DNA of 64,000 bases, from NCBI GenBank assembly GCA_026989275.1, contig JALSJQ010000022.1, positions 1-64,000 of the forward strand, read 5' to 3'. The stretch comes from Albidovulum sp. (lineage in GTDB: Bacteria > Pseudomonadota > Alphaproteobacteria > Rhodobacterales > Rhodobacteraceae). A model generated the notes under the pieces. The model searched no databases. It had not been told where the DNA came from and saw only the letters and a program-made list of their open reading frames with translations. The translations under genes were made by a program, and so were the position numbers. Position 1 is the stretch's first letter. Every line of letters begins with the position of its first letter. Positions 1-64,000 of the stretch are shown here, piece after piece.

Positions 1-82
1 GCGGCGCGAAGGCCAGCAGGGGAAGGAGGAAGGCAAGCGCATGAAGAATGAAGCGCAGTCTGTTGAAATGATGGGTCTTCAT
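1..82 (-). CDS. N-terminus of an exported protein, cut by window edge
   Basis: Reading leftward from an ATG, the visible 27 codons give MKTHHFNRLRF followed by a continuous hydrophobic stretch (ILHALAFLLPLLAFAP). This is a typical Sec signal peptide or N-terminal anchor: a basic n-region followed by a leucine-rich core. The gene runs off the left edge, so nothing can be said about the mature protein. It lies 46 bp downstream of the PLP decarboxylase on the same strand and could be the last gene of that cobalamin-linked operon. No clear Shine-Dalgarno sequence precedes this ATG, so the start is only the best in-frame choice. Confidence 0.45.
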   Translation of the reverse strand, partial: MKTHHFNRLRFILHALAFLLPLLAFAP

Positions 83-128
83 ATCCGAAAAGGAGATCGT
101 GGACGATGTGCGGCCTTGGCGGAATCCC

Positions 129-1547
129 TCATGCATCGCCCAGCCCCTCGAGACATTCCCGCACCACTTCGGCCACCAGCATCACGTCCTCCCGCGTGGT
201 TTCGAACTGACCGACCACGACACGGATTACCGCGCGGCCGCCATGCTCGGTGGGGGTGAGGAAGATCCGCCCGTCCTCGTTGATCCGCTCGAGGAGTGCC
301 CGGGTCCGCCGGTCGTTTTCCGCCTCGCTCGCGCCGTCCGTTACCCGGAAGGTGAAGAGCGAGAGCGACGGCGGGGTGACGATGGCAAGCCCCCCCATCG
401 CCTCGATGCACCCGGCCAGCTCCTCCGCCCAGGCGACATGGTTGCGGATCATCCGCCGCAGTCCCTCGAGCCCGTAGGCCCGCAGCACGAACCACAGCTT
501 GAGCGCGCGGAAACGGCGGCCGAGCGGCACGGTCCAGTCGTTGAAGTCGGTCACGCCTTCGGCGCCGGCCGTCTGGAGATAGGCCGGCTTGAGCGAGAGG
601 GTGCGGATCTGTTCCTCGGGGCGCCTGAGGAACTGCGCCGCGCAATCGAACTGGGCACCGAGCCATTTGTGCGGGTTGAAGACCAGCGAATCGACCCGCT
701 CCACCCCCTCCCAGAGCGGGCGGAATTCGGGGCAGATCATCGCCGATCCGGCCCAGGCCGCATCGAGATGGGTCGGCAGCCCCTCGGCCTCGGCGATGTC
801 GAGAAGGGGCGGCAGATCGTCGAATGCCCCGACCGAGGTGCCGCCTGCCGTGAGCACGAGCCCCGCCGGCAGGTGGCCCTCCGCCCGGTCGAGGCGGATC
901 GCGGCGGCGAGCGCCTCCGGGTCGAGCGAGAGGTCGGGGCGGGTCGGCAGGCGATGCAGGTTGTTCTCGCCGATCCCGGCTATCCGCATCGCCTTGTCGA
1001 TCGAGGAATGGGCTTCGCGCGAGACGTAGAAACGCAGCTGCGGTCCGCCGGCCAGCCCGTCCGAGATGCCGGCGAAATCGAGCGCCTTCTCGCGCATGGT
1101 CAGCACGGCCGAAAGCGTGGCGGTGGTAGCGGTGTCGTGGATCGTGCCGCTGAAATCCTCCGGCAGGGCCAAGGCACGGGCGAGCCAGCGGATCATCACC
1201 TGTTCCATCTCGGTCGCGGCCGGCGCGGTCTGCCAGAGCATGGCGTTGGCGGCCATGGTATTGGCGAGCTGTTCGGCCACCATCGAGGCCGCCGAGGCGT
1301 TGGCGGGGAAATAGGCGAAGAAGCGCGGATGCTGCCAATGGGTCATGGCATCGGGCACGAGACGGGCGAAATCGTCGAAGATCGCGTCCATCGGCTCGGG
1401 GTGCTCGGGCGCGGTTTCGGGCAGGCGGGCGGCAAATTCGCCCGGCGCGAGACGCGGGCGCACCGGGCGCTCCCGCAACCGCGTGAGATAGTCTTCCGCC
1501 CAGGCGCCGGCCCGGGCCATCCAATGGGAAAGATCATCGTATTTCAT
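129..1547 (-). CDS. PLP-dependent decarboxylase, aromatic-L-amino-acid decarboxylase family
   Basis: This 472-residue group II PLP decarboxylase has the usual family length. The N-terminal MTHWQHPRFFAYFPAN segment is followed by the PLP-stacking histidine in SREAHSSIDKA and by the Schiff-base lysine K294 in NPHKWLGAQFD. Family members decarboxylate Tyr, Trp, DOPA, Phe, Glu or related amino acids to amines; the sequence does not fix the substrate. The start is chosen because its ATG overlaps the stop of cobB (ATGA), which implies translational coupling and makes a role near cobamide synthesis possible. A longer upstream reading frame would lie inside cobB and is rejected. Confidence 0.88.
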   Translation of the reverse strand: MKYDDLSHWMARAGAWAEDYLTRLRERPVRPRLAPGEFAARLPETAPEHPEPMDAIFDDFARLVPDAMTHWQHPRFFAYFPANASAASMVAEQLANTMAANAMLWQTAPAATEMEQVMIRWLARALALPEDFSGTIHDTATTATLSAVLTMREKALDFAGISDGLAGGPQLRFYVSREAHSSIDKAMRIAGIGENNLHRLPTRPDLSLDPEALAAAIRLDRAEGHLPAGLVLTAGGTSVGAFDDLPPLLDIAEAEGLPTHLDAAWAGSAMICPEFRPLWEGVERVDSLVFNPHKWLGAQFDCAAQFLRRPEEQIRTLSLKPAYLQTAGAEGVTDFNDWTVPLGRRFRALKLWFVLRAYGLEGLRRMIRNHVAWAEELAGCIEAMGGLAIVTPPSLSLFTFRVTDGASEAENDRRTRALLERINEDGRIFLTPTEHGGRAVIRVVVGQFETTREDVMLVAEVVRECLEGLGDA

Positions 1548-2917
1548 GCTTCTGCCCGTCCTTCCTGATGCAAGGAGCTCGTGCGCGACGGCGGTTCGAG
1601 ATCGGGCGGCAACCGATCGATCACATGCATGAAGGAGCCGCTGATCACGCCCCGGGCGATGCCGGCAGGCGGCAGGGGGCGCCCTTCGGCATCGGCGGCG
1701 GAAAAAAGCGGCGTTCCCTTCTGCCAGAGGGTGCGGGCATAGTGGAATTCGTGCCCGGCCAAGGGCATCGTCCAGGGCCCGGCCAGCGGAGCGAGGCGGC
1801 GATAGCCCAGATGGAGCCGCGGGTTCTCGAAGGAGGTTTCGAGCGGCAGCAGGCCGAGCATCGCATGGCGGTGCCCTTCCCCGTCGATCAGCCCGTCCCC
1901 CATCACCATGAAGCCACCGCATTCGCCGTAAACCGCGCCGCCGCGGGCCACATGGTGTGCCATTCCGCGCCGGAAGGTCTCGGCTGCCGCGATCTGCCCG
2001 GCATGAAGCTCGGGGTAGCCTCCGGGCAGATAGACGAGATCGGCCTCGGGCGGCGGCTCGTTCGCGAGCGGGGAGAACAACCGGATGGCGGCACCGGCAC
2101 GGTGCCAGTCGTCGAGCAGGTGCGGATAGGCGAAGCCGAAGGCCTGATCGGCGGCCAGGGCGATATGTGCCGCGGGTGGCGGCAGGGTCGGTGCTTCGGC
2201 CGGTGGCGGCAGCGGCGCGGCCAGCCGGGCGAGTGCCGCGAGGTCCACCGCCTCCTCGACGATCGCCGCCACTTCGTCGAGCCAGAGTTCGAGATCGGCC
2301 CGCTCCTCGGCCTGAACGAGGCCGAGATGGCGGGCGGGGTGGGCGAGCCCGTCCTGTCGCAGCACCACGCCGAGCACCGGGATGCCGAGAGGGGCGAGAG
2401 CGTGGCGCAGCATCCGTTCATGGCGGCTCGAGCCGACCTTGTTGAGGATGACCCCGGCCACCCGGACGCCCGGGTCATGCGCGACGAAGCCGCGCACGAG
2501 CGCGGCCACCGAATGGCCCATGCGGGCGGCATCGATCACCAGCACCACCGGAACGCCGAGAATGCGCGCAAGCTCGGCGCTGGCGCCGCGGCCTGCGGGA
2601 GGGGCGCCGTCGAAAAGCCCCATCGCCCCCTCGATGACGAGAAGCCCCGGCCCGGCGGCAAGGGCGCGGATCCGCTCCGGCGGCATCGACCAGGGATCGA
2701 GATTGCGGCATTCGCTGCCCGAGGCCGCCGCATGGAAACGCGGATCGATGTAGTCGGGCCCGCTCTTGGCGCCCCGCACGGGCACGTCGCGCCGGGCGAG
2801 GGCGCGGAGGATGCCCAGGGTGAGGGTGGTCTTGCCGCTTCCCGAGGCGGGTGCGGCGATGAGGAGGCCGCGCCCCCTGCGGGCGGCGGCCGGGGCCGTC
2901 GATGGGTGTTCCGTCAT
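1544..2917 (-). CDS. cobB: Cobyrinate a,c-diamide synthase (CobB/CbiA)
   Basis: The protein (457 aa) amidates the a and c carboxylates of (hydrogeno)cobyrinic acid using glutamine and ATP. The N-terminal dethiobiotin-synthetase-like ATPase domain carries the P-loop APASGSGKT (residues 22-30) and SGPDYIDP. The C-terminal class I glutamine amidotransferase domain has the nucleophile C333 in YGECGGFMVMG and a downstream GHEFHYA. The start at MTEHPST is the first Met with normal family spacing to the P-loop. Its stop overlaps the decarboxylase start by 4 bp, and cobA lies 168 bp upstream on the same strand. Whether it acts before or after cobalt insertion cannot be told from the sequence. Confidence 0.95.
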   Translation of the reverse strand: MTEHPSTAPAAARRGRGLLIAAPASGSGKTTLTLGILRALARRDVPVRGAKSGPDYIDPRFHAAASGSECRNLDPWSMPPERIRALAAGPGLLVIEGAMGLFDGAPPAGRGASAELARILGVPVVLVIDAARMGHSVAALVRGFVAHDPGVRVAGVILNKVGSSRHERMLRHALAPLGIPVLGVVLRQDGLAHPARHLGLVQAEERADLELWLDEVAAIVEEAVDLAALARLAAPLPPPAEAPTLPPPAAHIALAADQAFGFAYPHLLDDWHRAGAAIRLFSPLANEPPPEADLVYLPGGYPELHAGQIAAAETFRRGMAHHVARGGAVYGECGGFMVMGDGLIDGEGHRHAMLGLLPLETSFENPRLHLGYRRLAPLAGPWTMPLAGHEFHYARTLWQKGTPLFSAADAEGRPLPPAGIARGVISGSFMHVIDRLPPDLEPPSRTSSLHQEGRAEA

Positions 2918-3085
2918 GGCCCGGATCCTGACCGAGGCGGCGGGGAAGGGCAAGGCCGCCCGGCAGGCACGTCGGGGAAATCGCGAGCGGCGCCTCCCCT
3001 CGCCCGAGAGCGACGCGCGAGCCGAGGGACCCTCCGTTCACGGCCTTTCGGGCGGAGCTTGCGAATGCGACGGCCTCGGCTCCGG

Positions 3086-3919
3086 TCAGCGTGACGCGAG
3101 CGCGGCGGCCCCATGCCAGGCCAGAAGCGCCCGAAGCGGAACGGCGGCACCGACACAGATGATCGCGGGCGGCGTCAGCGAGGCGGCGGCTGCGTCCCTT
3201 TCGGCAGTGCCGAGCGTGGTTTCGATCACCCGCTGGGTGGGCAGGGTGGCGTCGGTGACGATGGCGACGGGTTCGTCGGCCGGCCGGCCTGCGGCCATCA
3301 GCTGCCGGGCGATGCGCCCCAGATGCTTCAGCCCCATGTAGATCACCAGCACTTCCGAAGCCCGGGCCACGGCCGCCCAGTCGATGCGCGTGGGCGTGGT
3401 GCCGCTCTGGTCGTGACCGGTCAGAAAGGTGACCGACTGGTTGATCGTGCGATGGGTGACGGGAATGCCGGCATAGGCCAGCCCCCCGATGCCGGCCGAG
3501 ATACCGGGAATGATGCGAAAGGGGATGCCGGCACGGGCGAGAGCCATGCCTTCCTCGCCGCCACGGCCGAAGACGAAGGGGTCGCCCCCCTTGAGTCGCA
3601 GCACCCGGCGCCCTTCCCGCGCCAGGGCGGCGAGGCGGCGGGTGATGTCCTCCTGGCGCGGCGAAGGCTTGCCGCCCCGCTTGCCGGCGTGGATGCGCGT
3701 GGCATCGGGCCGGGCGAGGGCGAGGATCTCGGAGCTGACGAGCGCGTCATGGACGATCACGTCGGCCTGGCCGAGGGCGTTCAGGGCATGCAGCGTCAGG
3801 AGCCCCGGATCGCCGGGCCCGGCACCGCAGAGCCAGACCCAGCCCGGCAGGAGTTCGGGCCAGGGAGCGTCACCGTTCGTCGGCGGGAAGGGGGGCAGAT
3901 CGGGCCGCGTCGAAGGCAT
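3086..3919 (-). CDS. cobA: Uroporphyrinogen-III C-methyltransferase (SUMT)
   Basis: This 277-residue enzyme uses S-adenosylmethionine to methylate uroporphyrinogen III at C2 and C7, giving precorrin-2, the branch point to cobalamin and siroheme. The family signatures GAGPGDPGLLTLHA (about 32-45), RLKGGDPFVFGRGGEE, PGISAGIGGLAYAGIPVTHR and YMGLKHL are all present. It is a stand-alone methyltransferase, not fused to the CysG dehydrogenase/ferrochelatase domain. A GGAG sits 7 nt before the ATG. It is transcribed divergently from cbiD across a 401-bp spacer and heads the leftward cobA-cobB-decarboxylase group. Confidence 0.95.
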   Translation of the reverse strand: MPSTRPDLPPFPPTNGDAPWPELLPGWVWLCGAGPGDPGLLTLHALNALGQADVIVHDALVSSEILALARPDATRIHAGKRGGKPSPRQEDITRRLAALAREGRRVLRLKGGDPFVFGRGGEEGMALARAGIPFRIIPGISAGIGGLAYAGIPVTHRTINQSVTFLTGHDQSGTTPTRIDWAAVARASEVLVIYMGLKHLGRIARQLMAAGRPADEPVAIVTDATLPTQRVIETTLGTAERDAAAASLTPPAIICVGAAVPLRALLAWHGAAALASR

Positions 3920-4320
3920 GGCTTTCTCCGCAACAAGGTTGCGTCCTCTCTCGGGGCTCTATCGCAGAAGGGGAGGGCAGGCGAAAGACCCTCGGGGCGG
4001 GCCTGTGCGCCGCTCCTCGACTTCTGCCGCGAAATGCACCCGGGTGCTGCCGGGCAGGGCAGGCAGTGTTCAAGTGTTCAGCGGAGAAAGGGGCTGGCGC
4101 GGCCTCGTTCCCTGTCGCCGTTCCCCATCCTGGTTCGATGGGGCCGGCGTGTTCGACGGGGAGAGAGGGGGCGCGGGGTGGAAGAAGGCCGAGCGCCCTG
4201 CGGCAAGCCCGGAAGATCCGGCTGCGCCTCCTCCTCTCTCCGGCCCATGCCGGACCGGCTGGGGGCAGGGCGAAGAAGAATGCGGCTGCTTCCGGCATAA
4301 CCCGGCGTTATAAGGGCGGC
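3920..4320. other. Divergent spacer between cobA and cbiD
   Basis: This 401-bp gene-free interval separates the two cobalamin transcription units, so both promoters should lie here. AAGCCCGGAAGATCCGGCT (4205-4223, plus strand) resembles a B12 box but has extra bases, and I find no riboswitch core such as the CCGCAACTGT element on either strand. Just before cbiD, an ATAAC/GTTAT inverted repeat (4298-4310) overlaps the -10-like TATAAG at 4309-4314. No credible ORF was found. Confidence 0.6.
4309..4314 (+). promoter_or_regulatory. Possible -10 element placing the start site at the cbiD ATG
   Basis: TATAAG ends 6 nt before the cbiD ATG, so a transcript from this hexamer would start at or next to the initiation codon and be leaderless. 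No good -35 hexamer sits 16-18 bp upstream. A weak AAGGG (4312-4316) could instead serve as a ribosome binding site if transcription starts farther up. Confidence 0.3.
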
Positions 4321-5466
4321 ATGGAAGAGCAGCGAGGCACATCGGCGACGCCACGAGGCGGCACGGCGGGCCGGGCGCTCCGGCGCGGCTGGACCACCGG
4401 GGCCTGCGCCACCGCCGCCACGCGGGCCGCGCTGATCGGCCTGTGGGGCGGCAGGGTGCCCGAAACCGTCCGCATCACCCTGCCGCGGGGGGAACGGCCG
4501 CTCTTCGCCGTGGCCGAGAGCCGCTGCGGCGAAGGCTGGGCCGAAGCCGCCATCGTCAAGGATGCCGGCGACGACCCGGACGTCACCCATGGCGCGCTCA
4601 TCCGCGCCCATGTGCGGCCCTCTTCGGGCGGGGTGGTGTTTCGTGCCGGCGAAGGGGTCGGCGTGGTGACGAAGCCGGGCCTGCCGGTTCCGCCGGGGGA
4701 ACCCGCGATCAATCCCGTGCCGCGGCGGATGATGCAGGCGGTGGTGGCGGAGGAGGCGGCCCGCTTCGGCCGACGACCCGACATCGAGATCACCCTGTCG
4801 ATCCCCGGCGGCGCGGCGCTGGCGACGAAGACCTGGAACCCGCGACTCGGCATCCGCGGCGGGCTGTCGATCCTCGGCACCACCGGCATCGTCCGCCCCT
4901 TTTCCTGCGCCGCCTGGATCGCCTCGATTCATCGGGGCATCGACGTGGCCCGGGCATCGGGGATCTCCCATCTTGCCGGGGCGACCGGCGCAACGTCGGA
5001 GGCGGCGGTGCGCCGGCTGCACGGGCTGCAGGAGGAGGCGCTCATCGACATGGGCGATTTCGTCGGCGGGATGCTGAAATATCTCCGGCGCCGTCCCGTG
5101 GCGCGGCTGAGCATTGCCGGCGGTTTCGCCAAGATGGCGAAGCTCGCCCAAGGGGCGCGCGATCTTCATTCGGCCCGTTCGCGCCTCGACATGGCCCGCC
5201 TCGGCCGCTGGGCCCGGGAAGCGGGGCTGGTGGATGTCGCCGACGCCCCGACCGGCATGGCCGCGCTCGAACGGGCCGGTCCGCCGCTCGGGCGGCTCGT
5301 CGCCCGGAAGGCGCAGCGCGAGGCGGCGAAGATGCTGGCCGGGGGCGCGGCCGATGGCATGCTCCTTGACACGGTGGTGGTGGACCGGCAGGGGCGGATC
5401 GTCGGGCAGACGGCGCCGCAGCCGGTCGGGCGCCTGCTCGGTGATGTCTCGGACGGGGACGGATGA
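4321..5466 (+). CDS. cbiD: Cobalt-precorrin-5B (C1)-methyltransferase CbiD
   Basis: CbiD (381 aa) methylates C1 of the corrin ring during ring contraction in the oxygen-independent branch of cobalamin synthesis. The RRGWTTGACATAATRAAL signature (about 21-38), ITLPRG, the KDAGDDPDVTHGA segment and NPVPRRMM match the family, as does the length. The first 85 codons of the open frame upstream lack family similarity and run through the cobA-side promoter region, so the ATG at MEEQRG is used. Its stop is close to the start of cobK. Presence of CbiD rather than CobF points to the anaerobic-type C1 methylation step. Confidence 0.93.
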   Translation: MEEQRGTSATPRGGTAGRALRRGWTTGACATAATRAALIGLWGGRVPETVRITLPRGERPLFAVAESRCGEGWAEAAIVKDAGDDPDVTHGALIRAHVRPSSGGVVFRAGEGVGVVTKPGLPVPPGEPAINPVPRRMMQAVVAEEAARFGRRPDIEITLSIPGGAALATKTWNPRLGIRGGLSILGTTGIVRPFSCAAWIASIHRGIDVARASGISHLAGATGATSEAAVRRLHGLQEEALIDMGDFVGGMLKYLRRRPVARLSIAGGFAKMAKLAQGARDLHSARSRLDMARLGRWAREAGLVDVADAPTGMAALERAGPPLGRLVARKAQREAAKMLAGGAADGMLLDTVVVDRQGRIVGQTAPQPVGRLLGDVSDGDG

Positions 5467-5501
5467 AGGCAGACGAAGGCGTGACGAGACGGGAGGCAGG
5501 G

Positions 5502-6281
5502 ATGAAGCTTCTGGTTCTGGCCGGGTCGGGCGAGGCACGGCAGCTGTGCGAAAGGGTGCAGGATCGCCCGGGGCTCGAGATCGTCGCCTCGCTGGCCGGG
5601 GCGACACGGGCGCCGGTCCCCCTCGGGGTCGAGACGCGGATCGGCGGTTTCGGCGGCCGGGCGGCCTATCGCGCATGGCTCGAGACGCACGGCATCGAGG
5701 CGGTGATCGACGCCACCCACCCCTTCGCCCATCGCATGGCCCGGCGGGCGGCGGAGGTCTCGGCCGAACTCGGCCTGCCCCATCTGAAGATCCTGCGCCC
5801 CGAATGGCGGCCCGGCCCCGAAGACCGCTGGGTGATGATCGACCGGGAAGGCGAGGCCGCCGCGCATATCCCGCCGGGGGCGACGGTCTTCATCGCCACC
5901 GGCCGGCGCACTCTCGAGGATTATGCCAATCTCGCCACCGACGGCCGCTGGCTGATCGTGCGGCGGATCGACAGGCCGAGAGGGCCGTTTCCCTTGCCGA
6001 ACGGCGAATACCAGCTCGCGCGGCCGCCCTTCTCGGTCGAGGAGGAGATCGCCTTCTTCCGTGAACGGGGCGTGGATTGGCTGATCGTCAGGAATGCAGG
6101 GGGCACGGGCAGCTGGCCGAAACTCGCGGCGGCGCGGCGGCTCTCCCTGCCGGTGGTGATGATCCGGCGCCCGGCGCCGCCCGATTGCCCCGCCGTGCCC
6201 GACGTGGACGGGGCCGTCGCCTGGCTCGAGGGGTTGATGCGCGGTGGCGGGCAGGATGCGGCGCGCAAGGAAGGGGCATGA
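5502..6281 (+). CDS. cobK: Precorrin-6A/cobalt-precorrin-6A reductase
   Basis: A 259-residue NAD(P)H-dependent reductase that reduces the C18-C19 double bond of the precorrin-6A macrocycle. Diagnostic segments are the N-terminal LVLAGSGEAR, IDATHPFAHRMA (about 69-80), the VFIATGRRTLEDY stretch and the C-terminal DWLIVRNAGGTGSWPKL. The ATG at 5502 is preferred because GGGAGG lies 5 nt upstream and the protein then begins with the family-typical MKLLVLAG. An alternative ATG at 5463 overlaps the cbiD stop and would add 13 residues. The last codons overlap the glycosylase start (ATGA). Confidence 0.93.
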   Translation: MKLLVLAGSGEARQLCERVQDRPGLEIVASLAGATRAPVPLGVETRIGGFGGRAAYRAWLETHGIEAVIDATHPFAHRMARRAAEVSAELGLPHLKILRPEWRPGPEDRWVMIDREGEAAAHIPPGATVFIATGRRTLEDYANLATDGRWLIVRRIDRPRGPFPLPNGEYQLARPPFSVEEEIAFFRERGVDWLIVRNAGGTGSWPKLAAARRLSLPVVMIRRPAPPDCPAVPDVDGAVAWLEGLMRGGGQDAARKEGA

Positions 6282-6934
6282 CGGGCGCTTCCCCGATCCG
6301 CACGATCGAGAGCGCGGCCGACATCGCCGAAGGCATGGCGCATCTGCGGCGTGTCGAGCCGCGTTTCGCGCAGGTCGAGGCCTGCTGCGGCCCGCCCCCC
6401 CTGCGCCGGCACGCGGACGGCTTCGGTGCGCTGATGCGCGCCATCGTCAGCCAGCAGCTTTCGGTGGCGGCGGCCGATGCGGTCTGCAGGCGGCTCGAGG
6501 CGGCGGGGTTCACCCGTCCCGACGCGATCCTCGCCGCCAATGAGGCCGCGCTGCGGGCGGCAGGGCTCTCGCGTCAGAAGATCGCCTACCTGCGCGATCT
6601 GGCTGCCGCCGGCATCGACTGGGAGGGTCTGCGGACGTTGCCCGACGAGGCGGTGATCGCGAGGCTGACGGCGGTGCGCGGCGTCGGCCGCTGGACGGCG
6701 GAAATCTATCTCATGTTCTCGCTCGGGCGCACCGACGCCTTCGCCGCCGCCGATCTGGCCCTGCAGGAAGCGGCGCGGATGCTGTTCGGACTGGCCGAGC
6801 GGCCGCGCGAGAAGGCGCTGCGCGCGCTTGCCGCCCCCTGGGCTCCCTGGCGGGCGGTCGCTGCCCGGGCGCTCTGGCAATGGTATCGGCATGCCCGGGG
6901 CCGCGAAGGGGTGACGGGAGGAGCGCCCGGCTGA
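6278..6934 (+). CDS. DNA-3-methyladenine glycosylase II (AlkA-type HhH-GPD)
   Basis: A 218-residue base-excision repair glycosylase that removes alkylated bases. The helix-hairpin-helix LTAVRGVGRWTAEIYLM (about 130-146) is followed by the catalytic aspartate D159 in FAAADLALQ, as in AlkA. It lacks the N-terminal TBP-like domain of E. coli AlkA, which is common in short homologues. Its ATG overlaps the cobK TGA, so it is probably translated from the cobalamin mRNA; no biochemical link between the two functions is known to me. An open frame extending upstream inside cobK is not used. Confidence 0.9.
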   Translation: MTGASPIRTIESAADIAEGMAHLRRVEPRFAQVEACCGPPPLRRHADGFGALMRAIVSQQLSVAAADAVCRRLEAAGFTRPDAILAANEAALRAAGLSRQKIAYLRDLAAAGIDWEGLRTLPDEAVIARLTAVRGVGRWTAEIYLMFSLGRTDAFAAADLALQEAARMLFGLAERPREKALRALAAPWAPWRAVAARALWQWYRHARGREGVTGGAPG

Positions 6935-7117
6935 GCACCAGGCCGCCGTCCCTGGTGATCCGGGCACGATCCGCCAGCGAGGGAAGGAAGTGCCGGGCAA
7001 CCCGGCTGCGTTCCTTTTCCGAACGGGGTGCCCCTTGCCATCGCCGCCGCGCTGGCCCAGATGGAAGGGCGTCCGCCATGCGGACAACCGACAACAGCAC
7101 GGATGACGGGGGAACGA

Positions 7118-7792
7118 ATGGCGGAACTTGCCGGTCTCGACTATCTCAGGAAAGGCCCGGAGAAGGCCGACAGCCTCGTCGTGCTCCTGCATGGCTACGG
7201 CGCCGATGCCGCCGATCTCATCGGCCTTGCCGACCCGCTCGCCCCGCATCTGCCGACCACGGCCTTCGTGGCGCCCGATGCGCCCGAACCCTGCCGGGTC
7301 AATCCGGCGGGGCGGCAATGGTTCCCGATCCCGTGGATGGACGGCGCCAGCCAGGAAGAGGCGGGGCGTTCCTTCCTGCGTTCGGCGGAAATGCTCGATG
7401 CCTTTCTCGACGCCGTGATCGCGCAGGAAGGGCTGACGCCGGCGGCCGCCATGCTCCTCGGCTTCTCCCAGGGAACGATGATGGCGCTCCATGTCGCGCC
7501 GCGCCGGGCCGAGCCCGTGGCCGGGATCATCGGTTTCTCGGGGCGGTTGCTCGCCCCCGAGCGGCTGCAGACCGAAGCGCGGGTGAAACCGCCGGTGCTT
7601 CTCGTGCATGGCGATGCCGACGAGGTGGTGCCCTTCGCCTCGCTCGCGGAAAGCCGCAAGGCGCTCGAGGCGGCCGGGTTCGATGTCGAAAGCCATGTCT
7701 CGCGCGGTGTCGGCCACGGGATCGCTCCCGACGGGCTGGCCCGGGCGCTCCGGTTCATGAAGCAGCATCTGCCGGTGGGGAAGGCAGGCTGA
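7118..7792 (+). CDS. Alpha/beta-hydrolase, phospholipase/carboxylesterase family
   Basis: This 224-residue cytoplasmic serine esterase belongs to the YpfH/acyl-protein-thioesterase-like group. The oxyanion-region LLHGYGADAADL precedes the nucleophile elbow GFSQG (S117); D168 in HGDADEVVP and H200 in GVGHGI complete the triad. A GGGGGA about 4 nt before the ATG supports the MAELAGL start; an in-frame ATG 15 bp upstream is the alternative. It stands alone, 183 bp after the glycosylase. The natural substrate is unknown. Confidence 0.87.
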   Translation: MAELAGLDYLRKGPEKADSLVVLLHGYGADAADLIGLADPLAPHLPTTAFVAPDAPEPCRVNPAGRQWFPIPWMDGASQEEAGRSFLRSAEMLDAFLDAVIAQEGLTPAAAMLLGFSQGTMMALHVAPRRAEPVAGIIGFSGRLLAPERLQTEARVKPPVLLVHGDADEVVPFASLAESRKALEAAGFDVESHVSRGVGHGIAPDGLARALRFMKQHLPVGKAG

Positions 7793-8009
7793 GGCCGGCG
7801 CCGCTCTCCTGCGTCCCTCTACCCTGCCTCCCCGACACGCCACTCTCGGTCATCGGCCGGCAGAAGGCCGTGTCCGTCCTTTTCGCGCTCCGAGGCGCCA
7901 GCAGCGCTGCGCTGCGGAAACGCGGCTCGGCTCGTTCGGAGCGATCCGGCGCGAGTGAGCGAGAATAGTCGATGCCGCGGCGGCGCATTTCGGGAAGGGG
8001 CGGGGCGGT

Positions 8010-8609
8010 TCACCCCTGTTTCTTCGGCATATTCACCGTGGGCGATGCCGAGCCGCTGCAGCTGCGGGTGAGGCTGTCATAGGCGTCGGCCAGCCAGGCT
8101 GGTGTCTCCTGGGGCAGGGACCGGGCGATACGGTCCTTGAGCGAGGCGAAGACGGCGGCCGAGCGTGAATTCTCGATCGCGGCGACCGTCTGATCGGCCG
8201 GCATGATCCGGTCGTATATCAGAAAGACGATGGCGACGAGGATCGCGCCGCGCAGAACGCCGAAGACGAGGCCGAGGCCACGGTCGAGCAGGCCGATCCC
8301 CGGCACCGCCAGCACCGCCGAGGAAAGAAGCGGCGAAAAGAGCGAGATCAGCACGAGGGCGGCGGCGAAGGTGAGGGCGAAGGCGGCGAGGACCGCCAGT
8401 TCGCAGCTTTCGCCGAGAAACTTGCCCAGCACCGGAATTTCCCGCAACCAGGGTTCGACGGTGGGGGCGAGATAGTAGGCCACGACCGCAGCCGCGATCC
8501 AGCCGAGAATGTCCATCGCTTCGCGGGTGAAGCCGCGCACCCAGGCCAGAAGGGCCGAAAGGCCGATCACGCCGGCCACCGCGCCATCGACCCAGGTAAA
8601 CCCGTCCAT
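8010..8609 (-). CDS. cvpA: CvpA family inner-membrane protein
   Basis: The 199-residue protein has four hydrophobic segments in its first 165 residues (GAVAGVIGLSALLAWVRGF, MDILGWIAAAVVAYYLA, LAVLAAFALTFAAALVLI, LVFGVLRGAILVAIVFLIY) and a short polar tail, as in CvpA. The family is linked to colicin V export and envelope homeostasis, but its molecular role is unsettled. It follows radA by 80 bp in the same direction, as in many alphaproteobacteria, but the usual downstream purF is not here. The chosen ATG begins MDGFTW; an upstream Arg-rich extension is rejected. Confidence 0.88.
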   Translation of the reverse strand: MDGFTWVDGAVAGVIGLSALLAWVRGFTREAMDILGWIAAAVVAYYLAPTVEPWLREIPVLGKFLGESCELAVLAAFALTFAAALVLISLFSPLLSSAVLAVPGIGLLDRGLGLVFGVLRGAILVAIVFLIYDRIMPADQTVAAIENSRSAAVFASLKDRIARSLPQETPAWLADAYDSLTRSCSGSASPTVNMPKKQG

Positions 8610-8689
8610 TCCCCGTCTCCTCCTGCCTCGCCTCGTTCTGCCCGTTCTCTTTGCCCGCTCCGCACTGCCCGTATTGTGGCGGGGCATGT

Positions 8690-10102
8690 TCAGCGGTCGT
8701 ATCCCGTCCCGCGGTTATCGGCCGGGCGTGTCTTCTCCTCTGCCACAGCGTCCGGCAGTATTTCCAGCGCAAATCGGGCGATGTCGGCAAGGGGGATGCA
8801 CCGGATCGGCGGAGCCTTGCCACCCTTGGCCCGATCGGGGAGGAGCGCGGCGGAGAAACCGAGCTTGGCCGCCTCGCGCAGCCGGTCGGCCGCCCGCGGG
8901 ACCGGGCGCAGCGCGCCCGAAAGGGCGATCTCGCCGAAGACCACCATGTCCGGGGGCAGGGTCTGCCGCGCCCGGGCCGAGAGCAGGGCGGCGGCGACCG
9001 CGAGATCGGCCGCCGGCTCCTGGATGCGGATGCCGCCGGCAATCGCGAGATAGACATCCATGCCGGCAAGGCTGATCCCGGCCCGTGCCTCGAGCACCGC
9101 CAGCACCATGGCCAGCCGCCCCCCGTCCCAGCCGACGACGGTGCGCCGCGGCGTGCCGAGAGTCGAGGGCGTCACCAGCGCCTGCACCTCGACGAGGAGC
9201 GGCCGCGTGCCCTCGATGCCGGCGAAGACGGCCGTGCCCGGCGCGGGGTCGGTCCGCTCCCCGAGAAAGAGCGCGGAGGGGTTCCGCACCTCGGCGAGCC
9301 CTTGCCCCGTCATCTCGAAGACGCCGATCTCGCCCGCGGGGCCGAAGCGGTTCTTCACCGCCCGGAGGATGCGGAACTGGTGACCGCGCTCGCCCTCGAA
9401 ATAGAGCACCGCATCGACCATGTGTTCGACCACCCGCGGCCCGGCGATCTGCCCTTCCTTGGTCACATGGCCGACGAGAACCACCGCCGCGCCGCGTCGC
9501 TTGGCGAAGCGCACCAGCTCGTGCGCCGCCGCCCGCACCTGGGTGACGGAGCCCGGCGCGCTCTCGACCGTGTCGAGCCACATGGTCTGGATCGAATCGA
9601 TGATGACGACATCGGGTCGCTCGGCCTCGAGCGTGGCGAGAATGTCCCCGAGCGCGGTTTCGGCCGCGAGTGCCACCGGCGCGCCGGCAAGGCCGAGCCG
9701 CTCCGCCCGCATCGAGATCTGCCCTGCCGCCTCCTCGCCCGAGACGTAGATCACCTTGTGACCGGCCGCCCCGTATCGGGCCGCGGCCTGCAGCAGCAGG
9801 GTGGACTTTCCGATCCCCGGATCGCCGCCGACGAGCACCGCCGAACCGGCGACGAGGCCGCCGCCGAGGGCCCGGTCGAGCTCGCCGATGCCGGTGGCGA
9901 GCCGCTCGGGGCTCCGCTCGCCCCCTCCGAGCGCGACGAGCGGCACCTTGCGGGTGGAGATCGGCCGCGGCCCCGGCCCGGCAAGGGGGGCGGTGTCCTC
10001 CTCGATGGTGTTCCAGGCGCCGCAGGCATCGCAGCGACCGGCCCATTTGGCATGGACGGTTCCGCATTCGCGGCAGACATGGCGGCGCTTCGGGCGGCTC
10101 AT
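8690..10102 (-). CDS. radA: DNA repair protein RadA
   Basis: RadA (470 aa) is a RecA-like, DnaB-like branch-migration helicase used in recombination. In order: the zinc finger with C10, C13, C24 and C27; the ATPase core with Walker A GGDPGIGKST (92-101); the RadA-specific KNRFG motif; and a C-terminal Lon-protease-like domain ending near IAGGIRIQEPAADLAVA. All hallmark motifs are intact. Its start overlaps the stop of the PqiA-like gene by 4 bp (ATGA). Position between alr/dnaB and cvpA is the common alphaproteobacterial order, here interrupted by lipid-transport genes. Confidence 0.96.
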   Translation of the reverse strand: MSRPKRRHVCRECGTVHAKWAGRCDACGAWNTIEEDTAPLAGPGPRPISTRKVPLVALGGGERSPERLATGIGELDRALGGGLVAGSAVLVGGDPGIGKSTLLLQAAARYGAAGHKVIYVSGEEAAGQISMRAERLGLAGAPVALAAETALGDILATLEAERPDVVIIDSIQTMWLDTVESAPGSVTQVRAAAHELVRFAKRRGAAVVLVGHVTKEGQIAGPRVVEHMVDAVLYFEGERGHQFRILRAVKNRFGPAGEIGVFEMTGQGLAEVRNPSALFLGERTDPAPGTAVFAGIEGTRPLLVEVQALVTPSTLGTPRRTVVGWDGGRLAMVLAVLEARAGISLAGMDVYLAIAGGIRIQEPAADLAVAAALLSARARQTLPPDMVVFGEIALSGALRPVPRAADRLREAAKLGFSAALLPDRAKGGKAPPIRCIPLADIARFALEILPDAVAEEKTRPADNRGTGYDR

Positions 10103-10554
10103 GGCGTCTTCTCCAGCCAGACTTCGGTGGCATGGGCAACGAGCAGCGACAGCAGCACCGATCCCGAGAAGAGCCACAGCCCCCAGGCGGTTTCCACCGT
10201 CACCCGCCCGGCATCCTTCACCACGACGACATAGAGGGCAACAAGGAACATGTCGGCCATGGCCAGCCGGCCGAGCAGATGCAGCGCCGGCAGGGCCCGC
10301 CGGTCGAGCCAGCCGACGTGAAGGAGCGCGAGCCCCAGCGTCTTGGCCATCGGCGCGAAGAGGGCAAGGAAGGTGACGAGGAGCGCCAGCGCGGGGTCGC
10401 TCTCCCACAGGGTCTGGAGCGAGGAGAGGATCGAGATCTCGCCGAGGCCGAACCAGGTGACGAGCCCGGCCCGGAGCACGGGTGCGAACCAGCTCACCGG
10501 AAAGAGGACGAGAAGGGCGAGATTGGCAAGGAGAAGGGGCAGGGGGGCGCGCAT
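10099..10554 (-). CDS. PqiA-like integral membrane protein (single PqiA domain)
   Basis: A 151-residue, mostly hydrophobic protein with four predicted membrane segments (ANLALLVLFPVSWF, ALLVTFLALFAPMAKTLGLALL, MADMFLVALYVVVV, LWLFSGSVLLSLLVAHA). The layout and the FAPMAKTLGLALLHVGW/LGRLAMADMFLVAL segments resemble the PqiA/YebS domain, which works with MCE-type lipid transporters. Typical PqiA carries two such domains plus zinc ribbons; only one domain and no cysteine ribbon occurs here. It sits downstream of mlaEF and is coupled to radA. Role in envelope lipid transport is inferred from family and position. Confidence 0.72.
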   Translation of the reverse strand: MRAPLPLLLANLALLVLFPVSWFAPVLRAGLVTWFGLGEISILSSLQTLWESDPALALLVTFLALFAPMAKTLGLALLHVGWLDRRALPALHLLGRLAMADMFLVALYVVVVKDAGRVTVETAWGLWLFSGSVLLSLLVAHATEVWLEKTP

Positions 10555-10557
10555 CGC

Positions 10558-10779
10558 TCAGCCCTCCGCGCACCGGCCATGCCGGCAGGGGGCGGCCTGG
10601 CAGGCGACGGTGCAGCCGGCGGAGCCGCTCCTTCCGCCTGCACCGGAGGAGAGGGGAGCGGCACTGCCCGGCCCGGAGAAGGCGCCCCGGTTGCGGGAAA
10701 GGCCGCTCCGGGCGGCCGCGGCAGTGGCCGGGATGCATGGCCGCGGTATGGCGCCCGTGTCCTGCCCACCGCCCTTCAT
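10558..10779 (-). CDS. Possible small protein between mlaF and the PqiA-like gene
   Basis: The frame encodes 73 residues rich in Gly, Ala, Ser and Pro with five cysteines in the second half. I do not recognise it. It fits its place tightly: its ATG overlaps the mlaF stop by 4 bp (ATGA) and its stop lies 3 nt before the PqiA-like ATG, and third codon positions are mostly G or C like those of neighbours. Against it: low complexity, no signal peptide, no hydrophobic core and no independent ribosome binding site. A lipid-transport operon would normally carry an MCE-domain gene (mlaD) at this point; this is not one. Confidence 0.3.
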   Translation of the reverse strand: MKGGGQDTGAIPRPCIPATAAAARSGLSRNRGAFSGPGSAAPLSSGAGGRSGSAGCTVACQAAPCRHGRCAEG

Positions 10780-11558
10780 CCCGTCCCCTCGACGTGAATC
10801 GGCCCCTCGGGCGCTCCCCGGACGAACTGGGTGACATAGGGATCGCCCGGCTCGTCGAGCTGCGCCACCGGCCCGGTCCAGCGGATCACCCCTTCATGGA
10901 GCATCGACACCCGGTCGGCGATGGTCCGCACCGACACCATGTCATGGGTGATGGTGACGGCCGTGGCCCCGGTTTCGCCCACGATCGAGCGGATCAGCCG
11001 GTTGATGACCCCGGCCATGATCGGGTCGAGCCCGGTCGTCGGCTCGTCGAAGAAGATGATCGAAGGCGCATGGGCGATGGCGCGGGCGAGGCCGACGCGC
11101 TTCTGCATGCCACCGGAAAGCTCGGCCGGGTATAGATCGGCGGTTTCGGGGCCGAGGCCGACGCGCGCCAGCTTCTCGATGGCGATCTCCCGGGCACGGG
11201 CACGGTCGATCCGCTCGTCCTCGCCGCGCAGGAGGCGGAAGGCGACGTTTTCCCACACCGGCAGGCTGTCGAAGAGCGCGCCGCCCTGAAACAGCATGCC
11301 GACCCGGCGCATCACCTCGGGGCGGGTGGCGCGCGAAAGCGGGATCCCGTCGATGACGATGCGTCCTCCATCGGCGGGGATGAGCCCGATCAGGCACTTG
11401 ACGAGCACCGACTTGCCCGAGCCCGACCCGCCGATGATGACGCGGCTCTCGCCCCGCCGGATGGCGAGATCGACGCCCCGGAGCACCCGCTTCCTGCCGA
11501 AGGCGCGGGTGACGCCCTCGGCTCGGATCATGATGTCGTCGCGGGTTCGTTCGGTCAT
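10776..11558 (-). CDS. mlaF: ABC transporter ATP-binding protein, MlaF type
   Basis: The 260-residue ATPase has Walker A GGSGSGKS (43-50), the ABC signature LSGGMQKRVGLARA (147-160), Walker B IIFFDEPTTGLDP and an H-loop in VTITHDM. The LSGGM-QKR variant and the C-terminal residues are typical of MlaF/Ttg2A, which powers phospholipid transport between inner and outer membranes. It lies 32 bp downstream of mlaE, with a GAGAGGGG ribosome binding site. MlaD, MlaC and MlaB are not encoded nearby. Confidence 0.88.
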   Translation of the reverse strand: MTERTRDDIMIRAEGVTRAFGRKRVLRGVDLAIRRGESRVIIGGSGSGKSVLVKCLIGLIPADGGRIVIDGIPLSRATRPEVMRRVGMLFQGGALFDSLPVWENVAFRLLRGEDERIDRARAREIAIEKLARVGLGPETADLYPAELSGGMQKRVGLARAIAHAPSIIFFDEPTTGLDPIMAGVINRLIRSIVGETGATAVTITHDMVSVRTIADRVSMLHEGVIRWTGPVAQLDEPGDPYVTQFVRGAPEGPIHVEGTG

Positions 11559-11590
11559 GCGGCCCCTCTCCCGGCTGCGATGCGGCGCCG

Positions 11591-12364
11591 TCAGACGCTG
11601 AAGAAGAATTCAGTCAGGATGTAGTTGGTGGCGAGGATCAGCACCGAGGCGGTGACGACCGCCAGGGTCGTCGCCCGGCCGACGCCGCTGGCGCCACGGC
11701 CCGAATGCATCCCCTGATGGCAGCCCATCAGCGCGATGATGAAGCCGAAGACGGCGGCCTTGACGAGCCCCGAGATCACGTCGCCGCTCTCCAGAAAGTC
11801 GATCGTGTTGCGCAGATAGACTGCGGAGCTGAAATCCAGCCGGGTGATGGCGACGATCCAGCCGCCGAAGATCCCGAGGATGTCGGCCACCGCCACGAGG
11901 AGCGGCAGGGCCAGGGTGGCGGCAAGAAGCCGCGGCGCGACGAGATATTTCATCGGACTGGTCGAGAGGGTGACGAGGGCATCGATCTGCTCGGTGACCT
12001 TCATCGTGCCGATCTCGGCGGCGATGGCCGAAGCGACACGACCCGCCACCATCAGCCCGCCAAGCACCGGGCCGAGCTCGCGGACGATGCCGATGGCGAC
12101 GATCGAGGGCACGATCTGTTCGCCGTTGAAGCGGGCGCCGCCGGCATAGGTCTGCAGGGCCAGCGCGCCGCCGGTGAAGATCGCCGTCAGCCCCACCACG
12201 GGCAGGGAATAGTAACCGATGAACAGAAAGGCGCGCAGGAACTCGCGCCCGTAGAAGGGCGGCTGGAAGAGGGCGGCCACTCCCCGGCTGCCGAAGACGG
12301 CAATGCGCCCCGTGCCGGCAAGAAAGGCGAGGGTGGAACGGCCGATGGCGGCAAGCGGGTTCAC
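11591..12364 (-). CDS. mlaE: ABC transporter permease, MlaE type
   Basis: A 257-residue inner-membrane permease. The family-defining stretches FTGGALALQTYAGGARF, REIGPVLGGLMVAGR-like VRELGPVLGGLMVAGR (about 92-107), AAEIGTMKVTEQIDAL and the C-terminal GRATTLAVVTASVLILATNY are present. It forms the membrane core of the Mla phospholipid carrier with MlaF. Translation starts at GTG, overlapping the alr stop (GTGA), so the alanine racemase and the lipid transporter are coupled. No ATG in the frame gives a better start. Confidence 0.9.
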   Translation of the reverse strand: MNPLAAIGRSTLAFLAGTGRIAVFGSRGVAALFQPPFYGREFLRAFLFIGYYSLPVVGLTAIFTGGALALQTYAGGARFNGEQIVPSIVAIGIVRELGPVLGGLMVAGRVASAIAAEIGTMKVTEQIDALVTLSTSPMKYLVAPRLLAATLALPLLVAVADILGIFGGWIVAITRLDFSSAVYLRNTIDFLESGDVISGLVKAAVFGFIIALMGCHQGMHSGRGASGVGRATTLAVVTASVLILATNYILTEFFFSV

Positions 12365-13425
12365 GCGCGGCCCTCCTTCGTCGGCCTCTTTTCGCGCCAG
12401 ATCCGGCGATAGCGCCGGCCGAGGGCGGTGAGGATCTCGTAGCCGATCGTGCCGGCATCGGCGGCCAGATCGTCGATCGACTGATGCGGCCCGAGAAGCT
12501 CGAACAGACCGGGCACCTCTTTCAGGTGGCTGACATCGACGGTGAGAAGATCCATCGACACCCGGCCCGCGAGCGGGCAGGGGATGCCGTCGGCGAAGAC
12601 CCGGCCACGATTGCTCAGCGAGCGGAGAATGCCGTCGGCATAGCCGCCCGAGAGCGTGGCGATGGTGGCGGGCCGGTCGGCCTGCCAGCTCGCCGAATAG
12701 CCCACCGCCTCGCCCGGGGCGAGCGCCCGGGTCTGCACGAGCGGCAGGTCGAGCCGCACCACGGGGCGCGCCTCGGCGAAGGGTCGTCCGCCATAAAGGC
12801 CGATGCCGGGGCGCACCAGATCGAAATGGTATTCGGAGCCGAGCAGGATGCCGCCGGTGGCGGCGAGCGAGAGCGGCGCATCGAAACCGCGTGCCATCTC
12901 GCGGAAGGCGGCAAGCTGGCGGCCATTCATGGGGTGATCGGGTTCGTCGGCGCAGGCGAGATGGCTCATGACCAGCCGGGGCGCACCGGGCAGGGCCGCC
13001 CGCAGAAGACCGATCTCCTCGGGCTCGATGCCGAGCCGGTTCATTCCGCTGTCGAGCTGCAGGCCGAAGGGATGGCCGGGCAGGGTGGCGACATGGCGCC
13101 GCAGCTGCTCGGGCGAGTTGACAAGCGGCACGAGATCGGCATCGGCCAGAAGCGGCCCGTCCCCTTCCATGTGCCCGGAGAAGACGAAGATCTCCGGTCC
13201 GGGGCCGAGCACGCGGCGCAAGGAGGCGCCTTCCTCGGCCAGGGCGACGAAGAAGCGCCGCGCCCCTGCGGCCGCAAGCGCCGGAGCGACCTTCTCCATG
13301 CCGAGCCCGTAGGCGTCGGCCTTGACCACCGCCCCGGTTTCGACCGTGGCGGCGGAACGCGCATCGAGCGCGCGCCAGTTGGCGCGAATCGCGTCGAGAT
13401 CGATCTCGAGAATGGCCTCGGCCAC
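12361..13425 (-). CDS. alr: Alanine racemase
   Basis: Alr (354 aa) converts L-Ala to D-Ala with PLP for peptidoglycan synthesis. K35 in VVKADAYGLGM binds the cofactor; LDSGMNRLG, GIGLYGG and GRVSMD are further family motifs, and the catalytic tyrosine is in the VGYSASW segment. The start is a GTG placed 5 nt after a strong GGGGAGG; the open frame continues far upstream without family similarity. It lies 361 bp after dnaB and is coupled to mlaE. Confidence 0.94.
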   Translation of the reverse strand: MAEAILEIDLDAIRANWRALDARSAATVETGAVVKADAYGLGMEKVAPALAAAGARRFFVALAEEGASLRRVLGPGPEIFVFSGHMEGDGPLLADADLVPLVNSPEQLRRHVATLPGHPFGLQLDSGMNRLGIEPEEIGLLRAALPGAPRLVMSHLACADEPDHPMNGRQLAAFREMARGFDAPLSLAATGGILLGSEYHFDLVRPGIGLYGGRPFAEARPVVRLDLPLVQTRALAPGEAVGYSASWQADRPATIATLSGGYADGILRSLSNRGRVFADGIPCPLAGRVSMDLLTVDVSHLKEVPGLFELLGPHQSIDDLAADAGTIGYEILTALGRRYRRIWREKRPTKEGRA

Positions 13426-13786
13426 GCCTGCCTCCCCGGTCCTGCCGTCGGTGCCCGTCACAGGGGTTTTGCGGGGGCAGGGGAGCAAGGTCAAGCCTCG
13501 GAAAGCCGGAAGGCGGGGAAAGCGCGATCGGGGTCGTCTTCCCGCTCCGGAAGAACCCGGAAGAAGAGAAGGCGCCGGATCGGCCGCGAACGCACCGGGA
13601 GAGCCGGCGCTTCTTCCCCCGGGATTTCTCTCCGATTTCCGGGCGCGGCAGGCGGGGCAGGGGCGGGACGGGATTTCCCGCCGCTCCCGCGGCATCGATT
13701 GCCCTCCCCCGTCTTTCCCCGGCCTTTCCGCCTTCATGCTCCGCCGACCCGCGGCGGGCGCGGCGCAAGGGCACTGTCGTGGCCTG
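13426..13786. other. Spacer between dnaB and alr
   Basis: No credible gene. The interval should hold the alr promoter and the dnaB transcript end. An imperfect hairpin with long arms (13559-13617) is the only structure I see. Confidence 0.5.
13559..13617. repeat. Imperfect inverted repeat downstream of dnaB
   Basis: GGAAGAA and GCGCCGG, separated by a 6-nt bulge, are answered by CCGGCGC and TTCTTCC after a loop of about 25 nt. This gives 14 paired positions. There is no U-run, so it would be at most a Rho-assisted terminator or a processing site. Confidence 0.45.
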
Positions 13787-15337
13787 TCAGGGGCCGAACT
13801 CGTCGGCGTCGGCATGGCGCGGATCAGCCCCCACGGGGCCCTGCGCCGCGATCTCCTCATAGCCTTCGGGCGCGCGATCATAGAAGCGGGTGAAGGTGCC
13901 GTCGAAGGCCAGCTCCACCGTGCCGATCGGCCCGTGGCGCTGCTTGCCGATGATGATCTCGGCCTTGCCGTGCACCTGCTCCATGATCTGCTGCCATTTC
14001 AGGAAAGCGTCGTGGTCGCTCTCCGAGGGCTTCTCGCGTTCGCGGTAGTATTCTTCGCGAAAGACGAACATCACCACGTCGGCATCCTGTTCGATCGAGC
14101 CCGATTCGCGCAGATCCGACAGCTGCGGCCGCTTGTCCTCGCGGCTTTCGACCTGGCGCGAGAGCTGGGAGAGGGCGACCACGGGGATGTCGAGCTCCTT
14201 GGCGATGGCCTTGAGCCCCTGGGTGATTTCCGAAACCTCCTGCACGCGCCCGTCGGAAGGGCGGGACGAGGAGGGGCGGGCGAGCTGGAGATAGTCGATG
14301 AACAGCACGTCGAGCCCGTGGGTGCGCTTGAGCCGCCGCGCACGGGCCGCGATCTGGCCGATGGTGAGGGCCGGCGTGTCGTCGATGTAGAGCGGGCTCT
14401 TCTCGAGCTCCTGCGCCGCCCGGATCAGCCGGCGGAACTCCTCCTCGTCCATCGTGCCCTTGCGGATCCTGTCCGAAGGCACGCGGGCCGCTTCCGACAG
14501 GATCCGGGCGGCCAGCTGTTCGGACGACATCTCGAGCGAGAAGAAGCCGACCACGCCGCCGGCCACCGTCTTGCGGTTGCCGTGATCGTCGATCTCGGTG
14601 CGGTGATTGCGGGCGATGTTGAAGGCGATGTTGGTGGCAAGGGCGGTCTTGCCCATCGAGGGGCGCCCGGCGAGGATGAGCAGGTCCGACTTGTGAAGCC
14701 CGCCGAGCTTGTCGTCGAGCGCGCGAAGACCGGTGGAAATGCCGGCAAGATGGCCGTCGCGCCTGTAGGCGGCATGGGCGACATCGACCGCCTCGCGCAG
14801 CGCTTGGGCGAAGGACACGAAACCGCGGGCGACATGGCCCTTCTCCGCAAGTGCGTAGAGCTTGCGTTCGGCCTCGGTGATGAGCCCCTCAGCCTCGTCC
14901 CCGACCTCGATGCGCCGCGCCTGGTCGGCAAGATCGGTGCCAAGGGCGATGAGCTCGCGCCGCAGGGCCAGATCGCGGATCATCTCGGCATAGTCGCGGG
15001 CGGCGAAGATCGAGATCGAGGCCCCGGCAAGGCGCGCGAGATAGGCCGGCCCGCCGAGCTCGGCGAGGCCCGGATCGTCCTCGACGAAGGGCTTGACCGT
15101 CACCGGCGAGGCCAGCGCTCCCGACTTGATGCGCTGGTCGATGATCTCGTAGAGCCGCCGATGGACCGGGTCGTAGAAATGCTCGGGCTGAAGGATGTCC
15201 TCGATCCGGGCATGGACTTCGTTGTTGACGAGGAGCGCGCCCAGGAGCGCCTGTTCCGCCTCGATCGAATGGGGCGCCGGGGACGCCGCTTCCGTCTCGC
15301 TTCCCGGAAGGGCGGGGATCTGCGGTTCGGTGTTCAT
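13787..15337 (-). CDS. dnaB: Replicative DNA helicase DnaB
   Basis: DnaB (516 aa) unwinds DNA ahead of the replisome. The N-terminal primase-interacting domain begins at HSIEAEQALLGALL (23-36); the RecA-like domain has Walker A GRPSMGKTA (224-232), the SLEMSSEQLAAR segment, Walker B LFIDYLQL and the arginine-finger region. No intein is present: the P-loop and DYLQ regions are uninterrupted. The start at MNTEPQ is typical. A pair of DnaA-box-like sequences lies about 300 bp upstream. Its neighbours are pyrE upstream and alr downstream. Confidence 0.97.
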   Translation of the reverse strand: MNTEPQIPALPGSETEAASPAPHSIEAEQALLGALLVNNEVHARIEDILQPEHFYDPVHRRLYEIIDQRIKSGALASPVTVKPFVEDDPGLAELGGPAYLARLAGASISIFAARDYAEMIRDLALRRELIALGTDLADQARRIEVGDEAEGLITEAERKLYALAEKGHVARGFVSFAQALREAVDVAHAAYRRDGHLAGISTGLRALDDKLGGLHKSDLLILAGRPSMGKTALATNIAFNIARNHRTEIDDHGNRKTVAGGVVGFFSLEMSSEQLAARILSEAARVPSDRIRKGTMDEEEFRRLIRAAQELEKSPLYIDDTPALTIGQIAARARRLKRTHGLDVLFIDYLQLARPSSSRPSDGRVQEVSEITQGLKAIAKELDIPVVALSQLSRQVESREDKRPQLSDLRESGSIEQDADVVMFVFREEYYREREKPSESDHDAFLKWQQIMEQVHGKAEIIIGKQRHGPIGTVELAFDGTFTRFYDRAPEGYEEIAAQGPVGADPRHADADEFGP

Positions 15338-15767
15338 GCGTCTCTGCCCGTCCTCATCTGCCCGTTCGTCGACAGGCGGCCCTTTGCCGGAAACCGCGCC
15401 TGCCGCCCCTGCGCTCTGGCTACGCCGCCCTCCAGGTCGCGCGCCTGGCGGGGCGCCCTCCCTGCACCCCGATCGACGGTCGGCCCCGCGGAACCCGAAG
15501 CGCGGCCTGCATCTTCGCGAATGCGCCCTGCGCCGCAAACGCGCAGACACGGCCCATGATGCGACCGTTCGCAGCAAGGCGGTGCGACCAGGGCCCCGTT
15601 ATGCCGCGAGCAGGGCAAGGGCGCAATCTGGAAAGGCTGTGGACAAGCTGTGGACGGCGGGCGTGGCGGCCAGGGCACCGGTCGGCGGCATTTCCGGGAC
15701 GGTCCGGACAGGCCGGGGGCATGACGGTGCACCGGGCAGGCGCCCCGGCGCGGCGGCCGGTTCGCGC
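15338..15767. other. Spacer upstream of dnaB
   Basis: A 430-bp gene-free interval between pyrE and dnaB (both leftward). It should contain the dnaB promoter. Its notable content is two direct copies of GCTGTGGAC (15636-15644 and 15647-15655), described separately. No RNA gene recognised. Confidence 0.5.
15638..15657 (+). promoter_or_regulatory. Pair of DnaA-box-like sites upstream of dnaB
   Basis: TGTGGACAA and TGTGGACGG lie in direct orientation 11 bp apart. The reverse complement of the first, TTGTCCACA, differs from the DnaA box TTATCCACA at one position; the second is weaker. The 11-bp phasing puts them on the same helix face. Binding by DnaA is an inference from the motif only. Confidence 0.35.
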
Positions 15768-16448
15768 TCAGTCTTCCTGCCGCATCCGCGCTTCCTGCCA
15801 GGCGAGGGGATCGTCGAGAAAACGCGCCACCTCGTCGAGCGTCGCCGCATCGAAGCGCCCCTGTTCGCGGGCGGCGGCGAGGACATGGGCCCATGTCGTC
15901 AGCCAGTGGAGCGTGACGCCCGCCGCGGCCAGCTTCTCGCGCGTGCCGGGGAAGATGTCGTAGAAGAAGACCACCGCCGTATGGTCGCAGCGGGCGCCGG
16001 TGGCGCGGATCGCCTCGACGAAGGAGATCTTGGAGCCGCCATCGGTGGTCAGATCCTCGACGAGGAGCACGTTCTGCCCTTCGTGCATCTCGCCCTCGAT
16101 GCGGGCATTGCGGCCGTAGCCCTTGGGTTTCTTGCGCACGTAGCTCATGGGCAATGCCATTCGCTCGGCAAGGAGGGCGGCAAAGGGGATGCCCGCCGTC
16201 TCGCCGCCGGCGATGTTGTCGATCGCCTCGAAGCCGATCTCGCGACAGACGGTGGCGGCCATGAAATCCGTCACCGTGGTGCGGATCCGCGGATGGGAGA
16301 TCAGCTTGCGGCAGTCGATGTAGCTCGGCGACGGCCGCCCCGAGGCCAGGGTGAAGGGCTCGGCGGCATTGAAGTGGACCGCACCGATCTCGAGCAGCAT
16401 GCGGGCGGTGAGGGAGGCGATTTCCTCGCGGCTCGGAAAAGAGGTCAT
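15768..16448 (-). CDS. pyrE: Orotate phosphoribosyltransferase
   Basis: PyrE (226 aa) joins orotate to PRPP, giving OMP. The PRPP-binding loop [13 protein letters not shown] (about 128-140), the [16 protein letters not shown] substrate segment and [13 protein letters not shown] match the family. Length and N-terminus are normal. It follows pyrC in the same direction across 211 bp, so two consecutive pyrimidine genes (steps 3 and 5 of the pathway) lie together. Confidence 0.95.
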
Positions 16449-16659
16449 GGCGCGCTTTCCTGCGGATGAGGGTTCTCGTGCCGCGGATGGCGGCGGCGGA
16501 CGGCTTCATGTCGATCGATTTGCCGGCCGATGCAAGGGGGCAGGGCGGCGCACGGCCGCGAAATGCCGACTTCCCGACCGGGAGCGGGCCTCTGGTCCGC
16601 AGGCGGCACGACGATCGGCAGCCGAAGCGAATCTTCCGGGAGCCAGGGGCAGGGCGCTC

Positions 16660-17712
16660 TCAGCCCGTCACCACATGCCAGCGGATCGGAAAGCCCGGAT
16701 CGAACGGGACGACCTCGTCCTTTCCCGCCGCGATGCGCGCCGGCAGATCGAGAGGGGTGTCGCGCCGCTCGAGGGTAATCGTCTCCTCGGCGACCGGCAG
16801 ACCGTACCAGCGGGCGCCATGGACCGAAACGAAGCCCGCAAGCCGGTTCAACGCACCGGCCTCGTCGAAGATCTGTGCCAGCAGCGGGATCGCCAGCGGT
16901 GCGGTGAAGATGCCGGCGCAGCCGCAGGCGCTCTCCTTGGCCGCGCGCGGATGGGGGGCGCTGTCGGTGCCGAGAAAGAAACGCGGATCCCCCGAGAGCG
17001 CCGCCTCGAGGAGCGCCACGCGATGCCGTTCCCGCTTGGCGACCGGCAGGCAATAGTAGTGCGGCCGGATCCCGCCTGCGAGGATGTGATTGCGGTTGAT
17101 GACCAGATGATGGGCGGTCAGCGTGGCGGCGAGGTTGCCCTCGCTCGCCCGCACATAGGCCACACCTTCGGCCGTGGTGACATGTTCGAGGGTGATCCTC
17201 AGCTCCGGCAGACGGCGGCGCAGCGGGTCGAGCACCCGGTCGATGAAGACGGCCTCGCGATCGAAGATGTCGATCTCGGGATCCGTCACCTCGCCATGGA
17301 TGCAGAGCGGCATGCCGATCTCGGCCAGGATCTCGAGAACGCCCGTCACCCGGTCGAGATCGCGCACCCCCGAGGCCGAATTGGTGGTGGCGCCGGCCGG
17401 GTAGAGCTTGACGGCCAGGGCATGGCCGGCCGCATGGGCGGCGCGAATGTCGGCCGGGTCGCTGTCTTCGGTGAGATAGAGCGTCATCAGCGGGGTGAAG
17501 CGGCTGTCCGCCGGCAAGGCCTTGCGGATCCGGTCGCGATAGGAAGCGGCTTCGGCGCCCGTCACCACCGGCGGCATCAGATTGGGCATCACGAGGGCAC
17601 GGCCGAAATGGCGGGCGCTCTCGGGCGCAACGGCCGCGAGCATGGTACCGTCGCGCAGATGCAGGTGCCAGTCGTCGGGGCGGGGCAGGGTGATCCGGTC
17701 GGGGGTGTTCAT
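16660..17712 (-). CDS. pyrC: Dihydroorotase, class II (E. coli PyrC type)
   Basis: The 350-residue metalloenzyme cyclises carbamoyl-aspartate to dihydroorotate. All ligands occur at the E. coli positions: H16 and H18 (HLHLRD), the carboxylated K102 ([12 protein letters not shown]), H139 (IHGE), H177 (LEHVTT) and D250 (LGTDSAPH). The frame has two adjacent ATGs; the second is used because GAGGA then lies 4 nt away. A class II enzyme here is separate from the PyrB-linked class I type found in many bacteria. Confidence 0.95.
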
Positions 17713-18147
17713 CATGTCCTCGTCTTGCCTGCCGCCCCATAGCCGCCCGCGCGCCGCATTTCCAGATCCCGCGGCCCGGAACAACGCGCGCCCGCCGCAT
17801 CGCGCACGGCCCGGACCGTCGGGGCGCAGATGGCAGATACCACCCGGAAAGCGGGAAGACACCGTGCGCGGCAGGGCCGGCGTTGCTCACGGCGCCCGTC
17901 AAGAGTTCGCATAAGATATATTATGTTAATAATCTGGAAAGTGGCGGTGGAACGAACGGGAAAGACGGTCTTGAAGCCTGTCGTTTTCCCTGCCGTTCTG
18001 GCCGTGACGTGAGGAAAAGTCCGGTAAAATCGTTGCTGATGCTTGAAAAATGGCATGTTTGTTAACCATACTTACCGCGAGTGCGGGCCTCCGCGGCCCG
18101 GAAACAAGGCCGGCCAACGGCCGGAAACTCCCGGAGAGCGGTTGAAA
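17713..18147. other. Divergent spacer between pyrC and aroQ, partly AT-rich
   Basis: A 435-bp gene-free interval that must hold promoters for both directions. The tract at about 17903-17938 is unusually A+T-rich for this genome and contains TATATT and TTAATAAT. Nearer aroQ are a promoter-like pair and a TTAACCAT sequence. No RNA gene recognised. Confidence 0.55.
18043..18072 (+). promoter_or_regulatory. Candidate aroQ-luxR promoter with CtrA-like half site
   Basis: TTGAAA (18043-18048) and CATACT (18067-18072) are 18 bp apart and would start transcription near 18079, giving a leader of about 70 nt. TTAACCAT (18062-18069), a CtrA-type half site in alphaproteobacteria, overlaps the -10. Assigned by inspection only. 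Confidence 0.38.
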
Positions 18148-18618
18148 ATGCTTTCAGTTCTTGTGGTTAATGGCCCGAACCTCAACCTTCTTGGCACCCG
18201 CCAACCCGAGGTGTATGGCCGTGTGACCCTGGCCGAGATCGAGGCCGATCTCGCGCAGCTGGCCGCCAGTCGCGGCGCAACTCTGGCCTTCTTCCAGTCG
18301 AACGGTGAAGGTGCGCTGATCGACGCCATTCATGCCGCCCGGGGCAAGCATGACGCCATCATCATCAACGCCGGCGCCTATACCCACAGCTCGATCGCGC
18401 TGATGGACGCGCTGGCCGCGGTCGATCTGCCGGTGATCGAGGTGCACCTGTCGAACATTCATGCCCGCGAGACGTTCCGCCGGCATTCCTACATCGCCCG
18501 CGTCGCCGTCGGCCAGATCACCGGCTTCGGCCCCTTCGGCTATCGGCTCGCGCTCGAGGCCGCGCTCGATCTGCTCGAACGACAGACCGCAAACGGCACG
18601 AAAGGACCCACGCCATGA
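18148..18618 (+). CDS. aroQ: 3-dehydroquinate dehydratase, type II
   Basis: AroQ (156 aa) converts 3-dehydroquinate to 3-dehydroshikimate in the shikimate pathway. [21 protein letters not shown] (with the catalytic tyrosine and arginine), [31 protein letters not shown] and [11 protein letters not shown] (catalytic histidine) are the type II signatures. GGAGAG lies 9 nt before the ATG. The stop codon overlaps the following luxR-type start (ATGA). The usual alphaproteobacterial partner accB is absent downstream. Confidence 0.95.
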
Positions 18619-19466
18619 CCCTTTCATCCGTGCCGATCTCGGGACGTGCCGGCCCGGGCGGCTTCGACGTCATCCGGCGCCTTTCGGAACTGTTCCTCGC
18701 CCAGACCATCGATCAGGTCTGGGAGATGCACAAGGAGGCCATGCGCCATTACGGGTTCGACCGGCTGATCTACGCTTCCACCCGCCTCGCCTACGGGCAG
18801 GATTTCGACAGCTGGGACGACGCCCTCGTGCTCACCAGCCACGATCCGGCCTATGTCGATACCTTCTTCGGCAAGGGGCTGTTCGCCCACGCGCCGATGG
18901 TGCGCTGGACGATGGAGAACACCGGCGCCATCAGCTGGTCGCGCGTGCCCGATCTCATCGCGGCAGGCATGGCCCCGCCCCGGGCCCATGAGGTTCTGGA
19001 GCTCAACAGGCGCTTCGGCGTGGTCGCGGGCTATTCGATCAGCTTCAAGGAGATCTCGATGCGCGCCCGCGGCGGCATCGGCCTGTGCGCCCGCGAAGGG
19101 CTGAGCCAGGCCGATGTCGATGCCATCTGGGCCGCCCATGGCGAGGAAATCCTCGTCCTCAACAACGCGATGCATCTCAAGCTCGTCCACCTGCCCCATC
19201 AGGGGGCCGAGTGCAACCTGACCCAGCGCCAGCGCGAGGTGCTGCAATGGATCGCCGACGGCAAGTCGGTGCAGAACGTGGCAACGCTTCTCGGCGTCTC
19301 TCCGGCGACGGTCGAGAAGCACCTGCGGCTGGCCCGGGAGAATCTCAAGGTCGAGACCACCGCCCAGGCCGTTCTCAAGGCCGGCATGCTCAACCAGATC
19401 TTCGTCGATTTCGAACGCACCATCGTGGGCGACGACAGCGCCCTCAAGCGCAACCGCAAGGGCTGA
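18615..19466 (+). CDS. LuxR-type regulator with autoinducer-binding domain
   Basis: This 283-residue protein has an autoinducer-binding fold (about 35-185) followed by a LuxR/FixJ HTH (about 208-265, [30 protein letters not shown]). A gapless alignment to the TraR pocket gives Y80 for W57, F84 for Y61, A93 for D70, P94 for P71 and W108 for W85. The missing Asp normally holds the acyl-homoserine-lactone amide, so ligand binding must differ or be lost. No luxI-type synthase occurs in the window. It is translationally coupled to aroQ and followed by a terminator hairpin. Target genes unknown. Confidence 0.88.
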
Positions 19467-19636
19467 GCCGATGGCGGGTGCCACGATGTCCCTGCCGGAG
19501 TGACGCAACGTCAGGACGATCCGAAGGCGCCTCCGCAGGTCCGGGTGGCAAAAGGTAGGGAAAACCTGACTGTGCCATGCCCCCACCGCCCCTTAGAGAG
19601 GAGGTGTTCCTTGAGTGGTGGCTTGGAACAGGATTG

Positions 19637-19667
19637 AAGGGCGCTCTTCCCCTGGAAGAGCGCCCTT
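19637..19667 (+). terminator. Hairpin terminator after the luxR-type gene
   Basis: AAGGGCGCTCTTCC, loop CCT, GGAAGAGCGCCCTT: a perfect 14-bp stem followed by TCC. The tail has only a short U-run, but the stem is very stable. Confidence 0.7.
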
Positions 19668-19740
19668 TCCCTGTCGGGCGGTTCGGAGGCGTGCGGCAAA
19701 AGATGCACCGACCGAAAATGACGAGAGGAATACGCAGATG

Positions 19741-19773
19741 AAAAACGGGCGGCAGCACATTGTGCTGCCACCC
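19741..19773 (-). terminator. Rho-independent terminator of rpsB-tsf
   Basis: On the minus strand GGGTGGCAGCAC, loop AAT and GTGCTGCCGCCC form a 12-bp stem with one G-U pair, followed by GTTTTT. It lies about 35 bp past the tsf stop. Confidence 0.88.
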
Positions 19774-19807
19774 GAATTCGTTTTTGCCGAAAAGGAGTGC
19801 CGCGCCT

Positions 19808-20680
19808 TCAGCCCTGCATCCTGGCGACTTCGGCGGCGAAATCCTCTTCCTTCTTATCGATCCCCTCGCCGACGGCGAAACGCTCGAAAGCGAGGATCTC
19901 GACACCGGCCTCCTCGGCCGCCTTGCCAACGGTGATGTCAGGGTTGATGACGAATTTCTGGTTGAGGAGGGTCACTTCCTCGAAGAACTTCTTCATCCGC
20001 CCGGTGATCATCTTCTCGATCACCTGCTCGGGCTTGCCCGATTCGCGGGCCTGCTCGGTCAGCACCTGCTTCTCGCGCGCCACCACGGCCGGGTCGAGAG
20101 TCTCGGGCGACAGCGCCTGCGGCGAAGTGGCCGCGATGTGCATGGCGATCTGCTTGCCGATGCCGTTGTCCTCGCCCTTGAGCGCCACGAGCACGCCGAT
20201 ACGGCCGAGCCCCGGCGCGACGGCGCCGTGGACATAGGACGCCACCGCATCGCCCTCGATCTTCGCCATGCGCCGTAGCTGCATGTTCTCGCCGATCCTG
20301 GCGATCTTTTCGGTCAGGAGATCGGCCACGGTCATGCCGTCCACTTCCCTGCCCTTGAGATCCTCGAGATCCTCGGCAGCGAGCGCGGCCTCGGTGATCT
20401 TGCGGACCATCTCCTGGAATTCCTCGTTCTTGGCGACGAAATCGGTCTCGGAGTTGACCTCGACCGCCACGCCCTTGCCGCCCTCGACGGCGACGCCCAC
20501 CAGGCCTTCGGCGGCGGTGCGGCCCGACTTCTTGGCCGCCTTGGCAAGGCCCTTGGTGCGCAGCCAGTCGATGGCGGCTTCCATGTCGCCGCCGGTCTCC
20601 ACCAGAGCCTTCTTGGCGTCCATCATGCCTGCGCCGGTCTTGTCGCGCAGTTCCTTCACCATGCTTGCGGTAACAGCCAT
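19808..20680 (-). CDS. tsf: Translation elongation factor Ts
   Basis: EF-Ts (290 aa) is the guanine-nucleotide exchange factor for EF-Tu. The N-terminal UBA-like segment [19 protein letters not shown] and the core motif [14 protein letters not shown] (about 75-88) are diagnostic. Length is normal for the full two-subdomain form. It lies 228 bp downstream of rpsB in the conserved rpsB-tsf order and ends at a good terminator. Confidence 0.97.
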
Positions 20681-20908
20681 TGCTCTTCTCCTGAATTGTA
20701 TCGGCCCGTCATCTCGGCCCGGGCCGGGCCTCTTTTCCCGTTCGGCGCGCGCGTTCGGTCATCGCAGGAACCGGGCTGCGGCCGGGGCGTTCGCATGGGA
20801 GCCCGGGCCTGTCTCCCCTGCCCCTCCATCCGCGGAAGGGCGAGCGGGAGAAAAGCCCCTGCCCGCCTCCCATCGTCCCGGGCGCGCCCGGCTGGCGCCG
20901 CCCCGCGC

Positions 20909-21766
20909 TCAGCCTTCGGCCGGCCTTGCCGCTTCGGCGTCGCTCCCGGCCGCGGCAGTTGCAGCGTTCTCGGCGTTCGCCCCTTCGGCAGGCGTTTCCC
21001 CGGCCGAAGTTTCCTCGCTCAGAGCTTCCTCGGCCGGCGCCTCCTCGAGCGCACCGATGTCGATGCCCTGCTGCCCGAGCTGCTCGGCCATGCCGTCGAT
21101 CGCGGCACGCGCGGCAAGGTCGCAATAAAGCTCGATGGCCCGGATCGCGTCGTCATTGCCCGGAATGATGTAGTCGATGCCGTCGGGCGAAGCGTTGGTA
21201 TCGACGATCGCCATCACCGGGATGCCGAGCTTGTTGGCCTCGGCCACGGCCAGATCCTCGCGGGTGACGTCGATCACGAACAGGAGGTCGGGCAGGCCGC
21301 CCATCTCGCGGATGCCGCCCAGCGTCATCTCGAGTTTTTCCTTCTTGCGCTCGAGCCGCAGCCGTTCCTTCTTGGTGAGACCTTCGGCCCCTTCCTCAAG
21401 CTGCGCCTCGATCTCGCGCAGCTTGTCGATCGAGCGGGAGATCGTCTGCCAGTTGGTGAGCGTGCCGCCGAGCCAGCGATAGTTCATGAAATACTGCGCC
21501 GAGCGCTCGGCCGCATTGCGGATCGGCTCGCGCGCCTGCCGCTTGGTGCCGACGAAGAGGATGCGCCCGCCCTTGGCGGTGGTGTCGCGAATCACCCGCA
21601 GCGCATGCTGCAGCATCGGCAGCGTCCGGGTGAGGTCGATGATGTGGATGCCGTTGCGCTCCCCGTAGATGTAGGGAGCCATCTTGGGATTCCAGCGCGA
21701 GGTCTGGTGACCGAAATGCACGCCAGCCTCGAGCAGCTGGCGCAAGGTGACTTCTGGAAGCGCCAT
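20909..21766 (-). CDS. rpsB: 30S ribosomal protein S2
   Basis: S2 (285 aa) binds the 30S platform. [19 protein letters not shown] (11-29), [19 protein letters not shown] and [25 protein letters not shown] are family signatures. The C-terminal 45 residues are an Ala/Glu-rich tail ([19 protein letters not shown]) beyond the conserved domain, common in alphaproteobacterial S2 and probably disordered. The start [12 protein letters not shown] is standard; longer frames upstream lack similarity. Confidence 0.97.
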
Positions 21767-22084
21767 TCTTCTGTCCTTTCCGGTTTCGCCTCGACGGGAG
21801 AGAGCACCATTGCCCAACCGGTGGGACATGCGGGATGTCTCCCCGCAAGCCCCGGTCCCGCCTGCGTCGGTGGCGGCCCTTTGCGGCATTCCCCGGCGCT
21901 TGTCAAGTCACGGGCGGGGTGGACGAGACGCCGGAAGATCGGGGCAAGCGCAACCGGCCGCGCCTCCTCGCTCCGGGCCGAAGACACCGAATCCACCACC
22001 GCCGCATCGGGCGCACCGATGGCCTCTCCCCGTTCGCGGGGCACTGGCGCGGATTGCCAGATACCGCGGCCCTGGCGGAAAGGT
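21767..22084. other. Spacer between rnpB and rpsB
   Basis: A 318-bp gene-free interval serving as rpsB leader. It contains a TTGACA hexamer on the minus strand (21901-21906) described separately. The remainder shows no further feature. Confidence 0.5.
21878..21906 (-). promoter_or_regulatory. Candidate rpsB-tsf promoter
   Basis: On the minus strand a perfect -35 TTGACA is followed after 17 bp by CAAAGG, a poor -10. The spacing and the position about 110 bp upstream of rpsB fit a ribosomal-protein promoter; the weak -10 lowers confidence. Confidence 0.4.
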
Positions 22085-22473
22085 GCGCGGATGGCCTGTA
22101 AGCCGGATTCTGTACGGGTTTCCCCGTGACGGCCATTCATCTCGGCCTGCCGTTGCCGGCAGGCTCCTGCTGCCAACCCGGATCTCTCGGGGCGGAGCTC
22201 CCCTGCCGCAGGGCGGCGCGAGATCCCTATTCGGCATTGCTCCCGGTGGGGCTTGCCGTGCCGGCCCCGTCGCCGGGGCCGCGGTGCGCTCTTGCCGCAC
22301 CGTTTCACCCTTGCCACGCGGTGCCTCCGCACCCGTTCGGCGGTCTGTTCTCTGTGGCGCTTTCCCTCGGGTTTCCCCGGCCGGGCGTTACCCGGCACCG
22401 TTGCTCCGTGGAGTCCGGACTTTCCTCACCCCCGTCCGCGGACGGGAGCGCGGCCGTCCGGCCATCCGCGCCC
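22085..22473 (-). ncRNA. rnpB: RNase P RNA, bacterial type A
   Basis: Read on the minus strand, the universally conserved pieces occur in order. Near the 5' end is GAGGAAAGTCCGGACTCCAC (P4/J regions); in the middle GCCACAGAGAACAGACCGCC; near the 3' end CAGAATCCGGCTTACAGGCC. The 5' GCGCGGATGGCC pairs with the 3' GGCCATCCGCGC as helix P1, which sets the ends to within a few bases. The RNA is complete, about 389 nt, and is the catalytic part of the enzyme that matures tRNA 5' ends. Several open frames across it are artefacts of its high G+C content. Confidence 0.97.
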
Positions 22474-22502
22474 TGCCGATATGGGGGCGGCGGCCGCGTT
22501 GG

Positions 22503-23216
22503 TCAAGCGGAACCCGCCGCACCCTTGCCGCGGGCCGGCCAGCGGCGGGCGAGATCGGCCATGAAGGCCATGTCGTGCCCATCGAGCGGCCCCGATGCCG
22601 CCGGTCGGAAGCGCAGACGGAAGGCGGCCAGAAGCGCGTCGTCCTCCGCGTCGGGCGGATAGCCGAAACGCGCGGCCGCGGCGCGAAAGCCGGCCATGTC
22701 GGGCGGCTGGTCGGCGGAAGCGGCGCCTGGCCAGACAGAGAGCCCAGCCCGGGCGAGGCGGCGCCAGTCGAAGGCCGGGCCGGGGTCGCTCTTGCGCCCC
22801 GGGGCCATGTCGGAATGGGCGATGACGGCCTCGGGCGGCAGATCGTGCCGGGCGAGAATGTCGTCGAGGAGCCGCTCGAGCGCCGCCATCTGCCGGGCCG
22901 GGAAGGGAGGCAGGCCGCACAGGGGGCCGGGGTTGGCGATCTCGATGCCGATCGAACGCGAATTCACGTCCCCTGCCCCGCCCCAGCTGCCAGCGCCGGC
23001 ATGCCAGGCACGCATCTCCTCGGCCACCAGATGATGAATGGTGCCGTCCTCGGAAACGAGGTAGTGAGCCGACACTTCCGACCGGGGATCGCAGAGCCGC
23101 TGGAGTGCCGCTTCGGCGCTTGCCATCGCCGTATGATGCAGCACCACGAGTTCGACACCCGCCCCGCCGCGGCGCGGTCCGAAATTGGGTGAAGGGTGCC
23201 AGAGCGTGTCGGCCAT
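22503..23216 (-). CDS. N-acetylmuramoyl-L-alanine amidase (AmpD/AmiD family)
   Basis: The 237-residue amidase_2 enzyme cleaves the bond between N-acetylmuramic acid and the stem peptide. Zinc ligands are a histidine of LHHTA (27/28), H134 and D144 in IAHSDMAPGRKSDPG; the IGIEIANPG segment is also typical. A C-terminal region from about residue 160 resembles a short peptidoglycan-binding helical domain (DMAGFRAAAARFGYPP). No signal peptide is seen, which favours a cytoplasmic recycling enzyme like AmpD. Its stop is 30 bp from the rnpB 5' end. Confidence 0.88.
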   Translation of the reverse strand: MADTLWHPSPNFGPRRGGAGVELVVLHHTAMASAEAALQRLCDPRSEVSAHYLVSEDGTIHHLVAEEMRAWHAGAGSWGGAGDVNSRSIGIEIANPGPLCGLPPFPARQMAALERLLDDILARHDLPPEAVIAHSDMAPGRKSDPGPAFDWRRLARAGLSVWPGAASADQPPDMAGFRAAAARFGYPPDAEDDALLAAFRLRFRPAASGPLDGHDMAFMADLARRWPARGKGAAGSA

Positions 23217-23708
23217 CGGATCTCCCCGGAAGCGGATCTTTCCTGCCGGCTTTCAACCACCCCGCCAGTGCCGGTTGCGCCATGCCCATCATGGCGACCG
23301 GCGCGCCCCTTGTCGATCCGCCGCCTGCCGGGCCGGAGCCGCACGTTCGGAAGGCTCGGCCGTCTCCCGCGGACGAAGAGGGAAGCGCGCGGCTTTCCGT
23401 CATGCTCGCGGTCCGGCGCTGCCGACTCGAGGCAACGAGGCGCAGCTGCCCGTGGTCCCCCGGCAGTCGCGGGGCGGAGGGGGGCTTCGGGGTGCGGTGG
23501 CGCAGTGGCAGAGGCGGGGGCGGCAGAGGCCGCGAGACTGCGATCCGTCTCCCGCGCAACCTCGGGGCTGCGGCGTCCGAACGAAAGGCGGGCACGGGGC
23601 TGGGCAACAGCCCTTCTCGGACGTTCACAGTCTCGAAGCGGCAATCACCGCGCCGTCACGCCACGGGCACCGCCCTTTCCGCCGCGATGCCGGGGGCGGC
23701 GGATCTCC
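23217..23708. other. Gene-free spacer between gatA and the amidase gene
   Basis: A 492-bp interval on the downstream side of gatA, where gatB usually stands in alphaproteobacteria. Frames here are low-complexity and show no family similarity. A short stretch near 23498-23515 looks like a tRNA D-arm but no tRNA can be completed. Confidence 0.5.
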
Positions 23709-25208
23709 TCATCCCTTCCACCACGGGCTGGGGGCGCCGTCGAACCCGGCGCGCTCCTCGAGGGCAAGGGCGATGTTCATCATCTCCCCCTCCTCCCAGG
23801 GACGGCCGATGAGCTGCAGCCCGAGGGGCAGCCCCTTCGCGTCGCGCCCCGCCGGCACCGAGATTCCGGGCAGGCCGGCAAGATTGACCGGCACGGTGAA
23901 GATGTCGTTGAGATACATCTCGACCGGATCGTCCTGCCCCTTCTCGCCGAGAGCGAAGGCCGTAGACGGGGTCGCCGGTGTCAGGACCGCATCGATGCCG
24001 CTTGCGAAGGCCTGTTCGAAATCGCGCCGGATGAGGGTGCGGACCTTGCGGGCGCGGTTGTAGTAGGCGTCGTAATAGCCGGCCGAGAGCACATAGGTGC
24101 CGATCATCACCCGCCGCTTCACCTCGTCGCCGAACCCTTCTGCGCGGGTCTTCTCGTACATCTCGACGATCCCTTCGCCCGGCGCCAGCTTCGCCCGGTG
24201 GCCGTAGCGCACGCCGTCGTAACGGGCGAGGTTGGAGGAGGCCTCCGCCGGGGCGATGACGTAATAGGCCGGCAGGGCGTATTTCGTGTGCGGCAGCGAA
24301 ATGTCGACGATCTCGGCGCCGGCATCGCGCAGCATGTCGATGCCGGCCTGCCACAGCGCCTCGATCCCGGCCGACATTCCCTCGACCCGGTATTCCTTCG
24401 GGATGCCGATGCGCCGGCCGCGGATGTCACCGGTCAGCATGGCCTCGAAGTCAGGCACGGGACGGGGGGCGGAGGTCGAATCCCTCGGATCTTCCCCAGC
24501 CATCGCCTGCAGCATGATCGCCGCATCGCGCACCGAGCGCGTCATCGGCCCGGCCTGGTCGAGCGAGGAGGCGAAGGCGACGATGCCCCAGCGTGACACG
24601 CGGCCATAGGTCGGCTTGAGTCCGACGATACCGGTGAAGGCCGCCGGCTGGCGGATCGAGCCGCCGGTGTCGGTGCCGGTGGCCGCAAGGCAGAGCCGCG
24701 CTGCCACCGCCGCGGCCGAGCCGCCCGAGGAGCCGCCCGGGGTGAGCGGCCGCGAATCGCCCTCGGCGCGCCACGGGTTGATCGCCGGGCCGAAATGGCT
24801 GGTCTCGTTGGACGAGCCCATGGCGAACTCGTCCATGTTGAGCTTGCCAAGCATGACGGCGCCATCCTGCCAGAGCCGGGCCGTGACCGTGCTTTCATAG
24901 GGGGGGCGGAAATTGTCGAGGATCTTCGATGCCGCTTGGGTCCGCACCCCCTCGACGCAGAACAGATCCTTGATGCCGACGGGAATGCCGCACATCGCCG
25001 GCGCCGCCTCGCCCTCTGCCGCAAGCCGCGCATCGGCCGCATCGGCCATCGCCAGGGCCTTCTCGGCCGTCACCTCGACGAAGGCGCCGAGCGGCGCCGC
25101 CGCCTCGATCTCGGCGAGGCAGTCCTCCGTGATCTCCCGCGCGGTGATCTCGCCCTTGCGCAGCCGCGCCCGGGCCTCGGAAATGGTCAGACCGGCCAGC
25201 TCACCCAT
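23709..25208 (-). CDS. gatA: Asp-tRNA(Asn)/Glu-tRNA(Gln) amidotransferase subunit A
   Basis: GatA (499 aa) releases ammonia from glutamine so that GatB can amidate mischarged Glu-tRNA(Gln) or Asp-tRNA(Asn). The Ser-cisSer-Lys triad is K80 (VGIKDLF), S160 ([10 protein letters not shown]) and S184 ([12 protein letters not shown]), 24 residues apart as in characterised enzymes. It starts 3 bp after gatC. GatB is not in the window. Confidence 0.96.
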
Positions 25209-25211
25209 GCC

Positions 25212-25499
25212 TTACTCCACCACCTTGGGAACCACGAAGAAGCCCTCGCGGGCCATCGGCGCATTGGCGAGGATCCTGTCGGGATAGCCGCCATCGGTGA
25301 CCTCGTCCCTGCGCTTCTTGAGCGTCATCGGCGTGACCGAGACCATCGGCTCGACGCCCTCGACATCGACCTCCATCAGCTGCTCGACGAAGCCGAGCAC
25401 CGCCGAAAGCTCGCGTGCGAGATCGTCTAGCGCCTCCTCGGCAACGCCGATGCGGGCCAGATGCGCCACCTTGCGCGCCGTCTCCCTGTCGATCGACAT
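25212..25499 (-). CDS. gatC: Asp-tRNA(Asn)/Glu-tRNA(Gln) amidotransferase subunit C
   Basis: GatC (95 aa) is the small subunit that stabilises the GatA-GatB complex. MSIDRETARKVAHLARIGV and the C-terminal FFVVPKVVE are diagnostic. The start matches the family consensus; an ATG 9 bp upstream would add MDA. The gene heads gatC-gatA and is divergent from the nitrilase gene across 166 bp. Confidence 0.95.
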   Translation of the reverse strand: MSIDRETARKVAHLARIGVAEEALDDLARELSAVLGFVEQLMEVDVEGVEPMVSVTPMTLKKRRDEVTDGGYPDRILANAPMAREGFFVVPKVVE

Positions 25500-25665
25500 G
25501 GCATCCATCCCCTGTCTCGTTGCGCCCCGGAGGGGCAGGGTCGGGCTCCATCTATCGCCCCCCTGCCCGATCCGCAAGGCGCGGCGCGCCCGGGGCGGAA
25601 TTGCCCCCGGCTTGCCTGCGGGCCAGTGTGCGGTCATGGTCGGCGGAAATGCGGAGGAGGGACGA

Positions 25666-26646
25666 ATGAAGGAACGCGGGATCGCCGTTGCCGTCATCCA
25701 GGAGCCGCCGGTGTGGCTCGATCTGGCCGCCTCGCTCGAGAAGGCGGCGGCGCTGGTGGAGAAGGCCGCGCAGGCCGAAGCGAAGCTCGTGGTCTTTCCC
25801 GAGGCCTGGCTGCCCGGCTACCCGTTCCATCTGTGGCAGCTTGCCGAAGGACGCGACGGCGAGGCGATCGCCGCACTCCACGCCCGGCTGCTGGCAAATT
25901 GCGTCAATCTTGCCCGCGACGATCTCGCCCCGCTCAGAAGGGCGGCGCGGGATCTCGGAGTCGTCATCGCCATCGGCCATCAGGAGATCGAGCCTGCCGC
26001 CTCGGCCGCGACCATCTACAATTCCCTTGCCGTGATCGACGCCGACGGCACGATCCGCAACAACCACCGCAAGCTGATGCCGACCGGCCCCGAGCGGCTC
26101 GCCTGGGGCATGGGCGACGGGCGCGGCCTTGCCGTGGTGGAAACGGCGGTCGGCCGGATCGGCGGGCTGATCTGCTGGGAGAACTACATGCCGCTCGCCC
26201 GGGCCGCCCTGATCGCCCAGGGGCCGGAGATCTGGCTCGCTCCGACCTGGGACACGGGGCGAAGCTGGCTCGCCACCCTGCAGCACATCGCCCGCGAGGC
26301 CGGCGCCTGGGTGATCGGCGCGTCAACACCGCTCGAAGCGGCCGACATTCCCGCCGACATACCCCATCGGGGCCGGATCCTGCCCCCGGGCGCCGGCTGG
26401 ATCAATGCGGGCGACGGGGTGATCCATCGCCCCTTCGGCAAGCCGGTCGCGGGGCCGATGCACAAGGAAAAGGGCATTCTCACCGCCCGGATCGATCTCG
26501 ACGAGGTGGCGCCGGCCCGCCGGCTGTTCGACGCCGCCGGCCATTATGCGCGCCCCGACATCTTCACCCTCACCGTCGATCGCCGCCCACGCCCGCCGGC
26601 ACGTTTCGTCGATGCGCCAGGAAACGCAAGGGAGGAGCACTCCTGA
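25666..26646 (+). CDS. Nitrilase
   Basis: The 326-residue carbon-nitrogen hydrolase has the catalytic triad E46 (VVFPEAWLPGYP), K136 (NHRKLMPT) and C170 (GLICWENYMPL). The KLMPTGPERLAWGMGDG segment after the lysine is typical of true nitrilases (nitrile to acid plus ammonia) rather than amidases or N-carbamylases. A strong GGAGGAGG lies 5 nt before the ATG. It is a single gene, divergent from gatC. The physiological nitrile is unknown; cyanide or plant-derived nitriles are possible but not shown. Confidence 0.9.
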   Translation: MKERGIAVAVIQEPPVWLDLAASLEKAAALVEKAAQAEAKLVVFPEAWLPGYPFHLWQLAEGRDGEAIAALHARLLANCVNLARDDLAPLRRAARDLGVVIAIGHQEIEPAASAATIYNSLAVIDADGTIRNNHRKLMPTGPERLAWGMGDGRGLAVVETAVGRIGGLICWENYMPLARAALIAQGPEIWLAPTWDTGRSWLATLQHIAREAGAWVIGASTPLEAADIPADIPHRGRILPPGAGWINAGDGVIHRPFGKPVAGPMHKEKGILTARIDLDEVAPARRLFDAAGHYARPDIFTLTVDRRPRPPARFVDAPGNAREEHS

Positions 26647-26908
26647 GCGGAGGATCCGGGGCACCGCCGCGCCGACGGGGTCGATCGGCGGTGTCGAATG
26701 TGGCAGCGGCCGCCCTGCGCCGCGAAAGGCGTGTCCGCGGCTCGGGGCGCCCGCCTCCTTCCGGTCCCCGAAGATCACGGCGGACGCATTGCACTCCTTC
26801 CTTCGCCTCCGGCATTCCCATTGACAAGCGCCCGTCGCCGTTCCCATCTCGAGAGGGAAGGGCGGCCGCGGCTCGCGGTCCGTCAACGACAGCCAAAGGG
26901 AGGCGAAG

Positions 26909-27613
26909 ATGAAGATCACCTGGCTCGGCCATGCCGGCTTTCGCATCGAGATCGAGGATGTCACGCTGCTCGTCGATCCGTGGCTGACCGACAACCCCTC
27001 CTTCCCGAAGAAATATCGTGGTGTCGCCATTGCCGGAGCGACCCATGTGCTCGTCAGCCACGGTCATTTCGACCATACCGCCGACGCGGTGGCCATCGCC
27101 CGGGAGCTCGGCATCCCCGTGGTGGGGATCTACGATCTCGTCACCTGGTGGGCCGAGACGGAAGGAATCGAGGCCGTCGGCTTCAACAAGGGCGGCACCG
27201 TGTCCCTCGGCAAGGCACGGGTGACGATGGTGAACGCGGTGCATTCCTCCTCGCTGCCGGCCGCGGCCGGGCCGGTCTATGCCGGCACCGAATCGGGCTA
27301 CATGATCGCCGGCGAAGGCCATACGATCTACTTCTCGGGCGATACCGACGTGATGGCCGACATGGAGATCTTCAACGATCTGCACAAGCCCGACATCGGC
27401 ATCCTCGCCGCCGGCGGCCATTTCACCATGGACATGAAACGGGCCGCCTGGGCCGCACGGCGCTTCTTCGACTTCAAATGGGTGATCCCCGGCCACTACC
27501 GCACCTTCCCGGTTCTCGAGCAGTCGGCGGAGGCATTGAAGGCGGGCCTGCCCGGCGTCGAGGTGCTGACGCCCGAGGTGATGGAAACCGTCGAGATCCC
27601 GCCGGCCGGCTGA
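26909..27613 (+). CDS. Metal-dependent hydrolase, UPF0173 (metallo-beta-lactamase fold)
   Basis: A 234-residue MBL-fold protein with HGHFDH (H51, H53, D55, H56), the N-terminal ITWLGHAGF, YFSGDTDVMADM and the C-terminal PGHYRTFP. These define UPF0173 (YtkL-like), whose substrate is unknown. Length is normal and all metal ligands are present. It follows the nitrilase by 262 bp in the same direction, with an AAGGGAGG ribosome binding site. Confidence 0.9.
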   Translation: MKITWLGHAGFRIEIEDVTLLVDPWLTDNPSFPKKYRGVAIAGATHVLVSHGHFDHTADAVAIARELGIPVVGIYDLVTWWAETEGIEAVGFNKGGTVSLGKARVTMVNAVHSSSLPAAAGPVYAGTESGYMIAGEGHTIYFSGDTDVMADMEIFNDLHKPDIGILAAGGHFTMDMKRAAWAARRFFDFKWVIPGHYRTFPVLEQSAEALKAGLPGVEVLTPEVMETVEIPPAG

Positions 27614-27721
27614 TCCCCAGCGCAGCCCCGGCGACGAAGCGGGACACCCGGCCGGACCCGGACGCCGCCGGGGCGCGATCGCATGGGCGTCCCTTCGGCC
27701 CGGCGGGAGGGGCGGCTCTCC

Positions 27722-28228
27722 TCACTCCGTTTCCCCTCCCCCCCGGCGGGCGGCGAAGAAGCGCCGCAAAAGGGCGGCGGCATCGGCTTCGGCAATGCCG
27801 TCATAGACATCGGGCGCGTGATGACATTGCGGATGGGTGAAGACCCGCGCCCCGTGGGCGACGCCGCCCGATTTGGGGTCGGCCGCGCCATAGTAGAGCC
27901 GGCGGATCCGGGCATGGGAGAGGGCGCCGGCGCACATGGCGCAAGGCTCGAGCGTCACATAGAGGTCGCACCCGTCGAGCCGCTCGCGACCGAGCGCCCG
28001 GGCGGCGGCGCGGATCGCCTCGATCTCGGCATGGGCAGTCGGGTCGGGGCCGGAGCGGGTGCGATTGCGGCCCCGGCCGACGATCCGTCCCTCATGGACC
28101 ACCACCGCGCCGACCGGCACTTCACCCTCGGCCGCGGCCCGGCGCGCTTCCTCGAGGGCCGCCTCCATGAAGCTCGCGAAGTTTCCCGTCATCCCGTCGA
28201 TACGCTCATGGCCGTTGCCCGGTGCCAT
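27722..28228 (-). CDS. tadA: tRNA-specific adenosine deaminase TadA
   Basis: TadA (168 aa) converts A34 to inosine in tRNA-Arg(ACG). Zinc and catalytic residues are H66 and E68 in AHAEIEAI and C96/C99 in LEPCAMCAGAL; the C-terminal RRLYYGAADPKSGG is also typical. Two starts are possible. The longer one is given because GGGAG precedes it at 6-7 nt; the second Met, 12 residues in (MTGNFASFM), is closer to the family average. It is divergent from the pseudouridine synthase gene, to which it is often adjacent. Confidence 0.93.
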   Translation of the reverse strand: MAPGNGHERIDGMTGNFASFMEAALEEARRAAAEGEVPVGAVVVHEGRIVGRGRNRTRSGPDPTAHAEIEAIRAAARALGRERLDGCDLYVTLEPCAMCAGALSHARIRRLYYGAADPKSGGVAHGARVFTHPQCHHAPDVYDGIAEADAAALLRRFFAARRGGGETE

Positions 28229-28305
28229 TCCAGCTCTCCCGCATCATCCGCGCCGTGGCATCGGGAAGCTCTTGCCTTTTCCCGCCGCTTCTCTAGGTGA
28301 AGGAC

Positions 28306-29181
28306 ATGAACGGAAAACCCCGAAGCGACAAGCGCCCGCCCCGTCCGCCGGCCCGCCCTGTCACGGGCGCCGACCGGCCCGCAGGAAGCGAACGCATCGC
28401 CCGGCGCATCGCCCGTGCCGGCGTCGCCTCGCGCCGCGAAGCCGAGCGCATGATCGTCGCCGGGCGCGTCCGGGTCAATGGCCGCCGGATCGATACGCCG
28501 GCCCTCAACGTCACCCCGGCCGATCGCATCGAGATCGACGAGCAGCCCCTGCCGGAGATCGCGCCCGTGCGGCTGTGGCGCTATCACAAGCCGGCCGGGC
28601 TCGTCACCACCGAGCGCGACGAGAAGGGGCGCCCCACCATCTTCGAACGCCTGCCCGGGGATCTGCCGCGGGTGTTGACGATAGGGCGGCTCGACATCAA
28701 TTCCGAGGGGCTCCTGCTCCTGACCAACGACGGCGCCCTCAAGCGCCGTCTCGAGCTGCCCGCGACCGGCTGGCTGCGCAAGTATCGCGTGCGGGTTCAT
28801 GGCAAGCCGACCGACGCGCTGCTGACGCCGCTCCGGGAAGGCATCGAGATCGACGGGGAGCGCTTCCAGCCGATGGAGGTCGTTCTCGATCGCCAGCAGG
28901 GCAGCAACGCCTGGCTGACGGTGGGGCTGCGCGAAGGGCGCAAACGCGAGATCCGCCGCGCCTTCGCCGCACTCGGCCTGCCGGTCAACCGGCTGATCCG
29001 CGTCTCCTACGGCCCGTTCCAGCTCGGAGATCTGCCGAAAGGGGCGGTGGCCGAGATCCGCCCCCGAGTACTGCGCGACCAGCTCGGCCCGCTTCTCGAG
29101 CGCGACCCCGCCCCTGCACGGGCGGCCCGGCGGCGGGCCCGCAAGCCTGGCAGGAACGGAGCGTCCCGAAAGAGCGATTGA
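28306..29181 (+). CDS. 23S rRNA pseudouridine synthase, RluB/RsuA family
   Basis: The 291-residue protein has a basic, Pro-rich N-terminus, an S4 RNA-binding domain (about 28-75, RIARRIARAGVASRREAERMI) and the RsuA-type catalytic domain with D130 in IGRLDINSEGLLLLTND. The architecture and GREGRKREIRR-like LREGRKREIRRAFAAL segment point to RluB, which modifies helix 93 of 23S rRNA, though RluE/F or RsuA activity cannot be excluded. The basic C-terminal tail ends in RKPGRNGASRKSD. AGGTGA stands 5 nt before the ATG; a GTG 9 bp upstream is the alternative. Confidence 0.9.
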   Translation: MNGKPRSDKRPPRPPARPVTGADRPAGSERIARRIARAGVASRREAERMIVAGRVRVNGRRIDTPALNVTPADRIEIDEQPLPEIAPVRLWRYHKPAGLVTTERDEKGRPTIFERLPGDLPRVLTIGRLDINSEGLLLLTNDGALKRRLELPATGWLRKYRVRVHGKPTDALLTPLREGIEIDGERFQPMEVVLDRQQGSNAWLTVGLREGRKREIRRAFAALGLPVNRLIRVSYGPFQLGDLPKGAVAEIRPRVLRDQLGPLLERDPAPARAARRRARKPGRNGASRKSD

Positions 29182-29455
29182 CCGGCCCGCCCGCTGCGGC
29201 GCATCGGCATGTCGCATCTCCCCGGGCAGGGCTTCCCCTTCCCTCGCCGCTCTGCCTATGATGGTGCGCGAAGCGCCCGGCGTCTCCGTCCGGTGCGCGC
29301 GTTTCCCGTTGGCGCCGGACAGGGCCGGCTATTGCATGGTGGACCCGAAGAGTGACGATTCTGCATGTATCGATCGACGATGGTGCCGCCGCTTTCCGTT
29401 CCGCCGGTGCGCACTGGAGCGAGCCCGGGGCGGAAACGCCCGAAGGAGCGCAGGA

Positions 29456-30400
29456 ATGAACGGCCGCCTGCTCCGGGTCGCGGCCCTGGCCGTCCTCGGT
29501 TTTCTGGCCGCCTGTTCCGAGGCCGGCCTCATGCGGTCGCCCTCCCCGGCGCCGCAAGGCCCCGCTCCCGCCGCCTCTCCGGGCCAGAGCCCCGAACTCA
29601 GACGCTATTATGCCGCGGTCGAAAAGCGGTTGCTCGCCCAGGGGCTGATGCGGACCGACCGCGAAGTGGCCTCGGCCCCCGTCACGGTCGATCGGCTGGT
29701 GCGGGACTTCATCCGCATCGCGCTCCGGGACGAATACACCTTCCGTGGCGGACGTTTCCTCCAGAAGGAAAACGTCAGCTATCTGCGACGCTGGCAGACG
29801 CCGATTCGCATGGCCGTGATCCACGGCCCTTCGGTCGCGCCCGCCGAACGGGCCCGCGACCTTGCCGAGATCCGCCGCTTCACGCAGCGGCTCGTGCGGC
29901 TGACCGGCGTGCCGATCAGCCTCGTGGCCGCAAGCGACCGGCCGAATTTCCTCGTTCTGGTGCTCGGTGCGCAGGAGCAGAAGACTCTCGGGCCGCGCAT
30001 CGTTCGCCGGCTGATGCCGGTTCTGGGTGACAGCGTGATCCGCGAGATGTTCTCGACGCCCCGCTCGATCTTCTGTGCGGCCTATGTCACTTCCGCGCCC
30101 GAAGCGCCGCGCGGCGTCTATACCCACGGCGCCGTCATCATCAAGGCCGAGCATCCGTGGCTGATGCGCCAGTCCTGCATTCACGAGGAGCTGGCCCAGT
30201 CCATGGGGCTGCCCAACGACAGCCCCGAAGCACGCCCCTCGATCTTCAACGACGACGAGGAATTCGCCCTCCTCACCCGGCATGACGAGCTGCTCCTGCG
30301 CATCCTCTACGATCCGCACCTGAGACCCGGCATGACGGCCGCAGAGGCCCGGCCGATCGTCGAGAAGATCGCCCGCGAACTGCTGGCAAGGGGCGCCTAG
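29456..30400 (+). CDS. DUF2927 lipoprotein
   Basis: A 314-residue protein with a type II signal peptide ending in the lipobox LAAC (C20), followed by a Pro/Ala-rich linker (25-48). The DUF2927 domain occupies most of the rest, including WQTPIRMAVIHGPS and a CIHEELAQSMGLPNDS segment. The HEE (243-245) with its flanking residues looks like a degenerate zinc-peptidase helix, but no enzymatic activity is established. GAAGGAG lies 7 nt before the ATG. It is convergent with the nucleotidase-like gene. Confidence 0.85.
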   Translation: MNGRLLRVAALAVLGFLAACSEAGLMRSPSPAPQGPAPAASPGQSPELRRYYAAVEKRLLAQGLMRTDREVASAPVTVDRLVRDFIRIALRDEYTFRGGRFLQKENVSYLRRWQTPIRMAVIHGPSVAPAERARDLAEIRRFTQRLVRLTGVPISLVAASDRPNFLVLVLGAQEQKTLGPRIVRRLMPVLGDSVIREMFSTPRSIFCAAYVTSAPEAPRGVYTHGAVIIKAEHPWLMRQSCIHEELAQSMGLPNDSPEARPSIFNDDEEFALLTRHDELLLRILYDPHLRPGMTAAEARPIVEKIARELLARGA

Positions 30401-30451
30401 AAGGCAGGCGCCGCCTTGCGCCCCTGCGGGGCACGACACGGCAATGCAGAC

Positions 30452-30478
30452 CCTGCCCGCCCCTGCCGGGCGGGCAGG
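30452..30478. terminator. Hairpin between two convergent genes
   Basis: CCTGCCCGCCC, loop CTGCC, GGGCGGGCAGG: an 11-bp perfect GC stem midway between convergent stop codons. No U-run follows on either strand, so it is either a bidirectional pause or a Rho-dependent end. Confidence 0.5.
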
Positions 30479-30493
30479 AAGCGTCAACCGGCG

Positions 30494-32029
30494 CTACTTT
30501 TCGCCGACCCGCCGGATGCGACCTTCGACCGGCGTCTTCACCCCGCCCACGGCCTCGATGTAGCGCATCACGTCATTGGCCATCAGCGTGCCGTTGCCGG
30601 CATCGACCAGCACCCGGCCGCCGCCGAGGGCGCCATAGCCGTCGCCGCCGCGCAGCATATAGTCGTTGGTCGCGACCTTGTAGAGCCGGTCCGGCTCGAG
30701 CGGCTGTCCGTTCACGGCCACCGACACCACGCGCCGGCCCGGCGGAGCGGCCGGATCCCACACCACCGTCAGTCCCGATACCTGGGGGAACCGCCCTGCT
30801 CCCTTCTCGACCTGGCTGAAGCCGTTTTCGAGGGCGGCCAGGACCTGCGAGCCGGGGATCTCGGTGACGACGGTCTTGTTGCCGAAGGGCAGTTCGGTGA
30901 GGATGTCCTTGCGGGTGAGCACGGTGCCGGGCTCATAGGTGCGATCGCCGCGGATGCCGCCGCCATTGGTGATGGCGATGTCCGCCCCGGTGGCCCAGCG
31001 CATGGCGTCGGCCACGAGATCACCCATCGTCGTCTCGACCGAACGGACCATCGCCCGGCGCGAATCGAGCGGCACCTCGGTCCTGCCGACCGGCACGGAC
31101 AGGCTCTCGTCGAGCCTGGCGCGGTAGGCTTCGACGAGCTTCTCCGTCTCCGGGTCGGGCGCGACGGCAGCGGTGTCGATGAAGCGGAAGCGCGGCACCC
31201 ATTTCACCTTCCGCTTGCCGTGCTTCTCGCCGATGGTGACGTAGAGATCCAGGGGCACGAGGAACCTGCCGTCGATCCCGGTCTCGACATAGGCGGTCCT
31301 GCCGTCATACCAGCTGCCGATGGCGTGATCGTCCCCCGAGACGATCACGTCGAACGCATGGCTCCCGATCAGCGCCCGGTCGTTCTGCCGGTCGGTCTGC
31401 ACCACGCCGATGACGAGATCGGCCCCCTTGCCGCGCGCTTGCTTCGCGGCGGCAAGCGCCGTCTCGACCGTCGGCAGGAAGACGAGATCGCCCGAGGAGG
31501 AGACGATCGGCGTCGTGTCCTGGGCGACGGGAACGAGCGCGATCTTCAGCCCCGCCATTTCCTTCCACGTCACCCCGCCGAGACCGGGCACGGAGCTGCC
31601 GTCCTTCCGGCGGATGTTGATCGCCGCCCAGGGGTATTTCGATTCCTTCATCCGCTGGAGGAAGACCTCGGGGCCGAAGTCGAATTCGTGGTTGCCGGGC
31701 ACGGCGAGATCGAAGGGCACGACATTGGTGAGGGCGATCATGTTGGCGCCCTTGTCGATTCCCGACAGGATCGAGGGCGAGAGCATGTCCCCGTCCATCA
31801 CGTAGAGCGTGTTCGGGTTGGCCGCGCGCTCGGCCCGGGCCACGGCGTTGAGCCGGGCGACACCGCCGCGGCCCTTGCGAGCGTCGAAGTCGTAGATGTC
31901 CCCGACACCCAGAATCGTGATCCGGATCGGTTCGCCAGCCCGTGCCGGACCGGCCGAAGGCGAAATGGCCGCGCCAAGGCCGAGCGCGAGCGCGGCCAGG
32001 ACGAGGCGCCTCGTCAAACGGAATGTCAT
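30494..32029 (-). CDS. Exported 5'-nucleotidase/metallophosphatase family protein
   Basis: The 511-residue protein has a Tat-like start (TRRLVLAALALGLG) with cleavage near PARA-GE (31/32). A calcineurin-like phosphatase domain precedes the 5'-nucleotidase C-terminal domain, with its NGGGIRGD and NDYMLRGGDGY motifs. The metal site is altered: the usual D-x-H is D44-I-Y46, the TH motif is TD (212-213), and GHxH is GDDH (232-235). D81 and GNHE (112-115) are kept. Related proteins with D-x-Y exist, so it may still be an enzyme, but metal or substrate preference must differ from UshA. Confidence 0.85.
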   Translation of the reverse strand: MTFRLTRRLVLAALALGLGAAISPSAGPARAGEPIRITILGVGDIYDFDARKGRGGVARLNAVARAERAANPNTLYVMDGDMLSPSILSGIDKGANMIALTNVVPFDLAVPGNHEFDFGPEVFLQRMKESKYPWAAINIRRKDGSSVPGLGGVTWKEMAGLKIALVPVAQDTTPIVSSSGDLVFLPTVETALAAAKQARGKGADLVIGVVQTDRQNDRALIGSHAFDVIVSGDDHAIGSWYDGRTAYVETGIDGRFLVPLDLYVTIGEKHGKRKVKWVPRFRFIDTAAVAPDPETEKLVEAYRARLDESLSVPVGRTEVPLDSRRAMVRSVETTMGDLVADAMRWATGADIAITNGGGIRGDRTYEPGTVLTRKDILTELPFGNKTVVTEIPGSQVLAALENGFSQVEKGAGRFPQVSGLTVVWDPAAPPGRRVVSVAVNGQPLEPDRLYKVATNDYMLRGGDGYGALGGGRVLVDAGNGTLMANDVMRYIEAVGGVKTPVEGRIRRVGEK

Positions 32030-32415
32030 TGCAATCTCCCTGTTCTCCCTGTGACGCCCGCGGTCGTGCGCCGCAGACGGCTCCCTCGCTCCACCGGTGG
32101 CGAAGCGGCGCTGTCAGCCTAGCCTCCCGTTGCGACAGGTCAAGCATGGCCCGCCTGACCCGCAGGGGTGCGCGTCCAGGTCGATTTCGCAAGGCACCGC
32201 CGACCCTCCTCGTCCGCCCGGCGCAGGACAGGCGCGGCGACGCCTCCCCTGCACCGCACCGCCGCCGAGGGCTCCGTCTTCACGACGTCCGGCGCTCCTC
32301 TCCACCCCCCGGAGACGGGGGCGCTTTCCGATCCCACGGGAAACCGGCGCCCTTTCCTGCATGAGAAAGGGGGCCCGAAGGCCCCCTTTCCCGTCATCCA
32401 CGAACGGAATGACGC
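32030..32415. other. Spacer between groEL and the nucleotidase-like gene
   Basis: A 386-bp gene-free interval containing the groEL terminator and the leader of the nucleotidase-like gene. A GGGAGATTGCAATG precedes the latter. Confidence 0.5.
32365..32390 (-). terminator. groEL terminator hairpin with UUCG loop
   Basis: On the minus strand GAAAGGGGGCC, TTCG, GGCCCCCTTTC forms an 11-bp stem closed by the very stable UUCG tetraloop, 25 bp past the groEL stop. The tail has few U residues beyond the stem. Confidence 0.75.
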
Positions 32416-34077
<1,662 letters not shown>

Positions 34078-34098
34078 TTACCGAACCTGGCGATTCAG

Positions 34099-34132
34099 CA
34101 TTCGGCAGTCCCCAAAGGCGACTGCCCGAATG
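34099..34132. repeat. Inverted repeat in the groES-groEL spacer
   Basis: CATTCGGCAGTC and GACTGCCCGAATG pair over 12 bp with one bulged C and a 9-nt loop. Being between co-transcribed genes and lacking a U-run, it is more likely a processing or pausing site than a terminator. Confidence 0.55.
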
Positions 34133-34144
34133 GCATGGAGGCGA

Positions 34145-34432
34145 TCACTCGACGATGCCGAGGATGTCGCTCTCCTTCATGATGAGGAATTCCTCCCCGT
34201 CGATCGTGACCTCGGTGCCCGACCACTTGCCGAACAGCACCCGGTCACCCGGCTTGACGGACATGGGAATGAGTTCACCGGAGTCCTTGCGGGCACCCTC
34301 GCCGACCGCAATGATCTCGCCTTCGGCCGGCTTCTCCTTCGCGGTGTCGGGAATGATCAGCCCGCCCTTGGTCTTCTCTTCGCTTTCGATACGGCGAACC
34401 AGCACACGATCGTGCAGCGGTTTGAATGCCAT
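34145..34432 (-). CDS. groES: 10 kDa co-chaperonin GroES
   Basis: GroES (95 aa) caps the GroEL ring. [32 protein letters not shown] covers the conserved N-terminal barrel and mobile loop (about 16-32); [14 protein letters not shown] and ESDILGIVE complete it. The start [10 protein letters not shown] is standard, with GAAGGAGA upstream. The longer frame upstream crosses the CIRCE operator and is rejected. Confidence 0.98.
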
Positions 34433-34496
34433 CTGGATCTCTCCTTCTGTTGAGTCCAACCCTTCGAGGCGTTGGCCCGGTGATGGCCGCCCGTTG

Positions 34497-34523
34497 TTGG
34501 CACTCACCACCACCGAGTGCTAA
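34497..34523. promoter_or_regulatory. CIRCE operator (HrcA binding site)
   Basis: TTGGCACTC, 9 nt, GAGTGCTAA: one mismatch from the CIRCE consensus TTAGCACTC-N9-GAGTGCTAA. It lies just after the groES -10 element, around the predicted transcription start, where the HrcA repressor would block the promoter and release it on heat shock. Confidence 0.95.
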
Positions 34524-34532
34524 CACACCGGC

Positions 34533-34561
34533 GATTTAGGAGTGTGCTCCATCCTTGTCAA
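34533..34561 (-). promoter_or_regulatory. groESL promoter
   Basis: On the minus strand TTGACA and TAAATC are separated by 17 bp. The predicted start, about 7 nt beyond the -10, falls beside the CIRCE element, giving a leader of about 95 nt to groES. The housekeeping-type hexamers fit HrcA-controlled groE operons, as opposed to sigma-32 promoters. Confidence 0.8.
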
Positions 34562-35115
34562 CAGCCGGCCGCCGAGAATTTTCGCCGATTTTTAGATGAA
34601 ATCCGCCGAGGCCCGCCGATCCGCTGTCGGGTGGTATCGGGCCGGGGCGAGGCGGATCTCCTGCACCCCTGCCGAACGACGAGGGTGCCGGGCAAGCCGC
34701 ACCGCCGCTTGTGCGGACCCTTCCCGGCAAGGAGGACGGCACCCTGTCGGCAGCCGCCGGACGGCGCCGCCTCCGGGAGGCTGCCGGCCGGACCAGCCGG
34801 CCGCATCCGGCGCCTTCTGCGACACGGTTCGCGGATCTTTCGGGCACGCGGCGATCATGCGGCCGATCGTCGGCGATCGGACCACCTCCTTTCCGGCGCG
34901 GACGATAGAGATTGCCGCCCGGAACGACGGCACCCCGCGCCTCGCCGGTCCGGCGTTCTCGCCATCCAGCCGCATTGCCGCCGCTGGCGCGGAGATGGTC
35001 GGGCTCGGCCTTCCCCCGGCACGGGCGCCCCGCGCCTCGGGCCTGCACCCCGGCTTTCCGCCCGATGGCCGTTCCCCGTCGATCGGAAATCCTGCCGCGG
35101 CGGCTCCCCGTGTCC
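34562..35115. other. Gene-free spacer upstream of groESL
   Basis: A 554-bp interval between the groES promoter and the gshB stop. Frames through it are Arg/Pro-rich, overlap one another on both strands and match no family I recognise. No RNA gene, repeat or mobile remnant was identified. Confidence 0.5.
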
Positions 35116-36102
35116 TCAGCTTCCGGTCTCGCCGCCGACCCGGCGGCCTGCACTCTCCTGCCGGCGCGCCTCGATCGCATCCCAGATGCGGGCGGCGGCA
35201 TTGATGCCGGTGAAGCGTTCGAGCTCCTGGATGCCGGTCGGCGAGGTGACGTTGATCTCGGTCAGCCAGTCGCCGATGATGTCGATGCCGACGAAGACCA
35301 GCCCCCGCTCGCGCAGGAGCGGGCCGATGCGGGCACAGATCTCGCGATCGCGGGCGTCGAGCTCGATCGGCTCGGGCCGGCCGCCCACATGCATGTTCGA
35401 GCGGGCCTCCCCGGCAGCCGGCACGCGGTTGATCGCCCCGACCGGCACCCCGTCCACCAGGATCACCCGCTTGTCGCCCGCCTTCACCTCGCCGAGATAT
35501 TTCTGGACGATGAAGGGCTCGCGGCTCATGCCCGTGAAGAGCTCGTGCAGCGCGGCGAGATTGACGTCGTCGGCCGAGAGGCGGAACACCCCGGCCCCGC
35601 CATTGCCGTAGAGCGGCTTGAGGATGATGTCGCCGTGGCGGTCGCGGAAGGCGCGGACCTCCTCGAGATCGCGGGTGATCATGGTCGGCGGGGTCAGTTC
35701 GGGAAAGTCGAGCACCAGCAGCTTCTCGGGGGAATTGCGCACCCAGAAGGGATCATTGACCACGAGGGTCCGCGGATGGACGCGTTCGAGAAGATGGGTG
35801 GTGGTGATGTAGGCCATGTCGAAGGGGGGGTCCTGACGCAGGAGCACGACGTCGAACCGCGAGAGATCGACCCTCTCCCGCGGGCCGGCCTCGACATGGG
35901 CGCCCCGCTTGCGCCGCACCTTCACCCAGCGGCCGCGCGCGAACACCCGCCCCTCGTCGAAGACCAGATCCCCGGGCGTATGGACGAAGATCCGGTGCCC
36001 GCGGGTCTGCGCCTCCTCGGCGAGACGGAAGGTGCTGTCGGCATCGATATCGACCGCTTCGATCGGGTCCATCTGGATCGCCACCTCGAGACGCCCGCTC
36101 AT
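35116..36102 (-). CDS. gshB: Glutathione synthetase
   Basis: GshB (328 aa) joins gamma-glutamylcysteine and glycine with ATP. The N-terminal [50 protein letters not shown] and the ATP-grasp segments [33 protein letters not shown] and [15 protein letters not shown] match the family. Two ATGs are close together; the second is used because GGAGG then lies 7 nt away. It is leftward, 375 bp downstream of yraN, in the alphaproteobacterial lpoA/rsmI/yraN/gshB neighbourhood. Confidence 0.95.
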
Positions 36103-36477
36103 CCGCATTCCTCCCCCGCGCCTGTCTTCCCGGCTTCCGGGCACCCTGTGGTCCTTGCCGCGCCCGGCCTCTGCCATGCCTCCTTTTCGCTTCCGTCGCC
36201 GCGGGACGCAAGAGCGTGCGGCCTGCCGACGCGGTCGCACCCGGCCGGCCCGGCTCGCGCTCCTTGCCGTTCACCGGTGTGAATGCCCCCGCCACAGGGC
36301 GACATGCGCGGGAAGGACAGCACGCACACAAACAAGGCTGCCTCCGAAACGCCCCGGCGCGGGGAAGGCACTGGCCCCGCACCCGGGCCGGCGCGAGGCG
36401 GACGAGACGGCCCGGACGCTCCCGCGGTTGTTTGCGGCGTCTTCCGTATCGCTACCTGATCGGGGAACGAAGGCGGT
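36103..36477. other. Spacer between yraN and gshB
   Basis: A 375-bp interval with no credible gene and no clear promoter hexamers; it should contain the gshB promoter if the gene is not read through from yraN. A near-palindrome TTCACCGGTGTGAA occurs at about 36271-36284. Confidence 0.4.
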
Positions 36478-36936
36478 TCAGACCATCATCTCGGCCCCGA
36501 AGGCGTTTTCCAGCACCTGACAGTCGCCGTTGGCATCGACCAGCGCCACGTCGAAACGCATCGCTACCTCGAGCCTTCCCGCTTCCCGCATCAGGTAGTC
36601 GAGAGCGGCGTTCATGATCCGGCGCATCTGCCGCGGTTGCAGGCGCGCTCCGGCGAGGCCGTGTGAACGGGCCCGCTTGACCTCGACGAAGACGAGACAT
36701 CCGTGCAGGCGGATCACGAGATCGATCTCGCCATGACGCGAGCGCCATCGACGGGCGACGAGCGCGCCGCCGGCCGCCTCGTACCAGGTCACGACCCGCT
36801 CCTCGGCCTCGAGCCCGCGCAGATATGCCGGGAGCCCGCCGCCGCGACGTTTCGCGGGCCACGCCCCCGGATGCACCCCCACCGCACATCCGCCTGCCGC
36901 TCCGGGATACACGCCCGTTTCACTCGTTGCCGTCAT
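36478..36936 (-). CDS. YraN family protein (UPF0102), nuclease-like fold
   Basis: The 152-residue protein carries the UPF0102 core: RGLEAEERVVTWYEAAGG, then RHGEIDLVIRLHGCLVFVEVKRA, where GEIDL and EVK correspond to a PD-(D/E)xK nuclease-type active site. Function is not established. The first 35 residues are a weakly conserved extension and the true start may be internal. Its start overlaps the end of rsmI by 17 bp; rsmI-yraN is a widely conserved pair. Confidence 0.88.
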   Translation of the reverse strand: MTATSETGVYPGAAGGCAVGVHPGAWPAKRRGGGLPAYLRGLEAEERVVTWYEAAGGALVARRWRSRHGEIDLVIRLHGCLVFVEVKRARSHGLAGARLQPRQMRRIMNAALDYLMREAGRLEVAMRFDVALVDANGDCQVLENAFGAEMMV

Positions 36937-37834
36937 CCGTCCCTTCTCCTTGCCGCCGCCGCATTTCCAGCGCCTTCTGATAGATTCGCTTCCGTGGCAG
37001 TTTCAAAGTATCGGCGACAAACCTTGCCGAATCCTTAAGGCTCATCGAGGACAGCGCCGCGGCAAGCGCCTGCTCGATGGCCGTCTCGTCGACCCTTCCA
37101 GCCATCGGAGGGCCGACCAGAACCACCATCTCTCCCTTCAGAGGCCGGCCCTCTCCGCCTCGCGCCGCCACCTGTTCGACAAGCACTCCGAGATCCCCGC
37201 GCAGCACCTCCTCGTGCCGCTTCGTCAACTCGCGGGCAAGCACTGCCGGACGCGCGGCGCCGAGCACCGCCGCCATGTCCCGGAGCGCTTCCCCGATCCG
37301 GTGAGGGCTTTCGTGGAAGATCAGCGTGGCCGGCACGGCGGCAAGCTCCGCCAGCGCTGTCCGCCGGGCGGCCGACCTCGCCGGCAGGAAGCCCGCGAAC
37401 AGGAAGCGGTCGGTCGGCAGCCCGGCCACCGTCAGCGCCGCGATCGCCGCCACCGGCCCCGGCACCGCATGGACCGGATGCCCCGCCGCAATCGCCTCCC
37501 GCACCAGCCGCAGCCCCGGGTCGGCCACGAGCGGCGTGCCGGCATCCGAGGCATAGGCGACCGACCGCCCTTCCGCGAGCGCGGCGAGCAGGCGGGGCCC
37601 GGCGCGTCCGGCGTTGTGATCGTGATAGGCGACGATCTCGCGCCCCGCCCGCGCAATGCCGTGGATGGTCATCAGCCGGCGGATCCGGCGCGTGTCCTCG
37701 GCGGCGACGAGGTCGGCTCCTCGCAGCACGTCGAGCGCCCGCAGGGTGATGTCGCGGGCATGGCCGATCGGCGTGGCCACGAGATGAAGCCCCGGCGGGA
37801 TCGTCCGTGGCGGCTTCGCGTCCGTCTCGTCCAT
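36920..37834 (-). CDS. rsmI: 16S rRNA 2'-O-methyltransferase RsmI
   Basis: RsmI (304 aa) methylates the ribose of C1402 in 16S rRNA. The TP_methylase motifs GLHLVATPIGHARDITLRAL (N-terminus), AAEDTRRIRRLM, SDAGTPLVADPG, PGPVAAIAAL and HESPHRI are intact. The ATG follows AGGTGGGAG by about 8 nt; a GTG 15 bp upstream is an alternative. It is divergent from the LpoA-like lipoprotein gene, the typical neighbour. Confidence 0.95.
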   Translation of the reverse strand: MDETDAKPPRTIPPGLHLVATPIGHARDITLRALDVLRGADLVAAEDTRRIRRLMTIHGIARAGREIVAYHDHNAGRAGPRLLAALAEGRSVAYASDAGTPLVADPGLRLVREAIAAGHPVHAVPGPVAAIAALTVAGLPTDRFLFAGFLPARSAARRTALAELAAVPATLIFHESPHRIGEALRDMAAVLGAARPAVLARELTKRHEEVLRGDLGVLVEQVAARGGEGRPLKGEMVVLVGPPMAGRVDETAIEQALAAALSSMSLKDSARFVADTLKLPRKRIYQKALEMRRRQGEGTDDGNE

Positions 37835-38125
37835 GCGTCCATCTCCCACCTTTGCTTGCCCCCATCTTTTGGCTAGAAAGCCGGGGAGGCATCATCGCCG
37901 GCCCATTCGAAACGAGCTGCAGGCGAAGGGCAAGCGGAAAGGCCCCGGGTTTCCCGCGGCATGCGCGCGGGGAGGCGGCCAGGGTAAGGGACAGGCCGCC
38001 GGGGCGCCGGGCGGAACCGGGGAACGGCGGCGCGGCGCATGGCATGGCGGGCCGAACTTCGGATGGCCGGCCCGGCAGGCAAGGGGCGACAGGCAAGGGG
38101 CGACAGGGCAGAGGGAGCGCACGAG

Positions 38126-39295
38126 ATGACGGAACCGGCACCGGAAATTCACGAAGAATCGGGGCGCCCGACGCGGCGGCTCTTTCTCGCAGGGGCGGCG
38201 GCGTTTCTGAGCGGCTGCGAGATGCAGGCGCCGCAGATCGTCGCCCGGGGGCGGGTGAAGGCCGGGCTGCTCCTGCCCGGAGGCGGCGGCGACGCCCGCA
38301 ACGCCGCCCTTGCCGAAGCGCTTGCAAATGCCGCCCGGATGGCCGCGAGCGATCTCGACCGGGTGACGGTCGATCTCGTGACGGGGGCGACCGCCGCGAA
38401 GCCGGAAGGCGCCGCCGCCGCGGCCCGCAGCCTTGCCGGACAGGGGGTGCAGGTCGCTCTGGGGCCGGTCTATTCGGCCACCTCGAAAGCCGCGGCCGCG
38501 GCGCTCGCCGGGCGCGGCATCAACACCCTTTCCTTCTCCAACAATCCCCGCATCGCCGGCGGCAACCTCTTCATTCTCGGCATCACCTTCGAAAGCACCG
38601 CCGGCGCCGTTCTCGCCGAGGGGCTGCGCGAGGGCCGGCAGCAGGCGATGCTCGTGCGGCCGCGCAACCTGCAGGGCAAGATCGCCGAGGAGGCCGTCGC
38701 CACCGTCGCCGGGCGGCTCGGCATGGCGCTCGCTCCCAGCCAGAGCTACACCTTTTCCCAGAAGGGCGTGATCGATGCCGTGCGTCCGATCGCCGATGCG
38801 GTGAAGGAATACGGCGTCGATCTCCTGCTCTTCGCCTCCGACACCGCCGGAGCGCTGCCGATCCTGGTCGAGCTTCTGCCCGAGAACGGCGTCGATCCTG
38901 CCGAGGTCCGGTTCGCCGGGCTCACCCGCTGGGACATCCCGCCCCAGACCCTGGCGCTCAAGGGGGTGCAGGGCGGCTGGTTCGCCTTGCCGGATCCTGC
39001 CTTCCATCAGCCCTTCGTCGATCGTTACAAGGCCCGTTACGGCACCCTGCCCCACCCGATCGCCGGGCTTGCCTATGACGGGGTGGCGGCCATCGGCGCG
39101 CTGGCGGGGAGCGGCCGGAGCGCGATTTCGAGAAAGGCACTGACCGATCCGGCTGGTTTCGTCGGCGTCAACGGGATCTTCCGCTTCCGTGCCGACGGCA
39201 CCTGCGAACGCGGCCTCGCGGTCGCCACCATCCGCGACAGGAAGGTCGAGATCCTGACCCCGGCGCCGAGACGGTTCGACGATGCCACCGTCTGA
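38126..39295 (+). CDS. LpoA/LppC-like lipoprotein, penicillin-binding-protein activator
   Basis: A 389-residue periplasmic lipoprotein with lipobox LSGC (C31) preceded by a twin-arginine-like TRRLFLA (16-22). The remainder is a Leu/Ile/Val-binding-protein fold (VKAGLLLPGGGGDARNAALAEAL, ALGPVYSATSKAA, SFSNNPRIAGGNLF, GWFALPDPAFHQPFVDRY). Orthologues next to rsmI-yraN resemble the C-terminal domain of E. coli LpoA, which activates PBP1A; the activator role here is inferred from family and context. GAGGGAG lies 8 nt before the ATG. The 3' end overlaps glnD by 14 bp. Confidence 0.85.
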   Translation: MTEPAPEIHEESGRPTRRLFLAGAAAFLSGCEMQAPQIVARGRVKAGLLLPGGGGDARNAALAEALANAARMAASDLDRVTVDLVTGATAAKPEGAAAAARSLAGQGVQVALGPVYSATSKAAAAALAGRGINTLSFSNNPRIAGGNLFILGITFESTAGAVLAEGLREGRQQAMLVRPRNLQGKIAEEAVATVAGRLGMALAPSQSYTFSQKGVIDAVRPIADAVKEYGVDLLLFASDTAGALPILVELLPENGVDPAEVRFAGLTRWDIPPQTLALKGVQGGWFALPDPAFHQPFVDRYKARYGTLPHPIAGLAYDGVAAIGALAGSGRSAISRKALTDPAGFVGVNGIFRFRADGTCERGLAVATIRDRKVEILTPAPRRFDDATV

Positions 39296-42224
39296 AAGGA
39301 CCCGCGCGCCCGCCCCTCTCCCCTCTGCCGGACAGGCCAGGGAGACTGCCGTGCCTCCGGTTGCGGCGGCGACGAGCGAGGTCGTTCCGGCCGCAGCGCG
39401 CAGAAAGACCGAAGGGAAGGAAACGACACCGATCGCGCCTTCTTCCGGAGGCGAATCGCGCGAGAATGGCGCCGCCCTGCCACCGCCCGAGGCACTGCTC
39501 GATCCGGCCGCGCTCGATGCGGCCATTGATGCGGCGGTCGAAGAGAAGGGGGCCGAGGCCGCGCGCCCAGAGGTGATCGGGATTCTCCGCACCGCCCATG
39601 ACGAGGCCCGCACCGCCATCGCCCGCTCTCTCGAAGATGCGCCGCTGGCCGCCCGCGACGCCACGCGGCTCTACCCCCATCTGGCCGACAGCATCGTCCG
39701 CGCGCTCTTCCGCCATGCGACCGAGCATCTCTTTCCGTTGACGAGCCCGACCGAGGGCCAGCGGCTGGCGATCGTCGGCGTCGGCGGCTACGGGCGCGGC
39801 GAGATGGCGCCCTTTTCGGACATCGATCTGCTGTTCCTCCACCCCTACAAGCTGACCGCCTGGGCGGAAAACGTCGTCGAGAGCATGCTCTACATGATGT
39901 GGGATCTGGGGCTGAAGGTCGGTCATGCCGCCCGTTCGATCCCCGAGACGATCCACCGCGCGCAGGAAGACCACACCATCCGCACCGCCCTGCTCGAAAG
40001 CCGGCCGATCACGGGCGATGCGGCCCTTCTCGCCGAATTCGAGACCCGGCTCGAACAGGAGGTGTTCCGCAGGAACGTGGTGGAGTTCGTCGAGGCCAAG
40101 CTCGCCGAGCGCGAGGAGCGCCACCGGCGCAACGGCGGCCAGCGCTACGTTCTCGAGCCCAACGTCAAGGAGGGCAAGGGGGGGCTGCGCGATCTGCAGT
40201 CGCTCTTCTGGATCGCCAAGTACATCTACGGCGTGCGCGAGACGCGGGCACTGGTGCCGGCCGGGCTTCTCACGGAAGAGGAGTTCGAGACCTTCGAGGC
40301 CGCCTCCGATTTCCTGTGGACGGTGCGGGTCCATCTCCATCTCGTCGCCGGCCGGGCGACCGAGAAGCTCGCCTTCGACCGTCAGGTGGAAATCGCCGAG
40401 CGGCTCGGCTATCGCGACCGGCCGGGCCGGCGGGCGGTCGAACAGTTCATGCAGGACTATTTCCGCCACGCCACCCGCGTGGGCGATCTCACCCGCATCT
40501 TCCTCACGGCCCTCGAGGCGCGCCAGCTGAAGAAGGCGCCTTCCCTTGCGGCCCGCTTCCTGGCCGGGCGGCGGCAGCGCCGGCTCAACCTGCCCGCTTG
40601 GGCCGATATCCGCTCGGGCCGGCTCGACGTGGCCGACGAGGCCGCCTTTCTCGCCGATCCGCTCAATTTCCTGCGCCTGTTCGACGTCGCGCTGCGAACC
40701 GCCATCCTGCTGCATCCCGACGCCATGCGTCTTGTCGCCCGTCATCTCGACCGCATCGACGACGAGATGCGCCAAAGCCCCGAGGCCAACGCCCTGTTCC
40801 TGCGCATCCTCCTCGATCACGGTGACCCGGAGCGGGCGCTCCGGCGGATGAACGAGCTCGGCCTTCTCGGCGCCTTCCTGCCCGATTTCGGGCGCATCGT
40901 CTCGCTGATGCAGTTCAACATGTATCACCACTACACGGTGGACGAGCATACCATCCAGGCCGTCTCCCAGCTCCACCGGATCGAGAAGGGGGAACTCAAG
41001 GCGGAGCTGCCGGTCTCGAGCACCATCGTCGAGCAGGGGATCAACCGCCGGGTGCTTTATGTGGCAACTCTCCTGCACGACATCGGCAAGGGCCAGGAAG
41101 AGGACCACTCGGTTCTCGGGGCCCGCATCGCCGAGCGGCTCGCGCCGCGGCTCGGCCTCGACGAGGAGGAAAGTGCCCTCGTGGTCTGGCTGGTGCGGCA
41201 TCATCTGCTGATGTCGGACGTGGCGCAGAAGCGCGATCTCTCCGATCCGGCGACGGTGCGCGAATTCGCCCGCACCGTCGGCTCGGTCCAGCGGCTCAAG
41301 CTTCTCCTGCTGCTCACCGTCGCCGACATCCGCGCCGTCGGCCCCGGCACGTGGAACGCGTGGAAGGCCCAGCTCCTGCGCGATCTCTACCATGCCACCC
41401 ATGACGCGCTGACCGGCGGGGTCGAGCAATACGGGCTGGAGCGGCGGATCGACGAGGCACGGGCGGCGCTTTCCGAACGGTTGGCCGACTGGCCGCAGGA
41501 AAGGATCGCCCGCGAGCTCGAACGGCACTACCCGCCCTACTGGCAGGGACTTTCCACCGACGAGCACGCCACCTTCGCCCGCCTTCTCGACGGGATCACC
41601 GAAAGCGAGATCCGCCTCGACCTCACCCCGGCCCCGGACCGCGGCGCGACCCGCATCGCCTTCGCCCTGGCCGACCATCCGGGCCTCTTCGCCCGCCTTG
41701 CCGGGGCGCTGGCCCTCGCCGGCGCCAATGTCGTCGAGGCGCGGACCTATACCACCTCCGACGGCTACGCCACCGCCGCCTTCTGGGTGCAGGATGCGAG
41801 CGGCAAGCCCTACGGCAAGGAGCGCCGCACCCGGCTCGAGAAGATCCTTCGACGGATCCTCGCCGGCGAGATCGTCGCCGGTCGGGCCCTCGCCGAGAAG
41901 AGCCGCCTGCCGCGCCGCGAACGCCGCTTCACCGTGCCGACCTCGGTCAGCTTCGACAACGAGGGATCCGACATCTACACGATCGTCGAGATCGAGGCCC
42001 GCGACCGCCCCGGCCTGTTGCACGATCTCGCCCGCGCCCTGGCCGATGCCAACATGCGGATCCATTCGGCCGTCATCGCCACCTATGGCGAACAGGCGGT
42101 GGACAGCTTCTACGTGAAGGACCTCTTCGGTCTCAAGCTCACCTCGAAGGAACGACAGAAGAAGCTCGAGGAACGCATCCGCCAGGCGGTGGAACGGGGG
42201 GCCGCGGCCCTCGAAGAGGCATGA
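39282..42224 (+). CDS. glnD: Bifunctional PII uridylyltransferase/uridylyl-removing enzyme
   Basis: GlnD (980 aa) senses glutamine and adds or removes UMP on PII proteins. In order: a nucleotidyltransferase domain with GGYGRGEMAPFSDID (168-182), a GlnD-specific helical region, an HD hydrolase domain with H599-D600 in LLHDIGKGQEEDHS, and two ACT domains (about 790-865 and 905-975). The first 65 residues are low-complexity and poorly conserved; there is no strong ribosome binding site at this ATG, so the start is tentative and may depend on coupling to the overlapping lpoA-like gene. Confidence 0.95.
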   Translation: MPPSERTRAPAPLPSAGQARETAVPPVAAATSEVVPAAARRKTEGKETTPIAPSSGGESRENGAALPPPEALLDPAALDAAIDAAVEEKGAEAARPEVIGILRTAHDEARTAIARSLEDAPLAARDATRLYPHLADSIVRALFRHATEHLFPLTSPTEGQRLAIVGVGGYGRGEMAPFSDIDLLFLHPYKLTAWAENVVESMLYMMWDLGLKVGHAARSIPETIHRAQEDHTIRTALLESRPITGDAALLAEFETRLEQEVFRRNVVEFVEAKLAEREERHRRNGGQRYVLEPNVKEGKGGLRDLQSLFWIAKYIYGVRETRALVPAGLLTEEEFETFEAASDFLWTVRVHLHLVAGRATEKLAFDRQVEIAERLGYRDRPGRRAVEQFMQDYFRHATRVGDLTRIFLTALEARQLKKAPSLAARFLAGRRQRRLNLPAWADIRSGRLDVADEAAFLADPLNFLRLFDVALRTAILLHPDAMRLVARHLDRIDDEMRQSPEANALFLRILLDHGDPERALRRMNELGLLGAFLPDFGRIVSLMQFNMYHHYTVDEHTIQAVSQLHRIEKGELKAELPVSSTIVEQGINRRVLYVATLLHDIGKGQEEDHSVLGARIAERLAPRLGLDEEESALVVWLVRHHLLMSDVAQKRDLSDPATVREFARTVGSVQRLKLLLLLTVADIRAVGPGTWNAWKAQLLRDLYHATHDALTGGVEQYGLERRIDEARAALSERLADWPQERIARELERHYPPYWQGLSTDEHATFARLLDGITESEIRLDLTPAPDRGATRIAFALADHPGLFARLAGALALAGANVVEARTYTTSDGYATAAFWVQDASGKPYGKERRTRLEKILRRILAGEIVAGRALAEKSRLPRRERRFTVPTSVSFDNEGSDIYTIVEIEARDRPGLLHDLARALADANMRIHSAVIATYGEQAVDSFYVKDLFGLKLTSKERQKKLEERIRQAVERGAAALEEA

Positions 42225-42348
42225 GGGCGCGCCCGTTCCGGCCCGGCGGCCGGTGCCGGCCGGCAAACGCCCGGCCGCCCCATCCGCGGCGCGGCGCCGC
42301 CGGCGCTTCCCTCCCTTCCCCGCATCGCCTCCGGGGGGAAAGCGCGCG

Positions 42349-43878
42349 ATGATCTGCAACTTCTTCACCGTCGGCGGCTGGACGATGGCGAGCCGCATCC
42401 TCGGCTTCGTGCGCGACATCATGATCGCCGCCTTTCTCGGAGCCGGGCCTGTGGCCGAGGCCTTTCTCGTCGCCTTCTCGCTGCCCAACATGTTTCGCCG
42501 CTTCTTCGCAGAAGGGGCGTTCAACATGGCCTTCGTGCCACTGTTCTCGAAGAAGCTCGAGCGGGGAGAGGACGCGCTCGGCCTCGCGCGCGACGCCCTG
42601 GCCGCTCTCGGAGCCCTCCTGATCCTCCTCACCCTGATCGCCCAGCTCGCCATGCCCTTTCTGGTCCTGGCGATGGCGGCGGGGTTCGCCGCCGACGAAA
42701 GATTGCCGCTCGCCGTGCTCTATGGTCGCATCGCCTTTCCCTACATCCTCTTCATCTCGCTGGCGGCGCTGGCCTCGGGCGTGCTGAATGCGGCGGGGCG
42801 TTTCGCCGCCGCCGCGGCGGCGCCGGTGCTGCTCAACATCGTCTTCATCGCCGCGCTTCTCCTCGCCGACCAGGCCGGGCTCGACATGGGGCTCACCCTC
42901 GCCTGGGCGGTTCCCGTCGCGGGACTGCTGCAGTTCGCCCTCGTCTGGGAGGCGGCGCGCCGGGCCGGTTTCCTGCTCCTGCCGCGCCGGCCGCGGCGGA
43001 CGGCGGATCTGCGGCGCCTTGCCGTCATCGCCGCGCCGGCGGCCCTGGCCGGTGGCGTGGTCCAGGTCAACCTGCTCGTCGGTCGGCAGGTGGCGAGCTT
43101 CTTCGACGGCGCCATCGCCTGGCTCAACTATGCCGACCGACTCTACCAGCTGCCGCTCGGCGTGGTCGGCATCGCCGTCGGCGTGGTGCTGCTGCCCGAG
43201 CTGTCGCGCCGGCTTGCCGCCGGGGACGAGAGCGCCCAGCAGGAGAGCTTCTCCCGGGCGACGGAATTCGCCCTCCTCCTGACCCTGCCCGCCGCCGCCG
43301 CCCTCCTCGCCATTCCCGATGTGCTGGTGCGCGGCCTTTTCGAGCGCGGCGCCTTCACCGCGGCCGACACCGCCCCCACCGCCGCCGCCCTGGCGGTCTA
43401 TGCCGCGGGTCTGCCGGCCTTCGTTCTGCAGAAGGTGCTCCAGCCGCTCTTCTTCGCCCGCGAGAACACGGCGACCCCGTTCCGCTACGCCCTCGTCGCC
43501 CTCGTGGTGAACGCGGGGCTCGCCATCGGGCTCGCGCCGCTGATCGGCTATCTCGCCGCCGCTCTCGGCACCACCGGCGCCGGCTGGGCCATGGCCTGGC
43601 TGCTGTGGCGCGGCAGCCGCTCCATGGGCCGACCGGCCCGGGCCGATGCCCGCCTCGCCGGACGCCTGCCGCGAATCGCGCTTGCCGCGCTTCTTCTCGC
43701 CATGGGGCTGAAAGGCGGCGCGTTCCTTCTCGCCGGCTCCGGTCTCGATCCGGCCAGCCCCCCCGGCCTCGCCCTCCTCGTCTGCGGCGGCGGGCTGCTC
43801 TATCTCGCCCTTCTCGCGCTTGTCGGGGCGGCGCGGCCCGCCGAGATCCGCAGCATGCTGCACCGGCCGCGGCGGTGA
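42349..43878 (+). CDS. murJ: Lipid II flippase MurJ
   Basis: MurJ (509 aa, MOP superfamily, about 14 membrane segments) moves lipid II to the outer face of the inner membrane. TVGGWTMASRILGFVRDIMIAAFLGAG (6-32, with the conserved arginines) and NMFRRFFAEGAFNMAFVP are diagnostic. A GGGGGGAA about 8 nt before the ATG supports the start; the Arg/Pro-rich frame upstream is rejected. It lies 124 bp after glnD and before trpS, an order also seen in other alphaproteobacteria. Confidence 0.94.
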   Translation: MICNFFTVGGWTMASRILGFVRDIMIAAFLGAGPVAEAFLVAFSLPNMFRRFFAEGAFNMAFVPLFSKKLERGEDALGLARDALAALGALLILLTLIAQLAMPFLVLAMAAGFAADERLPLAVLYGRIAFPYILFISLAALASGVLNAAGRFAAAAAAPVLLNIVFIAALLLADQAGLDMGLTLAWAVPVAGLLQFALVWEAARRAGFLLLPRRPRRTADLRRLAVIAAPAALAGGVVQVNLLVGRQVASFFDGAIAWLNYADRLYQLPLGVVGIAVGVVLLPELSRRLAAGDESAQQESFSRATEFALLLTLPAAAALLAIPDVLVRGLFERGAFTAADTAPTAAALAVYAAGLPAFVLQKVLQPLFFARENTATPFRYALVALVVNAGLAIGLAPLIGYLAAALGTTGAGWAMAWLLWRGSRSMGRPARADARLAGRLPRIALAALLLAMGLKGGAFLLAGSGLDPASPPGLALLVCGGGLLYLALLALVGAARPAEIRSMLHRPRR

Positions 43879-43946
43879 GAATGCCGTGCTGAAGGCATGG
43901 CGCGCGGATCCCCGCCTTGTCGCCCGTGGCTTCCTCCGCTCATCTC

Positions 43947-44639
43947 TCAGCGTCGGCGCAGTCGCGTGATCCAGAGCCGCGCCCGCTCCCGCCCCACAGG
44001 GCTCAAGGCGAAGGCGAGCGCGAAACCCGTCACGAAACCGCCGAGATCGGCGATCCATTGCAGCGTGCCGCCGAAAAGGACGTTGAAGAGCAGCTGCACC
44101 CCGAGCAGGAAACCGATCAGCGAGAAGGCCCGCCAGCGGTTTTCGCCGATGCGTTCGAGCACCAGCCACATCACGAAGGTATAGGCCCCGATCAGTCCGT
44201 AGATGCCGGGAAACGCTCCCACGAGAACCTGCCGCTCATCGACGACGAGCGACCAGATCAGCGCCCCGGCCACCGCTGAGAGGAAGAAGATCGCCAGGAA
44301 CGCGATCTGTCCCAGCGCTTCGGCCACCTGCTTGCCGATCGCCAGCAGGAAGACCACGGCGAAAAGGGCATGGGTGAAGCCGAGATGGAGGAGCGGATAG
44401 GTGAGAAGCCGCACGAGCTCGGGCCAGAGGATGACGTCATGGGCGCGCATCCAGTCGAACAGCGGATCGAACATGCCCCAGTCGCGAAGGGCGACGAGCC
44501 GCCAGCCGATGGCCGCGTCCCCGCCGAGAATGCCGTGCTCGCCGAGCGAGAACAGAAGCTCGATGCCGGCGATGACGACCGCGAGTCCCGTCACCACCGG
44601 CGGCAGCGGGTTGATCGGCGACTGGCTGTGTGACGACAT
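43947..44639 (-). CDS. Rhomboid-family membrane protein lacking catalytic residues
   Basis: The 230-residue protein has six hydrophobic segments and the rhomboid layout, including [25 protein letters not shown]-type loops and a C-terminal [12 protein letters not shown]. The serine motif GxSG is replaced by GAFPG (141-145; F143 at the Ser position), and the histidine expected before LGG is D198. Both catalytic residues are therefore absent, as in pseudoproteases of the iRhom/derlin kind. Role is unknown. The start lies 9 nt after AAAGG; an ATG 9 bp upstream is possible. It is convergent with murJ and divergent from trpS. Confidence 0.85.
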
Positions 44640-44859
44640 CGGCTGCATCCTTTCTGCTTCTTCGGCGTCCCTTCCGTCGGCCCGGGCAACGGCCGGGAGA
44701 CCCCGCCGACCTCTTCCGGTCTCCGCCGGCAGAGGCATTGACCCCATCGGGCGGCCCAGCCATAAGGCAGGCCACGGGCCGGGTCCACCCCGCCGCCGCA
44801 CCGCCTCCGGCAAGGGGCGCGACGGCACCGGCCCTGCGGGCATGATCTGGAGAGACGGG

Positions 44860-45924
44860 ATGAGCGAGACGGGTTTCAGGGAGCGGGTCTTCTCGGGCGT
44901 GCAGCCCTCGGGCAATCTCACCCTGGGCAACTATCTCGGGGCCATCCGCCGCTTCGTCGAGATGCAGGAAAGCGGCAAGGAAACCATCTATTGCGTGGTC
45001 GATCTGCACGCCATCACCGTCTGGCAGGATCCCGAGAAGCTCGACCGCGCCACCCGCGAGCTGACGGCGGGTTTTCTCGCCGCGGGGCTCGACCCGGATC
45101 GGTCGATCCTCTTCAACCAGTCGCAGGTGCCGGCCCATGCGGAGCTGGCCTGGATCTTCAACTGCGTCGCCCGCATGGGCTGGCTCAACCGCATGACCCA
45201 GTTCAAGGACAAGGCCGGCAAGAACCGCGAGAACGCCTCGGTCGGCCTTTTCGTCTATCCCAACCTGATGGCGGCCGACATCCTCGCCTATCACGCCACC
45301 CATGTGCCGGTGGGCGAGGACCAGAAGCAGCATCTCGAGCTCACGCGCGACATCGCCGCCAAGTTCAACCACGACTTCGCCGACCGCATCGCCGCGCTCG
45401 GCCTCGGCAAGGGGGACGAAGGCGGTTTCTTCCCCCTGCCCGAACCGGTGATCGAGGGCGCCGCGACGCGGGTGATGAGCCTGCGCGACGGCACGAAGAA
45501 GATGTCGAAATCCGACCCGTCGGACATGAGCCGCATCAACCTCGTGGACAGCGACGAGACGATCGCGAGGAAGATCCGCAAGGCCAAGACCGACCCCGAG
45601 CCCCTGCCCTCCGAACCCGCCGGTCTCGAAGGGCGGCCCGAGGCGAAGAACCTCGTCAACATCCTGGCCGCTCTCGAGGGGAAGAGCCCGGCGGCGGTGC
45701 TGGCCGAGCATGGCGGCAAGCCCTTCTCGGCCTTCAAGCCGGTGCTCGCCGAGGCGATCATCGCCGAGATCGGGCCGATCCGCGACCGCATGGCCGAGAT
45801 TCTCGACGGCCCGGCCGAGATCGACCGCATCCTGGCCGAGGGCGCCGAGAGGGCCGAAGCCATTGCCGGGCCGATCGTCGATCAGGTGCATGACATCGTC
45901 GGCTTCGTGCGCTCGCGGCGGTGA
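44860..45924 (+). CDS. trpS: Tryptophanyl-tRNA synthetase
   Basis: TrpS (354 aa), a class Ic synthetase, charges tRNA-Trp. It has [21 protein letters not shown] (HIGH equivalent TLGN, 21-24), the Trp-binding [13 protein letters not shown] region, [14 protein letters not shown] and KMSKS (214-218). GGAGAG lies about 6 nt before the ATG; an in-frame ATG 18 bp upstream (MIWRDG) is less likely. It follows murJ after the intervening rhomboid gene on the other strand. Confidence 0.96.
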
Positions 45925-46084
45925 ACGTTCCTGGAAAGAGCAATGCAAACAGCCAACTATCGCGCATATCTCGACCGAGATGCACGATGGTGCCTTGCCG
46001 GCGGATGGATTCTTCCGGCATATCGATCCTGTTATCAGGTGGAAAGGCGGCATTCTTCATGTAATGAGCGAGATTCCAGACCCA

Positions 46085-46103
46085 TTGTATTGATAGAATA
46101 CAA
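46085..46103. repeat. Perfect inverted repeat in AT-rich spacer
   Basis: TTGTATT, GATAG, AATACAA: 7-bp arms with a 5-nt centre, the form of a dimeric-regulator operator. No matching gene start lies immediately next to it. Confidence 0.6.
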
Positions 46104-46154
46104 AAATACACGAGCATATACGAGAGCCGGTTCGGTCTTCGCCATGCGGAAACG

Positions 46155-46183
46155 AAAAAGCCCGCTCCGAAATCGGGGCGGGC
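46155..46183 (-). terminator. Terminator of the cold-shock gene
   Basis: On the minus strand GCCCGCCCCG, ATTT and CGGAGCGGGC form a stem with one C-A mismatch, followed by TTTTT. It lies about 55 bp past the stop codon. Confidence 0.85.
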
Positions 46184-46238
46184 CAGTTCATCGGTTCAAC
46201 GCCAGGGCTCTTCGGCCCGGTCGCTCGTGAACCTCAGG

Positions 46239-46448
46239 TCAGTCTTCGAGCTGCAGGTTGGCAGCCGAGGAGCGGCCGTCGCGGCCGGTCTCGAGATCGT
46301 AGCTGACCTTCTGGTTGTCGGCGAGGCCGGTCAGACCCGAACGCTCGACGGCGGAAATGTGGACGAACACGTCCTTGCCGCCATCATCGGGTTGAATGAA
46401 GCCGTAGCCCTTGGTGGTGTTGAACCATTTGACTGTGCCGGTCGCCAT
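46239..46448 (-). CDS. Cold-shock domain protein
   Basis: This 69-residue OB-fold nucleic-acid chaperone binds single-stranded RNA/DNA through RNP1 (KGYGFIQP, 13-20) and RNP2 (DVFVHIS, 26-32). Length and sequence are typical of CspA-type proteins; whether it is cold-induced is not shown by the coding sequence. GAAGGAGA lies about 7 nt before the ATG. A long leader region with complementary segments precedes it. The longer upstream frame (MGGNSTRRRSG) is not used. Confidence 0.95.
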   Translation of the reverse strand: MATGTVKWFNTTKGYGFIQPDDGGKDVFVHISAVERSGLTGLADNQKVSYDLETGRDGRSSAANLQLED

Positions 46449-46918
46449 GCCGGATCTCCTTCTAGTCGAGTTCCCACCCACGATATTGCGGTGGGTCGGT
46501 GCAGCCAGATATCGGTCTTTCAGGCTGCCTCAGCCAGGAGGCGGTCGTGCCGAAAGTCTGTAGTCTGTCTTCACGAGGCAACATATCGGCGCCCGGGCGA
46601 CGGATTGCAAGCGAATAATCCATCACGGGGCAAAATAAATCCTTGCAATATCGTGCGTTTTTTCGCTCCTTCCTGTCGGGATGCCCACTGCCGCCTTGTT
46701 TTCATGGCGCTTTTCCCCCTTCGCGCCCGCAGACCCGCTGCGACCTTCCGCCGATCTCGCGGCGCTTTTCTCCGGCCGGGAGATCGGAAGAATGGACCGG
46801 CGGCGGCCCCAGCGCGACAGATTCGCAGCCGCCACCGCCCGGGCACGGCGAGGAAACCCCCGGAGCGCCCCGTTCGGGCACGCGCTCGGAGGCGAGAGGA
46901 TAACGAGAGGAGGGGAAG
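46449..46918. other. Divergent spacer upstream of the cold-shock gene
   Basis: A 470-bp gene-free interval holding the leader and promoter of the cold-shock gene and, at the right, the start region of the ArsC/Spx-like gene. It contains an 11-nt complementary pair (46479-46489 and 46645-46655). The right half is ordinary high-G+C sequence. Confidence 0.5.
46479..46655 (-). promoter_or_regulatory. Complementary segments in the cold-shock gene leader
   Basis: CACGATATTGC (46479-46489) and GCAATATCGTG (46645-46655) are perfect complements 155 bp apart; the near one sits about 30 nt before the cold-shock gene's ATG, beside a local CCCAC/GTGGG hairpin. If the transcript starts upstream of 46655 they could pair over long range, as in temperature-sensing csp leaders. 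If not, they may be paired protein sites. Confidence 0.35.
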
Positions 46919-47257
46919 ATGGCCGCGATCACGCTTTACGGGCTGAAGAACTGCGACCGCAGCCGCGCCGTGCGGAAGGCGCTGCAGGAAGCGGGACATG
47001 AGGTGGTGCTGGTCGATATCGCCTCGGGGTGCGATCCTGCCTTCATCGACCGTCTGCTAGCGCGGTTTGGAGATACCGTTCTCAACCGCCGCTCGACCAC
47101 CTGGCGGCAGCTCTCCGCCGCAGAACGCGCCCGACCGGCCGCGGCGCTTCTTGCCGCCCATCCGAAGCTGATGCGCCGCCCCGTCCTCGCCCTCGCCGAC
47201 GGGCGGCTCGTGGCCGGCTGGGACCGGGAGGCCCTCGCCCCGCTCCTCCGGGGCTGA
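46919..47257 (+). CDS. ArsC/Spx-family thioredoxin-fold protein (YffB-like)
   Basis: The 112-residue protein begins with the family pattern ITLYGLKNCDRSRAVRKAL, with C12 in the ArsC/Spx position, and contains VLNRRSTTWRQL and PKLMRRPVL. These match the short YffB-like branch, whose biochemical function is uncertain; true arsenate reductases have further conserved arginines. GGAGGGGAAG precedes the ATG. hemB follows 128 bp later in the same direction. Confidence 0.88.
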   Translation: MAAITLYGLKNCDRSRAVRKALQEAGHEVVLVDIASGCDPAFIDRLLARFGDTVLNRRSTTWRQLSAAERARPAAALLAAHPKLMRRPVLALADGRLVAGWDREALAPLLRG

Positions 47258-47373
47258 ACACCTTGCATGCCCGGCCCGCCGAGGGGTAAGGGAAGGCGGC
47301 AGCAGAGGGCCGCCCCGGCGCCGGACGGCTCTTCGGCTCCCGCGCCCTCCTCCGCCCGTTCGTCTTCCGATGA

Positions 47374-48394
<1,021 letters not shown>

Positions 48395-48396
<2 letters not shown>

Positions 48397-48412
48397 GCGC
48401 CGGCAGGCGCTC
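48395..48412 (+). terminator. Small hairpin at the hemB stop
   Basis: GAGCGCC, GGCA, GGCGCTC overlaps the hemB stop codon. The 7-bp stem lacks a U-run, so it is a weak terminator candidate. Confidence 0.3.
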
Positions 48413-48559
48413 CCGTCCCGCAACCGGCGAGACAGGGGCGGCAAAAGCGGTTATGTTCGCCACAAAACGCGTCCGAACCGCCCGGCACATCCGGGGCGGA
48501 AACGGGCCGACGGACACCCGGAACGCGCAGGACGAGGACAGGACAGGCAGGAGGACAGC

Positions 48560-49180
48560 ATGAACAGGATCGCCGAGATTTCCCGCCCGGCACAGGACCG
48601 GCTCTGCGCCCCCTCGGCGCCACGTCTCGCCGCGCCGGGCCGACGGGCGCTGCTTCTGACCGGCGCCGCCGCCCTTCTGGCCGGTTGCGTGAACCAGGGC
48701 TTCAATTCGCGTCGTGCCCGGATCGACCGCAAGGTGCGGGCGGCGATCGACTTCATGTATCAGGAAATCCCCGAAACCCGAGAACTGGCGGCCCGGGCGG
48801 CCGGCATGCTGGTGATCCCGACCGTCACCACCGCCGGTTTCGGAATCGGCGGCAGCTACGGCTCCGGCGCCCTTCTCATCAATGACGTGATCGTCGGCTA
48901 TTACGCCGTCACCAGCCTGTCCTACGGGCTGCAGATCGGCCTCGGGCAGTTCGGCATCGCCCTCTTCTTCATGACCCCCGAGGCGCTCGAAGGCTTCCGC
49001 ACGTCCGACGGCTGGGTCGCCGGTGCGAATGTCGGCTACATCGTCAAGGATTCGGGTGGCCAGCTCGGGGTCGATACCGCACGGCTGACGGAGCCGGTGA
49101 TCGCCGTGGTCTTCGGCGAGGCCGGACTCATCGTCGGCGCCCGCATCGAGGGCACGAAATACACCCGCATCAACCCCTGA
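48560..49180 (+). CDS. SYLF/YSC84-domain lipoprotein
   Basis: A 206-residue protein with an unusually long N-terminal region before the lipobox LLAGC (C43), then the SYLF domain: AAGMLVIPTVTTAGFGIGGSYGSGALL, YYAVTSLSYGLQIGLGQFGIALFFMTPEALEGF and GEAGLIVGARIEGTKYTRI. Bacterial SYLF proteins are exported and bind lipids in eukaryotic relatives; the bacterial role is not defined. AGGAGGA lies 5 nt before the ATG. It is convergent with the beta-hydroxyacid dehydrogenase. Confidence 0.88.
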   Translation: MNRIAEISRPAQDRLCAPSAPRLAAPGRRALLLTGAAALLAGCVNQGFNSRRARIDRKVRAAIDFMYQEIPETRELAARAAGMLVIPTVTTAGFGIGGSYGSGALLINDVIVGYYAVTSLSYGLQIGLGQFGIALFFMTPEALEGFRTSDGWVAGANVGYIVKDSGGQLGVDTARLTEPVIAVVFGEAGLIVGARIEGTKYTRINP

Positions 49181-49331
49181 CGCCCCTCCCTCCCCTCCGT
49201 GGCGCGTCATCCGCCCTCGGGGGGAAGGTCGCGGAGCGGCGGCGGACGCGGCATCCCCGGCCGCCCCTGCCGCCCGGTCGCCCTGCCAGGACAATCGCCC
49301 CTCGGCGGACGGGCGGCGGCCCGTGCCGGGC

Positions 49332-50249
49332 TCAGCCCTGCCCTTCGAGATTGTCCACCGCACCGCCGCCGGGGCAATTGTCGAACACGCGCAGGCGGCG
49401 GATGAGCGAGGAGGTGTCCCAGCGTCCGCCTCCCATCTTTCGGATGTCCTTGTAGTATTCCCGCACCTCGGCCGTCACCGGCAGGCTGGCTCCGTTGCGT
49501 GCCGCCTCGTCGAGGCAGATCCCCAGATCCTTCAGCATCCAGTCGACCGCGAAGCCGAAATCGAAGCGGTCCTCGAGCATGGTCGGTCCTCGGTTCTCCA
49601 TCTGCCAGCTGCCGGCGGCGCCCCGGGAGATCACCTCGAGCACCGCCTTGCCGTCGAGCTCGGCCTTCTCGGCGAAATGCAACCCTTCGGACAGCGCCTG
49701 CAGGAGCCCGGCGATGCAGATCTGGTTGACCATCTTCGTCAGCTGCCCCGCCCCCGACGGACCGAGCAGTTTCGCGATGCGGGCATAGCTCTCCATCAGC
49801 GGCAGCACCTTTGCGAAGGCTTCGCTCTCGCCGCCGCACATGATCGAGAGCTGCCCCTTCTCGGCACCGGCCTGCCCCCCCGAGATCGGGGCGTCGATGA
49901 AATCGATCTGCCGGGCCTTCGCCTCGGCATGGAGTTCGCGGGAAACGCGGGCCGAGACCGTCGAGTGATCGACATAGACCGACCCCGGGCACATGGTGGC
50001 GAAGGCGCCCTCGCGGCCGCAGGTGACCGCCCTGAGGCTGTCGTCGTCCCCCACGCAGGAGAAGACGAAGGGCCGCCCGCGCGCCGCCTCGGCCGGCGTC
50101 CCGGCGAGAGCGCCGCCGAATTCCGCCACCCATTTCTCCGCCTTGGAACGGGTGCGATTGAACACGACGACATCGTGCCCCGCCTTCGCCAGATGCCCCG
50201 CCATCGGATAGCCCATCACCCCGAGGCCGATGAATGCAACCTTGGCCAT
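49332..50249 (-). CDS. NAD(P)-dependent beta-hydroxyacid dehydrogenase (3-hydroxyisobutyrate dehydrogenase family)
   Basis: The 305-residue enzyme has the Rossmann start KVAFIGLGVMGYPMAGHL (3-20), the substrate motif DAPISGGQAGAEKG (119-132) and the catalytic lysine K172 in GAGQLTKMVNQ. Family members oxidise 3-hydroxyisobutyrate, tartronate semialdehyde or related acids; NRTRSKAEK (N31, R32) after the second strand suggests NADP rather than NAD. No valine- or glyoxylate-pathway genes are adjacent. It is divergent from the acylase gene. Confidence 0.88.
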   Translation of the reverse strand: MAKVAFIGLGVMGYPMAGHLAKAGHDVVVFNRTRSKAEKWVAEFGGALAGTPAEAARGRPFVFSCVGDDDSLRAVTCGREGAFATMCPGSVYVDHSTVSARVSRELHAEAKARQIDFIDAPISGGQAGAEKGQLSIMCGGESEAFAKVLPLMESYARIAKLLGPSGAGQLTKMVNQICIAGLLQALSEGLHFAEKAELDGKAVLEVISRGAAGSWQMENRGPTMLEDRFDFGFAVDWMLKDLGICLDEAARNGASLPVTAEVREYYKDIRKMGGGRWDTSSLIRRLRVFDNCPGGGAVDNLEGQG

Positions 50250-50640
50250 GCCGTTTCCTCCCTCGCTGGCTGCCGTGCCGCGTCCCGAGCCGCCGTCCCG
50301 CTCTGCGCCCGAAGCGCGGCATCGCCGCCTCGGGCAGCGCGGGCGGGGCTCCGGGGGAGACTAGCGCCGGGAGCGGATGAAGAAAACCGTTTCCTTGCCG
50401 TTGATGCCCCGGTTCATGTCCGTGTCCCGTCGTCTGCCATGTCCTTGCGCCATGCCCGCCCCGTCATGTTCCCCCGCATGTCTCCCGGTTTCCGCAGCGG
50501 AAAGCTTGACAGGGGGCGCATGGGACGCATGCTCCCTCGGAGCATGGGCGCACGGCTTTTCGGGTCGGATCCGGGCCGACCGGGGCGGAGCGCAGCAGAA
50601 GAACGCGACGGCAGAACATCGGCATCAGGGAGGGAGGGAC
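50250..50640. other. Divergent spacer upstream of the acylase gene
   Basis: A 391-bp interval that must hold promoters for both directions. On the plus strand a TTGACA and a perfect hairpin are present and described separately. No gene. Confidence 0.5.
50506..50546 (+). promoter_or_regulatory. Promoter-like element with overlapping inverted repeat
   Basis: TTGACA (50506-50511) is followed after 16 bp by CATGCT. That hexamer begins a perfect inverted repeat CATGCTCC-CTC-GGAGCATG (50528-50546). An operator covering the -10 and start site would suit a repressor of the acylase gene 95 bp downstream. Confidence 0.42.
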
Positions 50641-53136
50641 ATGCGCGGCATCATCAGGTGGATCTTGCGGGGGCTTGTCGCCCTTCTCGTCCTTGCCCTT
50701 CTGGCCGCGGCCGGGGTGTGGTATCTGGCCAGCCGCTCGCTGCCCGATTACGACCGCACCGTCACCGTCGCCACGCCCGACGGCAAGCCCGTCACCATCA
50801 TTCGCGACGCCAACGCCGTTCCCCACATCTCCGCCGGGAGCGAACTCGGCGTGTTCTTCGGCCTCGGCTATGTGCATGCCCAGGACCGGCTGTGGCAGAT
50901 GCTGCAGATGCGCCGCGCGGCCCAGGGGCGGCTGTCCGAGATCTTCGGCGAGGTCACGTTGCCGATCGACGCCTATCTCCGCCGGCTCGGCCTCCACGAA
51001 GCGGCCCGCAAGAGCTTCGAGGTCCAGAGCCCCGAGGCCAAGGCCGCCCTCGCCGCCTACGCCGCCGGCGTCAACGCCCGTCTCGCCGTGGTCAATCGCG
51101 AGGCCCTCGGGCGCGGTGCGCCGGAGCTTTTCCTCTTTCCCCAGACCATCGCCCCCTGGAGCCCGGCCGACAGTATCGCCATCATCAAGCTGATGGCGCT
51201 GCGCCTCGCGCCGCACATGGATGACGAGATCCTGCGGGCGCGCCTGGCGCGCACCCTGCCGGCGCCGCGCATCGACGATCTCCTGGCCCCCGCACCCGGG
51301 CCGGGCACGATTGCCGTCGGCTCCTATGCCGCCCTCTTCGGCCGAGACGTCCGCTTCGCCGCCGCTGCCGATGCGCCTCCCGCCGCCCGCCCCCCCTTCG
51401 ACCCCGTGCCCGCGCCGGGGCTCGCGGGCGCCTCCAACGCCTGGATCGCCGCGCCTTCGCGGGCGGCACGCGGCAGGTCGCTTCTGGCCAACGACCCCCA
51501 TCTGGGGCTCTCGGCGCCGTCGATCTGGTATCTCGCCCATCTCGACTTCCCCGACGGCGGCGTGATCGGCGGCACCATCCCCGGCCTGCCGGCGGTGCTG
51601 GTCGGCCGCTCCGACAGGCTCGCCTGGGGGCTGACCTACGCCTATGTCGACGACACCGATCTCTACATCGAGAAGCTCGGCAAGGACCCCGACACCTATC
51701 TCACCCCCGAAGGCTGGAAGCGGTTTCGCGTCGCCCGCACGCGCATCCGCGTGAAAGGTAGGGAGGACGTCGAGCTGACCCTGCGCTGGAGCGAGAACGG
51801 CCCGATCCTGCCGAGCGACCGTTTCGGTCTCGCCTCGGTGGTCCCGGAAGGCCATGTCGCCGCCCTTCGCTGGACCGCCCTTGCCGAGGACGACCGGTCC
51901 TATACCGCCACCTACGGGCTGATGAAGGCCGGTTCGGTGCAGGAGGCGATCGCGGCGACGCGGCCTTTCAACGCGCCGGCGCAGAACCTGTCGCTGGCCG
52001 ACCCGGAGAACATCGCCATCAAGATCATCGGCCGCATCCCGAAGCGCAACCCCGCCCACCAGACCCGCGGCATGATGCCCGCCCCGGGCTGGATGAAGGA
52101 GAACCGCTGGGAGGGTTTCTTCCCCTATGAAGACAATCCGGTGGTCATCAACCCGCCCGAAGGCGTGATCGCCAACACCAACAACAAGACCGTCGATGCG
52201 CCCTTCCCGCGCCATGTGAGCTACATCTGGGGCGACAGCCACCGCATCGAGCGGGCAAAGCGGCTCCTGGGGCGGCAGAAGGCCCATACGCTCGAGAGCT
52301 TCACCGCCATCCAGACCGACATCGTCTCGAACGCGGCCCGCACGCTGCTGCCGCTGGTGATGCGCGATCTGCCGCTCACCGCCCCCCCCGATGCCGACGC
52401 CCGCACCCGACGACGCGCCGAGGCCCTGCGGCTTCTCGCCTCCTGGGAAGGCGCGATGGACGAGAACCGGCCGGAGCCGCTCATCTACGCCGCCTGGATG
52501 CGCTTCCTGCAGGCGCGGCTCCTTGCCGACGAACTCGGCCCGCTCTCCGACGAATTCCGCCATCTGCGGCCGCTTTTCGTCGAACGGGTCTTCCGCAATC
52601 TCGGCGGAGCCGGCATCTGGTGCGACGTGAAGGGCACGAAAGCGATCGAGAGCTGCCCCGAGATCGCCGCCGCCAGTCTCGACGAGGCGCTCGACTGGAT
52701 CGCCGCGCGGCAAGGCCGCGACATGGCCGCCTGGGAATGGGGCAGGGAGCACATGGCCGCGCTCGACCATCAGGTGCTCGGGAAGCTGCCGCTCGTCGGC
52801 GCACTGTTCAACATCCGCCTGCCCAGTTCGGGGGGCGACGAGACGCTGATGCGCGGCCGCACCGCCGGCACGGGGCCCGACCCCTTCCTCAACGTCCACG
52901 CCTCGGCCTATCGCGGCGTCTATGACTTCGCCGACCCCGAAAGCGCCCGCTTCATCATCTCCACCGGCGAGAGCGGCCATCCCCTCTCGCGCTTCTACGA
53001 CAATTTCGCACGTCTGTGGAAACGGGGGGAATACGTGCCGATGACGATGGATCTCGAACTGGCCCGCGCCGGCGGCGTCGGCATCACCCGCCTCGTCCCG
53101 AACGCGCAGGAGGAACGGGGCGAGGAGAAGGAATAG
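50641..53136 (+). CDS. Penicillin acylase family protein (Ntn hydrolase)
   Basis: An 831-residue precursor of the penicillin/AHL acylase family, which autocleaves to two subunits. An N-terminal membrane anchor or signal (IIRWILRGLVALLVLALLAAAGVWYLA) is followed by the alpha-chain region (SAGSELGVFFGLGYVHAQDRLWQM). The beta chain would begin at S265 in GAGASN-like LAGASNAWIA, and NDPHLGLSAPSIWY follows. A strong GGGAGGGAGG precedes the ATG. Substrates could be acyl-homoserine lactones, beta-lactams or other amides; sequence alone does not decide. Confidence 0.9.
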   Translation: MRGIIRWILRGLVALLVLALLAAAGVWYLASRSLPDYDRTVTVATPDGKPVTIIRDANAVPHISAGSELGVFFGLGYVHAQDRLWQMLQMRRAAQGRLSEIFGEVTLPIDAYLRRLGLHEAARKSFEVQSPEAKAALAAYAAGVNARLAVVNREALGRGAPELFLFPQTIAPWSPADSIAIIKLMALRLAPHMDDEILRARLARTLPAPRIDDLLAPAPGPGTIAVGSYAALFGRDVRFAAAADAPPAARPPFDPVPAPGLAGASNAWIAAPSRAARGRSLLANDPHLGLSAPSIWYLAHLDFPDGGVIGGTIPGLPAVLVGRSDRLAWGLTYAYVDDTDLYIEKLGKDPDTYLTPEGWKRFRVARTRIRVKGREDVELTLRWSENGPILPSDRFGLASVVPEGHVAALRWTALAEDDRSYTATYGLMKAGSVQEAIAATRPFNAPAQNLSLADPENIAIKIIGRIPKRNPAHQTRGMMPAPGWMKENRWEGFFPYEDNPVVINPPEGVIANTNNKTVDAPFPRHVSYIWGDSHRIERAKRLLGRQKAHTLESFTAIQTDIVSNAARTLLPLVMRDLPLTAPPDADARTRRRAEALRLLASWEGAMDENRPEPLIYAAWMRFLQARLLADELGPLSDEFRHLRPLFVERVFRNLGGAGIWCDVKGTKAIESCPEIAAASLDEALDWIAARQGRDMAAWEWGREHMAALDHQVLGKLPLVGALFNIRLPSSGGDETLMRGRTAGTGPDPFLNVHASAYRGVYDFADPESARFIISTGESGHPLSRFYDNFARLWKRGEYVPMTMDLELARAGGVGITRLVPNAQEERGEEKE

Positions 53137-54885
<1,749 letters not shown>

Positions 54886-54898
54886 GCGCGGTTGAGGG

Positions 54899-56086
54899 AT
54901 GCGCGAGGACGCCCGCCATCAGGCCGCGATCGACATTCTCGACGCCTGGCTGGCCGGTGCCCCGGTCGAGAAGGCGCTGACGGGCTGGGCGCGGCGCAGC
55001 CGCTTCGCCGGGTCGCGCGACCGGGCGGCGGTGCGCGACATCGTGTTCGACGCCGTTCGCAAGCGCCGCTCGGCCGCCGCGCGCGGCGGTGGTGACACGG
55101 GGCGGGGTCTCGTTCTCGGCCTCCTCGTCGAGAAGGGGGCGGAGCCGGACCGCATCTTCACCGGCGCTCCTCATGCCCCGGCCCCGCTCACACGGGCCGA
55201 GCGCGCCCGGCTCGCCGCCCCGCCGGATCTGCCGCCGCCTGTCGCCCTCGACGTGCCCGACTGGCTCGCGCCGCGGCTCGCCGCCTCCCTCGGCGACGAT
55301 TTCGCCCCCGTCATGCGACTGATGCGCGAGCGCGCCCCGGTCTTTCTCAGGGTCAACACGCTCAAGGCAAACCGCGAAGAAGCGCTGGCGGCACTGGCCG
55401 GGGAAGGCATCGTCGCCCGCCCCCATCCCCTGGCCGCCACCGCGCTCGAGGTGACGGAGGGGGCGCGCCGCATCCGCCGGGCGGCGGCCTTTCGCGATGG
55501 GCTCGTGGAGTTGCAGGATGCGGCATCGCAGGCGGTGGTGGACGCCCTGCCGCTCGTTCCCGGAATGCGGGTTCTCGACCATTGCGCCGGTGGCGGCGGC
55601 AAGGCCCTCGCCATGGCCGCGCGCATGGGCGGCAAGGGCACGATCCTCGCCCATGACGCGAATGCGGGGCGGATGAAGGACCTGCCCGCCCGGGCCGCCC
55701 GGGCGGGGGCACGCATCGAGAGGACGGCGCGGCCCGAAGGTCTGTTCGACCTCGTTCTCGCCGACGCCCCCTGTTCGGGGTCCGGGGCCTGGCGGCGCAG
55801 CCCGGAAGGCAAATGGCGCCTCACTCCCGAACGGCTCGAGGCACTCCGGAGGCTTCAGGACCGGATCCTCGACGAGGCGGCCCCGTTCGTTGCCCCCGGC
55901 GGGCATCTCGCCCATGTCACCTGTTCCCTTCTCGAGGAGGAGAACCGGCAACGGGCCGAGTCCTTTCTCGCGCGCCATCGGGAATTTGCGCCCGAAGCGA
56001 ACCGCCGCTGGACCCCGCTCGAGGGCGGCGACGGCTTCGGCCTCGCCCTTTTCCGCCGCAAGGCGGACCGCGGGGGCGGGCGTTAA
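54899..56086 (+). CDS. RsmB-like RNA (cytosine-5)-methyltransferase
   Basis: The 395-residue SAM-dependent enzyme has an N-terminal NusB-like helical part (1-90), VFLRVNTLK, the SAM motif LDHCAGGGGKALAMAA (about 221-236) and the two cysteines of the Nol1/NOP2/RsmB mechanism: C292 in DAPCSGSGAWRR (motif IV) and C342 in VTCSLLEEEN (motif VI). RsmB acts on C967 of 16S rRNA; target assignment is by similarity only. Its TAA forms part of a TTAA-N7-TTAA site in front of the next gene. Confidence 0.92.
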   Translation: MREDARHQAAIDILDAWLAGAPVEKALTGWARRSRFAGSRDRAAVRDIVFDAVRKRRSAAARGGGDTGRGLVLGLLVEKGAEPDRIFTGAPHAPAPLTRAERARLAAPPDLPPPVALDVPDWLAPRLAASLGDDFAPVMRLMRERAPVFLRVNTLKANREEALAALAGEGIVARPHPLAATALEVTEGARRIRRAAAFRDGLVELQDAASQAVVDALPLVPGMRVLDHCAGGGGKALAMAARMGGKGTILAHDANAGRMKDLPARAARAGARIERTARPEGLFDLVLADAPCSGSGAWRRSPEGKWRLTPERLEALRRLQDRILDEAAPFVAPGGHLAHVTCSLLEEENRQRAESFLARHREFAPEANRRWTPLEGGDGFGLALFRRKADRGGGR

Positions 56087-56097
56087 ACCTTCCTTAA
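56083..56097. promoter_or_regulatory. CtrA-type binding site upstream of the hybrid kinase gene
   Basis: TTAA, ACCTTCC, TTAA matches the CtrA consensus TTAA-N7-TTAA exactly. It lies across the rsmB-like stop codon, about 175 bp before the kinase ATG. TTAA is rare in this genome, so a spaced pair is unlikely to be random. Confidence 0.5.
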
Positions 56098-56270
56098 GAC
56101 CTTCTGCGGCACAGTCGGGATGATTCGGTCGCCGGTTGCCGGGTCGGGGCCTGAACGCCTCGGCCCGGTGGGCACCGGAACCGGTGCGACGGGTGCGATG
56201 CGGCTGCCGCGTCGGCGAACAGGCAGACTGGACGGGCGGGCAAGGCGGACCGAGAAAGGCGGGAGGGGGC

Positions 56271-59200
56271 ATGGCCGGGCCATTCGGGCTCGAGATGCGG
56301 ACAGACAGCTGGCGCAGCGGCGGCGGTGCGCAGCGACGACGCATTGTCCATCCTGCCCTCGCCCTGCTCGCGGCCTGCCTGGTCCTGGGGGCGCTTCCTT
56401 TCCTGTTCCGGCCTGCCGCGCGCGATGCGGAGCTCCTGCGCCCATTGCTCGTCCCGCTCTTTTCGGCGCGACCGGGCGATGACGCCCCCGATACGCCGCC
56501 CGATGTCGTCGCCCCTGCCGCCCCCGATCTCGCCACTGGTGCCGCTACCGGTGCCGCCCCCGATGTTGCCGCCGATGTTGCCGTCGGTGTCGTCTCCGAG
56601 GTCGCCACCGATACCGTTTCCGATACCGGTGCCCCGGCCGGAGAGCCGATGCGTCCGGGCGCCCCCTCGGCCACTCTGATTGCGCCGCTCGCCCTTTTCC
56701 TCGGGCTGGCGGCGGCGCTGGCCAGCGCCTTTCTCCTCGGCCACCGATCGCACCGGGCACGCAGGGAGGGACCGATTGTCGATCTCCTTCTCGAGCGCGC
56801 CGATCTCGAGGGGCGACCGGCCTGCCTGACCGACGGGAAGGGGCGGATCCGGGCGCTCAACGCCGCGGCCCGATCGCGCATCCAGGCCCGCCATGCTCCC
56901 CGGCCCCGATCTGCCCGAGATAACGCTTCCGGCACACGGCCCGCCACCGAACCGCCGCCGCGGGACATCGCCGCGTTCGTCTCCCGCTGCCTTCCCGGAG
57001 GACGGGCGCCGCATCCGGGCACGATCCGCCGCATCCTTCTTGCCGGGCGGCGCATCAACCTGCCTCTCGGCGACCGCAGCAGGGAGCGGCTCGTGGTATT
57101 GCCCGCAGGGCGAAACCGCCTGCTCTGGGAGATCGCCGCGCCCACGAGCCGCACCGCCGCCGAAGCGGATGTCGCGCCGCTCGCGGCGGCCGTCCTCGTC
57201 GTCAGCCGCAGCGGCAGGCTCCTCGCGGCGAACCCGGCGGCCGAGGCCCTGCTCGGCCCGCTGCCTTCCCATCTCGAGGCGCTCGTTTCCGATCGGCCGT
57301 TGCGGCCCCACGGGGTGCACCCCGTCCGCACCCGCGACGGCGTGAGGGCGATGCGGATCATCACGCTCGAGCGCGAGGGAGGGCTGCGCCAGCTCCATTT
57401 CTTTCCCGTGGACGATGCCCAGAGCATGGCAGCGGGCGTCGAGGCGGTGATCGACCGGCTGCCCACCCCCCTTCTCAAGCTTTCGCCCGACGGGCGGATC
57501 CGCCATGCCAACCGGGCCGCCACCGCCCTTCTCGGCATATCGGCCCGGCCGGATCTCGCTCTCGGGGACCTCGTGGAAGGGCCCGGCATGCCTGTCGGGC
57601 GGTGGATCGCCCGGGCGCTGAACAGCGAGGAAGGGCTGCCGCCCGAGACCGTTCGTCTGTCCCGCCAAGAGGAGGAGCGGCATGTGCGGGTATCGCTGGT
57701 TCGCGGGCTGGAAGACGGCAGGCTCTTCATTCTGGCCCATCTCCACGACACCACGGCGCTGAAGCGGATGGAGGCGCAGATCGCGCAAAGCCAGCGGATG
57801 CATGCCATCGGCCAGCTGGCAGGTGGCATTGCGCATGATTTCAACAATCTGCTGGCCATTCTTTCAGCACGGTCGGAGGAGCTTCTCGAGCTGCTCGGCG
57901 AAGCGGACACGGCGGCGAAGGAGCAGATTGTGGCGATACGGGCCACCATCGAGCGCGGCGCGCGCCTCGTGCGGCGGATCCTCGCCTTCTCCCGCCGCCA
58001 GCCGATGAGGCTGCGCCCGCTCGCCCTCGCCGCCCTGCTCGAGGAAGCGGCCGGCCTACTTGCGCCGCTTCTCGGCCGGGGGATCGATCTCGTCATCGCC
58101 CCCGTGCCGGAAGAGGCGGTCGTCGAGGCCGATCCGGCGGCGCTCGAACAGATCGTCATCAACATCGCCGTCAACGCCCGCGACGCCATGAACGGAAAGG
58201 GCACGCTGCACATCTCCTCTCTCCTGCTCGCCCTCGAGAGCCCCGCGCGGCTGCGCGGCGCGCCGGTGAGCCTGCCGGCGGGGAAATGGGCGGTCCTCAG
58301 CCTGCGCGATACCGGCCCCGGCCTGCCGGAAGAGCAGATCGCCCGGCTGTTCGAACCCTTTTTCACCACCAAGCCGCCGGGCAAGGGCACCGGCCTCGGT
58401 CTGGCCATGTGCTACGGGCTGATGAAGCAGATGGGAGGATATGTCTTTGCCCGCAACCATCCCGAAGGCGGTGCCGAGTTCCTGCTCTGCCTGCCCTTGG
58501 CCGTCCCTGCCGAAGGGGAGGAAATGGGCGGGAAAGCGGCGCAGACCCGTTTCGAGGTGGAGTCTGCCGCTCTCGTGCCGCCCGCCACCGGCTTGCGGGG
58601 GGAAGGACCGCCCCGCCCGCTCCCGAAACCGCTCCCCACCGGGGAAGGCGCACCGGACGGATCGACCGCCCCGGTTGACGACCCGGCCGACGGGAAACGA
58701 CCTGTCTGCGCAAAAGGCGACCATGACGCTGCGTGCCGGGAGGAAGAGCCGTCCGTTGCCGCGCCGACGGCCCGGACCGTCGTGCTCGTCGAGGACGAGG
58801 CGCCGCTGCGCCGGTTCATCCACCGCTCCCTCGAGCTCGAGGGCTATCGCGTCCTTTCCTTCGCGAGCGGGGAAGAGGCCCTGCGCCACCTTCTCGGCGA
58901 AAAGAGTCCGCCCTGCGATCTCATCCTCAGCGACATCACCCTCCCCGGGTGCGACGGGCCGTCCTGGATCGCCCGGTATCGCGCAGCGCTGGCCACAAGG
59001 CGGGGTAGCGATGACGGGGTGCCGCAGGGGGCGGATCCGTCATCCGCGCATGCCCGGCCCGTCGAAACCGCGCCCGGCGCATCCGGCCACGACGAACGCC
59101 GCCCCGGCACGCCGCGCAGAAGGCCGCCGTCCCCCTCCCGTTCCGCAGGGCCCGAAGTGCGGGTGCTCCTGATGAGCGGAGGCGGCCCCGAGCCGGAGGG

Positions 59201-59318
59201 GGGCACGGGCGCGGTTTCGCCCTCGTGCGGTTTTCTCCACAAACCCTTCGACAGGAAAACCCTGATCGAGGAAGTCGCCCGGGCCTTCGCGCAAGGGGCG
59301 CCGCTGCCCGAAGGGTGA
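56271..59318 (+). CDS. cckA: Hybrid sensor histidine kinase, probable CckA orthologue
   Basis: A 1015-residue inner-membrane hybrid kinase: TM1 (25-46), an Ala/Val/Asp-rich outer loop (47-133), TM2 (134-157), PAS-like regions (about 170-490), HisKA with H522 in LAGGIAHDFNNLLAIL, HATPase with NIAVNARDAM and GTGLGLAMCYG, and a C-terminal receiver with D888 in LILSDITLPGCDG. The H-box and architecture are those of CckA, which feeds phosphate through ChpT to CtrA. It is longer than usual because of a linker (about 760-835) and a low-complexity insertion inside the receiver (about 905-960). The upstream Arg-rich frame is not used; GGGAGG precedes this ATG. Confidence 0.82.
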   Translation: MAGPFGLEMRTDSWRSGGGAQRRRIVHPALALLAACLVLGALPFLFRPAARDAELLRPLLVPLFSARPGDDAPDTPPDVVAPAAPDLATGAATGAAPDVAADVAVGVVSEVATDTVSDTGAPAGEPMRPGAPSATLIAPLALFLGLAAALASAFLLGHRSHRARREGPIVDLLLERADLEGRPACLTDGKGRIRALNAAARSRIQARHAPRPRSARDNASGTRPATEPPPRDIAAFVSRCLPGGRAPHPGTIRRILLAGRRINLPLGDRSRERLVVLPAGRNRLLWEIAAPTSRTAAEADVAPLAAAVLVVSRSGRLLAANPAAEALLGPLPSHLEALVSDRPLRPHGVHPVRTRDGVRAMRIITLEREGGLRQLHFFPVDDAQSMAAGVEAVIDRLPTPLLKLSPDGRIRHANRAATALLGISARPDLALGDLVEGPGMPVGRWIARALNSEEGLPPETVRLSRQEEERHVRVSLVRGLEDGRLFILAHLHDTTALKRMEAQIAQSQRMHAIGQLAGGIAHDFNNLLAILSARSEELLELLGEADTAAKEQIVAIRATIERGARLVRRILAFSRRQPMRLRPLALAALLEEAAGLLAPLLGRGIDLVIAPVPEEAVVEADPAALEQIVINIAVNARDAMNGKGTLHISSLLLALESPARLRGAPVSLPAGKWAVLSLRDTGPGLPEEQIARLFEPFFTTKPPGKGTGLGLAMCYGLMKQMGGYVFARNHPEGGAEFLLCLPLAVPAEGEEMGGKAAQTRFEVESAALVPPATGLRGEGPPRPLPKPLPTGEGAPDGSTAPVDDPADGKRPVCAKGDHDAACREEEPSVAAPTARTVVLVEDEAPLRRFIHRSLELEGYRVLSFASGEEALRHLLGEKSPPCDLILSDITLPGCDGPSWIARYRAALATRRGSDDGVPQGADPSSAHARPVETAPGASGHDERRPGTPRRRPPSPSRSAGPEVRVLLMSGGGPEPEGGTGAVSPSCGFLHKPFDRKTLIEEVARAFAQGAPLPEG

Positions 59319-60049
59319 TCCCGGCCGGCGCTTGCGCAACGCCGTTTCCCCATGCCGGCGACGGAACCGGCCCACGCTGCCCCCTTGTTGGTGCGCCCTT
59401 CGGCGACGGCGGAGCCGAACACGGCTCCGACGCGATGCGGCAAAGACGGTCTTTTGGCCGAAATCGCCCTGCCCGGCCGAAAGGCCTCGCTTGACCGGGA
59501 ACACCCTGCCGGAGCCGGGCCGGTTGATACGCCTGCACCATCCCCCCTGCCGGCCGGCATGGTCGCCTGCCTGCCGCGCCGGTTCGCGACGCCGGGCAGG
59601 ACACATGCCATGCCTGTGAATCCCGCGGTCCCGCGCAGGTGGACAAGGCGCTGATTCGCTACCTCACACGTAACGAGCACACCCCGCCGCCCCGTGCAGA
59701 TCGACGAAGCTGCAGTCGGTGTCGCACCACCCGTCGGTCAGCCCCGCACTCCCTGCCGAATCGCGCCATCTTTCGGGAACATTACCTTCATCTTCCGATG
59801 AGACTCCGCCGGCGGCGCCTGCCGGGACCGGAGGGCAGTATTCCTTCCTCTAGAAACACCTTCCATCCTATTGACGCATGCTTTCATGAAAACAGATTTT
59901 CAGGAAAATGCTTGTCGCCCGGCCTGATTTCCCCATAAGCTGCGCCTTCACGGTGGTGTGATCCTGCGCGGTCATCCGCGTGATCGGGCCGCGGTGCGAA
60001 GGAGCGGCGACCCTTCGCCGGTGCAGGGGAGAGCACGGGAGGAAGACTG
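59319..60049. other. Long gene-free spacer before the secreted-protein genes
   Basis: A 731-bp interval, the longest in the window. The left 450 bp is high-G+C without recognisable coding capacity on either strand. The part at about 59840-59940 is A+T-enriched, with TTGACG (59871-59876) and TTGTCG (59912-59917) followed by CATAAG, possible promoter pieces for the next gene. No RNA gene identified. Confidence 0.5.
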
Positions 60050-62494
60050 GTGAAAACGCCGTCACGGAAGACGAGAAGGAATGCCGTGCGCCGTCTTCTC
60101 GGGCGGATCGGCTCCGGGATCCGTCGGGAAAGTGTGGTTCTCGCGAGCCTCCTCCTCGCTTTTGCGCCATCTGCGCATGCCCAGGATGCCATGTCAGCGG
60201 AGCTGCCGGTCACGATCGGCGATCTGGTCTTCACGCGCGCCGGCGCCGCGATCGCGCTTCGGCGAGAGGAGGAGGGCCTCGGCTTTCTGCGCGATACGAG
60301 CGCCCCGGTTCTCGAGCTGCGCCGGGGCGTGCCGGCACCGGCGCTTTTCGCCGGACAGAGCTGGCAGCCCGCCCCTGTCCTGACCGTGACCGCCGCCGAT
60401 ATCGGGCAGGTCTTCGGCCTTGCCCTGCGGCCGCGGCGCCTGCGCGTGGACGGAAAGGAAACCCTTGCCGCCGATGTCTTCATCGCCGCGAGTTCGGCCT
60501 ATGGCATCGCCCTCGCCGAACCCGACCCGGCCCATCCCGACCGGATCCGCCCGGCCCTCACCGGCGGCACGCGCGTCACCTTCGCGCCGGGCCAATGGGG
60601 GCGGCTTGCCGCGGCGGCCGGGCGCGGCTACGGCCCGGGGGCGATCTATCTTCTGGACGGGGTGACGGGCACGGTGCGCCATTTTGCCGAGGTGCGGCCG
60701 CTCGGCCGACCCAACAGCGGCGCCGCCCTCGGCAACCTCGCCTGGGATCCGCGCCACGGGCTACTCTTCGTTTCCGACAGGGAAAGCGGGTTGATCCTGG
60801 CACTCGACGCGCGGGGACGCGAAGTGGACCGCTTCGATCACGGGCTCGCGGCGCGGCCGCTGGCGGACCTGCCCCCCGCTCCCCTCGTGCCGGCCGCATC
60901 CGGCTCCTCCTCGCCGGATTTTCGCCCCGCGGTTCCCGCCAGCTGGGGGCTCGCCCCCCTGTCGCGGCGGGTCTGGGGGCTCGCGGTGCACCGGGGGCGG
61001 CTCTACTACGGAGCCGCCGAGGGCCCTTCCCTCTGGTCGGTCGGGATCGACGCGAAGACCGGCCGTTTCCTCGACGATCCGCGGCTCGAACTCGTGGTGC
61101 TCGAAGCCGGCCCCGACGCCGAGATTGCCGACATCGCCTTCGCCCCGAGCGGCGAAGTGCTGCTGGCCCTGCGGGCCCTGCCGACGCGGATCGATCCGCA
61201 AGGGGATCTTTCCCGCCCCGCGGAAGGGCATGTGCTGGCCTATCGTCCCGTGAAGGACGATCCGCGCCGGTGGGATCAGGTCCCGCGGCGGATCGGGGTG
61301 GGGGCCGGCGGCACGAGCGGTGATGGCGGCATCGCCCTCGGCCCGACCATCGACTGGGACGGCCGCCCCCTTCTCCAGCGCTGCGGCGAACGGGTGGTCG
61401 CCACGGGGCATCGCCTGCCCGTCGCCCCGCCCGCGGCCCCTTCCATGACCACGCCGCTTTTCACAGGCGTGCAGCTGAGCCCGCTGCGGGTCTCGGCACC
61501 GGCGGCCCTGCCCCCGGCGGCCACCATCGCCCTGCCGGCCATCGAACCGCTCCTCCTTCCCGAGCGCGCCGGCACGATGGGGGATGTCGCCCTTTTCGCC
61601 CCCTGCCCGGCAAATGGCGGCGCGGCGCTCTTCGCGATGTGCCGGGCGGCGGGCTGGGTGCCGGGAAGCGGCGGCGTCGTGACCCCGAGCAGCTCCGGTC
61701 CGGGACCGGGCAGCACCCTTCCCGCCGATCCGGGCGGCGGGCTCTCCGGCGGCGGCTTTCCCCTGCCCCTTCCTCTCCCCGTTCCCCTGCCTCCCGGCGG
61801 TGGTGAACCGACCGGACCGGGCGCTACCTGCCTTGCGGCCGATCCGGCGGTGAGCTGTGGCGAGAACGGCACCTTTCTCGTCGATCTCGGCGCGGCGGCG
61901 ACGGCAGGGCTGGGTGCCGATTCGGTGAAGGTGACCTCCCTCACACCGGGTGTTGCGGTGGTCGGCGGGCCGGTCTTCCCCCTGCCCGGCGGACAGATCC
62001 CCCTCGCCGGCGCCGCCCCCGGCCAGAGCGTCACCCTCGGCCTGTGCGCATTCGACAGCGCCGCGGCCGCCGGCGACGCCCCCTTCAGCTGCTGCCGGCG
62101 TCGGATCACCCTGACCATGCCCGCCGCCTGCACGGGCGGAGGCGACGCGGGACAGGGGGGCGACGAAGCTTCTTGCCTTTCGCCGCGGCTGCAATCCCTC
62201 TGCCGGACACCGGAGGGGGTGCGGATCACGCTCGATCCGGGCGCCGCTCCCGCGCTCGGCGCCGATGCACTGAAGGTGACGAGCCTCGTGCCCGGCGTGC
62301 GCCCGATCGGCGGGCCGATCCTGCCCCTGCCTCCCGCGATCCTTTCCCTCGCCGGTGCCATGCCGGGGCAGACGGTGTCGCTCGCGCTGTGTGCCTTCTC
62401 GAGCGCCGATGCGGCAAGCGGCGGCCCCTTCAGCTGCTGCCGCGGCCGGCTCGATATCGCCATTGACAAGGAGATGCCCGCATGTCCCGACTGA
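60050..62494 (+). CDS. Secreted beta-propeller-like protein with two cysteine-rich C-terminal modules
   Basis: An 814-residue exported protein starting at GTG behind GGGAGGAAG. A Sec signal peptide (VVLASLLLAFAPSAHA) ends near residue 44. Residues about 50-565 look like an NHL/SMP-30-type beta-propeller (LAWDPRHGLLFVSDRESG, VWGLAVHRGRLYYGA, IADIAFAPSGEVLLAL) ending in TMGDVALFAPC. A Pro/Gly linker leads to two modules (594-694 and 709-812) sharing VTSL-PGV, GGP, LAGA-PGQ-V-L-LCAF and PFSCCR, each closing at a P..C. I do not know a function. Its last 13 bp overlap the next gene, which carries a third copy of the module. Confidence 0.82.
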   Translation: MKTPSRKTRRNAVRRLLGRIGSGIRRESVVLASLLLAFAPSAHAQDAMSAELPVTIGDLVFTRAGAAIALRREEEGLGFLRDTSAPVLELRRGVPAPALFAGQSWQPAPVLTVTAADIGQVFGLALRPRRLRVDGKETLAADVFIAASSAYGIALAEPDPAHPDRIRPALTGGTRVTFAPGQWGRLAAAAGRGYGPGAIYLLDGVTGTVRHFAEVRPLGRPNSGAALGNLAWDPRHGLLFVSDRESGLILALDARGREVDRFDHGLAARPLADLPPAPLVPAASGSSSPDFRPAVPASWGLAPLSRRVWGLAVHRGRLYYGAAEGPSLWSVGIDAKTGRFLDDPRLELVVLEAGPDAEIADIAFAPSGEVLLALRALPTRIDPQGDLSRPAEGHVLAYRPVKDDPRRWDQVPRRIGVGAGGTSGDGGIALGPTIDWDGRPLLQRCGERVVATGHRLPVAPPAAPSMTTPLFTGVQLSPLRVSAPAALPPAATIALPAIEPLLLPERAGTMGDVALFAPCPANGGAALFAMCRAAGWVPGSGGVVTPSSSGPGPGSTLPADPGGGLSGGGFPLPLPLPVPLPPGGGEPTGPGATCLAADPAVSCGENGTFLVDLGAAATAGLGADSVKVTSLTPGVAVVGGPVFPLPGGQIPLAGAAPGQSVTLGLCAFDSAAAAGDAPFSCCRRRITLTMPAACTGGGDAGQGGDEASCLSPRLQSLCRTPEGVRITLDPGAAPALGADALKVTSLVPGVRPIGGPILPLPPAILSLAGAMPGQTVSLALCAFSSADAASGGPFSCCRGRLDIAIDKEMPACPD

Positions 62495-64000
62495 GCTCCG
62501 CCCCCCATGCCGCGCTCTTCCGCATCATGGCCGGGCTCCTTCTCGGCGCGGCCGCCTTCGCGCCTGCGGGCCACGCCCAGGAAGGCGGGCTGTGCGAAAC
62601 CTTCGAACAGGTGGGGAGCACCAGCGGTTTCGCCGCCTGCCCCGACCGGCCCCAGGTCACCGTCTCGACCGACACGGCCAACGGGATCGACGGCAGCTAT
62701 CTGCTGTTGCAGGATCTCTCGGGCCCTTCACAGGCCTGCAATGTCTCGCCCCGCTTCACCGGCAACTGGCTCGAGAAGGTCGGGCAATGCGGGCGGCTCT
62801 GCTTCGATTTCCGGCTGTTCTATGCCGGGCAGAACCCCGACGGCTCGACGCCGACCGTCTATCCCCGCATCGTCATCGTCGGTCCGGCCCCGACCAATGT
62901 GAACCGGGCGGTGTTCCGGGCCTTCAACCCGGTCACCATGGCCGATGGCTGGGTGCGTATCTGTGCGCCGATCCGTCCGCTGCAGCCGGGAGAGACGACC
63001 TTGCCGGCCAATGCCGACGGCGAATGGCGCATGCCCGATTCGAGCGGCAGCAATTTCGCCAACACCAACATCGCCAACTGGAACGCCACCATCGGCAACG
63101 TCACGGAATTCCGCCTGCCGATCGACTATTCGCCCCAGCCTTCCGAACGCGCAGGCTATGACAATTTCTGCTTCGAGCCCGGCGGTTGCGGCGCCGACAC
63201 GCCGCCCCCGAGCTGCCTTGCGGTCACCCCTGCCGAAGTGTCCTGCGTCGCCGGACAGCCGGTGGTCGCCCTCACCCTCACCCCTGCCCCCGGCACCAGC
63301 CCCGACGCGGTCGAGATCACCGCGACAACGCCCGGTGTCAGCGTGGTGCCGGCGGGGCCGCAGGCCTTCGGCTCGCCGGTGGTGGCACAGATCCTCGGCG
63401 CGGCGCCCGGCAGCACTGTCAGCCTGATGGTCAACACCATCGAGAACGGTGCCGGCGCCGTGGCGGGCAGCGATCTGTGCTGCCTTGGCGAAACGCAGCT
63501 CCAGATCCCCGCGGACTGCACGCCGGCAAATGGAGGCCCGGTGGGCGATGGCGGAAGCGCGGGAAATGCGGGAGGTGCCGGGCAGGGCCAAGGCGTCGAT
63601 CTTGCACTCGAGAAGACCCAGGTGCCGACCCCGGCGCAGGTGGGCTGGGTGGCGTGGTATCTCGACGTGACCAGCAACGGGCCCGGCACGGTGCCGGCCG
63701 CGGCCGGCCTGAGCGTTCAGGACCAGGTGCCGGCCGGCGTGACGATCACCAGCGCCGGCAGCGCCGACTTCACCTGCAGCCCCGTTCCCGTCACCGGGCC
63801 CGCGACGCTGACCTGCAGCTATTCCGGTATCGGCCCGATTCCTCCCGGTCCCGTCGGCCGCATCACGATCGAGGCCACCTGGGACACGCAGGAGACCCCG
63901 GCACCGGGCGAGAATTGCGCCACGCTCGCGATGACGGCTCCCGATGCCCCGACCGATGCCGATCCACAGAATGACAGCGCCTGCGCACCGACGCACACGG
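62482..64000 (+). CDS. Secreted cysteine-rich protein with jellyroll-like and DUF11-like domains, 3' end beyond window
   Basis: The visible 506 codons begin with a signal peptide (IMAGLLLGAAAFAPAGHA, cut near 33). Residues about 36-240 form a compact domain ending in the ERAGYDNFCFE pattern seen in laminin-B/carbohydrate-binding-like jellyrolls. Residues 245-346 repeat the cysteine module of the preceding protein (CLAVTPAEVSC, TTPGVSVV, GAAPGSTVSL, SDLCC, C346). After a Gly-rich linker, a DUF11-type domain starts near 372 (LALEKTQVPTPAQVGWVAWY). AAGGAG lies 8 nt before the ATG, which overlaps the upstream gene by 13 bp. Likely a surface or secreted structural protein; function unknown. Confidence 0.8.
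   Translation, partial: MSRLSSAPHAALFRIMAGLLLGAAAFAPAGHAQEGGLCETFEQVGSTSGFAACPDRPQVTVSTDTANGIDGSYLLLQDLSGPSQACNVSPRFTGNWLEKVGQCGRLCFDFRLFYAGQNPDGSTPTVYPRIVIVGPAPTNVNRAVFRAFNPVTMADGWVRICAPIRPLQPGETTLPANADGEWRMPDSSGSNFANTNIANWNATIGNVTEFRLPIDYSPQPSERAGYDNFCFEPGGCGADTPPPSCLAVTPAEVSCVAGQPVVALTLTPAPGTSPDAVEITATTPGVSVVPAGPQAFGSPVVAQILGAAPGSTVSLMVNTIENGAGAVAGSDLCCLGETQLQIPADCTPANGGPVGDGGSAGNAGGAGQGQGVDLALEKTQVPTPAQVGWVAWYLDVTSNGPGTVPAAAGLSVQDQVPAGVTITSAGSADFTCSPVPVTGPATLTCSYSGIGPIPPGPVGRITIEATWDTQETPAPGENCATLAMTAPDAPTDADPQNDSACAPTHT

Follow-up and report, generated by a model that had tools for sequence, protein, structure and literature searches.

How two overlapping genes came to encode apparently secreted, modular, cysteine-rich proteins that share a module, and what their products might do together, is the question raised by the right-hand end of the 64,000-nucleotide stretch of Albidovulum sp. 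DNA analysed here (contig JALSJQ010000022.1, hereafter the window). The first gene, P1 (60050..62494, GTG start), encodes an apparently secreted propeller protein of 814 aa, and the second, P2 (62482..64773, ATG start), a likewise apparently secreted, putative stalk and anchor protein of 763 aa, the window cutting this gene at 64000; all features of both genes given below lie on the forward strand. According to the ORF coordinates, the stop of P1 and the start of P2 overlap by 13 bp (62482-62494), as the first-pass annotation had reported, and the sister species keeps an identical overlap. Start and stop overlapped in all six junctions read, either by 13 bp or as TAATG or ATGA. A putative P2 ribosome-binding site, AAGGAG (62468..62473), falls within the reading frame of P1, 8 nt upstream of the ATG of P2, and the 3' end of P1 carries AAGGAG in three other loci (L043, L045 and L039) and GGAG in a fourth (L044). 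P1 shows 76% identity with its counterpart in the sister species, and the Ka/Ks ratios from this comparison (0.29 for P1 and 0.28 for the first 505 aa of P2) indicate purifying selection on both genes.

The surroundings of the pair were not those initially proposed, namely a cluster continuing past the window with nothing housekeeping nearby. The pair sits between cckA and chpT, close to rsmB and guaB: guaB (53434..54885), rsmB (54899..56086) and a CckA-like hybrid histidine kinase (56136..59318), all on the forward strand and outside the system, lie upstream, while chpT, on the reverse strand, follows P2 and is succeeded by a short ORF and then olsB. Comparison of the window with two other loci (f174 and G341) revealed no neighbours conserved beyond the pair itself, and a search for plasmid-borne copies found nothing for the P1 of the window; its single match, a distant one, lay on a Ciceribacter replicon.

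P1 begins with an apparent Sec signal peptide, read by eye (60050..60181, residues 1-44, APSAHA preceding QD), followed in the AlphaFold2 model by a predicted six-bladed YWTD-type beta-propeller (60197..61639, about residues 50-530) and by a Pro/Gly-rich linker (61640..61828, residues 531-593) with pLDDT below 50 over most of its length. The best solved match of the modelled propeller (VIA-align 2) was the nidogen YWTD propeller 1npe, with a Z of 25.9 over 257 residues, a value that supports the six-bladed YWTD fold and confirms, by structure prediction, the propeller-like domain first suggested for P1; LRP4, LRP6 and megalin matched at Z about 24, and TolB chains at about 21.7. Although P1 resembles the YWTD propellers of nidogen, LRP4/6, LDLR and megalin in its predicted six-bladed fold (Z 23-26), the P1 proteins of split loci, where propeller and stalk are separate chains as here, differ from them in having no Pfam match, 9-15% identity and no adjoining EGF module. 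The Ldl_recept_b (YWTD) sequence repeats were absent, no Pfam family being matched in 15 split P1 proteins; likewise, no Pfam or NCBIfam match assigned a function to P1, and sequence searches against solved structures gave no significant relative of either P1 or P2.

P2 also starts with an apparent Sec signal peptide, read by eye (62482..62577, residues 1-32, APAGHA preceding QE), in line with the export of both products anticipated by the first-pass annotation. The following N-terminal cysteine-containing domain (62581..63189, residues 34-236) was modelled with low pLDDT, and the jellyroll formerly proposed for P2 could not be confirmed, pLDDT lying mostly at 26-63 per ten-residue block of the AlphaFold2 model. 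The proposed DUF11-type repeat was recovered further downstream as a DUF11/CLIPPER stalk domain (63598..63987, residues 373-502; 33.6 bits against a Pfam cut-off of 24.6). DUF11 is known from fibrillar adhesins as a stalk domain bearing a Lys-Asp-Asn isopeptide (PMC12617251), and all 12 aligned rows keep the predicted isopeptide triad of P2, K378/D414/N478. The CLIPPER domain 9ifr, which the DUF11 sequence profile fails to pick up, matched P2 residues 518-710 with a Z of 13.4, around a helical peptidoglycan-binding insert whose helices (633-694) were predicted well, and the last Ig domain resembles cohesin (Z about 12.9). Hence P2, with DUF11 over its cut-off and a second Ig/CLIPPER-like domain, contains a repeated Ig-like stalk; several DUF11 repeats occur in relatives. 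The match to PG_binding_1 (PF01471) was marginal, at 24.0 bits against a cut-off of 23.0; among ten P2 proteins, five matched PG_binding_1 and eight DUF11.

The shared module, first noted as C...CC...C and described here as C..C..CC..C or, more fully, C..C..C..CC..C, was indeed found twice at the C-terminus of P1 and once in P2. Both P1 copies (61829..62131, with a beta-strand-rich model, and 62174..62485) contain six cysteines and belong to a P1 type (profile A7, E 1.3e-30 and 1.2e-29, respectively), whereas the P2 copy (63214..63519; E 5.9e-26) has five and belongs to a P2 type. Compared with solved structures, the module profile yielded weak fibronectin and antibody Ig-like matches only. 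In each split P1 the module sits at the very C-terminus. In profile searches it was confined to P1 and P2 in the 13 split genomes checked whole, while it was absent from the seven single-chain genomes searched whole; just four of 372 genomes of the class contained it, all four with the pair. Mature P2 chains have an odd number of cysteines in 10 of 10 cases. An interchain P1-P2 disulfide is not claimed from cysteine parity, since that of P1 varies by lineage.

Comparison with relatives strongly supported the earlier idea, derived from coupling and a private module, that the two products cooperate outside the cytoplasm. Two findings had been set in advance as contrary to it, homologues never being adjacent or the module having a known solitary role, and neither was borne out. 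The pair was instead adjacent in all 16 module-bearing loci: the gene next to the module-ending propeller ORF on the same strand was always P2-like and itself carried the module in 15 loci, the remaining one being cut by a contig end. Conversely, 37 of the 38 scorable module-less propeller ORFs continue for about 200-1800 residues and, among 37 scanned with Pfam, 14 matched DUF11 and 10 PG_binding_1. These single-chain alphaproteobacterial proteins (Devosia, Kaistia, Palleronia, Roseibium and others) share the propeller family of P1 and in many cases combine it with DUF11, PG_binding_1, vWA or EB in one polypeptide, but are encoded by one gene and lack the module; our literature search found no description of them or of a propeller-DUF11 family. 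Since what is one chain in some species is a coupled pair in others, P1 and P2 are likely to act together.

Taken as a whole, these data make it probable that P1 and P2 are two halves of one fibrillar-adhesin-like envelope protein, rejoined by paralogous docking modules. P1 would be the head, its propeller the likely ligand-binding part, held on a flexible linker, with two cysteine-rich modules at the end of the chain. P2 would be the stalk and anchor, one module being followed by a DUF11/CLIPPER Ig-like domain, which an intramolecular isopeptide bond probably locks, and then by a peptidoglycan-binding helical domain inserted in the last cohesin/CLIPPER-like Ig domain. The overlapping genes would allow both chains to be made together, Sec would export them, and the homologous modules, of six cysteines in the P1 type and five in the P2 type, might then pair and so reunite head and stalk; this module-to-module contact would complete an assembly that behaves as a fibrillar-adhesin-like protein tethered to peptidoglycan. 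Both the isopeptide and the disulfide bonds are predicted, and peptidoglycan binding by P2 and an adhesive function are inferred. Regarding the modules themselves, we lean towards a previously undescribed, disulfide-rich and Ig-like docking pair of paralogues, orthogonal and extracytoplasmic, with six cysteines in the P1 type and an odd number in the P2 type, which would let bacteria split a head-stalk-anchor protein and would be lost when the protein is a single chain.

Among the closest known systems are the fibrillar adhesins with DUF11/CLIPPER stalks (PF01345; for example Acinetobacter B9T28_05395, PDB 9IFR; PMC12617251, PMC9210967), which are secreted, as P1/P2 appear to be, and like them are modular, with an N-terminal head and an Ig-like DUF11 stalk bearing the Lys/Asp/Asn triad. 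In contrast, P1/P2 divide head and stalk between two co-translated chains that carry a private pair of cysteine-rich modules where the break falls; their head is a YWTD-type propeller, and PG_binding_1 takes the place of the OmpA-like C-terminal anchoring domain. The word 'propeller' is absent from both surveys (PMC12617251, PMC9210967). Because Pfam revealed no known adhesive domain in P1 or P2, the head being an unclassified propeller, we describe the pair as working like a fibrillar adhesin and not as a member of that group. Cohesin-dockerin scaffolds also assemble two chains via dedicated modules, but the docking modules proposed here are homologous to each other and no dockerin was matched. 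As to stoichiometry, P1 carries two module copies and P2 one, which makes a simple 1:1 docking pair less evident at this locus.

As to the surface layer, adhesin or matrix assembly first suggested as examples, parts of both proteins match fibrillar adhesins with DUF11 stalks, yet the assembly may face either side of the outer membrane. GspK, the one type II component searched for, was not found in the window genome (G000) or its sister (G001) and so, as far as this component goes, lends no support to the pair as type II secretion cargo; it was present in three other genomes (G341, G833 and G1062). This leaves outer-membrane passage unexplained and, together with the peptidoglycan-binding domain of P2, allows for a periplasmic site. 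A purely periplasmic scaffold similar to TolB-Pal, with the propeller docked on a peptidoglycan-bound partner and serving envelope integrity rather than adhesion, is accordingly conceivable but doubtful: TolB chains appear among the propeller matches, PG_binding_1 occurs in P2, and Pfam detected no outer-membrane, LPXTG or autotransporter domain in either protein, whereas YWTD propellers match better, neither the TolB N-terminal domain nor an OmpA-like Pal domain was matched by Pfam, and the vWA, DUF11 repeats and EB modules of some single-chain relatives are typical of extended extracellular proteins. Moreover, the patchy distribution is ill-suited to a core envelope function. P1/P2 thus resemble TolB-Pal in joining a propeller to a peptidoglycan-binding partner, but differ in propeller subtype, peptidoglycan-binding fold, accessory distribution and a tether proposed to run through homologous modules.

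It seems unlikely that the modules are instead an Ig domain, for ligand binding or as a spacer, that was duplicated and inherited by both proteins, which would then function in parallel with no docking. Such an origin would fit the two copies in P1 alone, and co-inheritance by itself could hold modules and pair together. Independent transitions are also few: the propeller tree requires five changes between split and single state, at least three of them forced, and with 3-5 such transitions a sign test cannot reach 0.05. Nevertheless, the association of module and chain separation is perfect (16/16 split loci against 0/38 scorable single-chain or other relatives), the module stands at the cut, and those split genomes carry it nowhere else. 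Split propellers do not form one clade (AU p 2e-7), while modules of the P1 type and those of the P2 type form reciprocally monophyletic groups (100/99), the combination that would arise if fusions had discarded a module made superfluous. That the propeller is an enzyme, an SMP-30/DFPase-like hydrolase or lactonase wall-tethered through P2, is improbable, since binding propellers are better fold matches than such enzymes (Z about 21) and, despite many invariant polar residues in the propeller, the weak DFPase profile matches (best 0.0017, to an engineered relative; next 0.006) may mirror a common fold only.

Returning to two halves rejoined by docking modules, the placement of the module exactly at the cut seems to predict where the chains meet. 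If true, P1/P2 would represent a new extracytoplasmic docking pair and provide a partner and an architecture for DUF11/DUF7929 proteins of Rhodobacterales and Hyphomicrobiales that lack an assigned function, and the ligands of the propeller heads would become a directly testable question. DUF7929, a table entry only in PMC12617251, bears on the N-terminal domain of P2, which has a homologue in G341 and is replaced in the f174 pair by DUF7929 (PF25551).

The gene for the propeller protein, P1 (60050 to 62494, forward strand, GTG start, 814 aa), and that for the putative stalk/anchor protein, P2 (62482 to 64773, forward strand, ATG start), lie on a contig of 70,821 bp, the end of P2 falling 773 bp beyond the window. 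They overlap by 13 bp, as the first-pass annotation had read, and an AAGGAG motif stands inside P1, 8 nt ahead of the P2 start. The sister species keeps both genes and the identical overlap; protein identities to it of 76% (P1) and 81% (P2), together with Ka/Ks values of 0.29 and 0.28, indicate that both are selected coding genes. P1 contains two copies and P2 one copy of a cysteine-rich module (C..C..C..CC..C).

A propeller gene with this module immediately before its stop codon was present at 16 loci, two of which share the same sequence. The next same-strand gene was P2-like in all 16, with a module in 15; at the remaining locus, L095, the stretch ends before one is seen. Base-level reading of six junctions showed overlapping stop and start in each (13 bp, TAATG and ATGA, two each). 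Of the 38 scorable propeller ORFs in the other relatives, 37 extend into a long tail. A Pfam scan of 37 module-less ORFs returned DUF11 (14), PG_binding_1 (10) and vWA (4), while ten P2s gave DUF11 (8), PG_binding_1 (5) and DUF7929 (3), and no Pfam family matched the split P1s. One single-chain propeller protein (L093:5297-9052, genome G375) has a C-terminal run of many short His-rich repeats (SxFHRTHxSAQHDPATTRQxQVH), and in family f4 two P2s (L096:3322-8490, minus strand; L098:1328-5020, plus strand) apparently bear, by eye, a second propeller-like stretch near the N-terminus, before the module.

The module appeared confined to the split arrangement. Its profile, run against the 3,781 ORFs of all loci, matched only split P1s and their P2s, 11 of the stretches being the seeds themselves and the remainder independent. 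Across 20 whole genomes it matched the 13 split ones, exclusively in the pair, and was absent from the seven single-chain ones; the four matches among 372 genomes of the class were all pair-bearing. P1-type modules (six cysteines) and P2-type modules (five) formed two groups in the module tree with support of 100/99, so their separation predates the spread of the pair. Split-gene propellers were not monophyletic (AU p 2e-7), and the best propeller tree holds five changes between split and single-chain forms, at least three of them forced. A single origin of the module pair, followed by fusions that lost the module or by head exchange, explains both trees. Independent transitions were few: branches with good support yielded three pairs, each changing in the direction expected (sign test, p 0.25).

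The most economical reading, which we favour with some reserve, makes P1 and P2 a single protein divided over two chains that their modules join. The P1 propeller would form the head, the modules would hold P1 and P2 together at the break between chains, and in P2 the DUF11 domain would act as stalk and the peptidoglycan-binding domain as anchor. These parts are the same as those of fibrillar adhesins, but GspK was not detectable in the window genome or the sister genome, and the predicted peptidoglycan-binding domain would keep P2 periplasmic unless the stalk crosses the outer membrane. No known adhesive domain, a defining feature of fibrillar adhesins, was found in P1 or P2, so we propose only that the assembly may work like a fibrillar adhesin and claim no membership.

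Taken singly, the parts are folds and domains of known kinds. We found no description, in the libraries and papers searched, of the split architecture with its dedicated paralogous module pair. The P1 model is a six-bladed propeller, with a mean pLDDT of 74 over the full chain and block values of 81-97 across most of the core; its best match among solved structures was nidogen (Z 25.9, 257 residues), followed by LRP4, megalin, LRP6 and then TolB (Z ~21.7). A calcium-loop-looking motif (PDxDxDGxPER-like; 60518-60553 in the window) occurs in many propellers, with pattern matches in 18 of 59 ORFs, and is degenerate in the window P1, EPDPAHPDRIRP.

Residues 1-240 of P2 were poorly modelled; the DUF11 domain (373-502) and a second Ig-like domain (518-625 and 703-710) were modelled well, the latter with peptidoglycan-binding helices (633-694) inserted and with Z scores of 13.4 to the CLIPPER crystal structure 9ifr and ~12.9 to cohesins. 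PMC12617251 describes DUF11 as CLIPPER, a stalk domain that fibrillar adhesins carry and that contains a Lys-Asp-Asn isopeptide. The matching residues, K378, D414 and N478, were present in 12 of 12 aligned DUF11 rows, and we infer from the sequence that the bond may form in P2. The helices interrupt the Ig/CLIPPER-like domain (64033-64614 in window coordinates, beyond the window end; L002:6033-6614) ahead of its last strand, and a motif following this insert (CVTVDLPPMP in relatives) is recurrent. In the f174 pair, the P2 N-terminal domain is Pfam DUF7929 (L110:7480-8004; PF25551, 290 bits), a family for which an isopeptide bond has recently been predicted; the P2 N-terminal domain is thus swapped between lineages.

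When ~85,000 named genomes were scanned by pattern, 39 loci emerged, and every one was alphaproteobacterial. The propeller profile matched 6/395 genomes of the family, 5/385 of the class and 11/349 of the phylum, so few that the family is accessory and patchy; all matches, the phylum set included, fell within one class. Loci L095 and L096 carry identical P1 propellers in genome bins (G532, G619) assigned to different families, and since one bin has 10% contamination they are probably one organism.

The first-pass annotation's picture of a cluster continuing past the window, with nothing housekeeping nearby, is wrong. The secreted cluster is P1 and P2 only, with guaB, rsmB and a hybrid kinase scoring highest against CckA models upstream, and a ChpT-like gene, a short ORF and then olsB downstream; kinase, ChpT and RsmB scores lie below curated cut-offs, the names coming from hit ranking and architecture. 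The sister retains the kinase end upstream and ChpT-like and olsB-like genes downstream. G006, a genome of the family that lacks the pair, has a sulfotransferase-like gene and recA after rsmB-cckA (named by eye), so what occupies the slot downstream of cckA varies. Upstream of the pair in genome G341 (L039:11808-13142, minus strand) is a third ORF for a secreted, cysteine-rich protein, in which a peptidoglycan-binding-like stretch occurs together with EB-like repeats.

Mature P2 had an odd number of cysteines (25 to 69) at all ten loci counted (L002, L039, L043, L044, L045, L096, L098, L110, L111, L112), paralleling the odd count of the P2-type module (five, or three in family f4) and leaving one cysteine without an intrachain partner; in P1 the parity varies.
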